This document shows positions 1-64,000 of a stretch of DNA of 64,000 bases, in pieces. The stretch's first letter is position 1. The number at the start of each line of letters is the position of its first letter. A program made the position numbers and the translations under genes. The DNA is from Pontibacillus sp. HMF3514 (GTDB lineage: Bacteria > Bacillota > Bacilli > Bacillales > BH030062). Below the pieces are notes generated by a model. It worked only from the letters and a program-made list of their open reading frames with translations. It was not told the DNA's origin and did not search any database. Location of the stretch: assembly GCF_009858175.1 (NCBI RefSeq), contig NZ_CP047393.1:2046001-2110000 (forward strand), given 5' to 3'.

Positions 1-292
1 CTGCTAGAAGGTCAGAACGATTGAAACCATATTGTTCTGAAGCTTGTTCAAGAAACTCAAAAAGCTCTTTTGTACGAAATTTTAAATCTTCTTCATCAAA
101 TACTCCTTCACGAAGTCTTTTGAAGAAGCGAGGCATTCCATTTTCACTAACATTTCCTCGCACACTTAAAATGGATGCTTCTGGATCAATCATTTGGGCT
201 AGTGGAATTAAATCTTGTTCTGTTCCCCCAGTACCATGTAATAGTAAAAGAACAGGACTATTTTTTGATCCTTGCTTAAAAATGTGTTCCAT
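1..292 (-). CDS. mhqD: MhqD-like carboxylesterase, N-terminal part
   Basis: Only the N-terminal ~97 residues lie in the window. The protein begins MEHIFKQGSKNSPVLLLLHG and has the HGTGG oxyanion-hole motif near residue 20, followed by a GNVSENGMPRFF stretch typical of the phospholipase/carboxylesterase (alpha/beta hydrolase) family. The catalytic Ser, Asp and His would lie beyond the window edge. Its ATG shares one base with the stop of the upstream dioxygenase gene (TAATG), so the two are probably translationally coupled. The same pairing occurs in the B. subtilis mhqNOD operon, which responds to hydroquinones and electrophiles, so a detoxification role is inferred. The gene is cut by the window, not truncated. 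Confidence 0.8.
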   Translation of the reverse strand, partial: MEHIFKQGSKNSPVLLLLHGTGGTEQDLIPLAQMIDPEASILSVRGNVSENGMPRFFKRLREGVFDEEDLKFRTKELFEFLEQASEQYGFNRSDLLA

Positions 293-1215
293 TATACATC
301 ACCTCTGTTTAGTTCTGGTAATAGATTTGAAATTTGTTCCCGTTTTGACTCAAGCCAAGAAGGAAGTTTTAAATCGTTTCCTAATTCATGAATTTCTTCA
401 TCAATCGTAAATCCAGGTTCGTCCGTAGCAATTTCAAATAAGATTCCACCGTATTCTGGGAAGTAAACCGATTTAAAATATTGACGGTCCATTACTGGTG
501 TGACACGAATTCCTAGTTCATTTGTTAATTTTGTCTGCCAAAGTTCTTGATCAGATTCTTTTTCTGTACGATAAGCTATATGATGTACAGTTCCTGCACC
601 ACCACGGCCTTGAGGTAATACCTCTTTTTCAATCCATAGATACTCAGCTACGTCACCATTAGCTTTGTAATAGTCGAATAAATCATCTTCAGATTGTTTT
701 TGATAACCTATACTCTCTACTACTGCACCCGTTTTATCCGGTTTCTCTGAATTTAATATAGCCCCATAAAATCCTTGAATTGCGAATTTCAGATCTATTG
801 GTGATTGCTTCCAAAGTTGAGTGATGCTTTCATTTGACTCCACAAGCCCTAATGGAAGTCCCTCTGAATCTGCAAACCATATTCCGTATTTATTTTCTTC
901 ATATTCAATTCCGTATTCTCTAAATCGATTTATCCAAAAGACTTTTGAGCCTTTTGGAATACTAAATAAAATTCGACTAACTTGTCCGCTTCCAATAGTA
1001 CCTGGAGCAGCTTGGGGTGCGGGGAAGAACGTTAAAATTGTACCAGGATTCCCTACTTCATCACCATAATATAAGTGATAAATACCAGGCTCATCAAAGT
1101 TTACTGTTTTCTTTACTAGTTTTAACCCTAGTTGTTGTTCATAAAAATCAAGGTTTTCTTGAGGATCTCTGACAATCGCTGTTATATGATGAATACCTCT
1201 TGTAGTTATATTCAT
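292..1215 (-). CDS. mhqO: MhqO-type ring-cleaving dioxygenase (VOC fold)
   Basis: This 307-residue protein has two vicinal-oxygen-chelate modules. The first starts at GIHHITAIV (residues 8-16) and the second contains GTVHHIAYR near residue 212. The His of these motifs and the Glu of GILFEIATDEPGF near residue 260 are the expected metal ligands of extradiol-type enzymes. Length agrees with MhqO of B. subtilis (about 310). MhqO-type proteins are thought to cleave or detoxify quinone-like aromatics in the cytosol. The gene lies directly upstream of the MhqD-like esterase with one-base overlap. A promoter with an MhqR-like operator sits about 75 bases upstream, so induction by quinones or other thiol-reactive electrophiles is likely. 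Confidence 0.85.
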   Translation of the reverse strand: MNITTRGIHHITAIVRDPQENLDFYEQQLGLKLVKKTVNFDEPGIYHLYYGDEVGNPGTILTFFPAPQAAPGTIGSGQVSRILFSIPKGSKVFWINRFREYGIEYEENKYGIWFADSEGLPLGLVESNESITQLWKQSPIDLKFAIQGFYGAILNSEKPDKTGAVVESIGYQKQSEDDLFDYYKANGDVAEYLWIEKEVLPQGRGGAGTVHHIAYRTEKESDQELWQTKLTNELGIRVTPVMDRQYFKSVYFPEYGGILFEIATDEPGFTIDEEIHELGNDLKLPSWLESKREQISNLLPELNRGDV

Positions 1216-1286
1216 GCTATGAGCCCCCTTTTGTTTACATAATATAATTATGGTTAATGGTGGTTAATCATCTCATTTTCAAGATT

Positions 1287-1315
1287 ATTTTATCTTGAAT
1301 TCGAAACATCGTCAA
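1287..1315 (-). promoter_or_regulatory. Sigma-A promoter of the mhqO-mhqD unit
   Basis: On the minus strand TTGACG (1315-1310), a 17-base spacer and TAAAAT (1292-1287) form a near-consensus vegetative promoter about 75 bases upstream of the mhqO start. The spacer contains the operator candidate listed separately. Confidence 0.72.
1291..1308. promoter_or_regulatory. Candidate MhqR operator
   Basis: TATCTTGAATTCGAAACA is an imperfect palindrome centred on GAATTC. It agrees at 15 of 18 positions with the MhqR site that I remember for B. subtilis (TATCTCGAATTCGAGATA). It lies wholly between the -35 and -10 hexamers, where a repressor would block RNA polymerase. The assignment rests on this resemblance and on the mhq-type genes downstream. 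Confidence 0.6.
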
Positions 1316-1385
1316 ACTAAACAGTTTTACTCCTTTTTCTATTGAACATCAACAACCTTTTGGAAAAAACCACTGCAGAAACAGA

Positions 1386-1433
1386 GGTACATTGATAAAA
1401 GATGAGCAAACGAATCAGCTTTATCAATGTACC
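1386..1433. terminator. 14-bp perfect inverted repeat after terC
   Basis: GGTACATTGATAAA (1386-1399) is the exact reverse complement of 1420-1433, with a 20-base loop. It lies 3' of the minus-strand TerC gene. The following bases on the minus strand are only weakly T-rich (CTCTGTTTCTG), so it may act as a weak terminator or an mRNA-stabilising stem. Confidence 0.5.
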
Positions 1434-1456
1434 CTTTTCCTATCACACACTTTCTT

Positions 1457-2272
1457 CTAGTCCCTTTCCTTCTGCTCATTATATAGATTGGATTCTTCTT
1501 GTTTTTCTCTTGGAGAAGCAAACCAACCTATGAGTGCTGTAGCAAGTAATACTGTCCAGAAAATCACTTTCCATGTAATCGATTCGGGAAAATGTTTCGG
1601 AATGATTTGTACATCTTTATGTGCAAGTACATGAACCAGTAGCTTTACACCAACCCAACCTACGATAATGTAGGCTGCACTTTGTAGCCCTTTCTTTTCT
1701 TGAAGAATCTTAACAAAGTAAGAAGCAGCTACTCGAATAAGTATAACACCTGCAAGTCCGCCAGCTAGAATGACTCCGAATTTTGCGCCATCTAAATCTC
1801 CTACTTTAGGAAGCGATGTTTCTGGAAGACTTGAGGCCAGAGCTACCGCTGCTAAGATAGAATCAATCGCAAATACAATATCTGTTATTTCTACTTTTAA
1901 TACTGTTTTCCAGAATCCTTTAGAAGATACTTGTTCAGATCCTTCCTCTTTATCTTTTTCTTCATCTTCACTTGGATCTTTATTCAATACATGTTTTTTC
2001 ACTAAGAATTTAATTGAAATATAGAGCAAATAGGCTGCACCAAGTGCTTGTACTTGCCAAATATGAACGAGAAACGAAATTAAAAATAATGATATAAACC
2101 TAAAAACAAATGCTCCACCTAGTCCATAAAGTAACGCGCGTCTTTGTTGTTTATCAGGAAGGTGTTTCACCATTAATGCCATGACTAATGCATTATCAGC
2201 AGCAAGAATCCCTTCTAAACCGATAATGACTAAGAATACCCAACTGTACTCTAACCATAAACCGAAATCCAT
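1457..2272 (-). CDS. TerC-family membrane protein
   Basis: The protein has 271 residues and about seven hydrophobic segments. Two acidic intramembrane motifs are diagnostic of the TerC family: EGILAADNALVMA near the N terminus and EITDIVFAIDSILAAVA near the middle. A charged cytoplasmic loop (DPSEDEEKDKEEGSEQ) separates the two halves. Relatives (B. subtilis YceF/YkoY/MeeF, E. coli Alx) act in manganese export or in metal loading of secreted proteins. The start was placed at MDFGLW because AAGGAGG lies seven bases before it; an upstream ATG overlaps that ribosome binding site. No yybP-ykoY manganese riboswitch is visible in the 100-base upstream gap, which is taken by the msrAB terminator. 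Confidence 0.85.
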   Translation of the reverse strand: MDFGLWLEYSWVFLVIIGLEGILAADNALVMALMVKHLPDKQQRRALLYGLGGAFVFRFISLFLISFLVHIWQVQALGAAYLLYISIKFLVKKHVLNKDPSEDEEKDKEEGSEQVSSKGFWKTVLKVEITDIVFAIDSILAAVALASSLPETSLPKVGDLDGAKFGVILAGGLAGVILIRVAASYFVKILQEKKGLQSAAYIIVGWVGVKLLVHVLAHKDVQIIPKHFPESITWKVIFWTVLLATALIGWFASPREKQEESNLYNEQKERD

Positions 2273-2324
2273 ATAGAAGCCTCCTTCATGCCTTTCCATT
2301 ACCGTATTCTATAGAATTTAAACT

Positions 2325-2370
2325 AAAAACCCCTCCCCCAAGTTTTGGCTTAAAACCTGAGTGAGGGGTT
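2325..2370 (-). terminator. Terminator of msrAB
   Basis: On the minus strand AACCCCTC pairs with GAGGGGTT, which is followed by a short T run. A smaller hairpin (GGTTTTAAGCCAAAAC) is nested in the loop. It lies immediately after the msrAB stop codon. Confidence 0.8.
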
Positions 2371-2375
2371 AATGC

Positions 2376-3338
2376 TTATTGAAAGATATAAGTTAAATGA
2401 CCGTATCCTTCTTCTTCTAATCGATCCTTAGGAATAAACTTTAAGGCTGCTGAATTAATACAATAACGAAGTCCACCTTCATCCTTAGGACCATCTTCAA
2501 AAACGTGGCCTAAGTGTGAATCAGCATGATGGCTTTTCACTTCAGTACGAATCATACCATGCGAAGTATCCATGTTTTCATCAACATAATAGGTGTCGAT
2601 GGGTCTAGTAAAACTAGGCCACCCACATCCAGCATCATATTTATCACGAGAGCTAAATAATGGCTCTCCAGAAACAATATCTACATAGATCCCATCTTCT
2701 TCATGGTCATGAAATTCATTTTGAAATGGCGTTTCTGTTCCGCCTTCTTGTGTGACCTTATACTGAAGAGGCGTCAACGTCTCTTTTAATTTCTCTGGAT
2801 CCTTATCAAGATTCCAATGCTTTTCAATGAATTCTTTACGTCCAGAACCTTTTTTGTACATTTTATAGTGATAAGGCTGTTTTTTATAATACTCTTGATG
2901 TTTCTCCTCTGCTGGATAAAATGGCTTTGCCTCGAGAATCTTAGTGACAATTGGGGAAGAAAACTTTCCGCTATTTTCTAGTTTTCGCTTGGATTCCTCA
3001 GCCATTTGCTTTTGTTCCTCATTATGATAAAAAATGATCGTTTGATAATGGTCACCACGATCAGCAAATTGTCCACCTGCATCTGTTGGATCAATTTGTT
3101 GCCAGAATACCTCTAGCAAACGCTCGTAAGGAAAAATCTCTGGATCGTAAGTTATTTGTACTGCTTCTACATGACCTGTATCCTTTGAGATTAAGTCAAG
3201 ATAAGTTGGGTGTTCAATATCTCCACCTGTATAACCAGATACAACTTCATGGATACCTGGGCGTTCATCAAAGGGTTCCACCATACACCAGAAACATCCG
3301 CCTGCAAATGTTGCTTTCTCTAGTTGCTTATGTGTCAC
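2376..3338 (-). CDS. msrAB: Fused methionine sulfoxide reductase MsrA-MsrB
   Basis: The 320-residue protein carries both reductases in one chain. The MsrA part (about 1-175) has the catalytic motif GCFWC with Cys15. The MsrB part (about 180-320) has GCGWPSF, HVF and RYCIN with the catalytic Cys near 293. The zinc-binding CxxC pairs of many MsrB proteins are absent: the sequence reads [11 protein letters not shown] where the first CxxC would be. MsrA reduces the S epimer and MsrB the R epimer of methionine sulfoxide, repairing oxidised proteins. Many bacilli encode the two as neighbouring separate genes, so the fusion is notable. Translation starts at GTG six bases after AGGAGG. It sits beside other oxidative/electrophile stress genes. 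Confidence 0.95.
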
Positions 3339-3423
3339 GGAGATCCTCCTCTACTTGTTCATTCATTTCTACATTTCCTATTATTGTTTCCCCTTATGAA
3401 GAAAAAATCAAGAAAATTGCTTA

Positions 3424-4050
3424 TTAAATGTATAACCGAGGTTGAGACGCTCCATTCGTTGTAGTTGGTTGATTTGATTGAACTTGTTGAGAATTCTTAT
3501 TTATTTCATCAGAGTTCTGTGATGAAGGCTGAGATTGGATTCCTTGTTGTTCAGAAGAATTATTTTCATCTATTTCACCTTCATCAGGCTCACGCATAAT
3601 TTTCATAAGCTTAACCATGGTTGGGATGTTTCGAACCATTGGACCATATTGCTGAATCATAGGCGCAGCAGATTGTGCCATTTTTAACACCTGCTGTACA
3701 TTATTCAGCATACCTGATACGCCCCCTCCAGCACTACCTACTCCTTGACCTAGCGCTCCCAATTGAGGAAGCCCTCCGCCGCCTGCTGAAGATTGAAAAA
3801 GGTTAGATAATAAATTTCCACCTGCACGACTTCCCATCCCTTGCATGTTTGGGAACCCTTGCATTCCATTCATTGCAGACATACCATTCCAACCTGATGA
3901 ACCTTGGTTAAAAAAGCTTTGTGGACCTTCAAATCCAGAGAATGGCATAGGCTGACGCATATTCGTACTCATTCCAAATGGGTTCATTGAATTCATACCG
4001 GGTCCTGGCATAAATCCGTTTTGCCCCATAGGTCTTATTCCTGGAGGCAT
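3424..4050 (-). CDS. YqfQ-like Met/Gly/Gln-rich protein
   Basis: The 208-residue protein has three parts. The first ~90 residues are rich in Met, Gly, Asn and Pro (MGQNGFMPGPGMNSMNPFGM). A conserved central helical block of about 45 residues follows (NVQQVLKMAQSAAPMIQQYG, then VRNIPTMVKLMKIM). The tail is Gln/Ser/Asn-rich and low complexity. The central block resembles the YqfQ/VrrA family of bacilli, whose function is unknown; sporulation expression has been suggested for it. The start at MPPGIRPMG is favoured by GGAGGGG five bases upstream; the GTG two codons earlier overlaps that site. There are no Cys residues. Confidence 0.7.
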   Translation of the reverse strand: MPPGIRPMGQNGFMPGPGMNSMNPFGMSTNMRQPMPFSGFEGPQSFFNQGSSGWNGMSAMNGMQGFPNMQGMGSRAGGNLLSNLFQSSAGGGGLPQLGALGQGVGSAGGGVSGMLNNVQQVLKMAQSAAPMIQQYGPMVRNIPTMVKLMKIMREPDEGEIDENNSSEQQGIQSQPSSQNSDEINKNSQQVQSNQPTTTNGASQPRLYI

Positions 4051-4139
4051 ATTCACCCCTCCTTTACATCCTTCATTACAATTACTGTACGTTAGGGCAA
4101 TGTCACTGGTGTAGGCAGATACCCATGTTAAAGTAATTA

Positions 4140-4826
4140 TTATAATTCATCAGCTTTCAATGGTAATTGCCATTGAATTGGATCAAATCCATTTTCTACC
4201 AGAAATGAATTGGCTCTAGAGAAATGCTTGCTACCAAAGAATCCTTTGTGAGCAGAAAATGGGCTTGGATGTGGTGAAGTTAAAATCAGATGTTTTGATT
4301 CATTTAACATTTCACGTTTTTGTTGAGCATGTTTCCCCCATAACATAAAAACAAGAGGATCTTCTCGGTCATTTAAAAGTCGAATTACTTCGTCCGTAAA
4401 CAATTCCCAGCCCATTCCTTTATGGGAATGAGCATTCTTTTCTCTGACCGTTAGAACTGTATTAAGGAGAATAACACCTTGCTTGGCCCAGTGCAGTAGG
4501 TTGCCATGGTTCGGTATTTCTATCCCTACATCTTCATGTAGCTCTTTATAAATATTTCGCAGCGACGGCGGAATTTTAACTCCAGGCTGAACAGAAAAAC
4601 TAAACCCATGAGCTTGCCCTGGCCCGTGGTAAGGGTCCTGTCCCAGGATAACAACCTTAGCATTATGATAAGGAGTATAATGAAGAGCATTAAAGATGTC
4701 ATTCATATCTGGATAAATTCTTTGATTGGAATATTCTTGCTTTAAAAACTCGCGTAATTGGAGATAGCTTTGTGATTGGAATGTGGGCTCTAACAAAGGA
4801 GCCCAGTCATTATGTAAAGGGTTCAT
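4140..4826 (-). CDS. ung: Uracil-DNA glycosylase
   Basis: The 228-residue family-1 glycosylase has the water-activating motif GQDPYHG with Asp64, the uracil-binding GFSFSV segment, LLNTVLTVR, and the DNA-intercalation motif [11 protein letters not shown] near residue 187. It excises uracil arising from cytosine deamination or dUTP misincorporation and so starts base-excision repair. Length and motifs are complete. AGGAGG lies eight bases before the ATG. It is a single gene; the next minus-strand unit upstream (the 30-residue peptide) ends with its own terminator. Confidence 0.97.
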
Positions 4827-4855
4827 GTCTTGTGCCTCCTAGTGTTGCGATATGT

Positions 4856-4890
4856 AAAAAGGCAGATGCAAGTAACCTTGCATCTGCCTA
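4856..4890 (-). terminator. Terminator after the 30-residue peptide gene
   Basis: AGGCAGATGCAAG and CTTGCATCTGCCT form a 13-bp perfect stem with a four-base loop, followed on the minus strand by TTTTTACAT. It separates the mini-gene from ung. Confidence 0.88.
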
Positions 4891-4917
4891 GAAGTGTAGC
4901 ATGCACTATAATGTCAA

Positions 4918-5010
4918 TCAATCTGAAGTTAAGTCGCCAGCTATGATCAATCCGATGGTGCCACTTAAAATAACGCCAAATAACATTGCTGGAAGCATAG
5001 CAGATAACAT
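4918..5010 (-). CDS. 30-residue hydrophobic peptide
   Basis: The reading frame encodes MLSAMLPAMLFGVILSGTIG followed by LIIAGDLTSD. Residues 5-24 are hydrophobic and would span the membrane once; the only charged residues are two Asp at the C-terminal end. A strong ribosome binding site (AGAGGGGGATG) lies about seven bases before the ATG, and a strong terminator starts 28 bases after the stop. A TATAAT sits on the minus strand about 40 bases upstream. These signals around such a short frame suggest a real gene. I do not recognise the family; it is not of the YjcZ type. Confidence 0.6.
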   Translation of the reverse strand: MLSAMLPAMLFGVILSGTIGLIIAGDLTSD

Positions 5011-5182
5011 AGAGCATCCCCCTCTATTTGAATGATCCCTAACCTACTTTTATTATAAGTTACAATCACTCTTTATAACTGGAGGAGATTTGGCTATTTT
5101 ATGAATATTTCTTATTACCCCGACATTTCCCGGGCAAGCGCAACATTCTACAAAATAGCGGTTAGAAGCTAGAAATCTGTCG

Positions 5183-5443
5183 TTAATTGACGCTATACAA
5201 AGATGTAAGCTGATAAATAATTGTTGTTTTTTCTTCAGCCCACTTTAATTCCGTAATAATAGCTGTCCCAATATGCTCTGATTCCTCTTGACGCATAATA
5301 TCAATTTCTTGATCCATAGGAAATAACCGATAACCTGGTAATTGTAAATGAAATACGTTGTCCTTTTCTCCGATTCTTTCTTCGAGTCCATTTGTAATAA
5401 TAGCCCATTCCAAGCTTAAAGGCATGTTCATGATTTTCGCCAT
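5183..5443 (-). CDS. Small conserved protein, DUF2584-like
   Basis: The 86-residue protein is mostly beta-strand in pattern, with no membrane segment and no Cys. Features such as PLSLEWAIITNGLEERI, GYRLFPMDQEIDI, RQEESEHIG and YQLTSLYSVN resemble the uncharacterised DUF2584 family of bacilli. The start is uncertain: AAAGG lies between the first ATG and MNMPLS (codon 5), so the shorter form may be the true one. Function unknown. Confidence 0.6.
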   Translation of the reverse strand: MAKIMNMPLSLEWAIITNGLEERIGEKDNVFHLQLPGYRLFPMDQEIDIMRQEESEHIGTAIITELKWAEEKTTIIYQLTSLYSVN

Positions 5444-5502
5444 CCTTTTTTTCTATTTTGCTTTAATCGTAAGATAGACATACGTGTTATTCAAGGGAAA
5501 CC

Positions 5503-5892
5503 TTATATTAACCTATGATTAGCTGGTTTCACACTTGCTAAATCGAATTCAGAAACAGTTGTCGTGAAGTCTTGAAAGCAAAATGGGAAGTAAATTTGAT
5601 GACCTTCAATAATTTTCTGATTCCGATCGAATTTTCGTGCTAGTTGTGGTGATGCATCATTTTCTAAAAGACATTCTAAAATATGCTGAATCGTTTGTAA
5701 TGCCGCAGTTACTTCCATAATTTCTTGCAACGTGTATTCATCAAGATCTTCCTGACATAATACACCAAATGTCTTTAAATCATCTACATAAGACTCTGAA
5801 AAAAACGATGGTAGGATGCTTCGGTGGAAGTGATCAAGTAATGACCGGACATAGGATTGTTGTTCGGGTGTTGATGCTGTAACGACTTTCAT
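5503..5892 (-). CDS. YhcU-like protein (DUF5365)
   Basis: The 129-residue protein begins MKVVTASTPEQQSYVRSLLD and continues HRSILPSFFSESYVDDLKTF, LQTIQHILECL and GHQIYFPFCF. This pattern resembles B. subtilis YhcU, a cytosolic protein of unknown function. The start was set at MKVV because GAGGGGG lies just upstream; the longer frame begins inside that site. About 60 bases follow before the next minus-strand gene, which could be co-transcribed. I do not infer a function. Confidence 0.6.
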   Translation of the reverse strand: MKVVTASTPEQQSYVRSLLDHFHRSILPSFFSESYVDDLKTFGVLCQEDLDEYTLQEIMEVTAALQTIQHILECLLENDASPQLARKFDRNQKIIEGHQIYFPFCFQDFTTTVSEFDLASVKPANHRLI

Positions 5893-5991
5893 AATTGTCC
5901 CCCTCTTAATCATTTAAAGTCGTGTTTGTTGTTTATTTTTCTGATAGACAAACCCAGAAAACTTTATGATAGGTAAATAGAATATGTATGA

Positions 5992-6042
5992 TAGCCCTTC
6001 AATAGGAGAACGTTTCTGTTATCTATCCTCCATTGAGGACTA
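5992..6042. repeat. Imperfect hairpin between sbcC and the YhcU-like gene
   Basis: TAGCCCTTCAATAGGAG (from 5992) pairs imperfectly with CTCCATTGAGGACTA (to 6042). There is no T tract on either side. It may be a weak sbcC terminator or a leader hairpin. Nothing else is visible in the 5893-6107 gap. Confidence 0.4.
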
Positions 6043-6107
6043 TATGTCTATTATTTACTATAACATGGCCAATTTAAAATCTTTAAGCAGTAATTATTGG
6101 TAGACCC

Positions 6108-9100
6108 TTACTGAAACGAAAAAGCTAAGCTTGAACCATTAGGTGATGGTGTTATATGAAGTTTTGCTCTTATTTCATTCTTTAATTGTGGTACGTGAGA
6201 GATGATACCAAGCATACGATCGCCTTGTTGAAGATCTTTCAAAGTATCGATTGCTTGCTCAAGAGATGCTTCGTCTAATGTTCCAAATCCTTCATCGATA
6301 AATAACGTATCAAGTTGAACGCCACCAGCATGAGCTTGTATAACATCTGCCATACCAAGCGCTAAGCTTAAAGCAGCTTTAAACCCTTCACCGCCAGATA
6401 AGGTTTTAACTGATCGCTTCTGACCTGTATAGTGATCAATAACCTCTAGGTCCAAGCCACTTTGCGCTCCTCCTTTAGCGCGTTCTTGACTTCGTTCAAG
6501 TTGATAGCGATGATCCGTCATTTTGTCTAAACGGATATTTGCTTGAACAATAATCTCATCAAGAAAAGCAGATAACACGTAGCGCTCAAAGGATAATTTA
6601 TACGTATTATCTCCCTTTGCCAGCTCAGCAAGTTCCCCCATATAGAAGTATTTCTCTTCTGCAGCTTTTCGATCATAAATATAACTTTCCAATTGTTTAA
6701 AAATACGTTCGTGATCTCGAATGCGCATTTTAATTTGTTGTTCCTCTTGATAAAGTTGATCAATAGCAACTTCTTGCTTTTCCATAATTTCTAATTGTTC
6801 ATTTAATTTAGGCGGTTCAACATCTCGTAATTCTTCTTCCAATGCTTTGTAAGAGTCTGCTAACGTTTGTTTCTTATTTAGAAATTCCTCTACTTGCTTA
6901 CGTATCATTTCTAATTCTTCTTTAGGTAACTTTGCATTCTGATATTCTTCTATGGTTTCAAAACCTTTTTCTTTACACGCCTCTTCCCATTCTTGAAAGG
7001 CTTTTTTCTCATGCTGCTCAAGATCTTTCACATAGCCTTTTTGTTGAGTTAATTCTGTTTCAAGTTTTTGTTTTTCTTCTTTCTCCTGTTGATACCTTTT
7101 CGTAAGCTCTTCGAAGGATTGAATCCAGGATTTATACCGTTTTTCTTCATATATCACCCATTCATTAAGAGATTGGGCATCTCTGTTTGTTTCTGGTAAT
7201 TCTTCTTCTAGTTGTTCTAATTTCGTATAAATCCCGAGCCACTTATCATGTACTTGCTGATACTGATTTTGTTGTTCTTGTTCTTTGCTTTCAAGCTCTT
7301 TTAGTTTATTTTGTGTTTGCTCAAGCTTCTTCATCTGTTGTTCAATTTCTTGTATTTTTTTTGCTACATGATTTTTGTTTTCAGTTATAGAAGCTTTTTG
7401 TTGTTCCCAATAATACTTTTGACCTTCTCTATTTTGTTCCTGAACTGGGGCATGTTCGAGATACGGAGACAAAGCTTCTAATAACTGTTCTACGATATGG
7501 CGCTGTGATTGACCCTCTGACTTCGTCTGTATAAATTGATCTTGGAGCTTTTGTAAGTGTTGTTCACCTTGTTGTTGCTTGTTTTTGGCTTCTTGCAAGG
7601 TGTGATCAGATATATCTTTGCCTTCAAGTGTAGCCGGAGATGGATGGTCTAATGAACCACATACAGGACATGCTTCTCCTGAAGTTAGGTCAGCGGCAAG
7701 AGAAAGAGCTCTATGTTGTTTCAGTTGATCTTCTAATGTGTTCACATGTAGTTGTTTCGCTTCAAGATCAGCTTTAGCTTGTTCGTAATTCTGCTTTACC
7801 TGTTGATATTGGTCTCGCAATTTAGAAAGCTTTTTCTCCTCATCCATTAAACGATAAAGCTGTTTGACTCCTTCTTTGAGCTCTTTTTCTTTAGACTCCA
7901 GTTCATAATATTGCTTGGATAAAGATTGTGACTCAAATGTAGACTGAGATAATTGATTCACTAGCTTTTGGTTGTTCTCTTTTTCAGACTGTATAGACTT
8001 GAGTACACTTTGTTTTTCTTGTTTTTGTTTCTCTAACCGATTAAGTTCCTGTTTTAACTCCTGATAGCGTGTAACTTTTGTAAGATCTTGTTTTGCTTTT
8101 TGAATATCTTCTTTAAGCTGTTCACGCTCCGGTTGTCTTTTATCTTCTTCCTGGTATGTCTTTTCCGTTCTAATAAACTTGTTCTGTGACTCTTCTAGTT
8201 TTTTCGTTTTTTCTTGAATGTGAACAAGTTGTTTATCTTTTTCCTGCTTCCATTTCTTCGCTTGTTCTTCATAGGATCGAATTGTTTCGGCTTTGTCAGC
8301 TTTTTGAACTTTTACCTGTTTGTTTTCGATATCATTCTCATACTGTTTCAGGTCTTTCAGTTCTTGTTCATATTGATCCCGTTTTTGGAATTGTTCCGAA
8401 ACCTGCTTGTCTTTATAATACTTTTCTTGAGCAGTTTTTAATTGACTTCGTTTTTCTTTTAAGGCTCCTTGATATTCTTCAACGGTTTTCTCATCTTGCT
8501 TGAGGTCTTCCTCAAGCTGTTCAAGTGCCTTTGTACTTGATGCGATTCCTTCCTTATCTTCTTCAGACCAGTGAAGCTTCTGAATTTCATCACGTTCTTT
8601 TTGTTCGATATTAGAGATGCTTTCTTTTAATTCTTTAGATTCATCTTTCAATCTAGTAGTAATATGTTCGTAAACATAAGTTTGAAAGATCTTTTGTAAG
8701 ATCTCTTCCCGTTCTTTACTATTCTCAGAAATAAGTCTTCGAAACTCACCTTGAGGGATCATGACCATTTTTCGGAATTGTTCATAATCCAAGTGAAGCA
8801 TACTTTCTATTGTTTCGTTAACATCTTTAATCTTAGATGAGAGTAATAGCTTTTCTTCTCCTGCAATTTCATATAGCTCTGCTCGAGGAGGTTGTTCTGT
8901 GTACCCTTCACCACGAGATTTTTTCTTCATTTGCTTTGGTGCGCGTACCACTTCATAACGCTTATCTTTTAAATCAAAAACAAACGATACTTCTGTTGGT
9001 TGCTCCAATTCAGCAAAGTGACTTCGAAGTGTATCTTGATCTCTTTCACTTCCACTTGCACGTCCATATAACGCATACACCATGGCATCGAATACACTTG

Positions 9101-9224
9101 TTTTTCCTGCTCCAGTTGGACCCGTTATAAGAAAAACGGATTCATAACCAAGGTCTCTAAAATCTACAGTTTGTCTTTTTGCATAGGGACCAAAAGCTTC
9201 TACGGTAATCGTTATGGCTCTCAC
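6108..9224 (-). CDS. sbcC: Exonuclease subunit SbcC
   Basis: The 1038-residue SMC-like ATPase has an N-terminal Walker A (GPTGAGKT, about 34-41). Two long Gln/Glu/Lys-rich coiled coils flank a zinc hook CPVC (Cys519 and Cys522), and the C-terminal lobe carries the signature KTLSGGEGFKAALSLALG and Walker B TLFIDEGFGTLDE. With SbcD it forms the Mre11-Rad50-type complex that opens hairpins and processes blocked DNA ends. It starts two bases after the sbcD stop and is clearly co-transcribed with it. Its presence beside a genome carrying long palindromes is relevant, since SbcCD cleaves such structures. Confidence 0.97.
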   Translation of the reverse strand: MRAITITVEAFGPYAKRQTVDFRDLGYESVFLITGPTGAGKTSVFDAMVYALYGRASGSERDQDTLRSHFAELEQPTEVSFVFDLKDKRYEVVRAPKQMKKKSRGEGYTEQPPRAELYEIAGEEKLLLSSKIKDVNETIESMLHLDYEQFRKMVMIPQGEFRRLISENSKEREEILQKIFQTYVYEHITTRLKDESKELKESISNIEQKERDEIQKLHWSEEDKEGIASSTKALEQLEEDLKQDEKTVEEYQGALKEKRSQLKTAQEKYYKDKQVSEQFQKRDQYEQELKDLKQYENDIENKQVKVQKADKAETIRSYEEQAKKWKQEKDKQLVHIQEKTKKLEESQNKFIRTEKTYQEEDKRQPEREQLKEDIQKAKQDLTKVTRYQELKQELNRLEKQKQEKQSVLKSIQSEKENNQKLVNQLSQSTFESQSLSKQYYELESKEKELKEGVKQLYRLMDEEKKLSKLRDQYQQVKQNYEQAKADLEAKQLHVNTLEDQLKQHRALSLAADLTSGEACPVCGSLDHPSPATLEGKDISDHTLQEAKNKQQQGEQHLQKLQDQFIQTKSEGQSQRHIVEQLLEALSPYLEHAPVQEQNREGQKYYWEQQKASITENKNHVAKKIQEIEQQMKKLEQTQNKLKELESKEQEQQNQYQQVHDKWLGIYTKLEQLEEELPETNRDAQSLNEWVIYEEKRYKSWIQSFEELTKRYQQEKEEKQKLETELTQQKGYVKDLEQHEKKAFQEWEEACKEKGFETIEEYQNAKLPKEELEMIRKQVEEFLNKKQTLADSYKALEEELRDVEPPKLNEQLEIMEKQEVAIDQLYQEEQQIKMRIRDHERIFKQLESYIYDRKAAEEKYFYMGELAELAKGDNTYKLSFERYVLSAFLDEIIVQANIRLDKMTDHRYQLERSQERAKGGAQSGLDLEVIDHYTGQKRSVKTLSGGEGFKAALSLALGMADVIQAHAGGVQLDTLFIDEGFGTLDEASLEQAIDTLKDLQQGDRMLGIISHVPQLKNEIRAKLHITPSPNGSSLAFSFQ

Positions 9225-9226
9225 TG

Positions 9227-10378
9227 CTATTGACCCCTTTCTTCTGCTAATACATTTTGAATCGTTTGACTAACATATTTCTTTCTTTGGTCATCAAGAT
9301 CTTTCCCTTTTACTTCTTTATAAAAGGATTCAAATAGCTCTTCATGAGACATCTGCTGTCTTTCTTTTACAGACGAACGCTGATTTTGGACATGTTGTCC
9401 AAGAAAACCAACCCTCTCTAGACTCAATACATTTGGATAAACTTTACGAAGCTTGCCCATTGGGTCCATCAACTGACCGTCATCCAACAATTTAATATGA
9501 AGATAATCTTCTGAATGGTCATCATCCTCTTCTAATAAGTTATTCAGGTATCCTTCCTTAATTCTCATGTCGTGTTTTGGAGCTAGTTTCTCTTCTCGAA
9601 TGTTTGAAACACCATTTTCATCAAGCTCTACAAACGTAACCCCTTTTTTATGATTGGCTTCCGAAAAGGAGTATTTTAAGAGTGACCCAGCATAACGAAT
9701 CTTATCATCCGTTACACGCTGTGGTTGATGTAGGTGACCTAAAGCTACATAAGAAAAAGCAGAAAATAAACCCGCGTCTATATATGGAGTTCCACCCAGC
9801 ATCGTTAAGCGCTCTTCAGATTCCGACTCCATTCCCCCTGCCATAAAAGCATGAGCAATTAACACTTGACGTTCATCAGCATAGTTGTCGTTTTCTATTC
9901 GGTCTACAATGGCACTCATTGCATCATGATGCGTCTGAATCGATTCATCTTCAAAATATGCTCTTGCGTCAGCGGGCTCAATGTAAGGAATCAAATAAAA
10001 ATGAACATCTCCATGTTCATCCTGAAGTGTTACAGGTTCCAGGGCACCATCAAGTTTAGCTTGTAAGTAGAATTGTTGTTTTCTAAACATGGTACTTCCG
10101 AAATTCAAACGGTCAGGACTATCGTGGTTTCCAGTAATCGCAAGGACCGGAACCTTAATATCATAAATTAATTTCATTAACGTTTCATTTAATAATTCAA
10201 CCGCTTCTTTTGGCGGAACTGCACGGTCATAGAGGTCTCCAGCAATAATAATAGCATCCGGTTTTTCCTCTTTCACAATTCGAATAAATTCATCTAGTAT
10301 ATATGATTGATCTTTTGTCATGTGAAGCTGATGCACCAACTTTCCCAGGTGCCAATCAGCAGTATGTAATATTTTCAT
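9227..10378 (-). CDS. sbcD: Exonuclease subunit SbcD
   Basis: The 383-residue Mre11-type phosphoesterase shows the dimetal motifs in order: DWHLG (Asp8, His10), AGDLYDRAVP, TGNHDSPDRL, AHAFMAG and ALGHLHQPQ. The C-terminal part is the capping/SbcC-binding region. It supplies the nuclease activity of SbcCD. It is first gene of the sbcD-sbcC operon. AGGAGG precedes the ATG. Confidence 0.97.
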   Translation of the reverse strand: MKILHTADWHLGKLVHQLHMTKDQSYILDEFIRIVKEEKPDAIIIAGDLYDRAVPPKEAVELLNETLMKLIYDIKVPVLAITGNHDSPDRLNFGSTMFRKQQFYLQAKLDGALEPVTLQDEHGDVHFYLIPYIEPADARAYFEDESIQTHHDAMSAIVDRIENDNYADERQVLIAHAFMAGGMESESEERLTMLGGTPYIDAGLFSAFSYVALGHLHQPQRVTDDKIRYAGSLLKYSFSEANHKKGVTFVELDENGVSNIREEKLAPKHDMRIKEGYLNNLLEEDDDHSEDYLHIKLLDDGQLMDPMGKLRKVYPNVLSLERVGFLGQHVQNQRSSVKERQQMSHEELFESFYKEVKGKDLDDQRKKYVSQTIQNVLAEERGQ

Positions 10379-10454
10379 CAGTTATGCCTCCTACATATCT
10401 ATGCTATCAAATTATAGGTGTATTTTGGTGAGGTAGTTTTTGTTTATTATAAAA

Positions 10455-10487
10455 GGAAAAACAGCAGAGAAATTTTCACTGCTGTTT
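10455..10487 (-). terminator. Terminator of the PilZ gene
   Basis: AACAGCAG and CTGCTGTT form the stem; TTTTTCCTTTT follows on the minus strand. It lies between the PilZ gene stop and the sbcD start. Confidence 0.75.
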
Positions 10488-10515
10488 TGAATATACGTAT
10501 ATGTGTTATTAGTCC

Positions 10516-10899
10516 TTATTGTAGGTCTTCTAAGATATTGAGCAAAGCTTCTGACTTTTTTGTTTCACGACCAAAGGCAATGCCGATATTATAAAACCCT
10601 GAATCTAAAGCTTTCCAAACAATTTTCCCAGTAAAGACACATTCCTGCTTGTGCCAAGTAAAGATTATGTTTACAATGTCCTCAGTAACAAAATGAATAT
10701 CTTGTTTCGTAGTAAACTTCAATCCCCCTTGGCTAATATTATCGATATGACCATGAAGATCATAAAGATGACGTCCCTTCATTAAGGAAAAAGTCTCGAT
10801 CGAACTACAAAGCTTTTGGTTAATGTAATAACGATAATGAGCACGACGATCGGTGGTAGAAGATGATGAAGTTCCATAAACAGGTCTTTGCTCGTTCAT
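10516..10899 (-). CDS. PilZ-domain protein
   Basis: The 127-residue protein is almost only a PilZ domain. It has an Arg-rich N-terminal motif (DRRAHYRY, about 17-24) and the second ligand motif DNISQGGLKF (about 52-61), matching the D/NxSxxG pattern. Such domains bind cyclic di-GMP. The usual RxxxR is present in the spacing R18-R19...R23. No partner domain is attached, so it may act by protein-protein contact. It is transcribed alone. A second PilZ protein is at 42214-42777. Confidence 0.8.
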   Translation of the reverse strand: MNEQRPVYGTSSSSTTDRRAHYRYYINQKLCSSIETFSLMKGRHLYDLHGHIDNISQGGLKFTTKQDIHFVTEDIVNIIFTWHKQECVFTGKIVWKALDSGFYNIGIAFGRETKKSEALLNILEDLQ

Positions 10900-11007
10900 A
10901 TAATCGACTCCTAGAACGTGGTATTTTCTTATTACTATGAATGGTTATAGGTCAAAACGCATGAGGAAAAAGGACCTTTTTTGTCGTTTTTTGCTGAATG
11001 TTATTAA

Positions 11008-11211
11008 TTAATGTTGAAGAGTTTTTGGGAAAGCAGCTAAGATATTCTCTTTTGAAAATCGTCTAATTTCATTCCTTAAATAACAGTATGCTAAAACTTG
11101 AACTTCATCAGATGATACCACTTTCACAGTTCGCTGAGTAAAGGTACCACTATTGGACATATAAACAATCTCAAGTTTTTCATTAGCGAGATTCAGAATG
11201 GGCTGTTCCAC
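11008..11211 (-). CDS. Short WYL-like protein under SOS control
   Basis: The 67-residue protein (MEQPILNLANEKLEIVYMSN start) continues TQRTVKVVSSDEVQVLAYCY and RNEIRRFSKENILAAFP. This matches the core of WYL domains, the Sm-like folds that sense ligands or nucleic acid in SOS and phage-defence regulators; here it stands alone. GTG was chosen as start because AAGGAGG lies seven bases before it; the longer frame starts inside the site. It is divergent from a yolD-like gene, and two LexA-box-like sites lie in the shared upstream region. A DNA-damage response role is inferred. Confidence 0.65.
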   Translation of the reverse strand: MEQPILNLANEKLEIVYMSNSGTFTQRTVKVVSSDEVQVLAYCYLRNEIRRFSKENILAAFPKTLQH

Positions 11212-11241
11212 AATATCTCCTCCTTTTATTATCATTATACA

Positions 11242-11255
11242 CGAACATTTGTTCT
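11242..11255. promoter_or_regulatory. LexA (SOS) box 1
   Basis: CGAACATTTGTTCT matches the Firmicute LexA box CGAACRNRYGTTCG with differences only in the central region and the last base. It lies just upstream of the minus-strand TATAAT (11239-11234) of the WYL-like gene. Confidence 0.8.
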
Positions 11256-11270
11256 TTTTCTATTGTTTTG

Positions 11271-11284
11271 CAAACATTTGTTCG
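11271..11284. promoter_or_regulatory. LexA (SOS) box 2 and yolD promoter
   Basis: CAAACATTTGTTCG is a second LexA box with the right half intact. It lies inside the plus-strand promoter of the yolD-like gene: TTGTTT (11263-11268), an 18-base spacer and TATACT (11287-11292). Repressor here would block that promoter directly. Confidence 0.8.
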
Positions 11285-11310
11285 GTTATACTGTAAATGG
11301 AGGTGATGAT

Positions 11311-11640
11311 ATGCTACGCGATCGAGGTACAATCAAATGGAACTCCTTAATGCTCCCTGAACACGTACAAATTCTAAAAGATATGTGGAAAGATGATCAA
11401 AAATCAACCGCTCCCCAGCTTGATGAACAAGCTTTGGAAGAATTAAATGAAAGCTGTATTCAAGCTTATGAGGAGGAAGCAATCGTGAGAGTTACACAAT
11501 TCAAGAATGGTTCTTTTCATGACGATAAAGGGACAATCACTAAATTACTTCCACAGGAACAAACTCTGAAATTCACGCGTGTTAACGGCACTTCAATATC
11601 TATTCCCATTCATAACATTGTCCAGGTAGATACCTTGTAG
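11311..11640 (+). CDS. YolD-like protein
   Basis: The 109-residue protein begins MLRDRGTIKWNSLMLPEHVQ and ends with the FTRVNGTSISIPIHNIVQVD pattern of the YolD family. YolD proteins are small, SOS-induced and usually encoded beside Y-family polymerases of the UvrX/YqjW type, with which they are thought to work. No polymerase is in this window. GGAGG lies seven bases before the ATG at 11311; the longer frame includes the promoter. A LexA box overlaps its promoter, consistent with SOS induction. Confidence 0.85.
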   Translation: MLRDRGTIKWNSLMLPEHVQILKDMWKDDQKSTAPQLDEQALEELNESCIQAYEEEAIVRVTQFKNGSFHDDKGTITKLLPQEQTLKFTRVNGTSISIPIHNIVQVDTL

Positions 11641-11750
11641 CTCTAGGTATGATCAGCCATTTTAATATCCAAAAATCCGCATTCGCCCATACACTTTCTT
11701 AACTCTTCACATAGACTACTATCACTTGTTAAGACAAAGGGGGATGAGTC

Positions 11751-11843
11751 ATGTACCATTGCGGATCTGGATATAATAACTTTGTATTGATTGTCGTTTT
11801 ATTTATCCTACTTATCATTGTAGGAGCTGCTTTTGCTTATTAA
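11751..11843 (+). CDS. YjcZ-family sporulation mini-protein
   Basis: The frame encodes 30 residues, MYHCGSGYNNFVLIVVLFIL then LIIVGAAFAY. The FVLIVVLFILLIIVGAAF core is typical of YjcZ/tiny transmembrane proteins of spore formers. A strong AAAGGGGG lies seven bases before the ATG. Such peptides are usually made in the sporulating mother cell or forespore; their role is not known. It is too short for most gene callers. Confidence 0.85.
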   Translation: MYHCGSGYNNFVLIVVLFILLIIVGAAFAY

Positions 11844-11941
11844 TGTCATAACTTGGCGTCCGGAACATACAAGAAATAATGGGCATTCTGAGTAGACGAA
11901 AATTAGTTCGAAAGTATAGACACTTTATATAAAAGTAAGTT

Positions 11942-11979
11942 GAGCGTTGAAATACTAAACAATTCAACGCTCTTTTTTA
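11942..11979 (+). terminator. Terminator downstream of the YjcZ gene
   Basis: GAGCGTTGAA (11942-11951) pairs with TTCAACGCTC (11963-11972), followed by TTTTTT. The left end of repeat element A abuts it. Confidence 0.85.
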
Positions 11980-12712
11980 TTCCACTAAAGCCCCCTTATA
12001 TTGAAGACTTGGATCCGAGATAATGTGCGGAGGTCCGTTGCTAGAAAAAGATTAAGGGGTTCAGTGAAACGGCAATACTCCTGCGGAAGACCAGCTGAGC
12101 TTCCTCGTTCGCAAGCTCTCTGCGGGATCTCGTCAGCCCTTTGCTACCACTGGAGTTTGCCGTTTCCTTCACCCCTTTGCGTTTATGGAGGTTAACGGAC
12201 CCTAGTTATTTGAGCTCTAACCCTTACGGACATCTGTTCCGTTATTTTGAACTTTTAAGGCATTTAGAGAGTCGTTACGGACATATGGTACCTTATTTGT
12301 GACAAATTAGGCTTTTTCAAGTTGATTTGATGCAAATAACGGAATGAATGTCCGTAAGCTCTTCATAAAAGTCATATTAAGATCAAATAACGGAACAGAT
12401 GTCCTTAAGCATCACCTCTCCATATCACTGCGGTTCCGTTCATCACGATTCGGCTAAGGTGGGCTGTGGAACGGGTTGACTCCTCCGGTAGAAAGGGCGA
12501 GCGAGATCCCGCAGGAACGTAGTGACGAGGAAGCTGTAAAATAAACAAGGAAGTTCGACTAAGAGCGCTACATCCTGTAGCAACATCGAACGACCCCACG
12601 TCGTGTGGGGCCGGGGAAAGCAACCCGTTCCACAGCCCACCGAACTGCATAAACATAACGGAACCACCCCGCACCAGCTTATTCCAGATAACTGCCAAAT
12701 TGTTGAATAACA
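11975..12712 (+). repeat. Composite palindromic repeat element A
   Basis: The stretch 11980-12860 holds no believable gene; its open frames are by-products of inverted repeats. In order it has a left end (AGCCCCCTTATATTGAAGAC), palindrome P1 (12032-12201, GGTCCGTT...AACGGACC), a linker with inverted copies of a CGGACATCTGTTCCGTTA unit (12223-12250 and 12383-12409), palindrome P2 (12432-12665, GGTTCCGTT...AACGGAACC) and a right end containing TTATTCCAGATAACTGCC. P2 has perfect 20-bp inner arms, 12459-12478 and 12621-12640. Its apex carries an extra two-hairpin module (12533-12612) absent from copy B. The element is near-identical, inverted, to 32137-32812. Confidence 0.88.
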
Positions 12713-12860
12713 CTTTTCTTCATTTGCTAGGACAATGATTTTAGGTAAAGCTTAAAAATGTAACATAAAAAAGTAGTCCAAATCTGGAGTGAAAATTGAA
12801 TGATCATTCTCCAAAACTGAACTACCTTCTAAAATGATTTGTAACTATATCGCGTCATAC

Positions 12861-13079
12861 TTATTCGTACTCAGCCTCATATTTTTCCCATAGCCGATCG
12901 AATACTTGTAGTGCTGATGCGAATGGTGTATTCCATTCTAAGTAGCGACTAATTTCTTCATAAGAACGTGATTGTTTAGGAAAGCTATGGTCCTTATACA
13001 TCCAATCCGCTAATTTGCTCTCATCATCCGGGTTAACTTTCCCTCTATAGGTCATCACAAAATGATAAAACGTACGCAA
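12861..13079 (-). CDS. yozE: YozE-family SAM-like protein
   Basis: The 72-residue protein (MRTFYHFVMTYRGKVNPDDE, then PKQSRSYEEISRYLEWN) matches the YozE/UPF0346 family of small helical proteins with a sterile-alpha-motif-like fold. The length equals that of the family. Function is unknown; the fold suggests nucleic-acid or protein binding. A GGAGGGGGA site precedes the start. It is followed at some distance by element A. Confidence 0.85.
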   Translation of the reverse strand: MRTFYHFVMTYRGKVNPDDESKLADWMYKDHSFPKQSRSYEEISRYLEWNTPFASALQVFDRLWEKYEAEYE

Positions 13080-13167
13080 CGTACTCCCCCTCCTGCAAGC
13101 TCATGTTTTATATTTTTAACACGATCTCCTCAAAAAAGCAATCCGCAGTATGAATAGGATTCATTCA

Positions 13168-13971
13168 TTATTCTGAATAAAGACTATCCTCTTCATCATC
13201 ATGGTCGTGATCTTCGTCTTCATCATTGTCATCATAATCATCTATTTTTCTTCTTTTACGACGTTCTACAACACTAGAAAGGAAGATCGATACTTCATAA
13301 AGCACAATAAGCGGGAATGCTACCACAAGCTGCAATATAAAGTCTGGTGGAGAAATCATTGTACCAACAATAACTAAAACAAAGTACGCATATTTCCTAA
13401 CTCTACGTAGAAAAGCCGGACTTACAATTCCCATGCTCGTTAAGAACATGACAATAATCGGAATTTCGAAAAATACAGCAAATGGAAGTGTAATTCTTAT
13501 TAAAAATTTAAAATACTTATCAACTGTAAAACTTACATTAAATTTCCCTTCACCTAACGATAGAAGAAAATCGAATATCAAAGGTTGGATGAGAAAGTAC
13601 CCAAATGCTAATCCTCCAATAAAAAGAAGAAAAACAGCTGGAATATAAGATAATGATACTTTTTGTTCTTTCGGTGTTAAAGCTGGTCTTACAAAAAACC
13701 ATAGCTGCAAACAGAAAAATGGAAGAGTCCCAGCAATTGCAATTAGACTAGCAAGCGTGACATAAACCCATAAAATATCAAAAGGCCCTAATATCGTTAA
13801 TTCTTCATCCAAGCCTCTTTCAAAAAAAGCATAAATTTCATCAATAAAGACAAAACCGCCAATAAAAAAAGCTACAAATATGACAAACGTCCAAATAAGT
13901 CGTTTACGTAATTCACCTAAGTGTTCTGTAACATTCATTTCTTGATCGTTTTGATACTGATCATCTTGCAT
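13168..13971 (-). CDS. tatC: Sec-independent translocase subunit TatC
   Basis: The 267-residue protein has six membrane segments and the TatC signature HLGELRKRLIW near the N terminus (about 16-26), with FF.RP-type motif FFVRPALTPKE in the middle. TatC binds twin-arginine signal peptides and recruits TatA. The last ~35 residues are an unusual charged tail: basic ERRKRRKI, then a run rich in Asp, Glu and His (DDYDDNDEDEDHDHDDEEDS). Most TatC proteins end soon after the sixth helix. AGGAGG lies seven bases before the ATG. It follows two tatA genes on the same strand. Confidence 0.95.
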   Translation of the reverse strand: MQDDQYQNDQEMNVTEHLGELRKRLIWTFVIFVAFFIGGFVFIDEIYAFFERGLDEELTILGPFDILWVYVTLASLIAIAGTLPFFCLQLWFFVRPALTPKEQKVSLSYIPAVFLLFIGGLAFGYFLIQPLIFDFLLSLGEGKFNVSFTVDKYFKFLIRITLPFAVFFEIPIIVMFLTSMGIVSPAFLRRVRKYAYFVLVIVGTMISPPDFILQLVVAFPLIVLYEVSIFLSSVVERRKRRKIDDYDDNDEDEDHDHDDEEDSLYSE

Positions 13972-14040
13972 CTTCCTACCTCCTGCCCAACAACCGCTAC
14001 AACTTTACATGGAACCCCATTCAAGTGGGCTTTTTCACGA

Positions 14041-14084
14041 AGAGAGGAAGATGTAAGGTTTCATACTCCTACATCTTCCTCTCT
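14041..14084 (-). terminator. 15-bp hairpin between tatA and tatC
   Basis: AGAGAGGAAGATGTA (14041-14055) is the perfect reverse complement of 14070-14084, loop 14 bases. It lies between the tatA stop and the tatC start on the coding strand. No long T run follows on the minus strand, so it may be a leaky terminator or a stabilising/processing stem rather than a full stop. Confidence 0.65.
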
Positions 14085-14093
14085 ACGATTTCT

Positions 14094-14291
14094 TTATGAG
14101 TTTTTGTTTTGGTCTTGATCCAGCTTCTTTGAGTCGTCTGAATCGTTTACAATATCGTTTGTTGCTTTTTTAAATTCTCTTAATGAGCTTCCAACAGCTT
14201 TACCGATTTCAGGCAGCTTCGAAGGCCCAAAAACAATTAAGGCAATAACAAGGATTAGGATTAACCCTGGAATTCCGATACTGGATAACAT
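14094..14291 (-). CDS. tatA: TatA-type translocase subunit 1
   Basis: The 65-residue protein has the typical short N-terminal membrane helix ([19 protein letters not shown]), the hinge [14 protein letters not shown], an amphipathic helix and a charged tail ([17 protein letters not shown]). TatA oligomers form the transport path for folded Tat substrates. The start at MLSSIG was chosen because GGAGTG lies six bases before it. It lies 43 bases after a paralogous tatA gene and upstream of tatC, giving a three-gene Tat cluster. Confidence 0.93.
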
Positions 14292-14333
14292 ATTTATCAC
14301 TCCAAATGATCATTTTATAACCGAATATCTTTA

Positions 14334-14534
14334 TTATTTTGCGCTTTGATCATTCGATTCAACTTTTTTCGCATCATCAGCTTCTTCATTGGTTAATTCA
14401 CGAGCCGAATGTTTAAATTCTTTTAAAGTTTGACCTGTAGCCTTTCCGATCTCCGGAAGTTTTTTCGGACCAAAAATAATTAATGTAATTACAAGAATAA
14501 GTATTAAACCTGGGATGCCAATGGTACTTAACAT
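14334..14534 (-). CDS. tatA: TatA-type translocase subunit 2
   Basis: The 66-residue paralogue of the adjacent TatA shares [19 protein letters not shown] and [17 protein letters not shown]; the tails differ ([19 protein letters not shown]). The two were probably produced by tandem duplication. The start is placed at MLSTIGIP behind GGAAGGTGATGAA; an upstream 27-residue extension in the same frame lacks a ribosome binding site and is not typical of TatA. Confidence 0.92.
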
Positions 14535-14733
14535 TTCATCACCTTCCTCAAACATTTCAATAGAGAAATGTTCATGTTTGTCCCATTTGTTACTATTATA
14601 TAACGAGTTTGACACGTTTAGTTAGATTTTAATCAATATTGACATAAACTTTTCACATTTAAAAGTTGTATAGGTCTCATTGACTCGATTGTAAGCCTTT
14701 TACCTTCATTTGTCCATGAGAATATGGAAATCT

Positions 14734-15309
14734 CTACTCCTTCACCCAATTCTCATATTCTTCAGGATGATTGAGGTTTGTAAAATGATTTTCTAATATT
14801 TGATTTGATATAGGCGGATGAAATTGATGGATAAACTTAGTATTATGCTTATCAAAAAGATCGCGCATCCGTAATGAATCATTTTCAAGTTGATTCCTAA
14901 TGGTTTCATAGCAACTTCTGTGGTAGAGCCCATGCAGAGGCTGTTCCTTTCCATTAAATACTGGAATCACTATATCACTTCTAGACCTATCAGATAATAG
15001 TTGATTAAAAACCTCATGTGACAAAAACGGTGAATCACATGGTGCTAGGATAAACCAATCATCATCAGAATGATACATAGCTGACTCTAAACCAGCTAAT
15101 GGACCTTTATTAGGGAATCGATCAGATATGATTTTTTGTTTTAAGAACGGGTATGTATTCGGATCGTTCGAAACAACTACAATATTGTTAGACAACTTTT
15201 GGCAAGTATGGATCACACGTTGAATCATAGGCTCACCTTTTATAGGGAGTAATGCTTTATTCCTTCCCATCCTTCTAGATTTCCCCCCTGCCAAAACAAC
15301 ACATTGCAT
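14734..15309 (-). CDS. mobA: Molybdenum cofactor guanylyltransferase MobA
   Basis: The 191-residue nucleotidyltransferase has the N-terminal VVLAGGKSRRMGRNKALL motif (residues 4-21) that binds GTP, the FPNKGPLAGLESA segment, and LAPCDSPF with the metal-binding Asp. It attaches GMP to molybdopterin, forming the guanine dinucleotide cofactor. No other molybdopterin genes are nearby. It is separated from folA by a strong terminator. AGGAGG precedes the ATG. Confidence 0.92.
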   Translation of the reverse strand: MQCVVLAGGKSRRMGRNKALLPIKGEPMIQRVIHTCQKLSNNIVVVSNDPNTYPFLKQKIISDRFPNKGPLAGLESAMYHSDDDWFILAPCDSPFLSHEVFNQLLSDRSRSDIVIPVFNGKEQPLHGLYHRSCYETIRNQLENDSLRMRDLFDKHNTKFIHQFHPPISNQILENHFTNLNHPEEYENWVKE

Positions 15310-15325
15310 GACGATGCCTCCTAAT

Positions 15326-15360
15326 CAAAAACCTGTAAGAAGCTCTCCCTTCTTACAGGT
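15326..15360 (-). terminator. Terminator of thyA-folA
   Basis: ACCTGTAAGAAG (15331-15342) pairs perfectly with CTTCTTACAGGT (15349-15360), followed on the minus strand by TTTTGA. It closes the folate unit before mobA. Confidence 0.88.
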
Positions 15361-15368
15361 CATTTACA

Positions 15369-15866
15369 TTATTGTACTGCTTTTCGATCATACTGACAGA
15401 AATAATAATCATAAGGGTTTTTTTCATCTTTTTTCCCTTTTTCTTTTTTCGTCAATATCCAATTTTCTTCATTGATTTCTGGGAAATGCGTATCACCTTC
15501 AAATGCTTCATCGATCCAGGTAATATACATCCGATCGGCTTTATCAAGGATGCTTTCAAATATATAGCTTCCACCGATTACGATATATTCTGTATCAGGA
15601 TTTTTCTTATCCCACTCTAGTACAGGATCAAGACTATGAATGACCTCACATCCCTCTGCTTCAAAATCCAGGTTACGGGTCACCACTACATTATGACGAT
15701 TTGGCAGCGGGGCATTCATGGATTCATACGTTTTACGCCCCATAATGATCGTATGACCAGTGGAAACTGACTTAAAGAATTTCAAATCATTTGGTAAACG
15801 CCAAGGAAGGTCATTATCTTTTCCGATTAGGCGATTTTTGTCCATAGCAACAAGTAACGATATCAT
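15369..15866 (-). CDS. folA: Dihydrofolate reductase
   Basis: The 165-residue enzyme begins MISLLVAMDKNRLIGKDNDL and has LPWRLPNDLKFFK with the catalytic acid Asp, TGHTIIMGRKTYESM for NADPH binding, and YVIGGSYIFES. It reduces dihydrofolate, regenerating the tetrahydrofolate consumed by the ThyA enzyme encoded immediately upstream (about 55 bases). This gene pair is conserved in bacilli (thyB-dfrA). Confidence 0.96.
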   Translation of the reverse strand: MISLLVAMDKNRLIGKDNDLPWRLPNDLKFFKSVSTGHTIIMGRKTYESMNAPLPNRHNVVVTRNLDFEAEGCEVIHSLDPVLEWDKKNPDTEYIVIGGSYIFESILDKADRMYITWIDEAFEGDTHFPEINEENWILTKKEKGKKDEKNPYDYYFCQYDRKAVQ

Positions 15867-15921
15867 TCAGTTCACTCCTTAAGTATGAGTCAAAGTCTTA
15901 TTTCCCGATATGGTTCATGGT

Positions 15922-16887
15922 TTAAACCGCTATAGGAGCTTTAATTGAAGGATGTGGTTCATACCCTTCTAGAGTAATATCTTCTACATTAAGGTCGAAA
16001 ATACTTTCTTTCTCATCCGATTGTATCTTAAGTGAAGGCATATCCTTTATTTCACGATCCAACTGTGTTTTAACTTGTTCAACATGGTTTGAATAGATAT
16101 GGGCATCCCCTAACGTATGAATGAATTCTCCAACTTGTAATCCACATTCATGTGCAATAAGATGCGTGAGTAAAGCATAGCTTGCAATATTAAAAGGTAC
16201 TCCCAAGAAAATGTCACCACTTCTTTGGTAAAGTTGGCAACTCAGTTTTCCATCAGCTACATAAAACTGAAACAGAACATGGCAAGGTGGTAGCGCAGCA
16301 CGCTCTGGATTAATATCCTCAGGATTCCAAGCTGATACAATTAATCGGCGTGATTCTGGATTGTTTTTAATCATATGGATGACATCTTTCACCTGATCGA
16401 TCACTTCTCCTCGTGATGATTCCCAGGCTCTCCATTGTTTACCATATACATTCCCTAAGTCTCCGTACGTTTTTGCGAATTCATCATCTTGCAAAATACG
16501 GGTCTTAAATGTTTCCATTTCTTGATCATAAAGCTTTTTAAATTCAGGATCTTCTTGACTTTTCAAACCAAAATCAGTCATATCAGGACCATTATACTCT
16601 TCACTCTCAACCCAATTTTTAAATGCCCATTCATTCCATATATTATTGTTATGTTGGAGAAGGTAACGAATATTGGTATCTCCTTTTAAAAACCAAAGTA
16701 GTTCACTTTTTATTAAACGAAAGGGTACACGTTTCGTAGTCAGTAATGGAAACCCTTGTTCTAAATCAAAACGCATTTGATAACCAAAGGTAGACAACGT
16801 TCCAGTACCGGTACGATCACCCTTTGATGCACCATTATGTAAAACATTACGACATAAATCTAAGTAAGCAGATTCACCATATTTCAT
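15922..16887 (-). CDS. thyA: Thymidylate synthase ThyA
   Basis: The 321-residue enzyme has the folate/dUMP loop [17 protein letters not shown] (about 24-40), the catalytic-Cys motif [13 protein letters not shown] near 200, [20 protein letters not shown] and [12 protein letters not shown]. It carries the roughly 50-residue insert (about 85-140) seen in the longer Lactobacillus-type enzymes. It methylates dUMP to dTMP using methylene-tetrahydrofolate. It is co-oriented with folA. Confidence 0.97.
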
Positions 16888-16987
16888 TTATTCCACTCCA
16901 TTCTAAAGCAAATCCAAATTGTTCGATGTGAGCTATTATATCACAGCAAAATAAAAGATTAAGGATAGAAAATTACTTATAAACGTG

Positions 16988-17704
16988 TTAAAATCCAGCA
17001 TTCTTTTTCTTGAAGACTTCCATAAATTTAAACGTTAACGGCGCTTTCCATTTTAGGTGTTTTGATGTAGTAGCATTATAGTAATAGAAGGCAAATGATT
17101 CAGAAAAATATTCTGATATGTAGGAAGAAAAATACTCTCTATTAGGAAACATCGTCTTTACTTCTTCCTGCCATGCTTCTTTAAATTGTTCCTTTTGAGA
17201 ATTAGATAAATGATTATAAACGGTGTGCCCAATTTCATGAAGTTCTAAATTTAAAGAACTATGACCATTACCGGGGGATGAAGAACCAATTTTCGCAGAA
17301 ATTAACCAACCACCGCCTGAACCTGGTACTTCACTCCATGTAACATCCTGTTCCCAACCACGGGGATTTTGCCATTTAAGCGGAAATAATAAGGGCTCAT
17401 CTGTTAAGTTTCCTTTAAACAACCTTATCATTACTCCTTTAGCTTGGAGGAATTGAAGTAAGGGTCGATCAATCCCATCAATCGTTGTGAGCATATCTTC
17501 CATAGATTGTTTGTCTTCCACCTTAGGAGGTACCATGATCATAGACTTAAGAATATCTTCATTTTGAAGAGAGGTAAGTTTGGAGGATTTTTCTCTACTA
17601 ATTGCTTTATTTAAAGTAATTCCTGTAAAAGGTTTCGTAATTTCTATTGACGGAACAATCATACACAATGTAATGATAAATACAGTAACGAAAAAACGAA
17701 GCAT
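16988..17704 (-). CDS. Secreted PPEP/anthrax-lethal-factor-like metalloprotease
   Basis: The 238-residue protein starts with a signal-type segment (MLRFFVTVFIITLCMIVPSI). Its C-terminal half carries LELHEIGHTVYNHLS, a zinc HExxH motif near residue 175, and EYFSESFAFYYYN about 45 residues later, which would supply the third ligand Glu and the following Tyr. This order is that of the ATLF-fold proteases, including clostridial Pro-Pro endopeptidases and anthrax lethal factor domain IV. It is probably exported and may trim cell-surface or secreted proteins. The start was set behind AAAGG. Substrate unknown; it is short for a toxin and has no receptor-binding domain. Confidence 0.72.
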   Translation of the reverse strand: MLRFFVTVFIITLCMIVPSIEITKPFTGITLNKAISREKSSKLTSLQNEDILKSMIMVPPKVEDKQSMEDMLTTIDGIDRPLLQFLQAKGVMIRLFKGNLTDEPLLFPLKWQNPRGWEQDVTWSEVPGSGGGWLISAKIGSSSPGNGHSSLNLELHEIGHTVYNHLSNSQKEQFKEAWQEEVKTMFPNREYFSSYISEYFSESFAFYYYNATTSKHLKWKAPLTFKFMEVFKKKNAGF

Positions 17705-17879
17705 TCCTGTCATCCTTTGACGTTAGTTGAAAAATCTGAATATTCTAACCTCATCATAACATATATTTAAGAGAATAGACTGTCCACTTTATGGATTTTA
17801 TTCCACTTTGGCATAACTAAATGTTTATCATCATATACGTACATTAATCCAAAATTTTTCATGGAAAGGGGTCCTCTAT

Positions 17880-18905
17880 GTGAACTTATCATCAAGGACA
17901 GCTCAAATGACTGTGCTTCATTCCATGACGTATAGTTTTATGATAAGTCAGCCCTTTGCCTATTACTCTGAGTCTTTTTCGAACACCCATACACAGGAAA
18001 AAAAGTCGTTAACAAGCGCTAGAACACTTATGTATGGTCACCACTCTACATCCGTACGCACCTTACAAGAAAAGCTTTACTCCTTATCTTTTTACTCTGG
18101 AGAACAGGATAGTCAGTATGGTGTTTTAACAGAACATGCAGTAAAGTCTTTTCAACTTTCCCACGAACTCCTTCCTACCGGTAGGGCTGATAAGCAAACA
18201 TTAATGTCTATCGATTTGGAAGAGAAGAAGCGAATGATTAAACCACTTGAAAAAATCTCACATACCATTTCTCCTGGGGAATCAAGTCAGGATGTCAAAA
18301 AACTTCAAAAGGCCTTGTCGTTTTATGGTTACTATACCGGAAATGTTGATGGGATTTATGGACCACTTACCTCAAATGCAATTGAGCAATATCAGTTAAA
18401 TCATAAATTAGAAATTGATGAAAACATTAAAAAGTCATTCATTCAATCCTTGTCAAAGAAAATGAAAGACGAAAAACCTAAAATCACACATAAAACTCAA
18501 ACGATAAAAAAAGATCCGAAGAAAGTTGAAGTAAAATCAGTAGGGAATGTTGCATCCATTATTAAAGAGGCCAAAAATTATCTTGGTGTCCCTTATCTTT
18601 GGGGTGGAGAATCTCCAAGAGGATTTGATTGTAGTGGTTATATTCAATACGTCTACCAAAAACAAGATATCATCTTACCTCGTACGGTTCATGAGATTTG
18701 GAATGTAACAACTTCTGTTAAAAAGCTAAGTGTTGGCGATTTTGTCTTTTATGAAACGTATCAGCCTGGACCTTCTCATATGGGGATTTACCTAGGAAAT
18801 GGTCAATTTATTCATGCTGGAGATGACGGAGTAAGCATCAGTAATATGAATAATACTTATTGGAAACAGCGGTACCTTGGAGCTAAACGTATTACGAAAC
18901 AATAA
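17880..18905 (+). CDS. Peptidoglycan endopeptidase: two PG-binding repeats plus NlpC/P60
   Basis: The 341-residue protein has two peptidoglycan-binding type-1 repeats (about 55-105, LQEKLYSLSFYSGEQDSQYG; and about 138-185, LQKALSFYGYYTGNVDGIYG), a Lys-rich linker, and a C-terminal NlpC/P60 domain (about 225-341). That domain has the catalytic Cys in RGFDCSGYIQYVY and His in GPSHMGIYLG, with a further His in QFIHAGDDGV. Such enzymes cleave gamma-D-Glu-diaminopimelate bonds in the wall. The N terminus is only weakly like a signal peptide (HSMTYSFMISQPFAYY). The start is GTG behind AAAGGGG. The gene is monocistronic. Confidence 0.88.
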   Translation: MNLSSRTAQMTVLHSMTYSFMISQPFAYYSESFSNTHTQEKKSLTSARTLMYGHHSTSVRTLQEKLYSLSFYSGEQDSQYGVLTEHAVKSFQLSHELLPTGRADKQTLMSIDLEEKKRMIKPLEKISHTISPGESSQDVKKLQKALSFYGYYTGNVDGIYGPLTSNAIEQYQLNHKLEIDENIKKSFIQSLSKKMKDEKPKITHKTQTIKKDPKKVEVKSVGNVASIIKEAKNYLGVPYLWGGESPRGFDCSGYIQYVYQKQDIILPRTVHEIWNVTTSVKKLSVGDFVFYETYQPGPSHMGIYLGNGQFIHAGDDGVSISNMNNTYWKQRYLGAKRITKQ

Positions 18906-18910
18906 TAAAG

Positions 18911-18947
18911 AACAGACCGTTATGTAAAATACATAACGGTCTGTTTA
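18911..18947. terminator. Bidirectional terminator
   Basis: AACAGACCGTTATGT (18911-18925) pairs with ACATAACGGTCTGTT (18931-18945), a 15-bp stem between convergent genes. The stop of the HD gene lies at its right edge. Confidence 0.85.
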
Positions 18948-19568
18948 GTTGGATGATCCCCATTCAGAGTAAAACTCCTCAAGAAACCTTTGCATAAATT
19001 CATGACGTTCTTGGGCCATGTTTCTTGCAGTTTCTGTATTCATTAAGTCTTTTAGAAGTAGTAACTTATCATAAAAATGTTGAATGGAGGTATTGTTATC
19101 TTTCATCTTTTCATCTTCAGTTGGTGTTGAGTGAATGAGTTGTCCTGCTTTCCCTCCATAGGCAAATGTCCTTGCGATTCCTATTGCCCCAATTGCATCA
19201 AGCCGATCGGCATCTTGGACAATTTTACCTTCTAGCGTTTCTGGAGTTTTATGCTTTCCTCGAAAAGATATATCCTTCATGGCTGATTCAATAGAAAGAA
19301 TCAAATCTTTTGACTCTATTAAAGACTCCAATAACCTTTTTTGTTCTTTAACTGCATTTGCTTGATTATCAACAAGCTTTGCATCCGCTACATCATGTAA
19401 CCATCCTGCAACTTCAGCAACAAACGGATCTCCACCTTCTTTTTTAGCGATACCTTTTGCTACATTTGCAACTCTTTCCATATGCCAATAATCATGCCCT
19501 GTCGGCTCTCCTTGAAATCGCTCATATATAAAAGAGCGAATTTCTCTTAAAACTTTCTCATGAGTAAT
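18945..19568 (-). CDS. HD-domain phosphohydrolase, YpgQ-like, probable ATT start
   Basis: The first ATG in this frame is at 19481, but starting there would remove the conserved first His motif GHDYWHMERV, which is encoded just upstream in the same open frame. Reading back, there is no ATG, GTG or TTG before the stop of the preceding gene at 19586-19584. A GGGAGG lies eight bases before an ATT codon at 19568, giving 207 residues, close to B. subtilis YpgQ (205). The HD dyad is WLHDVAD, with a later Asp in VQDADRLDAIGAIGI. YpgQ-type proteins are metal-dependent pyrophosphatases acting on nucleotides. The neighbour yunF/ypgR-type arrangement supports co-transcription. Confidence 0.78.
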   Translation of the reverse strand: MTHEKVLREIRSFIYERFQGEPTGHDYWHMERVANVAKGIAKKEGGDPFVAEVAGWLHDVADAKLVDNQANAVKEQKRLLESLIESKDLILSIESAMKDISFRGKHKTPETLEGKIVQDADRLDAIGAIGIARTFAYGGKAGQLIHSTPTEDEKMKDNNTSIQHFYDKLLLLKDLMNTETARNMAQERHEFMQRFLEEFYSEWGSSN

Positions 19569-19583
19569 TTTATAAACCTCCCA

Positions 19584-20435
19584 TTAATCGAATAGATCCA
19601 TTTGTCTTGGGTTTAAATCATGATAAGATATGCCTAACATATTGATAAACGTCTTTGCATTTGGTGCAGCATCTCCGCCTGAGTTGTTATTAAATAAAAT
19701 CGTAATATCAGGCGTGATTCGTTGTAATTCAAGAACCCGTTCTTTCCATTCACGTAACTCTTCCTCATTATAGTTGTATAAGAAACGAACTTCTCTCCAA
19801 TCCTCACGTCCGTTTTTATTCCACCCGTGTGTATTCCTTCCATGAAATCGAACGAGTGTTTTCTCATGATGTGTTGGCTCCAGTATTCGAGGTACTGAAC
19901 CTTCTCCTGCTTGAGGCTCATCACAAATAGAATGGATCCAATTTTCTTCTCTCATAAATTTAAGCGTTTGTTCTTTATATTCTGGTAAGAACCATGTGCG
20001 ATTTCGAAATTCTAGGGCTAAAGGTAAGTCGCCCATTAACTTTCGGATCACCCGTAATTTTTGCACATTTTCTTTTGACACGTTAAACCATGGAGGAAAT
20101 TGAAATAGGACACACTTTAACTTTCCTGCTTCTATAACTGGTTGAATAGATTCCTTGTAAGCTTGAAACATCTCTTTCACTTCATCAGATGTCATTTTTT
20201 CTCGATTATGTCCGGTCATTTTATTGTAGGCTTTAATTACGAATGAGAAAGAATCTGGTGTTTCACGAACCCACTTTTCATAATTTTTCTGAGGTTGTAT
20301 GGCATAAAATGCACTATCAACTTCTACTACCGGAAAATGGGAAGCATAGACGGACAATTTATCCTGTGGAGATATTGAAGCATCATAAAGCTTAGCATGA
20401 TCCCCCCATCCCGTTAATCCAATGGAAATATTCAT
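19584..20435 (-). CDS. yunF: DUF72 family protein
   Basis: The 283-residue protein has the DUF72 (YecE) TIM-barrel-like pattern: ISIGLTGWGDH at the start, FPVVEVDSAFYA, FSFVIKAYNKMTGH, LKCVLFQFPPWF, LALEFRNRTWF and FNNNSGGDAAPNAKTF. The family is widespread and biochemically undefined; a nuclease or isomerase-like fold has been proposed but not shown. It is upstream of the HD hydrolase with 15 bases between stop and inferred start, so the two form an operon. Confidence 0.85.
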   Translation of the reverse strand: MNISIGLTGWGDHAKLYDASISPQDKLSVYASHFPVVEVDSAFYAIQPQKNYEKWVRETPDSFSFVIKAYNKMTGHNREKMTSDEVKEMFQAYKESIQPVIEAGKLKCVLFQFPPWFNVSKENVQKLRVIRKLMGDLPLALEFRNRTWFLPEYKEQTLKFMREENWIHSICDEPQAGEGSVPRILEPTHHEKTLVRFHGRNTHGWNKNGREDWREVRFLYNYNEEELREWKERVLELQRITPDITILFNNNSGGDAAPNAKTFINMLGISYHDLNPRQMDLFD

Positions 20436-20532
20436 AGTACAGATAACTCCTTGATATGTATTCCTTTCTATCTTATAGAAGATTTAAAAAGCTTGTAAAG
20501 AATAAGGAACTAATCAGATACTTATCCAAGAC

Positions 20533-21078
20533 AAGCCCCCTTATCTGGAAGACTTGATTTCGAGATAACGTGCGGTAGAGGTCCGTTGACGAAAAAAGAG
20601 TAAGGGGTTCATTGAAACGGCGATACTCCTGTGGAAGACCGTCCGAGCCTCCTCGTTCACTCCGTTCTCTGCGGGGTCTCGGCCGCCCTTTCTACCACTG
20701 GAGTTCGCCGTTTCCTTCACCCCTTGCTGTTATGGAGGTTAACGGACCCATAGCTGTAGTGGACCTCACATTAAAGTTAGGTAATCCAAAACCTCTAAAT
20801 AGCTTTCTATAAGAGCTCTACTTAACTTCAGATACTGAATTAGGCAAGATCATTCGTCTGCGGTTCCGTTTATCTCAATAACGCCAATGTGGGCTGGGAA
20901 ATGGGTTGACTCCAGCGGTCAAACGGGCTAGCGAGACCCCGCAAGGAGCGAATAGCGGATGAGGAGGCTCGATAGTTCGTCCGCAGGAAAGCAACCCATT
21001 TCCCAGCCCACCCGCTCTCTATTTGGCAACGGAACCACTCTACGCCTTATTCCAGATAACTACCATATAACCGAATAA
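20533..21078 (+). repeat. Composite palindromic repeat element C
   Basis: This fills most of the gap 20436-21170. Order: left end AGCCCCCTTATCTGGAAGAC, palindrome P1 (20580-20748), a linker unrelated to that of A/B, palindrome P2 (20862-21036), and right end TTATTCCAGATAACTACC. P2 inner arms are 20889-20908 (GTGGGCTGGGAAATGGGTTG) and 20992-21011, perfectly complementary although they differ from copy A at three positions. Left and right ends share TTATCTGGAA in inverted orientation. Open frames over the palindromes are not genes. Confidence 0.87.
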
Positions 21079-21122
21079 GATCTTTACAAGCACTTTATTA
21101 CATTAAATATTCTAACCTTTAT

Positions 21123-21160
21123 AAAAAAGCTCTGCCACGCAATGCGCAACAGAACTTTTT
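21123..21160 (-). terminator. Terminator of fhs
   Basis: On the minus strand AAGTTCTG and CAGAGCTT bracket a GCGCATTGCG loop, followed by TTTTTT. It lies just after the fhs stop. Confidence 0.78.
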
Positions 21161-21170
21161 GACTTATCCT

Positions 21171-22841
21171 CTAGAACAATCCTAAAGCTTTTCCATTTTC
21201 ATCTACATCCATATTTAATGCAGCAGGTTTCTTAGGAAGACCAGGCATTGTCATAACATCACCTGTTAACGCCACGATAAACCCTGCACCAATAGATGGG
21301 CTGAATTCACGAATTGTAATTGTGAAGTCAGTTGGTCTTCCAAGTAATGTAGGATCATCAGATAACGAATACTGAGTCTTCGCCATACAAATCGGTAAAT
21401 TTGTCCAACCAAGTTGTTCGAACTGGTCTAATTGCTTCTTGGCCTTGCTTGAATATTCAACACCAGAAGCACCATACACTTTTTGAGCAATCTTTAATAT
21501 TTTATCTTCAATGCTATCTTCTAAATCATAAATACGTTTAAAATCCTTAGAAGCGTTCTCAACAGTATCTACAACTTTTTCAGCAAGATCAATTCCACCT
21601 TGACCACCATTTGCATGGACTTCAGTTAAGGAAATATGAACTCCTTTTTCTTCGCACCATTTCTGAATATAACTTAATTCCTCATCTGTATCTGTTGGGA
21701 AACGGTTTAAAGCGATCACATACGGAAGACCATATTCAGAGATTGTATCCATATGCTTTGCAAGGTTTTCCATTCCTTGTTTTAACGCTTCTATATTCTC
21801 ATAGCTTAGTTCATCTTTAGCTACTCCACCATGCATCTTAAGGGCTCTAGCTGTCGCAACAATAACGACTGCATCTGGTTCAAACTCTCCAGCACGTGTT
21901 TTGATATCTAAAAACTTTTCAGCACCAAGGTCAGCTCCAAACCCAGCTTCTGTAATAACGTAATCTCCTAATTTGGCAGCAATATTCGTTGCCATGACAC
22001 TGTTACATCCATGTGCAATGTTTGCAAAAGGACCCCCGTGAATGATAGCTGGTGTATTTTCAATCGTTTGTACTAAGTTAGGTTTTAAAGCATCTTTTAA
22101 TAACAAGGTTAGGGCACCTTCCATTCCCAATTCCTTAACGGTTACAGGCTTATCATCATATGTATATCCAAAGACAATTTCACTTAAGCGACGTTTTAAG
22201 TCCTGTAAGTCCTTTGCTAAACATAAAATGGCCATGATCTCTGATGCAACTGAAATGTTAAATCCATCTTCACGAGGAACACCTCGTAATGGGCCACCAA
22301 GACCGACGACGACTTGTCGAAGGGCGCGATCATTAAGATCAACAACACGTTTCCATCCCACTTTACGAGCATCGATATTTAATTCGTTACCACGGTGAAT
22401 ATGATTATCGATAAAAGCGGATAAAGCATTATTAGCTGTTGTTATAGCATGGATATCACCAGTAAAGTGAAGGTTGATATCCTCCATTGGAAGTACTTGA
22501 GAATAACCACCACCAGCAGCGCCACCTTTGATCCCCATGGTTGGACCTAATGACGGCTCACGTAATGCAATAATGGTTTTCTTATTAATTCTATTCATAG
22601 CTTGACCTAATCCGACTGTTACAGTAGATTTCCCCTCGCCAGCAGGTGTAGGATTAATGGCTGTTACAAGAACAACCTTTCCATTAGGACGATCATGTAA
22701 TTTCTCTAAAAGTGAATCAGATAATTTAGCTTTATAATGTCCATAAGGCTCCCAATCTTCAAGGTCTAAATGTAACCCTTCTGCTATTTCTTGGATCGGC
22801 TTCATTTTGGCTTCTTGCGCAATTTGAATATCTGTTTTCAT
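21171..22841 (-). CDS. fhs: Formate-tetrahydrofolate ligase
   Basis: The 556-residue enzyme shows the ATP-binding [18 protein letters not shown] motif (about 65-82), [21 protein letters not shown] split over the active site, [20 protein letters not shown], and [15 protein letters not shown]. It makes 10-formyl-tetrahydrofolate from formate, ATP and THF for purine synthesis. Complete length for the family. A candidate CcpA cre site is about 90 bases upstream. Monocistronic with its own terminator. Confidence 0.97.
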
Positions 22842-22928
22842 ATCGTTACCCCTTTCTCATTAACTCTCCCTTATTTTAACGTAATATCCAATAAAAACAG
22901 AGTCAAATCCATTATAAATAAAATATTT

Positions 22929-22942
22929 TGTAAACGCTACCA
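22929..22942. promoter_or_regulatory. Candidate CcpA cre site upstream of fhs
   Basis: TGTAAACGCTACCA matches the cre consensus TGWAANCGNTNWCA at all positions but one. It lies just upstream of TATAAT on the minus strand (22916-22911), a possible fhs -10 box. Carbon-catabolite control of fhs is inferred. Confidence 0.5.
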
Positions 22943-23004
22943 AAGCTCTTACAACAATACTTTTTATTGTTATTTAATTTTTTAGTTAATTACCTTCTCT
23001 AATG

Positions 23005-23033
23005 TTGACTCACTTATTAAAATACGCTATATT
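23005..23033 (+). promoter_or_regulatory. Strong promoter of the csp leader
   Basis: TTGACT (23005-23010), a 17-base spacer and TATATT (23028-23033) form a near-consensus sigma-A promoter. The predicted start near 23040 gives a leader of about 160 bases before csp. Confidence 0.8.
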
Positions 23034-23070
23034 GAACATAAGCAAAGAAGATAAGCGGATTCATGAAAGA

Positions 23071-23137
23071 AAGGTAACTTCTATAGAAGTGGTCCAGGAT
23101 TTTGTGGTCCTCCATTTCTTGCGGAGTTACCTTTTTT
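23071..23137 (+). terminator. Leader hairpin with T6 upstream of csp
   Basis: Three stacked stems fit: AAGGTAACT (23071) with AGTTACCTT, AGAAGTGG (23085) with CCATTTCT (one G-T pair), and AGGA with TCCT at the tip. Six T follow directly. RNA from the upstream promoter would either stop here as a ~95-base small RNA or read on into csp, so it could be an attenuator. Confidence 0.65.
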
Positions 23138-23199
23138 GGTCTAGCGTTTTCTTTGTATTACCACGTATCACGTGAAAGCTTTTAGGAGGATTTGTTACA

Positions 23200-23400
23200 A
23201 TGGAAAACGGTACAGTAAAATGGTTCAACGCAGAAAAAGGCTATGGTTTCATTCAAGTTGAAGGTGGAAATGATGTATTCGTACACTATTCTGCAATCAA
23301 CGAAGAAGGATTCAAAACACTTGAAGAAGGTCAAAGCGTAACTTTCGAAATCGTTGAAGGCGACCGCGGACCTCAAGCAGCGAACGTAACTAAAAACTAA
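23200..23400 (+). CDS. cspD: Cold-shock protein CspB/CspD type
   Basis: The 66-residue protein has both RNA-binding motifs, [10 protein letters not shown] and DVFVHYSAI, plus the start [17 protein letters not shown]. It is a five-strand OB-fold RNA chaperone. TTAGGAGGA precedes the ATG. The long leader with a terminator-like hairpin is described separately. Gene order (thyA...csp...RNase H) agrees with the cspD region of B. subtilis, so the cspD symbol is by position and is less certain than the family. Confidence 0.93.
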
Positions 23401-23418
23401 AAAAAATTACCTATAAAG

Positions 23419-23451
23419 ACAGCGGTCATCCTTCTGGATACCGCTGTTTTT
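23419..23451 (+). terminator. Terminator of csp
   Basis: ACAGCGGT pairs with ACCGCTGT, with inner ATCC/GGAT, followed by TTTTT. Confidence 0.88.
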
Positions 23452-23474
23452 CACGTATAGGGAGTGGTATACAC

Positions 23475-23873
23475 ATGATTGAGGTTTATATAGATGGAGC
23501 TTCTAAAGGAGATCCGGGACCAAGCGGTGCTGGTGTATATATTAAAAATGGCAAAGAACAGTATTCTTACTCTTTTCCAATTGGGGTATTATCGAATCAT
23601 GAGGCAGAGTTTACAGCACTAATCAAGGCACTTGAGGTTTGTCAAAAGGACTTCCCCGATGAAATTTTAAGTGTTCGGTCTGATTCAAAATTAGTGGTTG
23701 ATTCAATAGAAAAATCAAATACGAAACAAGAACGTTTCCTCCCCTATTTAAGAAATGCTGAAGAACTGAGCGAAACATTTCCTTATTTTTTCATTAAATG
23801 GATTCCCGATAAACAAAATAAACACGCTGATGAATTAGCTCGAAAAGCCATCCATGACCAGCCACAATCATAA
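23475..23873 (+). CDS. RNase HI-like protein
   Basis: The 132-residue protein has the RNase H fold with all four acidic positions present: Asp in YIDGASKGDPGPSGAG, Glu in NHEAEFTAL, Asp in RSDSKLVVDS and Asp in KHADELARKA. It therefore looks catalytically competent and could remove RNA from RNA-DNA hybrids. It lacks the basic protrusion of E. coli RNase HI and any hybrid-binding domain. GGAGTGG precedes the ATG. It follows csp after a terminator. Confidence 0.88.
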   Translation: MIEVYIDGASKGDPGPSGAGVYIKNGKEQYSYSFPIGVLSNHEAEFTALIKALEVCQKDFPDEILSVRSDSKLVVDSIEKSNTKQERFLPYLRNAEELSETFPYFFIKWIPDKQNKHADELARKAIHDQPQS

Positions 23874-23894
23874 TGATATGGGTTGGTCTTTTTT
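23856..23894 (+). terminator. Terminator of the RNase HI-like gene
   Basis: GACCAGCC (23856-23863) pairs with GGTTGGTC (23881-23888, one G-T pair), then TTTTTT. The stem begins inside the end of the coding sequence. Confidence 0.75.
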
Positions 23895-23952
23895 ATATAG
23901 TAAACATTCCTTTATTCAAATAAACTTCTTACCAATAATTAATCAAGATAAG

Positions 23953-23984
23953 AAATGGCTCTCTTCTTCTGAAGACAGCCATTT
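23953..23984 (-). terminator. Hairpin 3' of the 24.0-kb gene
   Basis: AAATGGCT and AGCCATTT bracket an inner CTTC/GAAG stem. The T tract on the minus strand is weak (TTTCTT), so terminator strength is uncertain. Confidence 0.5.
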
Positions 23985-24015
23985 ACCTATACATTAACTT
24001 TAATTAACTACATGA

Positions 24016-24336
24016 TTAACTCTTAGTAATATTACTATTTAATCGATGTCCATTAAAATTATATTTAGAAATCCCCTTTTGTTCCAACAATTGCCAAACT
24101 TCTTTTCGAGAAGATGGTTGATTTTCACTTAAATACTCTAATACACCTAAAAAGAAACTTCCCACAAACCTAAACTGAAATTGAAGTGTAACTTTTAAAG
24201 CCAAAATTACAAGCCAATCTTCTGAGTTTGTATAATGTTTCCCTAAATATATAAAATGAATATCCTTATCGGTTAAGCGAAAGCCTTTTGTCCATAAATC
24301 TTCAATGAAATAACCGAGTGATTTCGATTGCGCCAT
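24016..24336 (-). CDS. Conserved hypothetical protein, possibly DUF6123
   Basis: The 106-residue protein starts MAQSKSLGYFIEDLWTKGF and contains LTDKDIHFIYLGKHYTNSED, FRFVGSFFLGVLEYLSENQ and RKEVWQLLEQKGISKYNFNG. It looks mainly helical and soluble. The pattern recalls an uncharacterised Bacillaceae family (DUF6123), but I am not certain. The start was placed behind AAAGGA; the ATG three codons earlier overlaps it. No function is inferred. Confidence 0.55.
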   Translation of the reverse strand: MAQSKSLGYFIEDLWTKGFRLTDKDIHFIYLGKHYTNSEDWLVILALKVTLQFQFRFVGSFFLGVLEYLSENQPSSRKEVWQLLEQKGISKYNFNGHRLNSNITKS

Positions 24337-24380
24337 TCTGAACATCCTTTATTCTGTCTAGATTAATCCAAAGAATCCTA

Positions 24381-25220
24381 TTACGATTTCGATACACTTC
24401 TAATTTCATTATCAGGGTTGGTAATCCAATCACTCCAACTACCCACATATAACTTTACATTTTGAAAGCCCGCTTGCCAAAGAGCAATCACATTCGGTGT
24501 AGCAGTAACCCCAGATCCGCAATAAACGATAATTTCTTTATACTTTGCTAAATTAGAAAAGTAGTTTTTTAACACATCCGATGACTTCCAGAAACCATCT
24601 TCAAAAAGATTTTTCCAAAAGTAATTTTGTGCAGAAGGTATATGTCCTGCTCTTTCATCAATTGGTTCATTCCAGCCTGCATAACGTTCGAAAGCTCTCG
24701 AATCTAAAATTGCTACATTTGAATCTTCAATTTTTTCAGCTACTTCCTTCTGAGTTGCGATTAACTCATTATGTATGTCGTATTGAAATTCACCCAACTC
24801 ACTTTGTTCAACGGAGTTGGAAACAGGGTATTGATTTTGTTTCCAAGCCTTAAAACCGCCGTCCATAATATAAACTCTCTGGTGGCCGAGGTATTTCATA
24901 AGCCATAGGAACCTAGAAGCCATAGCCGATAGTTGATCATCATAAGCTATAATCGTTGTGTCTTTATGAATACCTGCTTCTTCAATCTTTTTCACAAAAA
25001 TGTCTATGCTTGGTAATGGGTGACGTCCACCTGTATCTTCAACTTTACCGCTTAAATCTTTCTCAAGATCGAAGTAAACAGCTCCGGGTACATGTTCCTC
25101 GTTGAAGAGTCTTTCTCCCTCTTGAGGATCTTGCAAAGAGAAACGACAATCTGCGAACAGGATCTTTTGTCCCTTGTTAAGATAATTCTTCGCATCATGT
25201 ACGGAGATTAACGGTTCCAA
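24381..25220 (-). CDS. Two-domain thiosulfate/mercaptopyruvate sulfurtransferase
   Basis: The 279-residue protein has two rhodanese domains. The N-terminal one (about 5-130) contains ILFADCRFSL, HVPGAVYFDLEKD and IIAYDDQLSAMASRFLW, where Asp replaces the catalytic Cys. The C-terminal one (about 155-275) has AILDSRAFERYAG, GHIPSAQNYFW and the active loop YCGSGVTATPN. This arrangement is that of SseA-type enzymes, which transfer sulfur from thiosulfate or 3-mercaptopyruvate. Start is TTG six bases after GGAGG. Confidence 0.9.
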   Translation of the reverse strand: MEPLISVHDAKNYLNKGQKILFADCRFSLQDPQEGERLFNEEHVPGAVYFDLEKDLSGKVEDTGGRHPLPSIDIFVKKIEEAGIHKDTTIIAYDDQLSAMASRFLWLMKYLGHQRVYIMDGGFKAWKQNQYPVSNSVEQSELGEFQYDIHNELIATQKEVAEKIEDSNVAILDSRAFERYAGWNEPIDERAGHIPSAQNYFWKNLFEDGFWKSSDVLKNYFSNLAKYKEIIVYCGSGVTATPNVIALWQAGFQNVKLYVGSWSDWITNPDNEIRSVSKS

Positions 25221-25363
25221 GATGTACCTCCTCCTTATTCAAACTATATAAGTCTTATTATATCTAGAAAACATAAATAAAGAAAATATTATTATTCAAA
25301 AGGTTATATTAAATCATGTAGACATGGAATTGTTTTACAAACTTCCACCTCATTCATTTAAGC

Positions 25364-25400
25364 AAAAAAATAAAACCAGGTATCGTTAATTTACCTGGTT
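25364..25400 (-). terminator. Terminator of the Fur-box mini-gene
   Basis: AACCAGGTA pairs with TACCTGGTT, followed on the minus strand by TTATTTTTTT. The stem includes the stop codon of the mini-gene. Confidence 0.88.
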
Positions 25401-25564
25401 AAGAGAGCATTTTCATATTGTTTTTGTTTTTGGTTCATTTTTGATAGTTTATTTCCTTGAACAAAATTTAGTAAGGATAATACATGTTGATCTTTCAACT
25501 TTGCTAATAATCCAATCATTAATGCCGAATAAACGACTACGGTTAACATGATAAGTAAAACCAT
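25391..25564 (-). CDS. 57-residue membrane protein under Fur-like control
   Basis: The protein has one hydrophobic segment (MVLLIMLTVVVYSALMIGLL, residues 1-20), then a basic, Gln/Lys-rich tail (KLSKMNQKQKQYENALLTR). GAGGGG lies about seven bases before the ATG; the longer frame begins upstream of that site. A near-consensus promoter and two Fur-box-like sequences precede it, and a strong terminator overlaps its stop, so it is a self-contained unit. I do not recognise the family; it is unlike the B. subtilis FbpA, FbpB and FbpC iron-sparing proteins. A role in iron limitation is inferred from the boxes only. Confidence 0.65.
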   Translation of the reverse strand: MVLLIMLTVVVYSALMIGLLAKLKDQHVLSLLNFVQGNKLSKMNQKQKQYENALLTR

Positions 25565-25587
25565 TCCAGCCCCTCTTTTCTTTTGGT

Positions 25588-25602
25588 TGATAATGATTTT
25601 CA
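25588..25602. promoter_or_regulatory. Fur-type box 1
   Basis: TGATAATGATTTTCA matches the 7-1-7 Fur box TGATAATNATTATCA at 13 of 14 defined positions. It lies just downstream of the -10 box of the 57-residue gene. Confidence 0.72.
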
Positions 25603-25613
25603 ATACTAATTAA

Positions 25614-25642
25614 AGTATAGCAAAGCTTTTTATCGTTTTCAA
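25614..25642 (-). promoter_or_regulatory. Promoter of the 57-residue gene
   Basis: On the minus strand TTGAAA (25642-25637), a 17-base spacer and TATACT (25619-25614). The promoter lies in the gap after bpsB and has Fur-like boxes on both sides. Confidence 0.78.
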
Positions 25643-25660
25643 TGAGAATGATAAATTTTC
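25640..25660. promoter_or_regulatory. Fur-like box 2
   Basis: CAATGAGAATGATAAATTTTC resembles the 19-bp Fur array consensus GATAATGATAATCATTATC with several mismatches. It overlaps the -35 box. Weaker than box 1. Confidence 0.5.
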
Positions 25661-26182
25661 TCAATTACTTTTTAATTTATCTCGTGAAAGGGCTTTTTCT
25701 TCATATGGAATCCTGATTCTCATAAGGACGCCATGCAATACCGGAAATATAAAAGCCGTTACATAAGCATTAAACAGTAATGGAATTAAAATAAATTCAA
25801 TGGCAACCACAACATAATTGGGGTGCTTCATAAATTTATATGGCCCTTTTGTAACTAATTCCGCCTCAGGAAGTACAATAATCTTTGTGTTCCAGTATCT
25901 CCCTAATGATGCTAAACACCATACTCGGAAGGCTTGCGCACACACAAATAATAATAAAAGAATTCCTTTCCACTGATTAAGAACAAGTTTCTCTCCAAAT
26001 GCTTCAAACATTATAGAAAAAAAGAAAAGCGTATGGACGAAAACAATCCACTTATAATGATCTGAATAATGTTCTGTAGCTCCCTGATTTTTCATCCACT
26101 TTTCATTTTGTTTTGCAATAATAACTTCAATGATCCGTTGTAAAACAATTAATATGAAGATAATGGTAAAAATCATGTTCAT
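25661..26182 (-). CDS. bpsB: BpsB-type isoprenylcysteine methyltransferase homologue
   Basis: The 173-residue membrane protein has about four to five hydrophobic segments and the ICMT C-terminal signature YKFMKHPNYVVVAIEFILIP with AFRVWCLASLGRYWNTKI before it. In B. subtilis BpsB (YpbQ) methylates alkylpyrones produced by the type III polyketide synthase BpsA. The ATG (MNMIFTIIF) overlaps the bpsA stop as ATGA, so the two are coupled. Its end abuts the promoter of the Fur-box mini-gene. Confidence 0.88.
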   Translation of the reverse strand: MNMIFTIIFILIVLQRIIEVIIAKQNEKWMKNQGATEHYSDHYKWIVFVHTLFFFSIMFEAFGEKLVLNQWKGILLLLFVCAQAFRVWCLASLGRYWNTKIIVLPEAELVTKGPYKFMKHPNYVVVAIEFILIPLLFNAYVTAFIFPVLHGVLMRIRIPYEEKALSRDKLKSN

Positions 26183-27267
26183 GAAGACCACTCCAAACGA
26201 ATAAGTTCTGAACTAAACCCGGGACCTAATGCAGCCATCACACTTGTTGTTCCTATTTCTTGTTCTTCTTCCATCCACTTCTTTAAAACATACAAGACTG
26301 TAGCAGAGGACATATTGCCATGATTTTTTAAAACATCATAAGAATGTTTAAATTTATCAGATGAACACTGAAGGACTTCTTCATAGGCTTGAAGCACTTT
26401 CTTTCCACCAGGGTGGGCAACAAAAAATGGAATGTTCTGTGGAGATAAATCGTTCCTCTCTAGAAAAGTAGTCACATGGTCTTTCCAAAATGATTCCACT
26501 AGAGATGGAATGCTTCTGGCGAATACCACTTGAAATCCATCGTTGTTTATATTCCATCCCATAACATCAAGTGCTTCTTTCTTTAATTTTGAACTAGCTG
26601 TTTGCATTTTAGGGACTACCTTTCTTTTCTGTGTGAGGTAGGGAGATTGTTCTCCTAAAACAAGAGCTGCAGAAATTCCGTCCCCAAACAATGCTGCCCC
26701 TATAAAATTACTCTTTCTGTGGTCGTCTTTTTGAAAGGTTAAGCTACATAGCTCTACACAAACAACAAGTACATTGGCATCAGGATAAGCTTTGGTATAT
26801 TCCATTGCTCTGGACATGCCTGCCCCTCCTCCAGCACAGCCTAATCCCCATAGTGGAACACGTTTCACATCATCCCGAAAAGGTCTCTCATTCATCATTC
26901 TAGCATCAATCGTAGGTGTAGCTATGCCTGTGCTAGAAACAAAGATGATCATATCGATTGCCTCATAGGGGATTTGTTCTTGTAAGAATGTATCATTCTT
27001 CAAACAATCGTCAACAGCATGTAATGAGTGTTTAAGAGCTTGTTCTACATAAGTATCATTTCGATCTTGAAAGGTATGATCTTTATCAAACCAATCCATG
27101 GGGACAACAAATTGTCTCTTTTCTACAGAAGCGTGTTCAAATACAGGTAAGAGCCTTTCTACTTCTCTTCTTTCTCTAGGGAATATATGTTGAATAAAAG
27201 ATTTTATATCTTTTTGATGCAATTCATATACTGGTAAACTTACCCCTACAGAGGTTATAAAGGACAT
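26179..27267 (-). CDS. bpsA: Type III polyketide synthase BpsA
   Basis: The 362-residue chalcone-synthase-like enzyme has the active Cys in WGLGCAGGGAGMSRAM (about 140-155), the catalytic His in FFVAHPGGKKVLQAY and the Asn in LKNHGNMSSATVLYVL. B. subtilis BpsA condenses long-chain acyl-CoA with malonyl-CoA to alkylpyrones. Start at MSFITSVGV behind AAGGAGGGGG; the longer frame runs through that site. It forms a two-gene operon with bpsB. Confidence 0.93.
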   Translation of the reverse strand: MSFITSVGVSLPVYELHQKDIKSFIQHIFPRERREVERLLPVFEHASVEKRQFVVPMDWFDKDHTFQDRNDTYVEQALKHSLHAVDDCLKNDTFLQEQIPYEAIDMIIFVSSTGIATPTIDARMMNERPFRDDVKRVPLWGLGCAGGGAGMSRAMEYTKAYPDANVLVVCVELCSLTFQKDDHRKSNFIGAALFGDGISAALVLGEQSPYLTQKRKVVPKMQTASSKLKKEALDVMGWNINNDGFQVVFARSIPSLVESFWKDHVTTFLERNDLSPQNIPFFVAHPGGKKVLQAYEEVLQCSSDKFKHSYDVLKNHGNMSSATVLYVLKKWMEEEQEIGTTSVMAALGPGFSSELIRLEWSS

Positions 27268-27380
27268 TTTAACCCCCTCCTTTATCATTATCCTTTCACA
27301 GATCATGTAAATTAACCACGCATTTTGTCGATATTTGTGGTATCATTAAGAAAAATGTGTGGAACGAAGGTGGGAGTTTT

Positions 27381-27833
27381 TTGACAGTAAGCCAAGGTAT
27401 TACAGAAGTTTTAAATGGTACAATCGAATCTGTGAAATCAATCATTCCTTTTGATGTACATATCGACTCCCCTTCATTAATTGAAGCTCCTCTCATTCAA
27501 GCTGAACTAGGAGTTTTAATTGGAATGACAGGAGATATGAAAGGGAGACTTGTTATTGAAGGAAACCATCAAAGCATCGGAAGTATTGGGGAAAAAATGT
27601 TTGGCATGCCTATTGAAGGAGAAATGTTGGAATCTTTCACAGGTGAATTAGCCAATATGATCGCCGGGAACTTGGCAACGGTTGTTTCGCAGAGGGAAGT
27701 CTCTATCGATATTACACCACCGACTGTAATTGTAGGATCGACAAAGATTTCGGGTTTTAAAAAGGCTTTTCGAGTACCAGTAGAGTTGAATGAAGAGGGA
27801 TCTCTACAACTCATTCTGATGGTGGAAGACTAA
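27381..27833 (+). CDS. cheX: CheX-type CheY-P phosphatase
   Basis: The 150-residue protein has the CheC/CheX/FliY phosphatase motif ExxN in SFTGELANMIAGN (about 84-96) and SPSLIEAPLIQAELGVLIGM earlier. Only one ExxN is visible, as in CheX. CheX dephosphorylates CheY-P to end a chemotaxis signal. The start is TTG just behind AAGGTGGGAG; the in-frame ATG eight codons earlier has no ribosome binding site. No chemotaxis genes are adjacent. It lies divergent from bpsA. Confidence 0.85.
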   Translation: MTVSQGITEVLNGTIESVKSIIPFDVHIDSPSLIEAPLIQAELGVLIGMTGDMKGRLVIEGNHQSIGSIGEKMFGMPIEGEMLESFTGELANMIAGNLATVVSQREVSIDITPPTVIVGSTKISGFKKAFRVPVELNEEGSLQLILMVED

Positions 27834-27854
27834 AAATTAAATACTATAAAAATA

Positions 27855-27887
27855 GGAGATGAACAGTAATTTAGTTCATCTCCTTTT
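27855..27887. terminator. Bidirectional terminator
   Basis: GGAGATGAAC (27855-27864) pairs with GTTCATCTCC (27874-27883). TTTT follows on plus and TATTTTTAT on minus; it serves convergent cheX and the SDR gene. Confidence 0.88.
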
Positions 27888-27901
27888 CTAATTATTCTAT
27901 A

Positions 27902-28672
27902 TTAAAATCCGTAAACGGTCATTCCTCCATCAACAAACAAGGTTTGTCCAGTTATGTAATTACTCGCTTCAGAACCTAAAAATACAGCAGAGCCAGCTAA
28001 TTCTTCTAACTTACCTATTCTCCCCATCGGAGTTCGATCAACGATTTCCTTCACATATTCCTCATTCTCTAACAGTTTCTCAGTAAGAGAGGTTGGAAAA
28101 TACCATGGACCAATTGCATTCACGTGTATATTATGTTTACCCCACTCTAGTGATAAAGTTTTAGTCATTTGTATGAGCGCACTTTTGGTCATCCCATAAA
28201 CAACACCTGTACGTAGTGCAACGTGCCCTGCTACGGAGGTTATGTTTATAATCTTCCCTCGCTGATGTTCCTTCATTCGATTAGCAGCATATTGACTTAA
28301 GAAAAAAGCACTCTTCATGTTCGTCTGAATGATTTGATCCCATTCTTCCTCTGATACGTCAAAAGCGTCACTTCGAATATTCATGCCTGCATTGTTTACC
28401 CATATATCAATTGGTTGATCATCATGAATCACACCATTAATTTGGTTAATAATATCATTATACTGTTGTACATTCGCTACAATTGGATAAGCCTTTCTCC
28501 CCAACGCTTCTACCTCTTCTTTTACATGTAAAACATCTTCTTCTGTTCGAGATATAATAATAACGTCTGCTCCTGCCTCTGCATACGCCATTGTAATTGC
28601 GTAACCAATTCCTTTTGTAGCACCTGTAACAGCTGCTAGCTTCCCTTCCAAACTAAAACTAGGTAAGTACAT
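27902..28672 (-). CDS. Short-chain dehydrogenase/reductase
   Basis: The 256-residue classical SDR has the NAD(P) motif TGATKGIG (about 17-24), NNAG, the catalytic Ser in INITSVAGHVALRTG, YGMTK with Tyr and Lys, and the C-terminal GQTLFVDGGMTVYGF. The acidic residue after the second strand is replaced by SRTEED, consistent with NADP preference. It resembles gluconate-5-dehydrogenase/glucose-dehydrogenase-like SDRs, but the substrate cannot be read from sequence. Confidence 0.88.
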   Translation of the reverse strand: MYLPSFSLEGKLAAVTGATKGIGYAITMAYAEAGADVIIISRTEEDVLHVKEEVEALGRKAYPIVANVQQYNDIINQINGVIHDDQPIDIWVNNAGMNIRSDAFDVSEEEWDQIIQTNMKSAFFLSQYAANRMKEHQRGKIINITSVAGHVALRTGVVYGMTKSALIQMTKTLSLEWGKHNIHVNAIGPWYFPTSLTEKLLENEEYVKEIVDRTPMGRIGKLEELAGSAVFLGSEASNYITGQTLFVDGGMTVYGF

Positions 28673-28792
28673 ATCTTCCTCTCCTTCTAAGTCTCAATAT
28701 TTTAATAATTATAACATTTCTCCGTATTGTTTACATTTTGAAAAGGAAAATATAAACTACTTTATGTACTTATGAAAGGGGTTCATTTAGAG

Positions 28793-29380
28793 TTGAAAAA
28801 ACAATTATTGATTGCGGGTCTATCTTCACTATTAGTTATCGCTGGTTGCGGACAATCTGAAGATTCTGCAGACAAAAACAAAGAAAACGAAAATCAAACG
28901 CAAGAAGAAGCTACAAACGGAGACAAAAAGAAAGAGAACAATAAACAATTACAATCTACCCTTCTAGACACACAACTAGAACTAGCTAAACAATTACGTC
29001 CTCATAATGTTGTAGTACAAGATATTCAAGCTCAAATTGAAAATCTTACTACAATCAAAGATAAACAGGAGCTTGCAACTGCTAAAGCGGAAGTTACAAC
29101 AAAAGCTGTAGACGTTCAAAAAGAGGTTGAAAAAGCGGTTGAAAAGCTAAATTCATTTTCCATTAAAGGCGAACTTTCTGACGAGAACACAGAAAAGCTA
29201 AACGCTACAATAAATGATTTAAAAGCTTACTTCAATGAAGTAAAGACAGCTCTTGATAAACCAGTTGAAGCTGACTTTACAAAAGCAAATGAGAAATTCT
29301 CTTCATTTGAAGAAAAACTCGGTAACCTTTATGAAGAAGCAGGTTTACTTGCTCCTAATATGAAAAAAGAATTAAGCTAA
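28793..29380 (+). CDS. Putative lipoprotein with helical repeat region
   Basis: The 195-residue protein has a lipoprotein signal (MKKQLLIAGLSSLLVIAGCG) with the lipobox Cys at residue 19, then an acidic, Asn/Gln/Lys-rich linker and a Lys/Glu/Ala-rich helical region of ~140 residues. It would be anchored on the outer face of the membrane. The start is likely TTG at 28793, about 11 bases after AAGGGG; the ATG at 28772 has no ribosome binding site. No family recognised. Confidence 0.75.
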   Translation: MKKQLLIAGLSSLLVIAGCGQSEDSADKNKENENQTQEEATNGDKKKENNKQLQSTLLDTQLELAKQLRPHNVVVQDIQAQIENLTTIKDKQELATAKAEVTTKAVDVQKEVEKAVEKLNSFSIKGELSDENTEKLNATINDLKAYFNEVKTALDKPVEADFTKANEKFSSFEEKLGNLYEEAGLLAPNMKKELS

Positions 29381-29420
29381 TAAAGATCACTTGTCGATCC
29401 ACAAGCCTTTTGAAATAAAA

Positions 29421-29462
29421 CCTTAGTTACCGGACCTCCCCTTAACTAAGGGTTTTTTTTTA
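29421..29462 (+). terminator. Terminator of the lipoprotein gene
   Basis: CCTTAGTTA pairs with TAACTAAGG, then GTTTTTTTT. Confidence 0.9.
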
Positions 29463-29726
29463 TCTTTCATTCTCCTCCCTATACCTTAGAAAACAGTCAG
29501 ACGTTCTTATTTTCACAAAGTGTTCCAAACTTTGTCATTTAACGTTCAAAAACTCCATATTCTATTTTTTACCAAACTCCTGAAAACCCTTGATATCATT
29601 GAGATCCAACCACTTCATGAACGATTTGTGAATCATCTTCCATTTTTGTTTTCTCTTGTGAATTTTCTTGTAAGATAAAAGTGTAAAACAATTCCTGAAA
29701 CTCAAAAGAAAGGAGTGAGGTAAAAC
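29463..29726 (+). other. Upstream region of the ba3 oxidase operon
   Basis: This AT-rich stretch holds no open frame with a ribosome binding site. Two TTGTGAAT words (near 29627 and 29660) could belong to a regulator site or promoter, but I cannot assign one. AAGGAGTGAGG before 29727 is the ribosome binding site of the first oxidase gene. Confidence 0.4.
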
Positions 29727-29879
29727 ATGCCTAACACTCATTTAGAAAAAACGGAAACGAAAACAAAAATCGTGCAAGAAGAACCTAACTTAAAAGGGAC
29801 ATTTATTGCCGTTATGTTTGTTTTCGCCTTTCTAGTTGGGACATGGTTTTCTGTTTGGGGGATATTCTTAAATCGATAA
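29727..29879 (+). CDS. Cytochrome c oxidase subunit IIa (ba3 type)
   Basis: This 50-residue protein starts MPNTHLEKTETKTKIVQEEP and has a single membrane helix (TFIAVMFVFAFLVGTWFSVW). It matches the small subunit IIa that packs beside subunits I and II of ba3-type oxidases. AAGGAGTGAGG precedes it, and subunit II follows after 29 bases, so it is the first gene of the operon. Confidence 0.85.
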   Translation: MPNTHLEKTETKTKIVQEEPNLKGTFIAVMFVFAFLVGTWFSVWGIFLNR

Positions 29880-29908
29880 TGCATTAAGTATTAAGGGGGA
29901 TGAACGTT

Positions 29909-30421
29909 ATGCACATGCATAGGCTTGAAAAATTATGGATGTTTATAGGAGGAGGAACACTACTTTTCTTCCTTATCGTACTGGGGATTGGAGCTTTTAT
30001 TCAGGGAGCACAGCCACCAAGTTGTCTTACGGTAATTGACCCACAACGTGTTGAAGCACACGATCCTTTTAAAGAAGAAAACTTAGGTTTGCAAGAAGTT
30101 GAAGGTGGAGATTTGGACTACGTTGTAAACGTTGTTGCTTCTGCTTTTAATTATGATTTTGGAAAAGATGAAGAAGGAAATGTTGTTAGAAAAATTCGAA
30201 TTCCAGCAGGCTCTAAAGTAATGTTCCAAGGTACAACCAAAGATGTGGTACATGGATTTCAAGTTGCGGGCACCAATGCCAACATGATGCTTGAACCTGG
30301 ATACATTAACCAAGTAGAGGTCACGCTTGATAAGCCTGGGGTTTATACGGTCGTTTGTAACGAATATTGTGGTACAGGACACCAGTTCATGACTGCGCAA
30401 GTGGAGGTGTATGAAGAATGA
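29909..30421 (+). CDS. cbaB: ba3-type cytochrome c oxidase subunit II
   Basis: The 170-residue protein has one N-terminal membrane helix (about 9-31) and an extracytoplasmic cupredoxin domain. The CuA ligands are seen in DVVHGFQVAG (His) and VCNEYCGTGHQFM (two Cys, His, Met), with the bridging Glu. It accepts electrons from cytochrome c and passes them to subunit I. Start at MHMHRLEKLW; an earlier ATG overlaps the GGGGGATG ribosome binding site. Its stop overlaps the next ATG (ATGA). Confidence 0.94.
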   Translation: MHMHRLEKLWMFIGGGTLLFFLIVLGIGAFIQGAQPPSCLTVIDPQRVEAHDPFKEENLGLQEVEGGDLDYVVNVVASAFNYDFGKDEEGNVVRKIRIPAGSKVMFQGTTKDVVHGFQVAGTNANMMLEPGYINQVEVTLDKPGVYTVVCNEYCGTGHQFMTAQVEVYEE

Positions 30422-32076
30422 TTGCTGTTGAGACAAAACTCGGAAAAGAAAACGCTAAACTAACGATGGCTCATATGTGGGTTGCTTTTATTTCATTACT
30501 TATAGGTGGTCTAATGGGACTACTTCAAACATTAGTACGAACAGGTCAAGTTCAACTACCATTTGGTATTGGCTATTATCAAATTTTAACGGTTCATGGA
30601 GTTATTCTTGCCCTTGTATTAACAACTTTCTTTATTATTGGTTTTCAGTTTGCTTTAATGGCGAAAACTGTTGGCATGACAAATGGTGAACGAAAATGGG
30701 GTTGGATCGCATTCTGGACAATGGTAATTGGAACCACAGCAACAGCTACCATGATTCTTCTTGGTAAAGCTAGTGTTCTATACACCTTTTACGCACCACT
30801 CGCAGCTCACCCAATTTTCTACTTTGGACTAACACTTGTCGTTGTAGGTTCTTGGATTGCATGCTTTGTAAACTTCCGTCAGTTATACCGTTGGAAAAAA
30901 CAAAATCCTGGAGAAAAGTCTCCTCTATTAGCATTTATGGTTGTTATTAATATGCTAATCTGGTTCATTGCTACTCTAGGTGTTGCAGCAACTGTTCTTA
31001 TTCAGTTTATCCCATGGTCGCTTGGCCTTGTTGATGAAATAAATATTTTAGTAAGTAGAACCCTATTCTGGTACTTCGGTCACCCACTTGTTTACTTTTG
31101 GCTGCTACCTGCTTATATGGCTTGGTATGGTATTATTCCAAAGATTATCGGTGGCAAAATCTTTAGTGATAGTTTAGCTCGATTAGCTTTCATACTATTT
31201 CTCTTGTTCTCAATTCCAGTTGGGTTTCACCACCAACTATTAGAGCCAGGGATTGATCCATTCTGGAAGTACATTCAAGTTGTATTAACATTTGCCGTTG
31301 CCATTCCTTCATTACTAACAGCATTCTCTATGTTTGCTACTTTTGAATCTGCGGGACGTGCAAAAGGTGAAAAGACTTTATTTGGCTGGTTTAAAACATT
31401 ACCTTGGAAAGATGTACGCTTTTTAGCACCTATGATTGGTATGATTGCATTTGTTCCAGCAGGTGCTGGTGGTCTTGTTAACGCATCAAACCAATTAAAC
31501 TTAGTGGTCCACAATACAATTTGGGTTACTGGACACTTTCACTTAACCTTAGCAACGACTGTAATATTAACATTCTTTGGTATCTCCTACTGGCTTATTC
31601 CAGTATTAAGAGGAAGAAAATTAGATGCTAAAACAAATCGATTAGGCATTATTCAAACCATTGTATGGACTCTAGGTATGTTCATCATGTCAGGTTCTAT
31701 GCATATTGCAGGGTTACTTGGAGCACCTAGACGTTCTTCTTACTCTGATTATGGGGGCACTGAACAAGCTGCTGAGTGGATTGGTTACCAATACGCACAG
31801 GCGATCGGTGGTTCAATTCTGTTCATTGGTATTATCTTAATGCTTTACACGTTTATTTATATGACCTTCTTCGCTCCAAAAGGAACAGAAGAATTCCCGA
31901 TTGCTGAAGAAGCTAATAACGCAGCTCCTACTCCAGTGATTTTTGATAATTGGCGTCTATGGATTGGTATAGCAGTAGTTCTTATCGCATTCGCTTACAC
32001 AATCCCATTCATTGATATTATCGAAAATTCACCACCAGGATCTCCTACGTTTAAAACGTTAATTGGGAATTTCTAA
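30418..32076 (+). CDS. cbaA: ba3-type cytochrome c oxidase subunit I
   Basis: The 552-residue haem-copper oxidase subunit has 12-13 membrane helices. Haem and CuB ligand motifs are visible: ILTVHGVIL, WYFGHPLVYFWLLPAYMAWY (His and the cross-linked Tyr), GFHHQLLEPG, and VHNTIWVTGHFHLTLA. The absence of the D-channel motif and the type of subunit II place it in the B (ba3) family, which pumps protons through a single K-like channel and works at low oxygen. Last gene of the operon, followed by a terminator. Confidence 0.95.
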   Translation: MIAVETKLGKENAKLTMAHMWVAFISLLIGGLMGLLQTLVRTGQVQLPFGIGYYQILTVHGVILALVLTTFFIIGFQFALMAKTVGMTNGERKWGWIAFWTMVIGTTATATMILLGKASVLYTFYAPLAAHPIFYFGLTLVVVGSWIACFVNFRQLYRWKKQNPGEKSPLLAFMVVINMLIWFIATLGVAATVLIQFIPWSLGLVDEINILVSRTLFWYFGHPLVYFWLLPAYMAWYGIIPKIIGGKIFSDSLARLAFILFLLFSIPVGFHHQLLEPGIDPFWKYIQVVLTFAVAIPSLLTAFSMFATFESAGRAKGEKTLFGWFKTLPWKDVRFLAPMIGMIAFVPAGAGGLVNASNQLNLVVHNTIWVTGHFHLTLATTVILTFFGISYWLIPVLRGRKLDAKTNRLGIIQTIVWTLGMFIMSGSMHIAGLLGAPRRSSYSDYGGTEQAAEWIGYQYAQAIGGSILFIGIILMLYTFIYMTFFAPKGTEEFPIAEEANNAAPTPVIFDNWRLWIGIAVVLIAFAYTIPFIDIIENSPPGSPTFKTLIGNF

Positions 32077-32091
32077 TATACAAAATACGAA

Positions 32092-32126
32092 AAATCTCGT
32101 CATCATTTAATGTGGCGAGATTTTTA
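32092..32126 (+). terminator. Terminator of the ba3 operon
   Basis: AAATCTCG (32092-32099) pairs with CGAGATTT (32116-32123), then TTATTTG. It lies directly before element B. Confidence 0.88.
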
Positions 32127-32136
32127 TTTGAAATAA

Positions 32137-32812
32137 TGTTATTCAGTTATATGGCAGTTATCTGGAATAAGCTGGTGCGGGGTGGTTCCGTTATGTTTAT
32201 GCAGTTCGGTGGGCTGTGGAACGGGTTGCTTTCCCCGGAAGACCGATCGAGCTTCCTCGTCACTACGTTCCTGCGGGATCTCGCTCGCCCTTTCTACCGG
32301 AGGAGTCAACCCGTTCCACAGCCCACCTTAGCCGAATCGTGATGAACGGAACCGCAGTGATATGGAGAGGTGATGCTTAAGGACATCTGTTCCGTTATTT
32401 GATCTTAATATGACTTTTATGAAGAGCTTACGGACATTCATTCCGTTATTTGCATCAAATCAACTTGAAAAAGCCTAATTTGTCACAAATAAGGTACCAT
32501 ATGTCCGTAACGACTCTCTAAATGCCTTAAAAATTCAAAATAACGGAACAGATGTCCGTAAGGGTTAGAGCTCAAATAACTAGGGTCCGTTAACCTCCAT
32601 AAACGCAAAGGGGTGAAGGAAACGGCAAACTCCAGTGGTAGCAAAGGGCTGACGAGATCCCGCAGAGAGCTTGCGAACGAGGAAGCTCGGCTGGTCTTCC
32701 ACAGGAGGCTTGCCGTTTCAATGAACCCCTTACTCTTTTTTCGGCAACGGACCTCCACCGTACATTATCTCGGATCCAAGTCTTCAATATAAGGGGGCTT
32801 TAATGGAATAAA
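32137..32812 (-). repeat. Composite palindromic repeat element B (inverted copy of A)
   Basis: The reverse complement of this stretch matches 11975-12712 from end to end. On the plus strand the order is right end, P2 (32184-32353), linker, P1 (32584-32753), left end. Over about 440 bp (A 12090-12534) I see one linker difference (C in A, T in B, in GAA[C/T]TTTTAAGG). B lacks the 80-bp apex module of A and instead has GGAAGACCGATCGAGCTTCC at the P2 apex. The two copies flank 19.4 kb. No gene lies in 32077-32877. Confidence 0.88.
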
Positions 32813-32827
32813 GATTAACCGCTTCAT

Positions 32828-32862
32828 AAAAACAAAAGGCTTAACCACATTGTGATTAAGCC
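32828..32862 (-). terminator. Terminator of ypwA
   Basis: GGCTTAA and TTAAGCC with inner CACA/TGTG; on the minus strand TTTTGTTTTT follows. Confidence 0.85.
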
Positions 32863-32877
32863 CTTTTCTCGCGTGTA

Positions 32878-34380
32878 TTAAAACTGATAAATCTTCTGAT
32901 ATTTCTCACGAAGATGGTCAACTAAATAAGTAGGGTTTAACTTCTCATTCGTTACACCTTCTAAAATTTCAAGTGGCTTCTTCATTTTTCCGTATTGGTG
33001 AATGTTTTCTGTAAGCCATTTACGGATTTGTTCAAAGTCACCCTTACCAATAATTTCTTCAACATCTAAATCATTTTTCATTGTATTATGGAATTGTGCT
33101 GCATACATGTAACCTAATGCATAAGAAGGAAAGTACCCAAACGCACCACCAGACCAGTGAACATCCTGTAGTACGCCCTCTTGATCAGTCTTAGGACGAA
33201 TACCAAGATACTCTTCCATTTTGTCATTCCACAACTCAGGTAGATCCTTCACTTGAATTTCATCATTAATTAAAGCTTTTTCAAGTTCATAGCGTACCAT
33301 GATATGAAGACAATAAGTTAGTTCATCCGCTTCAATTCGAATAAATGAAGGTTTCACTTCATTGACAGCACGATAAAAATCTTCAAACTTTACGTGTTGA
33401 AACGATTCAGGTGCATGGGATAAGAATAGTTCATAATGGTTCTTCCAAAATGCTTCTGTTCTAGAAACGAAATTCTCCCAGAATAAGGATTGTGATTCAT
33501 GAATCCCCATAGAAGTACCACCTGCTAATGGTGTATAAGCAAGTTTAGGACTAATATTTTGTTCATATAACGCGTGTCCACCTTCATGAATAGTACCGAA
33601 CACTGCTGTCCGGAAATCCTTTTCATCGTATTTCGTTGTAACACGAACGTCTCCTTGGTTTAGATCAATTGCAAATGGGTGAACAGTTTCATCTAAGCGT
33701 CCACCCTCAAAGTTATACCCCATACGTTTTAGGATTTCTAAACTAAACACTTCTTGTTGCTCTTTAGGGAAATGACCTGTTAAAAGAGTTGGATCGGGAT
33801 TCACATCTGATTTTTTAATTTGTTGTAGTAAGTCTGTTAAAGATTTGCGTACAGCCGGAAATACTTCATCTAAAACATCGACTGTTACACCTGGCTCAAA
33901 GTTATCAAGAAGTGCATTGTAGATATGTTTCTCATAACCCCAGTACTCAGCAAAACGTTTATTATATTCAACCATTTTCTCTAAGTAAGGACGATACATT
34001 TCAAAATCATTTTTTTCTTTTGCTTCTTCCCAAACTGCCTCTGATTTAGCTTGAAGAGAGACATACTCTTTATATTCATCTGAAGGGATTTTGGAGTGTT
34101 TGTTGTATTCCTTTTCACATTCCTCAATACTTTTCTGAATTATCTCGTCTTGAGTATGACCTTTTAATGCTTCAATATAGCCCTTCATCTCATCAGAAGT
34201 TGCCATTTGGTGTACTTTTTGAGATAACGTAGCAATAACATCTGAACGGCCTTCTACTCCATTTTTAGGAGCATATGTGCGAAGGTCCCAAGCCATTAAT
34301 GAAATGGCCTCTCCGTATTGACTCATTTCCTTCACATAATTCATAAACTGTTCTTCTGTTTGATTCCACTGTTCCCCCAT
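32878..34380 (-). CDS. ypwA: M32 carboxypeptidase (Taq type)
   Basis: The 500-residue metallopeptidase has HEGGHALYEQ (about 262-271), the zinc motif HExxH in its M32 form, followed by HESQSLFWENFVSR with the third ligand Glu, and IRIEADELTYCLHI. It removes C-terminal residues from peptides with broad specificity. B. subtilis YpwA is the characterised relative. GAGGAGGAG precedes the ATG. It follows ypsC by 15 bases, so the two form an operon. Confidence 0.95.
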   Translation of the reverse strand: MGEQWNQTEEQFMNYVKEMSQYGEAISLMAWDLRTYAPKNGVEGRSDVIATLSQKVHQMATSDEMKGYIEALKGHTQDEIIQKSIEECEKEYNKHSKIPSDEYKEYVSLQAKSEAVWEEAKEKNDFEMYRPYLEKMVEYNKRFAEYWGYEKHIYNALLDNFEPGVTVDVLDEVFPAVRKSLTDLLQQIKKSDVNPDPTLLTGHFPKEQQEVFSLEILKRMGYNFEGGRLDETVHPFAIDLNQGDVRVTTKYDEKDFRTAVFGTIHEGGHALYEQNISPKLAYTPLAGGTSMGIHESQSLFWENFVSRTEAFWKNHYELFLSHAPESFQHVKFEDFYRAVNEVKPSFIRIEADELTYCLHIMVRYELEKALINDEIQVKDLPELWNDKMEEYLGIRPKTDQEGVLQDVHWSGGAFGYFPSYALGYMYAAQFHNTMKNDLDVEEIIGKGDFEQIRKWLTENIHQYGKMKKPLEILEGVTNEKLNPTYLVDHLREKYQKIYQF

Positions 34381-34395
34381 GGTTCTCCTCCTCTT

Positions 34396-35532
34396 TTATT
34401 TATGCTTACCGAAATATTGGTAGTAATCCGTTTTGATGAAGCCATTAAATAATTTACGCTTTTTCGTTGCTTCTTTTCCATACAATTTTTCAAAGTTAGG
34501 ATGAGAAGTGATGATGTATACACTCCAAGAAGGACAGTCTTTCATAATCCCACCAAAGTCTTTATACATTTGTTCTACTTCTTCCTTGTCACCCATTCTT
34601 TCTCCATACGGTGGATTTCCTACAATATAACCATTCGCACTTTGAGGACGAAAATCCTTCACTTGCATCTGTTTCCATGTAATTAATTCACCAAGACCTG
34701 CTTCCATAGCATTTTCTTTAGCGATATCTATTAGGCGTCCATCAATATCAAACCCTGTAATATCAAGTGGTTGATCATAATTAGCAGCTTCTTCAGCTTC
34801 ATTAAATGCATCTTCCCAAAGATTATATGGAATCATATCCCATTCTTCAGAAGCGAATTCACGGTTGAAGCCGGGAGCAATATTTTGTCCAATAAGAGCT
34901 GCTTCAATTGGAATAGTACCTGATCCACAGAAAGGATCTACAAAAGGAAAATCCGGTTTCCAGTTCGTAAGTTGAACTAAAGCTGCAGCTAACGTTTCTT
35001 TTAACGGGGCTTCACCTTGCCCAGTTCGATAACCTCTTTTATGCAGTCCACTTCCGCTTGTATCAATGGTTAACAGCGCTGTATCTTTATGTAGAGCAAT
35101 TTCAACCCGATACATTGGACCTGTTTCTTGAATACGAGAAGAAGCAAGTCCGTACATTTTTTTCATACGTTCTACAATTGCTTTTTTCACGATGGATTGA
35201 CAATCGGGAACTGAGTGTAGCGTTGATTTAACCGATTTTCCAATAACAGGTACTGAACCATCTTCAGGAATGAAATTCTCCCAAGGTAAGGCTTTTGTTT
35301 GCTCGAATAATTCGTCAAAGGTTGTAGCTTGAAATTCACCAACCACAAGCCTTACACGATCAGCTGTACGAAGCCATAAGTTACTTCTAGGAATACCACT
35401 CACATCTGTTTGATAACGCACCCTTCCATTTTCAACTGTAACATCTTCGTAACCTAAATCTTTTACCTCTTTTGCAACAACGGATTCTAATCCCATTGCA
35501 GATGTCGCGATGAGGTTAACTTTTTTTGGCAT
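34396..35532 (-). CDS. ypsC: THUMP-domain rRNA methyltransferase YpsC (RlmL/RlmK-like)
   Basis: The 378-residue protein has an N-terminal THUMP region (about 1-165, FNLIATSAMGLESVVAKEV type) and a C-terminal SAM-binding Rossmann domain with VDPFCGSGTIPIEAALIG (about 205) and catalytic NPPYGERMG (about 308). Relatives methylate N2 of guanine in 23S rRNA (RlmL, G2445). It is followed by ypwA and preceded by the rnpB terminator. AAAGGAGTG lies before the ATG. Confidence 0.9.
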   Translation of the reverse strand: MPKKVNLIATSAMGLESVVAKEVKDLGYEDVTVENGRVRYQTDVSGIPRSNLWLRTADRVRLVVGEFQATTFDELFEQTKALPWENFIPEDGSVPVIGKSVKSTLHSVPDCQSIVKKAIVERMKKMYGLASSRIQETGPMYRVEIALHKDTALLTIDTSGSGLHKRGYRTGQGEAPLKETLAAALVQLTNWKPDFPFVDPFCGSGTIPIEAALIGQNIAPGFNREFASEEWDMIPYNLWEDAFNEAEEAANYDQPLDITGFDIDGRLIDIAKENAMEAGLGELITWKQMQVKDFRPQSANGYIVGNPPYGERMGDKEEVEQMYKDFGGIMKDCPSWSVYIITSHPNFEKLYGKEATKKRKLFNGFIKTDYYQYFGKHK

Positions 35533-35633
35533 GCCCTTGCACTCCTTTATTGCTATTACGTAGCTATGTATTAATATGCTCGCTTTATGTCTTAGAAAAA
35601 CACAAATTTAATTGTGCATTCTCTTAAATTAAT

Positions 35634-35671
35634 AAAAAACCCTTTCTAAGCTTCTAGCTTTAGAAAGGGTG
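35634..35671 (-). terminator. Terminator of rnpB
   Basis: ACCCTTTCTAA and TTAGAAAGGGT form an 11-bp stem; TTTTTTATT follows on the minus strand. Confidence 0.9.
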
Positions 35672-35685
35672 TCATAAGTAAAAAA

Positions 35686-36092
35686 AGACCTGATGAATGC
35701 TCTGTAAGCCATGTTCTGTACCCTCGTACTCCTATCGGTGGTCAACCTCGTACATAAGGTGGTAATCATCTATCTACAAGCCTATAGCTTGTCTCTTCAT
35801 ATTGGTTTAGTTCCCTCAGAAGAGTGCCCCTACCTATTTTTGGGTTGCTCGCTCGCGGGGTTTACCTCGTTCCACTTCGCTTGTTTCCAAGCGAACTTCG
35901 TCACTGTGGCACTTTCAAGATACTCTGACCTTATCTTCAAGTGACGTAGGTCATTTTTCTGCCGTTAGCTGTTACACTACCTTGACTTATGGTTTCGTCA
36001 AGCACGAACACTACAAGCATCTCAGCTTGTGCGAGCATGGACTTTCCTCTGAATGATAGATCATCCAGCGATTACCCAAGCATTCATCAACC
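35686..36092 (-). ncRNA. rnpB: RNase P RNA, class B
   Basis: The minus strand carries the catalytic RNA of RNase P, about 405 bases. Seen are helix P1 (TGATGAATGC at 36089-36080 with GCATTCATCA near the 3' end), the conserved AGAGGAAAGTCCATGCTCGCAC, the GAAAGTGCCACAGTGACGAA core, GTGGAACGAGGTAAACCCC with GCGAGCGAGCAACCC, and ACAGAACATGGCTTACAG at the 3' end. The order and the L15.1-type elements agree with the B. subtilis class B RNA (401). It processes tRNA 5' ends with RnpA. Open frames here are by-products. Confidence 0.96.
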
Positions 36093-36100
36093 GCTCATAT

Positions 36101-36129
36101 ATTTTAATCTTTTCAAGTCGTTAGGTCAA
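36101..36129 (-). promoter_or_regulatory. rnpB promoter
   Basis: TTGACC (36129-36124), a 17-base spacer and TAAAAT (36106-36101) on the minus strand, ending about 9 bases before the predicted 5' end of the RNA. Confidence 0.88.
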
Positions 36130-36266
36130 TGACTTTCTATTGAAAACTTAAGCGTTAGAACACCCCTCAATACGGAATGTTTATTGAAAGCTCATCTAAC
36201 CCTGTAAAATTCATTGTACCACGAGAGAGTGACCCTTTCATTATAAAAATGTTGGAAATCAGTCCA

Positions 36267-36605
36267 TTAAGAGTCAGAATACTTTTTCCCGAAAACAGCT
36301 TTTTCTAAGTTTGATAACCTCTGCAAGACATCATAGTTAACTTGTCCTTGCTGAGGTTGTTGTGTAGCACTTCTTGTTCTTTTAGGGGCAGGTGATGATG
36401 ATTGCTGTTGAGCCCCTGGGTTTTGCTTCTTTAATTGCTCATTTTCTTGCTTTAATCGCTCAATCTCTTTCTGAAAAGCATCATAATCTTGAATAACGTC
36501 ATCTAAAAACTGATCTACTTCTTCTTGATTATAACCTCGAATGGCTGTTTTAAAATCTTTTTCCAGAATATCTTTACTTGAATACTGTACTCGTTCTAAA
36601 CCCAT
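36267..36605 (-). CDS. gpsB: Cell-division regulator GpsB
   Basis: The 112-residue DivIVA-like protein has the N-terminal membrane-binding/PBP-binding block YSSKDILEKDFKTAIRGYNQ followed by EEVDQFLDDVIQDYDAF and a coiled coil, a Pro/Gln/Ser linker, and the C-terminal trimerising helix VNYDVLQRLSNLEKAVFGKK. GpsB shuttles PBP1 between division septum and side wall. Start MGLERVQY is placed behind GAGGTG. Its PBP1 partner (PonA) is encoded 10 kb away in this window. Confidence 0.95.
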   Translation of the reverse strand: MGLERVQYSSKDILEKDFKTAIRGYNQEEVDQFLDDVIQDYDAFQKEIERLKQENEQLKKQNPGAQQQSSSPAPKRTRSATQQPQQGQVNYDVLQRLSNLEKAVFGKKYSDS

Positions 36606-36679
36606 TTCTTTCACCTCAAACTTATAGCTCTTATCATAATCTTTGCAGATGAAGCAATTAATGTCAATTTATTGTTGGA

Positions 36680-37243
36680 TTAATCAGACCAGTAATTTGG
36701 ATCCTCCATCATCATTTCACGAACCGTATCATCAATATCAAATGGTGTAATATAATAAATAGGGTAATCATGCTTCTCTTGGTATTGCTTTGCTTTCTCT
36801 AAAAAATATGCAGGGCTTCCTCCTGTTTCTTCATCATACAAGAGTATACAAGCATCACTTTTTTCTAATAACCACTGGTCTCTGGCTTGAAACTGATAGG
36901 GTCCATCATATTCTTTATTATACAATGGTTTAAAGAAATCTGCACTCTCTATTAGCATACGATATTGCTCTTGTTGTTTCTCAGGCCACCTGCTTTCTTG
37001 ATTTAAAAATGGCGGAAAAACCCCTAGCTTTATATCATATTCATTCTTTAAATCAAGTATGATTTCGCCTGTCCATATTTCAACTCCCATATTACCTGAA
37101 ATTAATACCCACTCCAACCCTTCTTCAATTAGGGGGAGTAATCTACGTTTAATCGTTTCTTTTACATAATCAATTTTAGGATCATCTATTTGAAATAATC
37201 CCATTTCCATTGGTTTGTATCCTGAAACGGCTATAATCTTCAT
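36680..37243 (-). CDS. ypsA: YpsA (SLOG-fold protein)
   Basis: The 187-residue protein has the DUF1273/YpsA pattern MKIIAVSGYKPMEMGLF, EWVLISGNMGVEIWTGEI, LGVFPPFLNQESRWPEKQQ and ACILLYDEETGGSPAYF. The SLOG superfamily fold suggests nucleotide or sugar-phosphate binding; in B. subtilis and Staphylococcus YpsA affects cell division. The gpsB neighbour follows 70 bases downstream and is co-oriented. Confidence 0.93.
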   Translation of the reverse strand: MKIIAVSGYKPMEMGLFQIDDPKIDYVKETIKRRLLPLIEEGLEWVLISGNMGVEIWTGEIILDLKNEYDIKLGVFPPFLNQESRWPEKQQEQYRMLIESADFFKPLYNKEYDGPYQFQARDQWLLEKSDACILLYDEETGGSPAYFLEKAKQYQEKHDYPIYYITPFDIDDTVREMMMEDPNYWSD

Positions 37244-37264
37244 ACGAAACTCCTTTATGTATAG

Positions 37265-37288
37265 AGTGAGCTGGAGAACCAGCTCACT
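37265..37288. terminator. Hairpin between cotD and ypsA
   Basis: AGTGAGCTGG and CCAGCTCACT form a 10-bp stem with a four-base loop. The minus-strand tail (CTATACAT) is poor in T, the plus-strand tail (ATTCTTTCTTT) better. Confidence 0.6.
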
Positions 37289-37302
37289 ATTCTTTCTTTA
37301 GA

Positions 37303-37764
37303 CTAACAACCGCATTTTTTTGGTTTCATACCCATTGGACCCATTTGGTTCGGTCCCATTGGACATTGTCCCATTTGACCTGGTCCCATCATTCCCGGGC
37401 CGCCCATTGGTCCTGTTGATGCTCCAGCTACCTGGCTTCCTGGTCCCATTTGACCTGGTCCACCTGGTCCCATCATGCCAGGACCACCCATTGGCCCTGT
37501 TGATGCTCCAGCTACTTGGCTTCCTGGTCCCATATTAACATTTTGCTGAGAAACTTGAGTAACATCAGACTGAGATTGAGGGAAGAAATGTTTGTTCAAT
37601 ACATTGACATGGTTAACATTCGTTGTATGAGTAGGATGAATGTGGTCTACCTCTTGTTGAAAAAAGTTATGCTTTACACATTGCTTTGTTGGATATACTT
37701 TTTGTTGAGCTGGACTTACCATTTGTGGTCTTGGTCCACAACCACACATTCTTCTTGGACGCAT
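37303..37764 (-). CDS. cotD: CotD-like inner spore coat protein with Gly/Met/Pro repeats
   Basis: The 153-residue protein starts MRPRRMCGCGPRPQMVSPAQ and keeps the CotD-type His-rich centre (HIHPTHTTNVNHVNVLNKH). The second half consists of repeats rich in Met, Gly and Pro: the unit GPGSQVAGASTGPMGGPGMM occurs twice, followed by shorter MGP-type units, and it ends KPKKCGC. CotD is a sigma-K-dependent coat protein. The repeat half is much longer than in B. subtilis CotD (75 residues). It is next to ypsA and gpsB, as in B. subtilis. Confidence 0.88.
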   Translation of the reverse strand: MRPRRMCGCGPRPQMVSPAQQKVYPTKQCVKHNFFQQEVDHIHPTHTTNVNHVNVLNKHFFPQSQSDVTQVSQQNVNMGPGSQVAGASTGPMGGPGMMGPGGPGQMGPGSQVAGASTGPMGGPGMMGPGQMGQCPMGPNQMGPMGMKPKKCGC

Positions 37765-37897
37765 AATCGTCTCTCCCTTCTTAATTCTAGGTTCACTAAT
37801 AACCTATGTTGAAGGAGGGAGACATGTACTAAGACACATACCTATTTTCAGGTAAGAATCCTAATTCTATAGGAACGGGATAAGTATTGGATTATCA

Positions 37898-37936
37898 TAT
37901 AAAAATACTGCTCACACCAATTAAGGTATAAGCAGT
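37898..37936 (-). terminator. Terminator of cdd
   Basis: ACTGCT...AGCAGT with inner ACC/GGT pairing and mismatches; TATTTTTATATG follows on the minus strand. Confidence 0.65.
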
Positions 37937-37948
37937 TGAAAACCAACA

Positions 37949-38419
<471 letters not shown>

Positions 38420-38536
38420 TTATCAAACATTTGTTGTAGCTCTTTTTACCAATCTTTGTTCCAATCGTTTTGTTAGCCAAAGTTATTTTAAGTAAGGTAT
38501 AATTTTTGTAAAAGTTTTGTTTAAGGAGGAATGTAG

Positions 38537-41500
38537 ATGAATTGGATACTAAGGTACAGAAAAATTGTTCTTGTATTTATCTTTTTGTTAGTTTCTACTG
38601 GCATTTTTACATATTATCAGTTACCTAAGAGAGATCTACCCGAAATTAATGTAAACATTGCATCAATCACAACTCCATTTCCTGGTGCAACTCCTTTAGA
38701 TGTAGAGCGTACGATTACCAATCCGATAGAAGATAAGATCAAGGATATTGAAGGTGTAGATACTGTAGAATCCATTTCCACCACTGGCTTTTCATCCGTT
38801 ACTGTCACGCTAGAAGGAAACGTAAACAACAAAGTCACCTATTCCAAAATTAGACAATCCATTTCAGACATAGCACGTACTTTCCCAGAAGAAGTTCAAG
38901 ACTCATCGGTAAATACTGATTTAAATATGACAGCAGTTTCCTCGTATCATTTGAAAGCTCAGAATTATGATACTTTATATAAGGCTCACGATTTAATAAT
39001 AAATTGGCAAAAGCAATTATCAAATATATCAGGTGTTCAATCCGTTCAAGTTAAAGGGTTACCAGAAGAACAGCTTTTAATTACACTGGATGCAGAAAAA
39101 CTTAATAATCAGTCCCTTTCACCTTTACAAATCATTGATTCTTTACAAAAGGAGTTATCTCCAGGAGCTATTGGTACCATTGAAGAGGATGAAAAACTCT
39201 ATCAATTAAGATTAAACAAAACATCTGATTGGAAAGAGTTAGAGGACATTTCAGTAGGTCTAAATCCTCAAGGTGAAAGCATAACACTCAATGATATTGG
39301 AGCAATTAATTTAACTCATACTGAAGTAAAAGACTTAATTACGTATAAGGAACAGCCATCTTTATCATTAACGATTAAGGCCAAAGAAGGTATGAATATA
39401 TCTGCTTTACAAGACCGTATTGATGAAGAGATTAAAAGTTTATCAGGTAACCTACCTGACAACATAACTGTGGAGCAGTTTTATAGTCAAAATACATTAA
39501 TTGAAGAAGTATTTACGAATCTCCTTACTTCTTTCGGGATTTCACTTGCTGCAGTATTGCTGATTATGATGATTGGGTTACCATTTTCATCAGCTTTACT
39601 TGTCGCAATCGCTATTCCTATATCAGTATTAATCGGACTTATCCCCCTACCATATGTAGGTGTAGACTTAAATCAAATTTCGATTATTGGCATCATTATT
39701 GCCATCGGTATCCTTGTTGATGATGCCATCGTAGTAAATGACAACATTCAACGACGTTTCCAATTAGGAGATAGTGCTTGGAAGGGAACAATTCGTGGTA
39801 TTAAAGATGTAAGACTTTCTATTATTACATCAACATTGATGATTGTTTTTAGCTTCTTCCCTTTAACTTTTTTGTCTGGTAGTAATGGTGATTTTATACG
39901 TGCATTACCTACTACCCTGATCGCAACTATAGTAGCTTCAACAATATTGTCGTTAACCTTAATCCCTACAGTACTATATATAAGAAAAAAACGGAAAGAC
40001 TCGAAAGCTGAGCAATCCAAATCAGGTTTACTGGGAAGCTTTTTTTCTAAACTAGAAATGATTTATGCAGATAAGATCTTACCTAAGGTAACAAAGCGCC
40101 CTATAATAATTGGGTTTTCTGGATTAATTGTGTGTGCTCTATTAGCTAGTCTAGCAATTAAAATCCCTTTTGAATTTTTCCCATCTGCTGACCGAAAAGA
40201 AGTAACGATTTCTGTTACCGCTCCACAAGGGACAACATTAAATCAAACTCGCAGTCAATTAGAAGAAATGGAATCATTTATTAAGCAAAATAGTGAAGTT
40301 GTAGAAGAAACAGCTATTTTTGCTGGAAGTGGAATGCCACCATTATTTAGTTCTACACTTCAACAAAGTGGAGAAAATACTGGTCAAATTCTAATTCGAG
40401 TGAATAAATCTCAGCAAAGCGCCTCAAACTTTATAAACAATTGGGAGGAAAAGCTTCGTAACAAATTTACAAAGAGTGAGATTTTCCTTGAAACCATAAC
40501 GGCTGGCCCTCCTCCTAGCGCACCAATTGCAGTAAATATTCAAGGACCTAAACTTGAGCAATTAATTCAAACTGCGAACGACTTGAAAAAAGAATTGATT
40601 AAGCTTGACTCAACTGAACTCATAACGCTAAATATGAATAACGAGCAACCATATATTGAGTATTCGTTAGATCGAGCGAAGATAGCTGAGAATAATATAT
40701 CCATTGATCAAATATCATCCCAACTCCAAGTTGCAAATACTGGCATTCCGTTACGTGTATTTGATAACGGTGTGAATCGCTATGATATGAAATTATTACT
40801 AAATGATGGTGATGGATCTGGCGTTAATTTAGAAGCCTTAAGAGTTACTGGATCCTCTACATCTAAGGGAACACCGAGAGTTTTCACATTAGATGAATTA
40901 ATCGAACAAGAAAAATCAAATCAATTAGGCTCAATACCACATATGGATGGAGAAAGGACTGTGACCGTTAAAGGGTACGGAGAAGAAAGTTCAAATTCAT
41001 TTCAAAAAGAAGCAAATGAAGTCATTAACGAGTTTGAGAAAACATTACCCGCGGGTTACTCCTTTACAAATAGTGGTGAATTAAATGCTCAGCAAGAATT
41101 CTTTATCGAAGTTTCAAAGCTGTTTGTAATCGTCTTATTCTTGATTTATTTAGTGATGGCTATTCAATTTAACTCACTAACCATTCCTTTATTGATTACA
41201 AGTACAGTTTTCCTTGCTGTAACAGGAGCCATAATTGGTTTGTTTGTAACCAATGAGCCGCTTAGCTTTTTAGCTGTATTAGGAATCGTATCACTATCTG
41301 GAATTGTGGTCCGTAACTCGGTAATTTTGGTTGATTTCATCGAACAAAATCACCGAGAATCACAATCTATACACACGGCAGTTATTGAGGCTGGTCGTTC
41401 ACGCTTACGACCTATTATTTTAACATCACTTACATCAATTGCTGCTTTATTACCAATTGCTTTTTCAGGTGATGTGTTGTTCAGACCCTTAGCTATTTCA

Positions 41501-41605
41501 ATTGTTGGAGGTCTGTTATTTTCAACCATTCTTACACTAATATTACTACCTTCCTTTTATTTAATTCTGTATCGAATTCGAAGAGGAAAAATTAAAACTT
41601 CATAA
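38537..41605 (+). CDS. RND-family efflux transporter (SwrC/AcrB type)
   Basis: The 1022-residue protein has the RND layout: first helix (about 8-28), a large periplasm-type loop, helices 2-6 (about 335-480, with GIIIAIGILVDDAIVVNDNIQ holding the proton-relay Asp pair), helix 7 near 525, a second loop, and helices 8-12 (about 865-1015). It lacks an adjacent membrane-fusion protein, as does B. subtilis SwrC (YerP), which exports surfactin and other amphiphiles. Substrate here is not known. GGAGGA precedes the ATG. Single gene, with its own terminator. Confidence 0.93.
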   Translation: MNWILRYRKIVLVFIFLLVSTGIFTYYQLPKRDLPEINVNIASITTPFPGATPLDVERTITNPIEDKIKDIEGVDTVESISTTGFSSVTVTLEGNVNNKVTYSKIRQSISDIARTFPEEVQDSSVNTDLNMTAVSSYHLKAQNYDTLYKAHDLIINWQKQLSNISGVQSVQVKGLPEEQLLITLDAEKLNNQSLSPLQIIDSLQKELSPGAIGTIEEDEKLYQLRLNKTSDWKELEDISVGLNPQGESITLNDIGAINLTHTEVKDLITYKEQPSLSLTIKAKEGMNISALQDRIDEEIKSLSGNLPDNITVEQFYSQNTLIEEVFTNLLTSFGISLAAVLLIMMIGLPFSSALLVAIAIPISVLIGLIPLPYVGVDLNQISIIGIIIAIGILVDDAIVVNDNIQRRFQLGDSAWKGTIRGIKDVRLSIITSTLMIVFSFFPLTFLSGSNGDFIRALPTTLIATIVASTILSLTLIPTVLYIRKKRKDSKAEQSKSGLLGSFFSKLEMIYADKILPKVTKRPIIIGFSGLIVCALLASLAIKIPFEFFPSADRKEVTISVTAPQGTTLNQTRSQLEEMESFIKQNSEVVEETAIFAGSGMPPLFSSTLQQSGENTGQILIRVNKSQQSASNFINNWEEKLRNKFTKSEIFLETITAGPPPSAPIAVNIQGPKLEQLIQTANDLKKELIKLDSTELITLNMNNEQPYIEYSLDRAKIAENNISIDQISSQLQVANTGIPLRVFDNGVNRYDMKLLLNDGDGSGVNLEALRVTGSSTSKGTPRVFTLDELIEQEKSNQLGSIPHMDGERTVTVKGYGEESSNSFQKEANEVINEFEKTLPAGYSFTNSGELNAQQEFFIEVSKLFVIVLFLIYLVMAIQFNSLTIPLLITSTVFLAVTGAIIGLFVTNEPLSFLAVLGIVSLSGIVVRNSVILVDFIEQNHRESQSIHTAVIEAGRSRLRPIILTSLTSIAALLPIAFSGDVLFRPLAISIVGGLLFSTILTLILLPSFYLILYRIRRGKIKTS

Positions 41606-41611
41606 ATATAA

Positions 41612-41645
41612 AAGGAGATAACCATTTTAGGTTATCTCCTTTTAT
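41612..41645 (+). terminator. Bidirectional terminator after the RND gene
   Basis: AAAAGGAGATAACC pairs with GGTTATCTCCTTTT, a 14-bp stem with a six-base loop, between convergent genes. Confidence 0.88.
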
Positions 41646-41651
41646 AACACA

Positions 41652-41981
41652 TTAATTATTACTGATTTCATTAATTGTTACAGCCGTACCATAAGCAATG
41701 ATTTCTGAAGCTGCATTTGTTACATTTGATGTTTCTAATCGAACGTTAATGACAGCATCAGCACCCTTTTCTTCAGCATGCTTTTTCATTCGACCTATAG
41801 CTTGCTGTCTTGCTTCATCCATCATTTTGGTATAGTCTACGAGTTCTCCACCCACTAAATTTTTAAGGCTTGCAAGAATATCTCTACCTACATTTTTAGA
41901 TTGCACAGTGCTTCCTCTGACAAACCCTTTTAATTCCTTGATTTCATGGCCTGGAATAAAATCAGTATTCACGATAATCAT
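41652..41981 (-). CDS. YbjQ/UPF0145-family protein
   Basis: The 109-residue protein has the family pattern MIIVNTDFIPGHEIKELKGF, VRGSTVQSKNVGRDILASLK, GGELVDYTKMMDEARQQAI and GADAVINVRLETSNV. The family forms beta/alpha pentamers and is sometimes named a heavy-metal-binding domain, without firm function. The start is MIIV behind AAGGAGG. It overlaps the upstream small membrane gene by about 20 bases, so the two are co-translated. Confidence 0.9.
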   Translation of the reverse strand: MIIVNTDFIPGHEIKELKGFVRGSTVQSKNVGRDILASLKNLVGGELVDYTKMMDEARQQAIGRMKKHAEEKGADAVINVRLETSNVTNAASEIIAYGTAVTINEISNN

Positions 41982-42159
41982 TCTCTTCATCCTCCTTCTT
42001 TTCCCTCAGTCTATCTTTTATAAGTAAAAACATAATTACTCCTAGCGTTACATAAGAGGCTACAATTAAAATCAGCCCCATTATCCAACTCTGTAAGACC
42101 AGCAGTGCGATACCCAAAAACTGTAATATAGAAATAAGAGCAACTAAAAAAACTCGCAC
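41962..42159 (-). CDS. Small two-helix membrane protein
   Basis: About 65 residues with two hydrophobic segments (VFLVALISILQFLGIALLVL and MGLILIVASYVTLGVIMFLL) and a highly charged C-terminal tail (KDRLREKKEDEENDYREY). It overlaps the YbjQ-like gene by ~20 bases and may help anchor or modulate its product. Start uncertain between GTG at 42168 and GTG at 42159; the latter is better spaced from AGAGG. No family recognised. Confidence 0.65.
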   Translation of the reverse strand: MRVFLVALISILQFLGIALLVLQSWIMGLILIVASYVTLGVIMFLLIKDRLREKKEDEENDYREY

Positions 42160-42213
42160 AACCTCCACCTCTTTTCTTCCTACTATGTTATACGAATGGA
42201 AAATAAAAAAGTT

Positions 42214-42777
42214 TTATTTTCTAGGAGAAAAAATTTGCTGAGATAACATATATTCTCGAATAGACAACAGTTGTTCATCACTAATTGTTAAAATCTCACA
42301 ACCGTATCTATTCTGCGCTTCACAATCAGCTATATTCTTTATTTTGATCGAAGGCTTTACTTCAAGTTTCTCATCATTAATGTGAATATCATAAATACTT
42401 TCATTTTCAAATTTCTCAGAGGATAATAAACCAAACCCTTTGACGTTTATGTCAATAACTGTAGCTGTTCCAGCAAAACTATATACGCCACCTTGCACCT
42501 GATATAAAAATGCTGAAAAAGAACACGGCACACGAGGTAGTTTTCTTCGATTATCAGGGAATTTATCCAAAAACAACGGTAAATACAAATAAATGTGAAA
42601 ACCGTCTTTCTTTAATACTTTTGATTTAAATTCAATATGTTCATAAGTACAGGTCCATAAACTTCCTACATGTACTTTTGAACGATCATGGACGATTATT
42701 TCCATCATTTCACCTTGGATATCTAATACTTGTCCAATGACAAGTTGTTGACCTTTTCTCATTTTGAGGTATTCCAA
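42214..42777 (-). CDS. PilZ-domain protein with N-terminal YcgR-like domain
   Basis: The 187-residue protein has an N-terminal beta-rich region (about 1-85) like the YcgR/DgrA family and a PilZ domain (about 90-187) with RRKLPRVPCSF (RxxxR motif) and DINVKGFGLLS, in which Asn replaces the usual Ser. It probably binds cyclic di-GMP and may act on motility, as DgrA (YpfA) does in B. subtilis. Start is TTG eight bases behind GAGGGAG; a later ATG (MRKGQQ) is the alternative. Confidence 0.8.
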   Translation of the reverse strand: MEYLKMRKGQQLVIGQVLDIQGEMMEIIVHDRSKVHVGSLWTCTYEHIEFKSKVLKKDGFHIYLYLPLFLDKFPDNRRKLPRVPCSFSAFLYQVQGGVYSFAGTATVIDINVKGFGLLSSEKFENESIYDIHINDEKLEVKPSIKIKNIADCEAQNRYGCEILTISDEQLLSIREYMLSQQIFSPRK

Positions 42778-42903
42778 TTACTTCACTCCCTCATTACATT
42801 ATATTCCCCTTTAAGCTACATTGCATCGTTGTTTTTTCTCATTTCCTTAAGAATGAAGTTGCGTATTTGAAAAATACTATAAAGTGAAAGGAGGGGAATG
42901 AGT

Positions 42904-43044
42904 ATGGGTCGAGGAAAAGGTTATAAAGTTAAAAGACAAAATCACGAACATGAAAAACCACTCACTGCGAAGCGCTTTGCTGAGGAAGGTGAACAAAAAC
43001 CGAAAAGTATGCATGCTTCCAAAGGCGGAGCTATTAAAGAATAA
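42904..43044 (+). CDS. 46-residue basic hydrophilic protein
   Basis: The frame encodes MGRGKGYKVKRQNHEHEKPL, then TAKRFAEEGEQKPKSMHASK and GGAIKE. It has no hydrophobic segment and no Cys and is rich in Lys, Gly, Glu. GGAGGGG lies seven bases before the ATG, and a terminator follows. The size and composition resemble minor small acid-soluble spore proteins, but I recognise no specific family. Confidence 0.65.
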   Translation: MGRGKGYKVKRQNHEHEKPLTAKRFAEEGEQKPKSMHASKGGAIKE

Positions 43045-43058
43045 ATCATGCATGTTAA

Positions 43059-43092
43059 AAGCAGACTCCATTTAAGAGTCTGCTTCTTTATT
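43059..43092. terminator. Bidirectional terminator
   Basis: AAGCAGACTC (43059-43068) pairs with GAGTCTGCTT (43076-43085), followed by CTTTATT on plus and TTTTAAC on minus. The yppE stop lies within the loop. Confidence 0.82.
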
Positions 43093-43452
43093 CATTTCAA
43101 TTGAATCCAATAATTGATCAAGAACATAATGAATGGAGTTATATAATTCCATATATCGTTTTTTGGGAACATCAATATAATAACTGTGTAATATAACAAG
43201 TTCAAAATTTTCTTTAGTGTTCTTTATTTGTAAAGGATAAACAACCGAGTTTTCAACTTTATAGGTATATTGCTCAGCTAGATCAGCCCATTTTTCATTG
43301 AGTTCGAATAATGGTTTTGATTCCTTCTTAACCTTTTCAAAAAGCTCTCGATCCTTACGATCTGGAGGCTTTTCAGATTGTAAGAAAAGATCTTTTAATT
43401 GATCTAAATTTTTCTTTACTTCCATAATCGTTTCTTCAAGCGACTTCATCAA
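43072..43452 (-). CDS. yppE: YppE-like protein (DUF1798)
   Basis: The 126-residue helical protein has LEETIMEVKKNLDQLKDLFL, FELNEKWADLAEQYTYKVEN and ELVILHSYYIDVPKKRYMEL, a pattern close to B. subtilis YppE, a four-helix bundle of unknown function. Start is TTG or the ATG next to it, behind AAGGAGTG. It lies near yppC and recU, as in B. subtilis. Confidence 0.75.
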   Translation of the reverse strand: MMKSLEETIMEVKKNLDQLKDLFLQSEKPPDRKDRELFEKVKKESKPLFELNEKWADLAEQYTYKVENSVVYPLQIKNTKENFELVILHSYYIDVPKKRYMELYNSIHYVLDQLLDSIEMNKEADS

Positions 43453-43500
43453 AATGCTTCACTCCTTCCCTTCTACTTTAACATGAAGGAAAGGGATTCA

Positions 43501-43812
43501 TCACCTACGAAATAGGCGTTGTAAAAGATTCTTTTTTGGTTCAGCTTTTTCTACTATTTGTTTATTCACTTGTTGCCTTTGTCGTTTTTGGAGTTCTCTC
43601 AATTCCTGGTTCAGCCGAATGCATTCAGATTGTAGGTGCTCAATTTCTTGTCTATGAGAAAGGACCATTGTTAAAACAACTTCATCTGCTTTTTTAGAAA
43701 CTTTTTCATCAATGACATGAACACGATCCATCATTTCCATCCAAGCTTTTTCAAACTCTCTTTTGGACATTCCTTCTCGATACATTTCCATCTTTTTAGC
43801 TGCTAAACCCAT
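43501..43812 (-). CDS. Hypothetical coiled-coil protein
   Basis: The 103-residue protein has an N-terminal helix (MGLAAKKMEMYREGMSKREF), a central coiled coil (VLSHRQEIEHLQSECIRLNQ and following ELRELQKRQRQQ) and a basic C-terminal end (KKNLLQRLFRR) that could contact membrane or nucleic acid. AGGAGGAG precedes the ATG. No family recognised; it lies within the yppE-yppC neighbourhood. Confidence 0.6.
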   Translation of the reverse strand: MGLAAKKMEMYREGMSKREFEKAWMEMMDRVHVIDEKVSKKADEVVLTMVLSHRQEIEHLQSECIRLNQELRELQKRQRQQVNKQIVEKAEPKKNLLQRLFRR

Positions 43813-43988
43813 GATATTGACTCCTCCTAAAAGTTATCTTTAAACACTATTTCTTCTTGATTCCTGTAACTCCTTCACACTTGACAAAAGTAGAAGAAAT
43901 GAGACAAAGAAAGTGAAAATCAGCATTTTTTCTAATTTTGCATGATTTTTTGACGGAGACGCACACTAATTGTCGAGGAGGGATAATA

Positions 43989-44117
43989 ATGGGTAAAAAA
44001 GGTAGAAATACACAACAGAAAAAACCATTAAATAACGAAGAACCAAAGCAAAGAAATCAAGACTTCAAAGGCGATGGAAATCCTAAGCTAGATGGTGAAA
44101 ATCGCCCAGCGACATAA
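43989..44117 (+). CDS. 42-residue hydrophilic protein
   Basis: The frame encodes MGKKGRNTQQKKPLNNEEPK, QRNQDFKGDGNPKLDGENRP and AT. It is rich in Asn, Lys, Gly and Gln, without hydrophobic segment or Cys, in the style of minor small acid-soluble spore proteins. GAGGAGGG lies six bases before the ATG, and a terminator follows the stop. The family is not certain. Confidence 0.65.
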   Translation: MGKKGRNTQQKKPLNNEEPKQRNQDFKGDGNPKLDGENRPAT

Positions 44118-44148
44118 GTAAAAGAAGTGATTCGCTTCAAGTATTAAA

Positions 44149-44182
44149 AATAGCAAGCCTTATAAACAGGCTTGCTATTTTT
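44149..44182. terminator. Bidirectional terminator
   Basis: AATAGCAAGCCT (44149-44160) pairs with AGGCTTGCTATT (44168-44179), followed by TTTT. The yppC stop lies within the right arm. Confidence 0.88.
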
Positions 44183-45137
44183 TGCTTATACTTGTTTTCT
44201 CCAATCGATCCCAAGCTTGTAACATGTAACGCTTGGCATAAAACCGATTACTAACATCCTTAGTAAGATCTGCTTCCTCTTCTTTCCACCATTTTTTCTT
44301 CACTGACCGCCCTGAATGATACCAATCTTTTCGAATATTATCTTGATGAGTGATAACAGGGTAAACCATTCGAAGCATAGGAGCTTTTGGCATTCTGGTT
44401 GTAAAGTACCGCTCATACTCTATACGTGAACCCAGGGGCTCAGCGTATTTCGCAAAAGCTACAAATTCATCATACAAATCCTTGTGAAATAATAATGCGG
44501 CCAGCTTTTTACCTAACATAATCCGATTGGATAAGTGAAAGAAACCATGAACGTATGCACCATAGACTTTACCTCTTAACGTTGGGAATAATACGGCGCT
44601 CAAATGGAATAAATCTTGAGATCGAAACGGTAATTTTTCAAACACCTCATGTTTATAATAGGACTGTTCAATGACTGGTTTCTGGATAACATTTTGCTCA
44701 TTTATTATAAGGGCTGTAACTAAACGAGAATGATCTCTATTCTCCCAAAAATAAATCCACTCTTTTTCCATAAATTTCGAAATGCGGAACTCAGATAATA
44801 AATGAAATAGTGCCTGTCCTATTTCACAAGATAAAGCATATAGAAGTAATTGAGGATAAGCATCGGAAAATATAAGCCAATTTGCACGTTCATAAGTAGA
44901 GAATAAATTACGTTTTTCTTGTTTTGATAGCATGGATTGAAAAGGGTCCATTTGTAAATCAGTTATATTCCACCCTGCATTGCGAGAGACCATGCTTGCT
45001 AAAAAAGCCCAACGTATTTCAGGATAGGAAAAATATAAGTTTTGATAGGCTTTTGTACGGGAAATATTATCGACGTTATGGATGGATGTCTGTTCTTTTA
45101 TGTGTTGAATCAGTATTTGTTCTTCTCTAGCGTCCAT
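44175..45137 (-). CDS. yppC: YppC-like protein (DUF2515)
   Basis: The 320-residue protein has the DUF2515 pattern: NISRTKAYQNLYFSYPEIRW, LASMVSRNAGWNITDLQ, FSTYERANWLIFSDAYPQLL and RIEYERYFTTRMPKAPMLR. The family occurs next to recU-ponA in bacilli; its function is unknown. It is divergent from recU, with about 140 bases between starts. GGGAGGTG lies before the ATG. Confidence 0.88.
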   Translation of the reverse strand: MDAREEQILIQHIKEQTSIHNVDNISRTKAYQNLYFSYPEIRWAFLASMVSRNAGWNITDLQMDPFQSMLSKQEKRNLFSTYERANWLIFSDAYPQLLLYALSCEIGQALFHLLSEFRISKFMEKEWIYFWENRDHSRLVTALIINEQNVIQKPVIEQSYYKHEVFEKLPFRSQDLFHLSAVLFPTLRGKVYGAYVHGFFHLSNRIMLGKKLAALLFHKDLYDEFVAFAKYAEPLGSRIEYERYFTTRMPKAPMLRMVYPVITHQDNIRKDWYHSGRSVKKKWWKEEEADLTKDVSNRFYAKRYMLQAWDRLEKTSISKK

Positions 45138-45277
45138 ATTTTCACCTCCCTCTTAGCATGTTCGAAAAACGTTAATTTAGAAGTAGTTGTTGAACGATCT
45201 TTAAGGGAATGAATTTTTCCTTCTCATTTTTCTTCTATTTTTGATATGATACATACATGCATAGGGAGGTTTTATGT

Positions 45278-45871
45278 ATGAACTATCCAAATGGGAAGAA
45301 AACTAACAACAATGCAGTGACGAATCGAAAACCAAAACAAAAGCCTGATTTTTCTAATCGTGGAATGACACTTGAAGAAGATATAAATCAATCGAATCAA
45401 GCTTATTTAACATCAGGACGAGCTGTCATTCACAAAAAACCAACACCTGTGCAAATTGTTAATGTGGATTATCCTAAAAGAAGTGCTGCTGTTATTAAGG
45501 AAGCCTATTTCAAACAAGCATCAACCACTGACTATAATGGTATTTATAGAGGAAAATATATTGATTTTGAAGCAAAAGAAACAAGAAACAAAACCTCTTT
45601 TCCTCTAGCCAATATTCATGAGCATCAGGTTGAACACATGAAAAAAGTATGCGAACAAGATGGAGTCTGTTTTGCTATATTAAGGTTTTCCCAATTGGAG
45701 GAGACATATTTTTTCCCTGCAGAGAAACTTTTTCAACACTGGGATCGTCAAAATAATGGCGGAAGAAAATCCATTCCGTATCAAACTATTCAACAAGAAG
45801 GACATTTCATCCAACTTCAATATCATATACGAGTCGATTATTTAAGCGTAATTGATGAAATGTACTTTTAA
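45278..45871 (+). CDS. recU: Holliday junction resolvase RecU
   Basis: The 197-residue nuclease has the family pattern [34 protein letters not shown], the active-site block [20 protein letters not shown] (Asp, Glu, Lys) and [14 protein letters not shown]. It resolves four-way junctions in recombination and repair. Start is at the ATG eight bases behind GGGAGG. It is followed by ponA after 19 bases, the conserved recU-ponA operon. Confidence 0.96.
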
Positions 45872-45890
45872 GAACGGAGGAAGATGAGAG

Positions 45891-48509
45891 ATGGCACAAA
45901 ACAGTCAATCTCGTACAGCACGAAAAAAAGAACTCAAACAAAGTAAAAAACAAAACCAAAAGCCAATCATGAAACGAATGATCATGGCCATTTTAGTATT
46001 AGGAGTTATAGGGGCAATCGGAATTGGCTCTTTATTCATTTATTATGTCCAAGGTGCACCCGAACTAAATCCTGATAAACTCTCAAGTCCTATATCAGCA
46101 AAATTCTATGATAAAGATGATAATTTGTTTGCTGAACTCGGAGCTCAAAAACGAACCAAAATAACACAAGATCAAATACCAGAAGTAGTAGAAAAAGCGG
46201 TTATTGCTACTGAAGATTCCCGTTTCTACGATCACATGGGTATTGACTTTCGAAGAATTTTAGCAGCTGTTTATGCCAATATCACAGAAGGATACGGAGC
46301 TGAAGGTGCAAGTACAATCACCCAACAGGTTGTTAAAAACGCCTTCTTAAGTCAAAAGAAAACGCTAGAGCGTAAAGTACAAGAACAATGGCTTGCCTTA
46401 AAACTTGAACAAAAGTACTCAAAAGATGAAATCCTAACGATGTATCTTAATAAAATTTACTATGCCAACGATGCTTATGGTATAGCTAAAGCTGCTGACC
46501 TTTACTTCAATAAAAAACTTAGCGAGCTTACATTGCCAGAGGCAGCTCTATTAGCAGGTATTCCACAGCGCCCTGCGGCATATGATCCTTTTGACAATCC
46601 AGATTTAGCTCAGGAGCGTAAAAATATTGTGTTAAAGCTTATGGTTCAGCACGGTAAAATTACTGAACAAGAAGCTGCAGAGGCTAAAAAAGTTAAAGTA
46701 GAATCGTTGGTGACAAAAGAATCAGATTCTTCCAATATTCCTTACGATAGCTTCTTAGAGCAAGCAATCAAGGAAGTTGAACAAAAATTAAATGATGTAA
46801 ATATTTATGAGGATGGCGTAAAAGTTTATACAACGTTAGATCCGAAAGCACAAAAACGTGCAGAAGAGCTATTGGGTAAAAACAGTCCTCTTCCATTTCC
46901 AGACAAAGAGTTTCAAACAGGCTTAGCTGTCTTGGATACCAAATCTGGAGCAATTCGAGCAATTGGTGGAGGAAGAAATAAGGACAAAGTTGGGGCTACT
47001 CTCAACTACGCAACACAGTTAAAAGGTCGACAGCCAGGTTCTACATTTAAACCAATCGTAGACTACGGACCAGCAATTGAACACCTTCAATGGTCTACGT
47101 ATCATTTACTAAAAGACGAACCTTATAAGTATAAAACTCCACCCCATAAGGATGTGAACAACTGGGACGGAGATTATTTAGGTACAATGACCATGCGTAG
47201 AGCACTTGCCCTTTCTCGTAACGTGCCTGCAGCAAAAACATTAGCTGAAGTTGGTCTTAAACGTGCACAAAAGTTTGCTGAAGGCTTAGGCATTAACTTC
47301 GAGAGTGAAACGATGCACGAATCGAATGCCATTGGTGGTGCAAGTACAGGTGTGACACCATTACAATTAGCTGCTTCCTATAGTGCGTTTGGTAACGAAG
47401 GCGTTTATAATGAACCCTATGCCGTTCGCCGTGTAGAATTCCAAGGAAGTAGAAGCCCTGTAGAGTTTAAGAATGAATCACATGTAGCAATGAAAGATTA
47501 TACAGCTTATATGATTTCAGACATGTTAAAAGACGTTGTTCAATGGGGTACAGGAACGAGAGCTAAAGTACCAGGAGTTCCTGTTGCAGGTAAAACAGGT
47601 ACCACAAATAATGAACATGGTACACCAGATTCTTGGTTTACAGGTTACACAACGAACTATACGATCTCTGTATGGTCAGGGTATCCTTCACCAAAAAATA
47701 GTGTTCCAGCAAGCGCTAAATACATTCCACAACAAGCATTTAGTAACTTGATGGGTCACATATCTCAAGGAATTGATACCCCTGACTTCAAGAAGCCTTC
47801 TTCTGTTGTTAAAAGCCCGGTAGAGATGGGGACTAAGCCTCCAAAACTACCTAGTGAGTTTACACCAGAAGAACAAATCAAATATGAACTTTTCGTAGAA
47901 GGAACAGAACCTCAAGAAAAATCAGATCAATTCGAAAAGCTTGATCCTGTAAAAGACCTTAAAGCTGAATTTGATGAGGAAAAAGGAACGGTTAAACTAA
48001 CTTGGGATTATGAAGCTGATGAAGATAAACAAGTTTCCTTTAACATTGCAGGTTCCCCTGAAGGTCAACCTATGCAATCAATTGCAGAAGGATATGGCAA
48101 TACTCAATTAGAAGTATCAAACCTTCAAAAAGGCGAAACCTATACGTTTGAAGTGGTTGCAGTCAGCGATAAGAATCCTGAAAATAAGAGTGATCCAAAT
48201 ACCGTTACTATTGATATTCCTGAGAAGAGCAAGCTTGATGATCTTCTTGATGACTTAAACGGTGACGATGATAAAAAAGACAAGAAAAAAGACAAGAAAA
48301 AAGATAATGACGAGGATAATCAGGACGATAGTGGCTCCAATAATAACGATTCAGACTCATCTGGGTCCGATAGTACGAATGATGGATCCTCCACTGATGA
48401 TTCCTCTTCAGATGGTTCCGGTTCAACAGATTCCGGTTCTACTGACGATTCAAATACGAGTGATAGTTCCAGTTCAAGTGACAGCCAATCATCGGATGAC
48501 GCAGCTTAA
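45891..48509 (+). CDS. ponA: Class A penicillin-binding protein PBP1
   Basis: The 872-residue bifunctional enzyme has a basic cytoplasmic N terminus, one membrane anchor (about 27-50), a GT51 domain (about 70-250, ATEDSRFYDHMGID and STITQQVVKNAF), and a transpeptidase domain (about 330-640, with GSTFKPIVDYGPAI, SRNVPAAK and KTGTTN). An FN3-like domain (about 685-780) follows. The last ~95 residues are a Lys/Asp run then Ser/Asp/Gly/Thr low-complexity tail. It polymerises and cross-links peptidoglycan; GpsB (also here) localises it. Confidence 0.96.
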   Translation: MAQNSQSRTARKKELKQSKKQNQKPIMKRMIMAILVLGVIGAIGIGSLFIYYVQGAPELNPDKLSSPISAKFYDKDDNLFAELGAQKRTKITQDQIPEVVEKAVIATEDSRFYDHMGIDFRRILAAVYANITEGYGAEGASTITQQVVKNAFLSQKKTLERKVQEQWLALKLEQKYSKDEILTMYLNKIYYANDAYGIAKAADLYFNKKLSELTLPEAALLAGIPQRPAAYDPFDNPDLAQERKNIVLKLMVQHGKITEQEAAEAKKVKVESLVTKESDSSNIPYDSFLEQAIKEVEQKLNDVNIYEDGVKVYTTLDPKAQKRAEELLGKNSPLPFPDKEFQTGLAVLDTKSGAIRAIGGGRNKDKVGATLNYATQLKGRQPGSTFKPIVDYGPAIEHLQWSTYHLLKDEPYKYKTPPHKDVNNWDGDYLGTMTMRRALALSRNVPAAKTLAEVGLKRAQKFAEGLGINFESETMHESNAIGGASTGVTPLQLAASYSAFGNEGVYNEPYAVRRVEFQGSRSPVEFKNESHVAMKDYTAYMISDMLKDVVQWGTGTRAKVPGVPVAGKTGTTNNEHGTPDSWFTGYTTNYTISVWSGYPSPKNSVPASAKYIPQQAFSNLMGHISQGIDTPDFKKPSSVVKSPVEMGTKPPKLPSEFTPEEQIKYELFVEGTEPQEKSDQFEKLDPVKDLKAEFDEEKGTVKLTWDYEADEDKQVSFNIAGSPEGQPMQSIAEGYGNTQLEVSNLQKGETYTFEVVAVSDKNPENKSDPNTVTIDIPEKSKLDDLLDDLNGDDDKKDKKKDKKKDNDEDNQDDSGSNNNDSDSSGSDSTNDGSSTDDSSSDGSGSTDSGSTDDSNTSDSSSSSDSQSSDDAA

Positions 48510-48528
48510 AATATGAAGTAAATAAATT

Positions 48529-48566
48529 GAGCATCAAATCTTATTAAGATTTGATGCTCTTTTTTT
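48529..48566 (+). terminator. Terminator of recU-ponA
   Basis: GAGCATCAAATCTTA pairs with TAAGATTTGATGCTC, followed by TTTTTTT. Confidence 0.92.
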
Positions 48567-48597
48567 GATGAGTATATTATTCTTATTCATCCATGTT

Positions 48598-49194
48598 AGC
48601 CCCCTTATCTGGAAGACTTGGAATCGAGATAATGTGCGTATGGTTCCGTTGCTTTTGTGCAGATCGGCGGGCTGTGGAACGGGTTGCTTTCCCCGGAAGA
48701 CCGATCGAGCTTCCTCGTCACTTCGTTCCTGCGGGATCTCGCTCGCCCTTTCTACCGGAGGAGTCAACCCGTTCCACAGCCCGCCTTAGCCGAATGGAGA
48801 TTAACGGAACCGCCTTAGTTCTGGGATGAGGTGTTCTGTTTCCAGGTAGTATAACCCTATCATGACAAGGCTCTGAACAACTTCTCTGAATATGATTTCC
48901 AACCAACATGAGGTGGGATAGCAAAATTATGGTCCGTTAGTTTCCATAATCGCGTGGAGGGAAGGAAACGGCAAACTGTCGTGGTAGCAAAGGCAAGACG
49001 AGACCCCGCAGGAACGAGGAGGCTATACAATGGAGGTTCTACCAAAACCGCCACATCATGTGGCAACGTAGAACTACCCCACGTCGTGTGGGGCAACAAC
49101 AGGCTTGCCGTTTCACTGACCGCAACAAATTACTCAACAGCAACGGACTCCTCTCAGTTTCAAGTCTTCAACAATCCTGCCATATAATTGAATA
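48598..49194 (+). repeat. Composite palindromic repeat element D
   Basis: This fills most of 48510-49289. Order: left end AGCCCCCTTATCTGGAAGAC, P2 (48642-48811) with inner arms 48667-48686 and 48765-48784 (GCGGGCTGTGGAACGGGTTG), an unrelated linker, P1 inverted (about 48933-49150), and right end CCTGCCATATAATTGAATAA. Relative to A and C the two palindromes are swapped. P1 carries at its apex the two-hairpin module (49036-49093) that element A carries in P2, ending in the same CCCCACGTCGTGTGGGG. In B. subtilis ypoC occupies this position. Confidence 0.86.
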
Positions 49195-49289
49195 ATAAAA
49201 TAAGCGCCAATAAAAAAAGCAGCTCAATTAAGAGTATCAATCATACTCAAAAAATCGAACTACTTAAAACAAATGTTCATGCTCTTTAT

Positions 49290-49955
49290 TTACACATTCG
49301 ATGCTTTTTCTCTCTTACGCATCCTCTTCTGCCCTTCTCTACATAAATGAAGTAATGGACAAATATCACACTGAGGTGATTGGGCTTTACAATGGTATCT
49401 ACCGAAGAAAATCATACGATGATGCGTCTCACTCCACTCTTCTTTCGGAACCTTCTTCATTAAAGTTTTCTCGACTTCAAGCACAGAATCCTTCCAACGA
49501 CAGATCCCTAAGCGTTTAGAAACACGCTCTACATGCGTATCAACAGCTATTGCAGGTTCATCAAAAGCTACAGCAGCTACTACATTAGCCGTTTTCCTCC
49601 CCACTCCAGCAAGTTTCTCTAACTCCACCTTAGAGTGAGGAACAACTCCATCATATTCATCGATCAGCATCTGACTCAACTTACGAATATTTTTAGACTT
49701 ATTTCGATACAACCCAATTGAACGAATGTCTTCTTGAAGCTCTTCTAGAGGTACATTCACATAGTCCTCAGGTGTTTTATACTTTTTAAATAATTCTTTT
49801 GTAACCTTATTAACTAATGCATCCGTGCACTGTGCTGATAAAACAACAGCAACCAATAATTCAAATGGATTCTCATGATTTAGTTCACAATCTGCTTCTG
49901 GGAACATATCCTTCAATGTATCAAGCACTTCACGCATTTGAGATTGGTTTAACAT
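49290..49955 (-). CDS. nth: Endonuclease III
   Basis: The 221-residue base-excision enzyme has LLVAVVLSAQCTDALVNKVT with the catalytic Lys region, the helix-hairpin-helix LAGVGRKTANVV (about 111-122), AVDTHVERVSKRLGI with the catalytic Asp, and the [4Fe-4S] cluster Cys set CKAQSPQCDICPLLHLC. It removes oxidised pyrimidines and nicks the abasic site. It starts 15 bases after the dnaD stop and is co-transcribed with it. Confidence 0.97.
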   Translation of the reverse strand: MLNQSQMREVLDTLKDMFPEADCELNHENPFELLVAVVLSAQCTDALVNKVTKELFKKYKTPEDYVNVPLEELQEDIRSIGLYRNKSKNIRKLSQMLIDEYDGVVPHSKVELEKLAGVGRKTANVVAAVAFDEPAIAVDTHVERVSKRLGICRWKDSVLEVEKTLMKKVPKEEWSETHHRMIFFGRYHCKAQSPQCDICPLLHLCREGQKRMRKREKASNV

Positions 49956-49970
49956 ACACCTTCCCCTTCC

Positions 49971-50666
49971 TTACTCGTCCTCTTCCAGCCAGTTGTAATA
50001 AATAGAGGAATCGCGATTTCGTTTTTGATAAGTTTCTTGGTTACTTGAGCTCCCCTGTTGGCTTCGAAAAGATTTACTTGCTTCTCTAGCTTGTTGTACA
50101 GTTCTTATACCTTTCTTTTTCCACTCTCGTAAAATTCGATCAATATATTTAAAGTTTAATTTCCCCATTAAAACAGCCTCACGAAGTGCTGCTTTTATAA
50201 GAGCTGGCTCTTGTTGGTCTTCATCGATCCATATATTTACGGTTTCAATTTCAAATGGAGATAATGGTCGTCCAAATTCTTGTTCAAATAATACAAATAA
50301 GTTCGGCTGATCATCACTTTGATTGTTTGTTTCGTACGATTCTTCTGGATCTTCGGTAAGTTTTTCCCAAAGTACAAATAAAGAATAGCTCTCATTAATC
50401 ACTTGATCACTACCAGTAGACTGTTCAATGGTCAGGTATCCCTTCTGAATCAGTTTTCTGAGTACCTGAGAACAATCTTGTTCAGAGAAAGATAAAAATT
50501 GAGCTAATTCATTTGGTGTTGGAAAATCATTTCCTTCTTGTTGATATCGATGAATTTGCAAAATGACCATAACATCTCTTTCGTTTAACCCTAAGTCCAT
50601 GTACATCGTTAACAATCGTTTAGGGAAACTCATCTGGTCTTTTAATAACGTGTTAATCCAATTCAT
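49971..50666 (-). CDS. dnaD: DNA replication protein DnaD
   Basis: The 231-residue protein has the N-terminal winged-helix DDBH1 domain (about 1-120, FPKRLLTMYMDLGLNERDVM) and the C-terminal DDBH2 domain (about 130-200) with FEQEFGRPLSPFEIE, LIKAALREAVLMGKLNFKYI and IDRILREWKKKGI. It helps load the helicase in bacillar replication initiation. Start MNWINTLL behind AGAGGTG; B. subtilis DnaD is 232 residues. Followed by nth. Confidence 0.94.
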   Translation of the reverse strand: MNWINTLLKDQMSFPKRLLTMYMDLGLNERDVMVILQIHRYQQEGNDFPTPNELAQFLSFSEQDCSQVLRKLIQKGYLTIEQSTGSDQVINESYSLFVLWEKLTEDPEESYETNNQSDDQPNLFVLFEQEFGRPLSPFEIETVNIWIDEDQQEPALIKAALREAVLMGKLNFKYIDRILREWKKKGIRTVQQAREASKSFRSQQGSSSNQETYQKRNRDSSIYYNWLEEDE

Positions 50667-50778
50667 ATTGAGTGTTTCACCTCTACCCTTTATGATCAAA
50701 AACATTACTATACGTTCGTTACATTCCAATACATGATTATAACACGTTTATTTATGATTTAGAGATAAGCAATGATTG

Positions 50779-50806
50779 AAAAAGCTCCCAAGGGTTGGGA
50801 GCTTTT
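50779..50806 (-). terminator. Terminator of the ypmA-asnS operon
   Basis: AAAAGCTCCCA pairs with TGGGAGCTTTT with a short loop; TTTTTC follows on the minus strand. Confidence 0.88.
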
Positions 50807-50839
50807 CATCTAATTTCTGTTCTATTGTATCATTAAATA

Positions 50840-52132
50840 TTAAGGATATAGACGGTTTAATAAACGTGGGAACGGAATTGTTTCACGAACATGTTCTGTA
50901 CCCGTAATCCATGCTACTGTACGCTCTAAACCTAATCCAAATCCTGAGTGTGGAACACTACCATATTGACGAAGCTCTAAATACCATTTGTAAGCATCTT
51001 CACCCAATTCATGTTCTGCATAACGTTGTTTCATTAGATCTAGATCATCAATACGTTGAGATCCTCCGATAATCTCACCATATCCCTCAGGTGCAATTAA
51101 ATCAGCACATAAGGCAACATCAGGATTTTCAGGGTCCGGCTTCATGTAAAATGCTTTAATATCTAGAGGGAAATGCGTAATGAAAACAGGCTTATCATAG
51201 CTTTCAGCAATTGCTGTTTCATGAGGTGCACCGAAATCGTCTCCCCACTCGATATCATCAAAACCTTTTTCTTTTAACAGCTTAATCGCGTCCCCATATG
51301 TGATACGTGGGAATGGTGCTTGAATTTTTTCAAGCTGTGTAGTGTCACGTTCAAGAGCTTGCAGTTCAAGCTTGCAGTTTTCAAGTACTGATTGAATAAC
51401 GTGAGAAACATATTGTTCCTGAACTTCAAGATTATCTTCATGATCCATAAATGCCATCTCTGGCTCAATCATCCAAAATTCAATTAGGTGACGACGAGTC
51501 TTAGATTTTTCAGCACGGAAGGTTGGACCAAATGAGAACACTTTACCAAAAGCCATAGCTGCCGCTTCCATATAAAGCTGTCCACTTTGAGAAAGGTATG
51601 CATCTTCTTCAAAATATTTGGTATGGAACAATTCTGTTGTTCCTTCAGCTGAAGATCCTGTTAAAATTGGCGGATCAATTTTTGTGTAACCATGAGTATT
51701 GAAAAACTCATAAGTAGAACGAATAATTTCATTACGGATTTTCATGATGGCGTGCTGTCTTTTAGAACGTAACCATAAGTGACGGTGATCTAGCAAAAAT
51801 TCCGGACCGTGTTCTTTCGGTGTAATTGGATAATCAACAGCTTCATGAATTAATTCAAGTGATTTAACCTGTAATTCATAACCAAATGGTGAACGAGAAT
51901 CTTCAGAAACTGTACCAGTTACATACAATGAAGATTCCTGAGTCATACTTTTTGCAAGCGCAAATGTTTCTTCATCTACTTCTGCTTTTACGACAACTCC
52001 TTGAATAAAACCTGTTCCATCACGAAGTTGTAAAAATGCAATTTTACCGCTTGAACGTTTGTTTGCTAACCATGCGCCGATGGTTACTTCTTCTCCTACA
52101 TGTTTATGAACTTGGGATATAGTTGTTTTCAT
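50840..52132 (-). CDS. asnS: Asparaginyl-tRNA synthetase
   Basis: The 430-residue class IIb synthetase has an N-terminal OB-fold anticodon domain (about 1-100), motif 1 region [20 protein letters not shown], motif 2 [20 protein letters not shown], and motif 3 [13 protein letters not shown]. It charges tRNA-Asn with asparagine. No T-box leader is seen; it is the last gene of the ypmA-ypmB-aspB-asnS operon, 18 bases after aspB, which makes the amino donor aspartate. Confidence 0.97.
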
Positions 52133-52150
52133 GTGTTACCCTCCAAAACG

Positions 52151-53335
52151 TTAAGATTGATGCTTTTCTATAAAACGACGGATTCGAATGGCCGCTTCTT
52201 CTAATTGGTCTAATGATGTTGCATAGGATAGACGTATATTTTCTTCTGCTCCAAAACCTGAGCCAGGTACTAGTGCAACTTTCTCTTCCTCAAGTAAAGC
52301 CTTAACCCAGTCGTCTACGCTATCAAATCCATTCGACTTGGCAGCTTTCTGAACATTAGGGAATAAATAAAAGGCCCCCTTAGGTTTTACACATTCTACT
52401 CCTGGGATATCTGAGATCCACTCATAAAGCTTCTCTAAACGATGACTAAATGCGTTTTTCATTTCCTCTACAGCATCTTGAGATGAAGTATAGGCTGACA
52501 ATGCAGCATATTGCGCAATCGTTGTAGGATTAGAAGTAGAGTGTGAAGCTAAGTTTGTCATAGCCTTAATCAACTTTTCATCACCAATTGCATAGCCAAT
52601 TCTCCAACCCGTCATTGCATGAGATTTTGATACACCATTAATGATGACTGTTTGATTTTTTAACTCATTAGAGATTTGAGCCATGGAAGTATGAGATTCA
52701 TCACCATAGATCAATTTCTCATAGATCTCATCTGAAATGATCATGATATTTCTTCTCAGACATACTTCACCAATAGCTTGCAATTCTTCTTTCGAATACA
52801 GCATACCTGTTGGATTAGATGGTGAGTTAATGATAATCGCTCTAGTACGATCTGTAATCGTTTCTTCAATTTGCTCTGGAGTTAATTTGAAGTCATTATC
52901 TTCACTTGCTTTTACGATTACAGGTGTCCCTTCCGCTAGCTTAATTTGTTCAGGATAACTTACCCAGTAAGGGGCAGGCACAATAACCTCATCACCTGGA
53001 TTTAAAAGTGCTTGAAACAACGTATATAAGGCATGTTTAGCTCCGGTTGTTACAATTACTTGTTTCGGATCATATGTAAGCTGGTTATCCTGTTGATACT
53101 TCTGAACAATAGCCTCTTTTAAAGCTGGAATACCACCAGAGGGCGTGTAGTTGGTTTGACCTTCTCTCATTGCCTTTTCAGCTGCATCTAAGATATGTTC
53201 AGGCGTATTAAAATCGGGCTCTCCAGCACCTAGTGCAATAACGTCATGACCTTCAGCTTTTAATGCGTTCGCCATTGCTGTAATCGCTAATGTACTTGAA
53301 GGGGTTAAGGATTGAACACGTTTAGCTAATTCCAT
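52151..53335 (-). CDS. aspB: Aspartate aminotransferase
   Basis: The 394-residue class I aminotransferase has SGGIPALKEAI, NSPSNPTGMLYS, IISDEIYEKLIYG and the PLP-lysine motif VSKSHAMTGWRIGYAIG near residue 235, with LSYATSLDQLEEA near the end. It interconverts aspartate and oxaloacetate. The ypmB gene ends 20 bases upstream and asnS follows, so aspartate supply and tRNA-Asn charging are linked in one operon. Confidence 0.96.
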   Translation of the reverse strand: MELAKRVQSLTPSSTLAITAMANALKAEGHDVIALGAGEPDFNTPEHILDAAEKAMREGQTNYTPSGGIPALKEAIVQKYQQDNQLTYDPKQVIVTTGAKHALYTLFQALLNPGDEVIVPAPYWVSYPEQIKLAEGTPVIVKASEDNDFKLTPEQIEETITDRTRAIIINSPSNPTGMLYSKEELQAIGEVCLRRNIMIISDEIYEKLIYGDESHTSMAQISNELKNQTVIINGVSKSHAMTGWRIGYAIGDEKLIKAMTNLASHSTSNPTTIAQYAALSAYTSSQDAVEEMKNAFSHRLEKLYEWISDIPGVECVKPKGAFYLFPNVQKAAKSNGFDSVDDWVKALLEEEKVALVPGSGFGAEENIRLSYATSLDQLEEAAIRIRRFIEKHQS

Positions 53336-53355
53336 ATGAGGTCCTCCTTCTTGAT

Positions 53356-53904
53356 CTATTGTTTTAATCGATATTGTTCATATTTTTTGGCGTTTTTCAT
53401 GTAATAATAATCAAATACGTAACGACTTTGAGGATCATAATACGTTATTTCCCATAAAGGTTTTTGATTATCTATTGCTGGTGTGATTTTCTCAAAGTCA
53501 CACCCCTGACAATTGTTACGCCACTGAGATAAGATTTGGTCTTTAGAGACAGTATTTTGTTTAGAAACATAACTGATATTTAGCTGCTCTTGTTCTTCAG
53601 TTGCTTTTGCTTTCTCAACAAATGCAAATCCTTCTTCTCCATTAGGTTCCACGCCTGCTACTATATCATAACGAGCCGCTCCATGGTAGCGATAAACGGT
53701 TGAAACTTTTTCAATAGGTGTTTCTTTTATTGCCATTTCCTTTGATTCAGAAAAGGTATCCGTTTTCTCTTGCATGATACTGACATATAAGTACAGTGAA
53801 TACCCTATGGCCAACAAAAATAGGATACCTATGCCTACTATGGCATAACGGATTCGTCTATGTTCTATAGATCGTGAAAATCGCTTTGTTTTCATCATTC
53901 TCAT
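53356..53904 (-). CDS. ypmB: YpmB-like protein (DUF5590)
   Basis: The 182-residue protein has a basic N terminus, one membrane helix (IRYAIVGIGILFLLAIGYSL, about 19-40) and an outside domain with two PepSY-like repeats (YRYHGAARYDIVAGV and PAIDNQKPLWEITYYDPQSR). An unusual CQGC pair lies near residue 135. Function unknown. It overlaps ypmA by about 45 bases, so the start is embedded; ATG codons at positions 1, 3 and 4 are all possible. Confidence 0.85.
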   Translation of the reverse strand: MRMMKTKRFSRSIEHRRIRYAIVGIGILFLLAIGYSLYLYVSIMQEKTDTFSESKEMAIKETPIEKVSTVYRYHGAARYDIVAGVEPNGEEGFAFVEKAKATEEQEQLNISYVSKQNTVSKDQILSQWRNNCQGCDFEKITPAIDNQKPLWEITYYDPQSRYVFDYYYMKNAKKYEQYRLKQ

Positions 53905-54028
53905 CCAATGCTAATCCAAACATTAAGTCGTCTCGCTTAAGCGTACGATTTAATGAATCGACAATTTTGTATAAATCTTTTGTGTATTCCACTGTTGTGG
54001 TTGATAATACCTCAATTTTATCTCCCAT
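53858..54028 (-). CDS. ypmA: YpmA-like protein (DUF4264)
   Basis: The 56-residue protein starts MGDKIEVLSTTTVEYTKDLY and continues IVDSLNRTLKRDDLMFGLAL, matching the YpmA family. GGAGGG precedes the ATG; the longer frame reads through it. It is the first gene of ypmA-ypmB-aspB-asnS. Function unknown. Confidence 0.85.
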   Translation of the reverse strand: MGDKIEVLSTTTVEYTKDLYKIVDSLNRTLKRDDLMFGLALDENDENKAIFTIYRT

Positions 54029-54230
54029 TGTTGACCCTCCAAAGGTTAATCCTTCACTTTTCAAATGAAATGAGCCACATCTATACGTTTTAAATATTGC
54101 CTATCATATTCCCTTTATAAACGCACAAAATAGTACTGTACCCCATTACAAATACTTCTTAATTATAACAAGAATCCATTTACAATTTGATGGTGTAGCC
54201 TAAATTTTTTAAACTTCCTAACCTATACTT

Positions 54231-54262
54231 ACCTGTGCGTCTTACGTACAGGTCTTTTTATT
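54231..54262 (+). terminator. Orphan terminator-like hairpin
   Basis: ACCTGTGCGT and ACGTACAGGT form a stem followed by CTTTTTATT on the plus strand, though no plus-strand gene lies upstream. It may end a small RNA or antisense transcript, or be chance. Confidence 0.45.
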
Positions 54263-54283
54263 ATGGTTTTTGTTGATGGTAAA

Positions 54284-54316
54284 TAAAAGCCCACACGTAC
54301 TGGTGTGAGCTTTTAT
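54284..54316 (-). terminator. Terminator of the MBL-fold gene
   Basis: AAAAGCTCACACC pairs with GTGTGGGCTTTT (one mismatch), followed by ATTTACC on the minus strand. Confidence 0.8.
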
Positions 54317-55111
54317 TTATTTGGGATGCATATCATAGTCCTCTAAATTGCAATGAATTGTTGTAGTCCCCACTTTTCTAAGCTGGTAAACATCAATCCA
54401 GGACTCATTCAATCGTTCAAGCAGACCTTCATTTGGACTGATTCCTTTTAAGGGATAGATCATAGCAACATGAGGATCCACTTTTTCTAATAAATCAATG
54501 GAAGGAGATTGTGTTCGAGCGTAGTCCCCTACTTTCAAAATTTCAGCTTGTATTGTGCCATTATTGATTAAATCCTTTTCTACCTCAACTCTTCCACTAG
54601 CTAAATACAATATGGATGTCTTGCCATATATAATATATAAAGACATTTCATCTTCTGTATCAGCTGGTAAAACTCTAAATGATAAACCTGGTGAAACCTC
54701 ATGTTTTTCTCCTTTTTTCCAAATAGCATGTTGTATTGTTGACTCTTCTGATGTACACATAGGAGATAAATCTTCTGAGTAAATGAGCTGTTGAACATGA
54801 TAACGCTTGATTAACCGTGTGGCATTTCCACAAGTTGTTTTATTTTGGTTTGTAAAAATAATCGAATCAAGTTGTTTAACTCCTAAATTATTCATTTGCT
54901 CTAGCAGTATTTTTTCACTTATTTTGGAGCCTGTATTAACAAGGTAATTTTCCCCATGTCCCGTTTGAATTAACATTGCTTCTCCATCAGGCAAAGAGAA
55001 AAATACAAATAACACTTCTTCCCCATTAATATCAATTTTGCTAGCGTCTACAATGTTTTGTGATGAATTCAACACGATGATAAGGACCAATAAAATCATG
55101 AACTTTTTCAC
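54317..55111 (-). CDS. Exported ComEC-C-like metallo-beta-lactamase-fold protein lacking metal ligands
   Basis: The 264-residue protein has a signal segment (MKKFMILLVLIIVLNSSQNI) and the fold of the ComEC C-terminal domain: FFSLPDGEAMLIQTGHGENY, LVNTGSKISE, LDSIIFTNQNKTTCGNATRL, LYIIYGKTSILYLASG, and LKVGDYARTQSPSIDLLEKV. In active relatives the middle motif reads like LTHxHxDHxGG and the last like KVGHHGS; here those His/Asp ligands are replaced by Asn, Thr and Tyr. It is therefore probably catalytically inactive and extracellular. Start is GTG eight bases behind AAGGTG. Confidence 0.72.
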   Translation of the reverse strand: MKKFMILLVLIIVLNSSQNIVDASKIDINGEEVLFVFFSLPDGEAMLIQTGHGENYLVNTGSKISEKILLEQMNNLGVKQLDSIIFTNQNKTTCGNATRLIKRYHVQQLIYSEDLSPMCTSEESTIQHAIWKKGEKHEVSPGLSFRVLPADTEDEMSLYIIYGKTSILYLASGRVEVEKDLINNGTIQAEILKVGDYARTQSPSIDLLEKVDPHVAMIYPLKGISPNEGLLERLNESWIDVYQLRKVGTTTIHCNLEDYDMHPK

Positions 55112-55195
55112 GTTACTCACACCTTAATAAAACTGACTCCTTCAAGGTTTTATAAGAGTCGCTTTATATAGGATGTGTATTTTTGAGGGAAGTTA

Positions 55196-58000
55196 TCATA
55201 ACCATCTTCTCGCCTCTTCCATTAATTTATGAGTTGAATCAAAATGTACTGGAATTGAAGGTATTGAATCGATAAAATACTTTCCATACTTTGCTTTCAT
55301 GATACGGTCATCACAAACCATTACGATTCCACGATCCTGACTGGACCGAATCAATCTTCCAAAGCCTTGCTTAAACCGTATAACAGCATTCGGCAATGAG
55401 AGTTCCATAAAAGCATTTTTACCTTGTGATTTCAAAGCATCTGATTTTGCTTTATAAACAGGGTGATCAGGTGGTTGAAATGGTAAACGTACAATGACAA
55501 CAGATGTTAGATCCTGTCCCGGAATATCGACACCTTCCCAAAATGAACTGGTTCCAAATAATATAGCTTGATCAAATGCTTGGAAATTCTTTTTTAATCG
55601 TGACCGACTTCCGCTAGATACTCCCTGAGCAATTAGAATAAACTCTTCCTGATCAATAAACTCTTTCATCGCAGAATATGTCTTCTTCAACATGTCATAC
55701 GATGTAAAGAGGACCAGCATTCTACCTTTCGTAATGGTGGCTAAGGAATAAATGGCTTCACATGTTGCGTAAATAAAGTCTTCTTGGTCTCCATATTTAA
55801 TATTTGGAAAATCATTAGGAATCATCAACTGAACTTGATCTTCATAATGAAATGGAGATTGAATCTTTTGCTGAATAGTCGATGATTTCTCGAGACCTAA
55901 TCGCTTCATCATAAAGGTAAATGAATCCTTCATTGTTAATGTTGCACTTGTTAAAATGACACTTTCTTTCTGCGCAAATAATTGGTCCTGCATAATGGTA
56001 GCAATCTCAATAGGCTCACTGTGTAAGAATACGGCATTTTTTGCTCCATATGCCTCAATTTCGATCCATTTTACAATGGATTCTTCTTCTGAAAGGAGTA
56101 GATGATCCAGTGAATGAATAACCTCTTCCATCCTTTCGATATACATCCGAATGTCTTCAGTCCATCTAGATGCTTCTTCTGAGGTTTCAGCTAAACTTAT
56201 CCAGTTTTTACATTTGTGTAAGAACTGAATTAGATCTCGAAGATAAAAAGAAACTCTTCTGGTCATTTCTTGAACTGTACTCCAGGTTTGAGGGTTTTCT
56301 TGATCATTCTGGAATCGATATTGATAGCGTCCTACATCATTAAGTGAAATATGGGCATTATGCTGTTTAACGACATAGGAGAATAGAAAACGAAACAATT
56401 CATCCGACTCTTCTTTTGAATTTTGTACAAGCTCATCCCACTTTGTAATATCATGCTTTAAGGCCATCTCAGGATACGAAGATAATAGTCCATAAATCCA
56501 ATCCCCTGCAGAATTCCCCCCCATCTCATTGAGTAAATACTGAATGGAGACATAGTCAATCTTTCTTCCAAAGTGTTTCGCAGCAGTTGCTTCTAGATGA
56601 TGTGCCTCATCAATAATGAGCTTACTATACGATGCCAACAGGCTATAATTTTCACTGATATCCGTGCATAATAGCGAATGATTCGTAATTAATAAATCCG
56701 CTTTTTGTGCTTGTTTCCTTGCTCTTTGATAAAAGGAGCGAGAAAACCAAGGTGACTTAGGATCAATATAACCTTCAGCTTCAGCTGAGATTCTTCTCCA
56801 AAAAATATTCCCACTAGAAGGAAGCTGAATTTCATCAATATCTCCTGTGTCCGTTTCTGTTAGCCAAACCAAAAGCATAGCTTTCGTTAAGGTAATATCA
56901 TAATTATCAGAAGTACCATGGTATAGTTCAAATTCAAATTTCTTCAAACTAATGTAGTGCTGTTTTCCTTTAAATAGGGCTGAAGTAAATGAAAAAGGAA
57001 GATTCTTATGAAGTAAGGGTACTTCCTTATCTAAGAGCTGAGACTGAAGATGTGTTGTATGTGTACTGATAACGACTCGATTTTGTTTTGTAACTGCTTC
57101 ATAAACAGCTGGTAGCAAATAAGCTAATGACTTCCCGGTACCGGTTTCTGCTTCGATTAATGCATGCGATTCTGATTGGAAAGCATCATAAATGGTGGTG
57201 GCCATTGTTCGCTGACTACCACGTTCTTCATATCGCTCCATATTCTTTGATAGGCTTCCATCATTCCCTAAAAGATCGTCTAAATAGGGTTGAAAGCCTT
57301 CGACGTCTGGTGAGTTTCGCTGTTCTTCTTCACGAATTCGTTTTAGGGCAATACCACGAAATACTTCTAAGTCCTCTCTCTCTTGAATCGTAAAAGCTTT
57401 GGACTCCATCCAGTTGCTTAATAACTCATGAAGGTCGCTTTTTAACTTTCGATCAAGAGTTGAAAGCTGTTGTAAGGTTTCATAAGGGAGTTGTTTTGCT
57501 TTATGTATAAATTGTAGCAATATATTTGCTGTTACATAGGCATCAGCTAAAGCCCGATGTGGGTTTTCATGCGCTACATCTAAATATTCCGCTAGTTGAG
57601 CTAATTTATAACCAGGGGCTTGTGGAATCATTATTCTTCCAAGCTCTACGGTATCAATAACAGGAATATCTAGTGATTTTCCTGTTGTTTCTTGTATAGC
57701 GTGATTTAAAAAACCAAGATCAAACTGTACATGATGAGCGACAAAATACGCATCCTGACATAGGTGAACGATTTCATCGACAATCTCATCAAACAAGGGG
57801 GCATCTTGTACATCCTGATCTTCAATGCCAGTTAATTGAGAAATAAAAGAAGGTATAGGCTGTTCTGGATTTACCATGGAATGAAATTGGTGTACAATCT
57901 CACCATCTTCAATGGTAACCATTCCAACCTCAATTATTTTATCCCCTTTTTTTGGAGTATGTCCTGTTGTCTCTAAATCCACTACGACGAATTTCGGCAT
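55196..58000 (-). CDS. dinG: DinG-type helicase-fold exonuclease
   Basis: The 934-residue protein has an N-terminal DnaQ-like exonuclease domain (about 1-165, FVVVDLETTGHTPKKGDKII with the DxE, and HNPHRALADAYVTA), then an XPD/DinG helicase fold with Walker A EAETGTGKSLAYLLPA (about 285), DEAHHLE, FGTSSFWEGVDIPG and GRLIRSSQDRG. The Fe-S Cys set of E. coli DinG is missing, as in Gram-positive DinG, which works as a single-strand 3'-5' exonuclease. Located between the pan operon and ypmA, as in B. subtilis. Confidence 0.93.
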   Translation of the reverse strand: MPKFVVVDLETTGHTPKKGDKIIEVGMVTIEDGEIVHQFHSMVNPEQPIPSFISQLTGIEDQDVQDAPLFDEIVDEIVHLCQDAYFVAHHVQFDLGFLNHAIQETTGKSLDIPVIDTVELGRIMIPQAPGYKLAQLAEYLDVAHENPHRALADAYVTANILLQFIHKAKQLPYETLQQLSTLDRKLKSDLHELLSNWMESKAFTIQEREDLEVFRGIALKRIREEEQRNSPDVEGFQPYLDDLLGNDGSLSKNMERYEERGSQRTMATTIYDAFQSESHALIEAETGTGKSLAYLLPAVYEAVTKQNRVVISTHTTHLQSQLLDKEVPLLHKNLPFSFTSALFKGKQHYISLKKFEFELYHGTSDNYDITLTKAMLLVWLTETDTGDIDEIQLPSSGNIFWRRISAEAEGYIDPKSPWFSRSFYQRARKQAQKADLLITNHSLLCTDISENYSLLASYSKLIIDEAHHLEATAAKHFGRKIDYVSIQYLLNEMGGNSAGDWIYGLLSSYPEMALKHDITKWDELVQNSKEESDELFRFLFSYVVKQHNAHISLNDVGRYQYRFQNDQENPQTWSTVQEMTRRVSFYLRDLIQFLHKCKNWISLAETSEEASRWTEDIRMYIERMEEVIHSLDHLLLSEEESIVKWIEIEAYGAKNAVFLHSEPIEIATIMQDQLFAQKESVILTSATLTMKDSFTFMMKRLGLEKSSTIQQKIQSPFHYEDQVQLMIPNDFPNIKYGDQEDFIYATCEAIYSLATITKGRMLVLFTSYDMLKKTYSAMKEFIDQEEFILIAQGVSSGSRSRLKKNFQAFDQAILFGTSSFWEGVDIPGQDLTSVVIVRLPFQPPDHPVYKAKSDALKSQGKNAFMELSLPNAVIRFKQGFGRLIRSSQDRGIVMVCDDRIMKAKYGKYFIDSIPSIPVHFDSTHKLMEEARRWL

Positions 58001-58075
58001 GTTTTCACCTTCTTTATTTTCGGGTGTAATGAAGGCAGGTATCCTTACTTCATTACTTCATTCTACCTTTTATAA

Positions 58076-58104
58076 GAAAAAAACTCCCAAATCAATGGGA
58101 GCTA
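58076..58104 (-). terminator. Terminator of the dapB-panD operon
   Basis: CTCCCA and TGGGAG stem with ATTGATT loop, then TTTTTTTC on the minus strand. The panD stop lies within it. Confidence 0.85.
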
Positions 58105-58484
58105 CTTAACGTTAATGGAGGTTCTTGTTCAATCATTTCTGTAATTTCATTATGCTCATTCATTAAAGCAACTTTTGGCTTAAATGATTGCAGCTCATCC
58201 TCATTTAACATAGCGTAAGAAACGATAATGACAATATCATCTGGTTGAACCAAACGTGCTGCTGCTCCATTTAAACAAATAACACCACTATGGCGTTCAC
58301 CTGGAATCACATACGTTTCAAGACGCGCTCCATTATTATTATTCACGATTTGAACCTGTTCATGAGGTAAAATACCAACTTCATCTAAAATATGTTGATC
58401 TATAGTTATACTGCCAACGTAATTGAGATTTGCTTCCGTCACGCGGGCACGATGAATTTTGGATTTCATCATGGTGCGAAACAT
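58092..58484 (-). CDS. panD: Aspartate 1-decarboxylase
   Basis: The 130-residue pyruvoyl enzyme carries the self-cleavage site [11 protein letters not shown] (Gly-Ser, about residue 23-24), [10 protein letters not shown] with the active Lys, and [18 protein letters not shown]. It makes beta-alanine for pantothenate. It is last in panB-panC-panD. AGGAGG lies seven bases before MFRTMMK. Confidence 0.97.
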
Positions 58485-58495
58485 AATCGTTCCTC

Positions 58496-59368
58496 CTATA
58501 CAATTGCTGTTGAAGGCTGACCATTTGAACCAAACACGATATTATCAATAAGGCGCGCGTGTTCAAATTGGACTGCGACAGCTAATATCATTTGTCTATT
58601 TATCGTTTCCACTTTTTCCAACTTTGGATACGTAAGACAATCAACATAATCTATTTTACCATGGGTGTGCTCCAGAATGAAACGGGAAACTTCCTCTATA
58701 ACAACTTCTGGGTCCATTTCACCTTGTTCTACAAGCGTTTTACCAGCTAGTAGAGCTTTATAAATATTTGGGGCTTCCTGACGCTCTTGGTTGGATAAGT
58801 TAACATTACGACTGCTTTTCGCTAATCCATCCGCTTCACGTACTGTAGCAACGGGACGAAGTGTAATAGAAAAGTTGTAATCCTCTAATAGAGCATCTAC
58901 AACAGCTACTTGCTGAGCATCCTTCATTCCAAAATAAATACGATCTGGAAAAACTATATTAAACAATTTCGTTAAAACCGTTACAACACCGTCAAAGTGT
59001 CCTTCTCTACTTTTTCCACAAAGAACATTCACACGCCTTTGAACGGTCATTTGTACCGTTTGTTCCTTTGGATACATTTCATTGACATGAGGGTAAAATA
59101 AAATATCGACTTTTTCTTCTTTGATAGCCTTTCGATCATGTTCTTCATCTCTTGGATATCGATCATAGTCCTCATTTGGACCAAATTGAAGAGGGTTCAC
59201 AAAAATACTTGTTACCACAACATCGTTTTCTTTTCGCGCCTCCTCCATAAGCTTCCTATGCCCTTCATGTAAATATCCCATAGTAGGTACAAAGCCTATG
59301 CTTTTCCCCTCTTTTTTCAGCTTTGTAATCGTCTTTTTCATGTCTTGAATGGTTGTTATGATGTTCAT
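58496..59368 (-). CDS. panC: Pantothenate synthetase
   Basis: The 290-residue enzyme has the class I synthetase motifs [15 protein letters not shown] (about 27-41), [34 protein letters not shown] and LAKSSRN. It joins pantoate and beta-alanine with ATP. Its ATG overlaps the panB stop (ATGA), and panD follows 11 bases later. Confidence 0.97.
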
Positions 59369-60204
59369 GTATCTTTACCTCCATAAATCGGAGGAAGATC
59401 ATCTTCACTCATCGTAAAGGAATGCTTATCTTCGGGGAAGTACTTCGTTTTTACATCTTGTACATAAGCTTTTAACGCTTCAAACATCCAATCATTTGCT
59501 TCTGCATAAGGTTTCACAAACTTAGGTAAACGATCAACACCGTATTTCAATACATCATGATACACCAGAACCTGACCATCACAACCCACTCCAGCTCCAA
59601 TACCTATCACAGGAATGGTTAAGATTTCTGAAACACGCTCAGCTAATTGTTTCGGAACACATTCGAGAACAAGAGCTACTGCACCCTTTTCTTCAGCTTT
59701 CTTGGCATCTTCAATTAACTGTTCTGCTTGTTTTTGATCCTTACCCTGGACACGGTATCCTTCTAGTACGTTAACGGACTGAGGCGTTAAACCAAGATGT
59801 GCAACAACAGGGATGCCACCTCTTTGAAGAAGCTCAATTTTATCCAGAACCTCATCTGCACCCTCAAGCTTTAAAGCATGAGCTCCAGTTTCTTGGAAAA
59901 TTTTCGTAGCATTTCTAAGTGTCTCTTCATTGGAAATATGGTAAGACATAAATGGCATATCAACTACAACATAAGTGTTTTGAGCTCCACGTTTTACGGC
60001 TTTTCCATGATGAATCATATCATCAACCGTAACCGGAATTGTTGAATCATAACCTAATACAACCATACCAAGTGAATCTCCAACAAGAATCATATCCATT
60101 CCCGCTTGTTCTGCTAGTTTAGCTGATGGATAATCATAAGCCGTAATCATAGAAATTTTCTCTTCATTTTGTTTCATTTTTTTAATTTGCGCACTTGTGA
60201 TCAA
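59365..60204 (-). CDS. panB: Ketopantoate hydroxymethyltransferase
   Basis: The 279-residue enzyme has [35 protein letters not shown] with the metal-binding Asp, [12 protein letters not shown] and [19 protein letters not shown]. It transfers a hydroxymethyl group from methylene-THF to ketoisovalerate. It starts at TTG overlapping the birA stop (TTGA) behind AGAGGTGA. Confidence 0.97.
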
Positions 60205-61193
60205 CTTCCGTCACCTCTTCCCCACTGTATTTCAGCCGAATAAAGAATATCTTCTTGACCATTTTCATCACACACTTTTAAAGCTCCATCATGTTCAATA
60301 CCTAGTATTCGAGCAGACCAGCTTCGTTGTTGTGTTTTAATATCAACAATGTCCCCTAAACGGTAACCAAAAGCTTCCCAACGTAACTTAATCTTAGAAA
60401 ATCCTTCTTCAATAAACTCTTCATATCGCTTCTCGAACGTTTGTAGAATATCTTGAATAAGTGCTCCAATTGCCCAAGATTCCCCAGTTTCTTGTTTTAT
60501 TGAAGTTGCTTGGTTTTGAATGTCATTAGGAAAAACGTCCCGGTCATGGTTCACGTTAATCCCCATGCCTAAAACTATATACGTTATTTGATCTTGTTCG
60601 GCCTGCAATTCAGTTAATATACCTGCTAGCTTCTTCCCGTCTGTTAAAATGTCATTTGGCCACTTTATTTGTGGCTTAATTCCACAATGTCTTTTAAAAA
60701 CTTCAGCCAGAACGGTCGCTGCTAACAATGTAATTTGTGGTGAACGATGAGGTTCAAAAGTCGGTCGTAGTATGATGCTCATCCAAATTCCATCACCCTT
60801 TTGGGAGTGCCATGTACGATTAAGACGGCCACGACCTTTTGTTTGTTCGTCAGCGACGATTACGGTTCCATGCTGGGCGTCTTCTTGAGCTTGTTGATGG
60901 GCAAGAATTTGGGTTGATGATACGGATGGTTTATGTATAACGTTTTGCCCTAACCAATCTGTATTCAAGCCCCACTGCAGTGTATTTGTGCTTAATTTAT
61001 CAGGATATGATACTATTCTGTATCCTTTACGAGGGATTGCCTCTACTTCATACCCATCTTTCTCAAGCTCTTTCATGTGTTTCCACACGGCTGGTCTGCT
61101 AATATTTAATTTCTCAGATAACAATTGCCCAGATATATATTGATCAGGATGTGATGATAAAACATCGATTAATTTAGCTCGTGTGGATTCCAT
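60201..61193 (-). CDS. birA: Biotin-protein ligase and biotin repressor BirA
   Basis: The 330-residue protein has an N-terminal winged helix (about 1-65, [20 protein letters not shown]), the biotin-adenylate domain with [20 protein letters not shown] (about 115-134), [19 protein letters not shown], and a C-terminal SH3-like domain. It biotinylates acetyl-CoA carboxylase and represses biotin genes. It overlaps cca by 25 bases at its start and panB by 4 at its end. Confidence 0.96.
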
Positions 61194-62371
61194 GATGCCA
61201 CCCTTTCTTTTATTTCCAGAGAATCATTCGCTAGCTCCCCATTAATAATCAGCTCTTCAACTGACTCCATGAATTGTTTAATCCAAGGACCAGGCTTTTC
61301 ATCTGGGAACCATTCTTTTATATCATTACCATCCACTTGTAAATCTTGTCGAGAGTGAATAGGAAGAGATTTATAATCCTTGTATAATTCATATATTTCT
61401 TTATCAAAATGAGAGTTTAGAGTTGTTATAACTCTGTAAAAAGCTGCTATGTGTTCCTCCCCTAGATGATAAAGACACTGTTTCTTTTTACTGTTTTGCC
61501 ATAAATCCCATGCATTCACTAGCGTAAGACTTTTTCTTTTTATACGATTAGAAAGCTTCCAATGCTTCACCCACTTATCAATAGAAACCCCAGGTTCTAA
61601 TAAATGAAAAACTGTAATGACTTCAGCTAAATCATACAGAGGGACCCAGGTAATCTGTTTTGTAGAATTCATAAGTCGGGATGATTTTTTTAAAATAGGC
61701 AAATGAGCATATAATCTTGATTCAACTAGAAGCGTCCAAGCTTTATTTAGATCTACTCCACTAAAAAGCTTTTCAAACTCAACGGCAACTCTTTCAATAG
61801 CTATATGAGAAAGGAGTTGCTTCCATTGATCAAATGCCTTATACGTTTCTTCAGAAAGTTCAAACCCATGTTGACTTACAAAACGTATAGCTCTCATCAT
61901 TCGAAGTGGATCTTCTTGAAACCTCTCATCAGGAGATCCTACCGTTCTTATTTGTTGATCACGTATATCTTCCTGACCTCCATAAGGATCGATGATTTGT
62001 CCATCCTTATTCATTGCTATAGCATTCATAGTAAAATCTCTACGTGAAAGGTCTTCTTCAATAGATGATACATATTTTACTTCATCAGGATGTCGAAAGT
62101 CATTGTACTCACCATCTATACGGAAGGTAGTTACTTCATAGGATTCTCCTCTATAGCGAACTAAAACCGTTCCATGATCAATCCCCACTGGAATAACCTT
62201 ATCAAATAATTCGATGACTTCATTAGGTTTGGCTGCAGTAGCAATATCGATATCGCCAATTTCCTTACCTAATAATTGATCCCTGACCGCACCTCCTACA
62301 AAGTACGTATCATGTCCATTTGATTGGAGGTGCTCTATTACCGGCATTGCATCTATAAACTTCTTATCCAT
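61169..62371 (-). CDS. cca: CCA-adding tRNA nucleotidyltransferase
   Basis: The 400-residue class II nucleotidyltransferase has YFVGGAVRDQLLGKEIGDID (catalytic DxD in GDIDIATAA, about 45), the RRDFTMNAIAMN motif and DPLRMMRAIRFVSQHGF. It builds or repairs the 3' CCA end of tRNA without a template. Start M at 62371 lies behind AAGGA; an earlier ATG overlaps it. Positioned between bshA and birA, as in B. subtilis. Confidence 0.96.
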   Translation of the reverse strand: MDKKFIDAMPVIEHLQSNGHDTYFVGGAVRDQLLGKEIGDIDIATAAKPNEVIELFDKVIPVGIDHGTVLVRYRGESYEVTTFRIDGEYNDFRHPDEVKYVSSIEEDLSRRDFTMNAIAMNKDGQIIDPYGGQEDIRDQQIRTVGSPDERFQEDPLRMMRAIRFVSQHGFELSEETYKAFDQWKQLLSHIAIERVAVEFEKLFSGVDLNKAWTLLVESRLYAHLPILKKSSRLMNSTKQITWVPLYDLAEVITVFHLLEPGVSIDKWVKHWKLSNRIKRKSLTLVNAWDLWQNSKKKQCLYHLGEEHIAAFYRVITTLNSHFDKEIYELYKDYKSLPIHSRQDLQVDGNDIKEWFPDEKPGPWIKQFMESVEELIINGELANDSLEIKERVASWNPHELN

Positions 62372-62383
62372 ATTGCTCATTCC

Positions 62384-63523
62384 TTATTCTACTGTTTGAA
62401 GAAGCTCATCATAAACTTCTTCATATTGTTTTACAACCGTTTCTGAATGAAAGTCTTGATTAACCCTACGAAGTCCATTTCTTGAAAACTCTTGCCATTT
62501 TTCTATGTTCGTTAAGAGTTCAATGGATTTAGTTGAGATATCCTCTATATCTCCAAGGTCACAAATATAGCCTGATTCACCGTTTTGAATCACTTCTGGT
62601 ATACCTCCAATATTCGTACCTATACAAGGAACACCGCAGGCCATAGCTTCTAATAAAACCAAACCAAAACTTTCTTTAGAGGATAGTAAGAGTTTTAAGT
62701 CAGATATGGATAACAACTCTGATACATTTTCTTGCTTGCCGAGAAAAATAACACGATCACGCAGCCCTAACTCACTAACAAGTTGACAGACAGTAGAATA
62801 TTCAGGTCCATCCCCAACAAGTAACAATTTCGCATTCACTTCTTTAACAATACGTACAAATGAGTAAATGACATCTTGAACACGCTTTACTTGTCGAAAA
62901 TTAGATATATGTATAATAACTTTTTCATCCGATTGAATACCGTATTCTTCTCGTAAATGATTCGCTTCTTCCCTTTGTCTATATTCTCGTTCATCCACGA
63001 AATTATAAATCACGTCCATGTCTCTACCTACATTAAGCATATCTCTTGTTTGATTAACTAGACTTTCTGAAACAGCTGTCACCCTGTCTGAACGTTCAAT
63101 CCCAAAACGAATCATATTTTTCAGACTAGGATCGACTCCTAACACGGTTATATCAGTTCCATGAAGGGTCGTTACAATTTTAACATCATGCTCTACCATT
63201 TCCTTGGCTAAAATCGCACAAATCGCATGAGGCATAGCGTAATGAACATGAAGAATATCAATTTTTTCTCGATTTATAACCTCAGCCATTTTATTTGCAA
63301 GCGCGAGATCATAAGGTGGGTATTGAAACACAGGATAGTGGGTCATTTCAACTTCATGATAATAAATATTTGGATAAATGCGCTTTAATCGAAAAGGAAT
63401 ATTCGATGTAATAAAATGAATTTCATATCCTTTTTCAGCTAAAAGCTTTGCTAATTCAGTGGCAATTACACCTGATCCCCCCACAGTAGGATAGCAGGTG
63501 ATACCAATTTTCGTGCGATTCAT
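62384..63523 (-). CDS. bshA: Bacillithiol glycosyltransferase BshA
   Basis: The 379-residue GT4 enzyme starts MNRTKIGITCYPTVGGSGVI and has IDILHVHYAMPHA, TLHGTDITVLG, IYNFVDEREY and KESFGLVLLEAMACGVP. It joins UDP-GlcNAc to L-malate, the first step of bacillithiol synthesis. Start is behind AAGGGTGAG. The deacetylase gene bshB1, which lies between mgsA and bshA in B. subtilis, is missing: mgsA ends four bases upstream of this start. Confidence 0.95.
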   Translation of the reverse strand: MNRTKIGITCYPTVGGSGVIATELAKLLAEKGYEIHFITSNIPFRLKRIYPNIYYHEVEMTHYPVFQYPPYDLALANKMAEVINREKIDILHVHYAMPHAICAILAKEMVEHDVKIVTTLHGTDITVLGVDPSLKNMIRFGIERSDRVTAVSESLVNQTRDMLNVGRDMDVIYNFVDEREYRQREEANHLREEYGIQSDEKVIIHISNFRQVKRVQDVIYSFVRIVKEVNAKLLLVGDGPEYSTVCQLVSELGLRDRVIFLGKQENVSELLSISDLKLLLSSKESFGLVLLEAMACGVPCIGTNIGGIPEVIQNGESGYICDLGDIEDISTKSIELLTNIEKWQEFSRNGLRRVNQDFHSETVVKQYEEVYDELLQTVE

Positions 63524-63527
63524 GTTC

Positions 63528-63941
63528 TCACCCTTGTTTTTTATTATGATGGATGATTTCTCTCCAATGGAGGTCTCCCCGTTCAATAGCGTGTATCATA
63601 ATTTCAGCCGCAGCTAAATTCGTGGCTAACGGAATTTGATACACATCACATAGCCTCATCAAGGCACTAACATCTGGTTCATGTGGTTGGGCTGTTAAGG
63701 GGTCTCTGAAAAAGATGATGACATCCATATCATTTTGAGCAATATATGCACCAATTTGTTGGTCTCCACCTAATGGACCTGATTGAAATCGATGCAAGGA
63801 AACTCCAGTTGCTTCTTCTATTCGTTTACCTGTAGTCCCTGTAGCAAAAAGGTTATGCTTCCCTAAGATATGTGAATAAGCAGTAGCAAACTGAACCATA
63901 TCATCCTTCTTTTTGTCGTGTGCAATTAATGCGATGTTCAT
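63528..63941 (-). CDS. mgsA: Methylglyoxal synthase
   Basis: The 137-residue enzyme has [54 protein letters not shown] and [18 protein letters not shown] with the catalytic Asp and His. It converts dihydroxyacetone phosphate to methylglyoxal, relieving phosphate limitation but producing an electrophile detoxified by bacillithiol, whose first enzyme is encoded next. Confidence 0.97.
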
Positions 63942-63955
63942 TAGGCAATCTCCTT

Positions 63956-64000
63956 TTACTCTAATAAATTCTCTAAACCGTAAACGAGTACATCAAGTTT
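63956..64000 (-). CDS. dapB: 4-hydroxy-tetrahydrodipicolinate reductase DapB, C-terminal end
   Basis: Only the last 14 residues ([14 protein letters not shown]) and the stop lie in the window. The ending VYGLENLL and the position upstream of mgsA, as in B. subtilis, suggest DapB, which supplies lysine and dipicolinate for spores. The gene continues beyond the window. The mgsA ribosome binding site AAAGGAG starts right at its stop codon. Confidence 0.75.

Follow-up and report, generated by a model that had tools for sequence, protein, structure and literature searches.

REPINs are built from an inverted pair of hairpin units with compensatory changes on the two sides, according to passages of two papers (PMC3116915, PMC3733652). 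The second of these also describes, in part, REP subfamilies with alternative complementary stem residues, among which GT pairing is frequent, and raises the possibility that enzymatic removal spares heterodimers. BOX elements, in the portion of PMC3049150 that treats them, have constant ends and variable middles, and a section of PMC8604942 reports arm homogenisation and spacer inversion through template switching. A B. halodurans family, Bhal-1, is entered in the catalogue of PMC2267715 (in the part consulted), and Bacillaceae-1 appears among the candidate RNAs in an excerpt of PMC2864571. The element described here could be related to Bhal-1. A literature search, which included four 13-base pieces of the hairpin core and had most subscription journals outside its coverage, found no description of it; the core pieces turned up one paper, whose title concerns plants.

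Like REPs and REPINs, as far as these passages describe them, the element is intergenic, present in high copy number and organized as an inverted hairpin pair with compensatory changes; it also falls into subfamilies with alternative stem residues and, as in several REP families, its dimers are of unlike units. It differs in its far greater size, with hairpins of about 170 nt and a length of about 500–725 nt in most copies, in having terminal repeats, in lacking a supported RAYT partner and in the differing interiors of shared sites. Inspection by eye showed no GTAG or CGTC tag, the hairpin feet being GGTCCGTT and GGTTCCGTT. With BOX of Streptococcus pneumoniae, in the sections of PMC3049150 concerned, it shares constant end modules, a variable folded interior and a modular build. 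BOX, however, has tandem boxB units and reported target-site duplications, whereas here the two hairpins are unlike, no duplication was seen, and the difference between species extends to whole interiors. Bacterial MITEs (such as RUP, bcr1 and Correia elements) resemble it in their terminal inverted repeats, folding and absence of visible coding capacity, but for the present element neither a target-site duplication was found nor a parent insertion sequence identified. Since paired arm changes have already been reported for REPs and REPINs, the element is probably best read as a variant of that kind, and such changes are less unusual for passive debris than the earlier note had held.

The window, by which we mean the whole stretch of DNA analysed, is 64 kb of Pontibacillus sp. 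HMF3514 (NZ_CP047393.1), a salt-loving relative of Bacillus, and holds four copies, A to D. Read from the sequence, each consists of two ends, an inward-facing pair of large hairpins and a spacer; in all four, hairpin P1 is flanked by GGTCCGTT and AACGGACC and hairpin P2 by GGTTCCGTT and AACGGAACC. Copy A (11978–12711, plus strand) is complete from TTATTC to GAATAA, and its orthologous site is present in G002, the draft genome of a sister in the same genus. Its P1 (12032–12201, plus) has the core in forward direction and is followed by a spacer (12202–12431, plus) of small palindromic units of the AACGGAACAGATGTCCGTAAG type, then by P2 (12432–12665, plus) with the core reversed and inner arms at 12458–12478 and 12621–12641. 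Comparison of A with B indicates that a Bacillaceae-1 RNA module (RF01690; 12543–12609, plus, 65.6 bits) replaces part of the distal P2 stem of A. Copy C (20522–21078, plus) has P1 at 20580–20748 and P2 at 20862–21036, with inner arms at 20889–20908 and 20992–21011, and copy B (32139–32810, minus) has P2 at 32184–32353 and P1 at 32584–32753. The interior of copy D (48586–49195, plus) has the opposite order, with P2 on the left (48642–48811) and P1 on the right (48931–49149), the latter containing a second RF01690 module (49026–49092, plus, 59.2 bits). Near-duplicates of each other (98% over 507 bp), A and B leave the window itself with just three arm versions. The matching segments, 12029–12535 in A and 32250–32756 in B, are inverted and separated by 19.7 kb, and could serve as substrate for a 20-kb inversion.

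Read directly, the P2 inner arms pair perfectly over 20 bp in A, B, C and D. The 5′ and 3′ arms are GTGGGCTGTGGAACGGGTTG and CAACCCGTTCCACAGCCCAC in A (5′ arm at 12459–12478) and identical in B, GTGGGCTGGGAAATGGGTTG and CAACCCATTTCCCAGCCCAC in C (20889–20908), and GCGGGCTGTGGAACGGGTTG and CAACCCGTTCCACAGCCCGC in D (48667–48686). Three positions separate A from C and one separates A from D, each changed in both arms, and P1 reads CGGCAA/TTGCCG in A and CGGCGA/TCGCCG in C; these are the paired changes that the earlier note had described. Chance pairing is excluded because D's P2, folded as single-stranded DNA, has a z score of −6.58 against 200 shuffles.

The same pattern extends to 132 P2 hairpins from the two genomes, which have four main arm versions that differ at paired positions and are each complementary. 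With position 3 ignored, 95 of the 132 match their subfamily consensus in both arms. Single-arm changes number 45, of which the 5′ arm has 30 and the 3′ arm 15. Two hairpins combine two subfamilies as chimeras, and in 68 the core strand is left unpaired at position 3, with C opposite A. The claim that every copy has perfectly complementary arms thus holds for the four window copies and gives way in the family, with its single-arm changes and half-paired position 3. Private paired changes in P2 are few, namely two, one in our genome and one in the draft G002, against 0.058 expected (P = 0.0016). The 91 P1 hairpins carry 15 paired changes, in 12 hairpins, where 0.013 are expected, a count of changes and not of events, since several were inherited together; a further 12 changes affect a single arm, and three positions changed differently on the two arms.

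Searching the genome with copy A gave at least 134 matches (40 of 167 candidates scored) and with P2 at least 70 (40 of 228 candidates scored). The end pattern, with up to three mismatches, was hit 147 times, compared with 38 for a reversed control, and the 130 loci fetched contain 102 left ends, 88 right ends and 85 two-ended copies. End motifs in these 85 are spaced 249 to 778 nt apart, and 500 to 725 nt apart in 76 of them. Conservation breaks off sharply at TTATTC and at GAATAA, which form the terminal inverted repeat, and over the 85 copies no target-site duplication was found, nor any run of matching left and right flank positions. Within the interior, the spacer and the Bacillaceae-1 modules are optional. 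In five loci of the relatives G001 and G007 (L335, L336, L343, L345, L346), left-end sequence stands at both sides of other interiors.

The element's sites are intergenic and very rarely between divergent genes: tandem spacers hold 54 of the 85 copies (contexts −− 32, ++ 22), convergent spacers 26 (+−) and divergent spacers two (−+), three being unclear. The 32 and 22 tandem contexts give no clear orientation bias relative to genes. A simple script placed terminator-like sites within 120 nt on the left of 42 of the 85 copies and on the right of 48.

Copies with two recognised hairpins always combine P1 with P2 (63/63 in our genome and 23/23 in G002, 86/86 in total), and neither P1+P1 nor P2+P2 occurs among these 86. 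Both orders are found, split 54 and 9 in our genome and 18 and 5 in G002. One or no hairpin was recognised in 22 of our 85 copies and in 3 of 26 from G002. The hairpins face inward in all 44 copies with two strict cores; the other 41 of the 85 have one strict core or none. Common descent accounts for part of this rule. Movement of single hairpins should produce like pairs; their absence means that interiors move as a whole or that like pairs disappear.

We compared 39.6 kb of the window with G002, where each of the four copy sites contains element sequence, that of D being shorter and those of B and C having contig ends inside. (Several G002 draft contigs end inside elements, e.g. C30, C35 and C64.) In two more distant members of the genus the C site is too short for a copy, at about 103 vs 731 bp in G004 and 128 vs 751 bp in G005. 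Among 57 G002 loci, orthologous flank was found for 24 of our 85 copies, on both sides for 14, and at these 14 shared sites flank identity is 88–97%. The interiors at the shared sites are non-orthologous. Recognised modules differ at all 14, and the order of P1 and P2, read by eye, is reversed at 6 of the 12 where it is readable. Thirteen of the 14 sites gave hairpins, 25 in all, and for none of these is the orthologous hairpin the best match; median identity is 0.81 to the ortholog compared with 0.91 to the best other copy, and a median of 46 other hairpins are more alike. Of the 14 sites, G002 has a recognised strict left end motif at 11 and a right one at 7. At the left end the outermost 12 bases show a signal of orthology (0.77 vs 0.60, in an ungapped and noisy comparison in which the adjoining flank itself reaches only 0.54), and this signal is gone further inward.

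Since interiors differ between species at shared sites, much of the within-genome covariation is carried along in hairpins that are already complete. Instead of interior exchange, hot spots that receive repeated insertions would be an alternative account of these sites, one made less likely by the sharing of all four window sites. A more elaborate possibility is that the sites are fixed chromosomal docking sites, where a dedicated, putative recombination activity acting on the shared ends keeps swapping and inverting hairpin cassettes of unlike pairs, like pairs being forbidden; we consider this unlikely.

Beyond the genus, a scan with the exact core pattern returned at least 120 stretches, and hairpins with the same core occur in at least 23 named genera and in one further row, '[Bacillus] enclensis'. 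Clustering at 85% among the matches listed left 49 representatives. From genus to genus a conserved core returns together with an asymmetric internal motif, CGCTTTCC opposite GGAGTC, and the outer arms vary. Among loci L201–L320 the hairpin often retains this motif, and in one group both arms carry TTCCGCTCC in the same direction. Aligned plainly with MAFFT, the cross-genus set had misaligned arms and no useful consensus fold, so we relied on permutation and on an anchored register. In the alignment-free permutation test on the 49 representatives, the outer arms of one hairpin scored a mean of 10.35 with their own partners, compared with a permuted mean of 5.49 and a maximum of 6.47 in 5000 permutations; the own partner was strictly best in 26 of the 49. 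The tree-based null used the 32 representatives with both anchors and a home-made statistic that is like R-scape and not R-scape itself. The family-wise 5% threshold is passed by 6 of 18 pairs, where the null averages 0.06; Watson-Crick pairing reaches 0.64, and no more than 0.38 in the null. Counted per branch of the cross-genus tree, paired columns changed on both sides 74 times and on one side 215 times, a point against the reading preferred below. Covariation therefore survives the removal of near-duplicates, on which the earlier note had made its claim depend.

This bears on an account in which nothing acts on the arms today, and in which duplication of a few masters that differed in their arms, followed by decay, produced the present copies. 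Such a history would explain why most paired differences within the genome are common to whole subfamilies and why interiors appear to travel as units. It is weakened by the cross-genus test, as arms stay complementary in different genera despite their different sequences, and the private paired changes in single copies also speak against it. We regard it as very unlikely.

Significant covariation would be expected if the element made a structured RNA, regulatory or small, whose folding is under selection, and a known RNA family, RF01690, is indeed a module in some copies. Genome-wide, RF01690 has 59 hits, 58 of them above the cut-off; 57 of the 59 lie in the fetched loci, 39 of these within 800 nt of element ends and 18 not. 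RF01690 thus behaves as a module of repeats. It occurs inside some copies of the element but, unlike the element, spans just 67 nt and is also found elsewhere. By eye, 15 of the 18 hits away from the element lie inside a second repeat, bordered by sequence of the CGCCCAGCAAC type and containing further repeated segments (for example L106, L107, L109, L113 and L128).

Selection on an RNA should make G-U the favoured outcome of single changes, as read on the transcribed strand. Arms are well in register in 21 of the 49 representatives, from 13 named genera and '[Bacillus] enclensis'. In these, which are filtered for pairing, the 336 pairs include 5 wobbles for the core strand, 10 for the opposite one and 51 other mismatches, so that wobbles amount to 1.5–3% of pairs and have no strand bias. 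Raw wobble-type mismatches over all hairpins are strand-asymmetric (525 vs 272 in our genome, 216 vs 88 in G002, 72 vs 47 across genera), and the mismatches at position 3 of P2 are wobbles on one strand; both would suit an RNA. The raw asymmetry counts against a DNA reading, though we believe that it stems from fixed internal-loop positions common by descent, which this count still includes. Private changes in P2 lean the other way in a hand tally (16 vs 7, p about 0.09), so weak selection on RNA may still act. A structured RNA is also hard to reconcile with interiors that lie in both orders between the ends, with the lack of orientation bias and with the terminator-like sites that, on a given side, separate about half of the copies from the gene. 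We therefore think it quite unlikely that RNA folding explains the covariation.

More likely, the structure is kept as DNA. We favour this because wobbles in register are few, orientation bias is absent, private paired changes in P2 exceed their expectation and half-paired positions occur in about half of the copies. Of the two readings first offered, selection on the structure itself or correction of the arms against each other as DNA, the covariation they set out to explain is real and the evidence leans to the DNA level, at which selection on the hairpin may still operate.

Selection of that sort would follow if the hairpin were a recognition signal. An HUH-type or other transposase, or a hairpin-binding protein, would act on the folded DNA; copies with broken arms would stop spreading and paired changes would be selected, as proposed for REPINs. 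The conserved core and asymmetric motif, with outer arms that vary, fit such a signal, as do the inward-facing hairpin pair, which is shared with REPINs, and the lack of target-site duplication. A Y1 transposase is present in all 8 genus members searched, and 2 of 12 fetched Y1 loci (L330, L332) include an element end or core. In these two, from G005 and G006 respectively, an element end and a hairpin core lie no more than about 0.5 kb from a Y1 transposase frame. G003 has no match to a query made from the left part of D, and its Y1 frame is only 139 aa long. Against a recognition signal, PF01797 is found in 102 of 120 genomes of the order and is absent from 2 of the 12 with the exact core pattern (a pattern that misses divergent copies, e.g. 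those of G001 and G005), the single Y1 gene of our genome has no element in its 3.3-kb locus, and the half-paired position 3 persists in P2. We consider this possibility less than likely.

Y1/RAYT as a general mobiliser found no support, with no element at our genome's own Y1 locus and no link over the 120 genomes, and no mobilising enzyme came to light. No open frame was noticed between the ends in 20 stretches from relatives, in some of which frames of 80–130 codons overlap the repeats, and no ORF-bearing copy was noticed among the fetched loci. Carriage by phages or plasmids was also considered, and the left part of D had no match in either collection.

For the covariation, the shared sites, the non-orthologous interiors and the unlike pairs that we observe, our preferred reading, held with about even confidence, is a non-autonomous, modular, palindromic element of REPIN/BOX-like type, in which fixed sites exchange their interiors and the arms are copied one from the other. 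Its two ends, the short inverted repeat TTATTC...GAATAA, would enclose P1 and P2 facing each other in most copies. Interiors would be replaced between sites, mostly as whole units, through ectopic gene conversion or recombination among about 100 copies. Complementarity would be kept at the DNA level: either strand may fold into a hairpin in which one arm templates the other (quasipalindrome template switching), and a change in one arm would become a paired change through this copying. Subfamilies with new arms could then spread by interior exchange. A like pair would amount to one long palindrome and might be lost through hairpin instability, which may be why solely P1+P2 is seen.

With many sites, two close species and paired changes, the family offers a natural repeated experiment on whether arm complementarity is kept by selection or by DNA copying. 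Interior exchange and the unlike-pair rule provide a testable link from hairpin instability to repeat evolution. Covariation by itself is no proof of a functional RNA.
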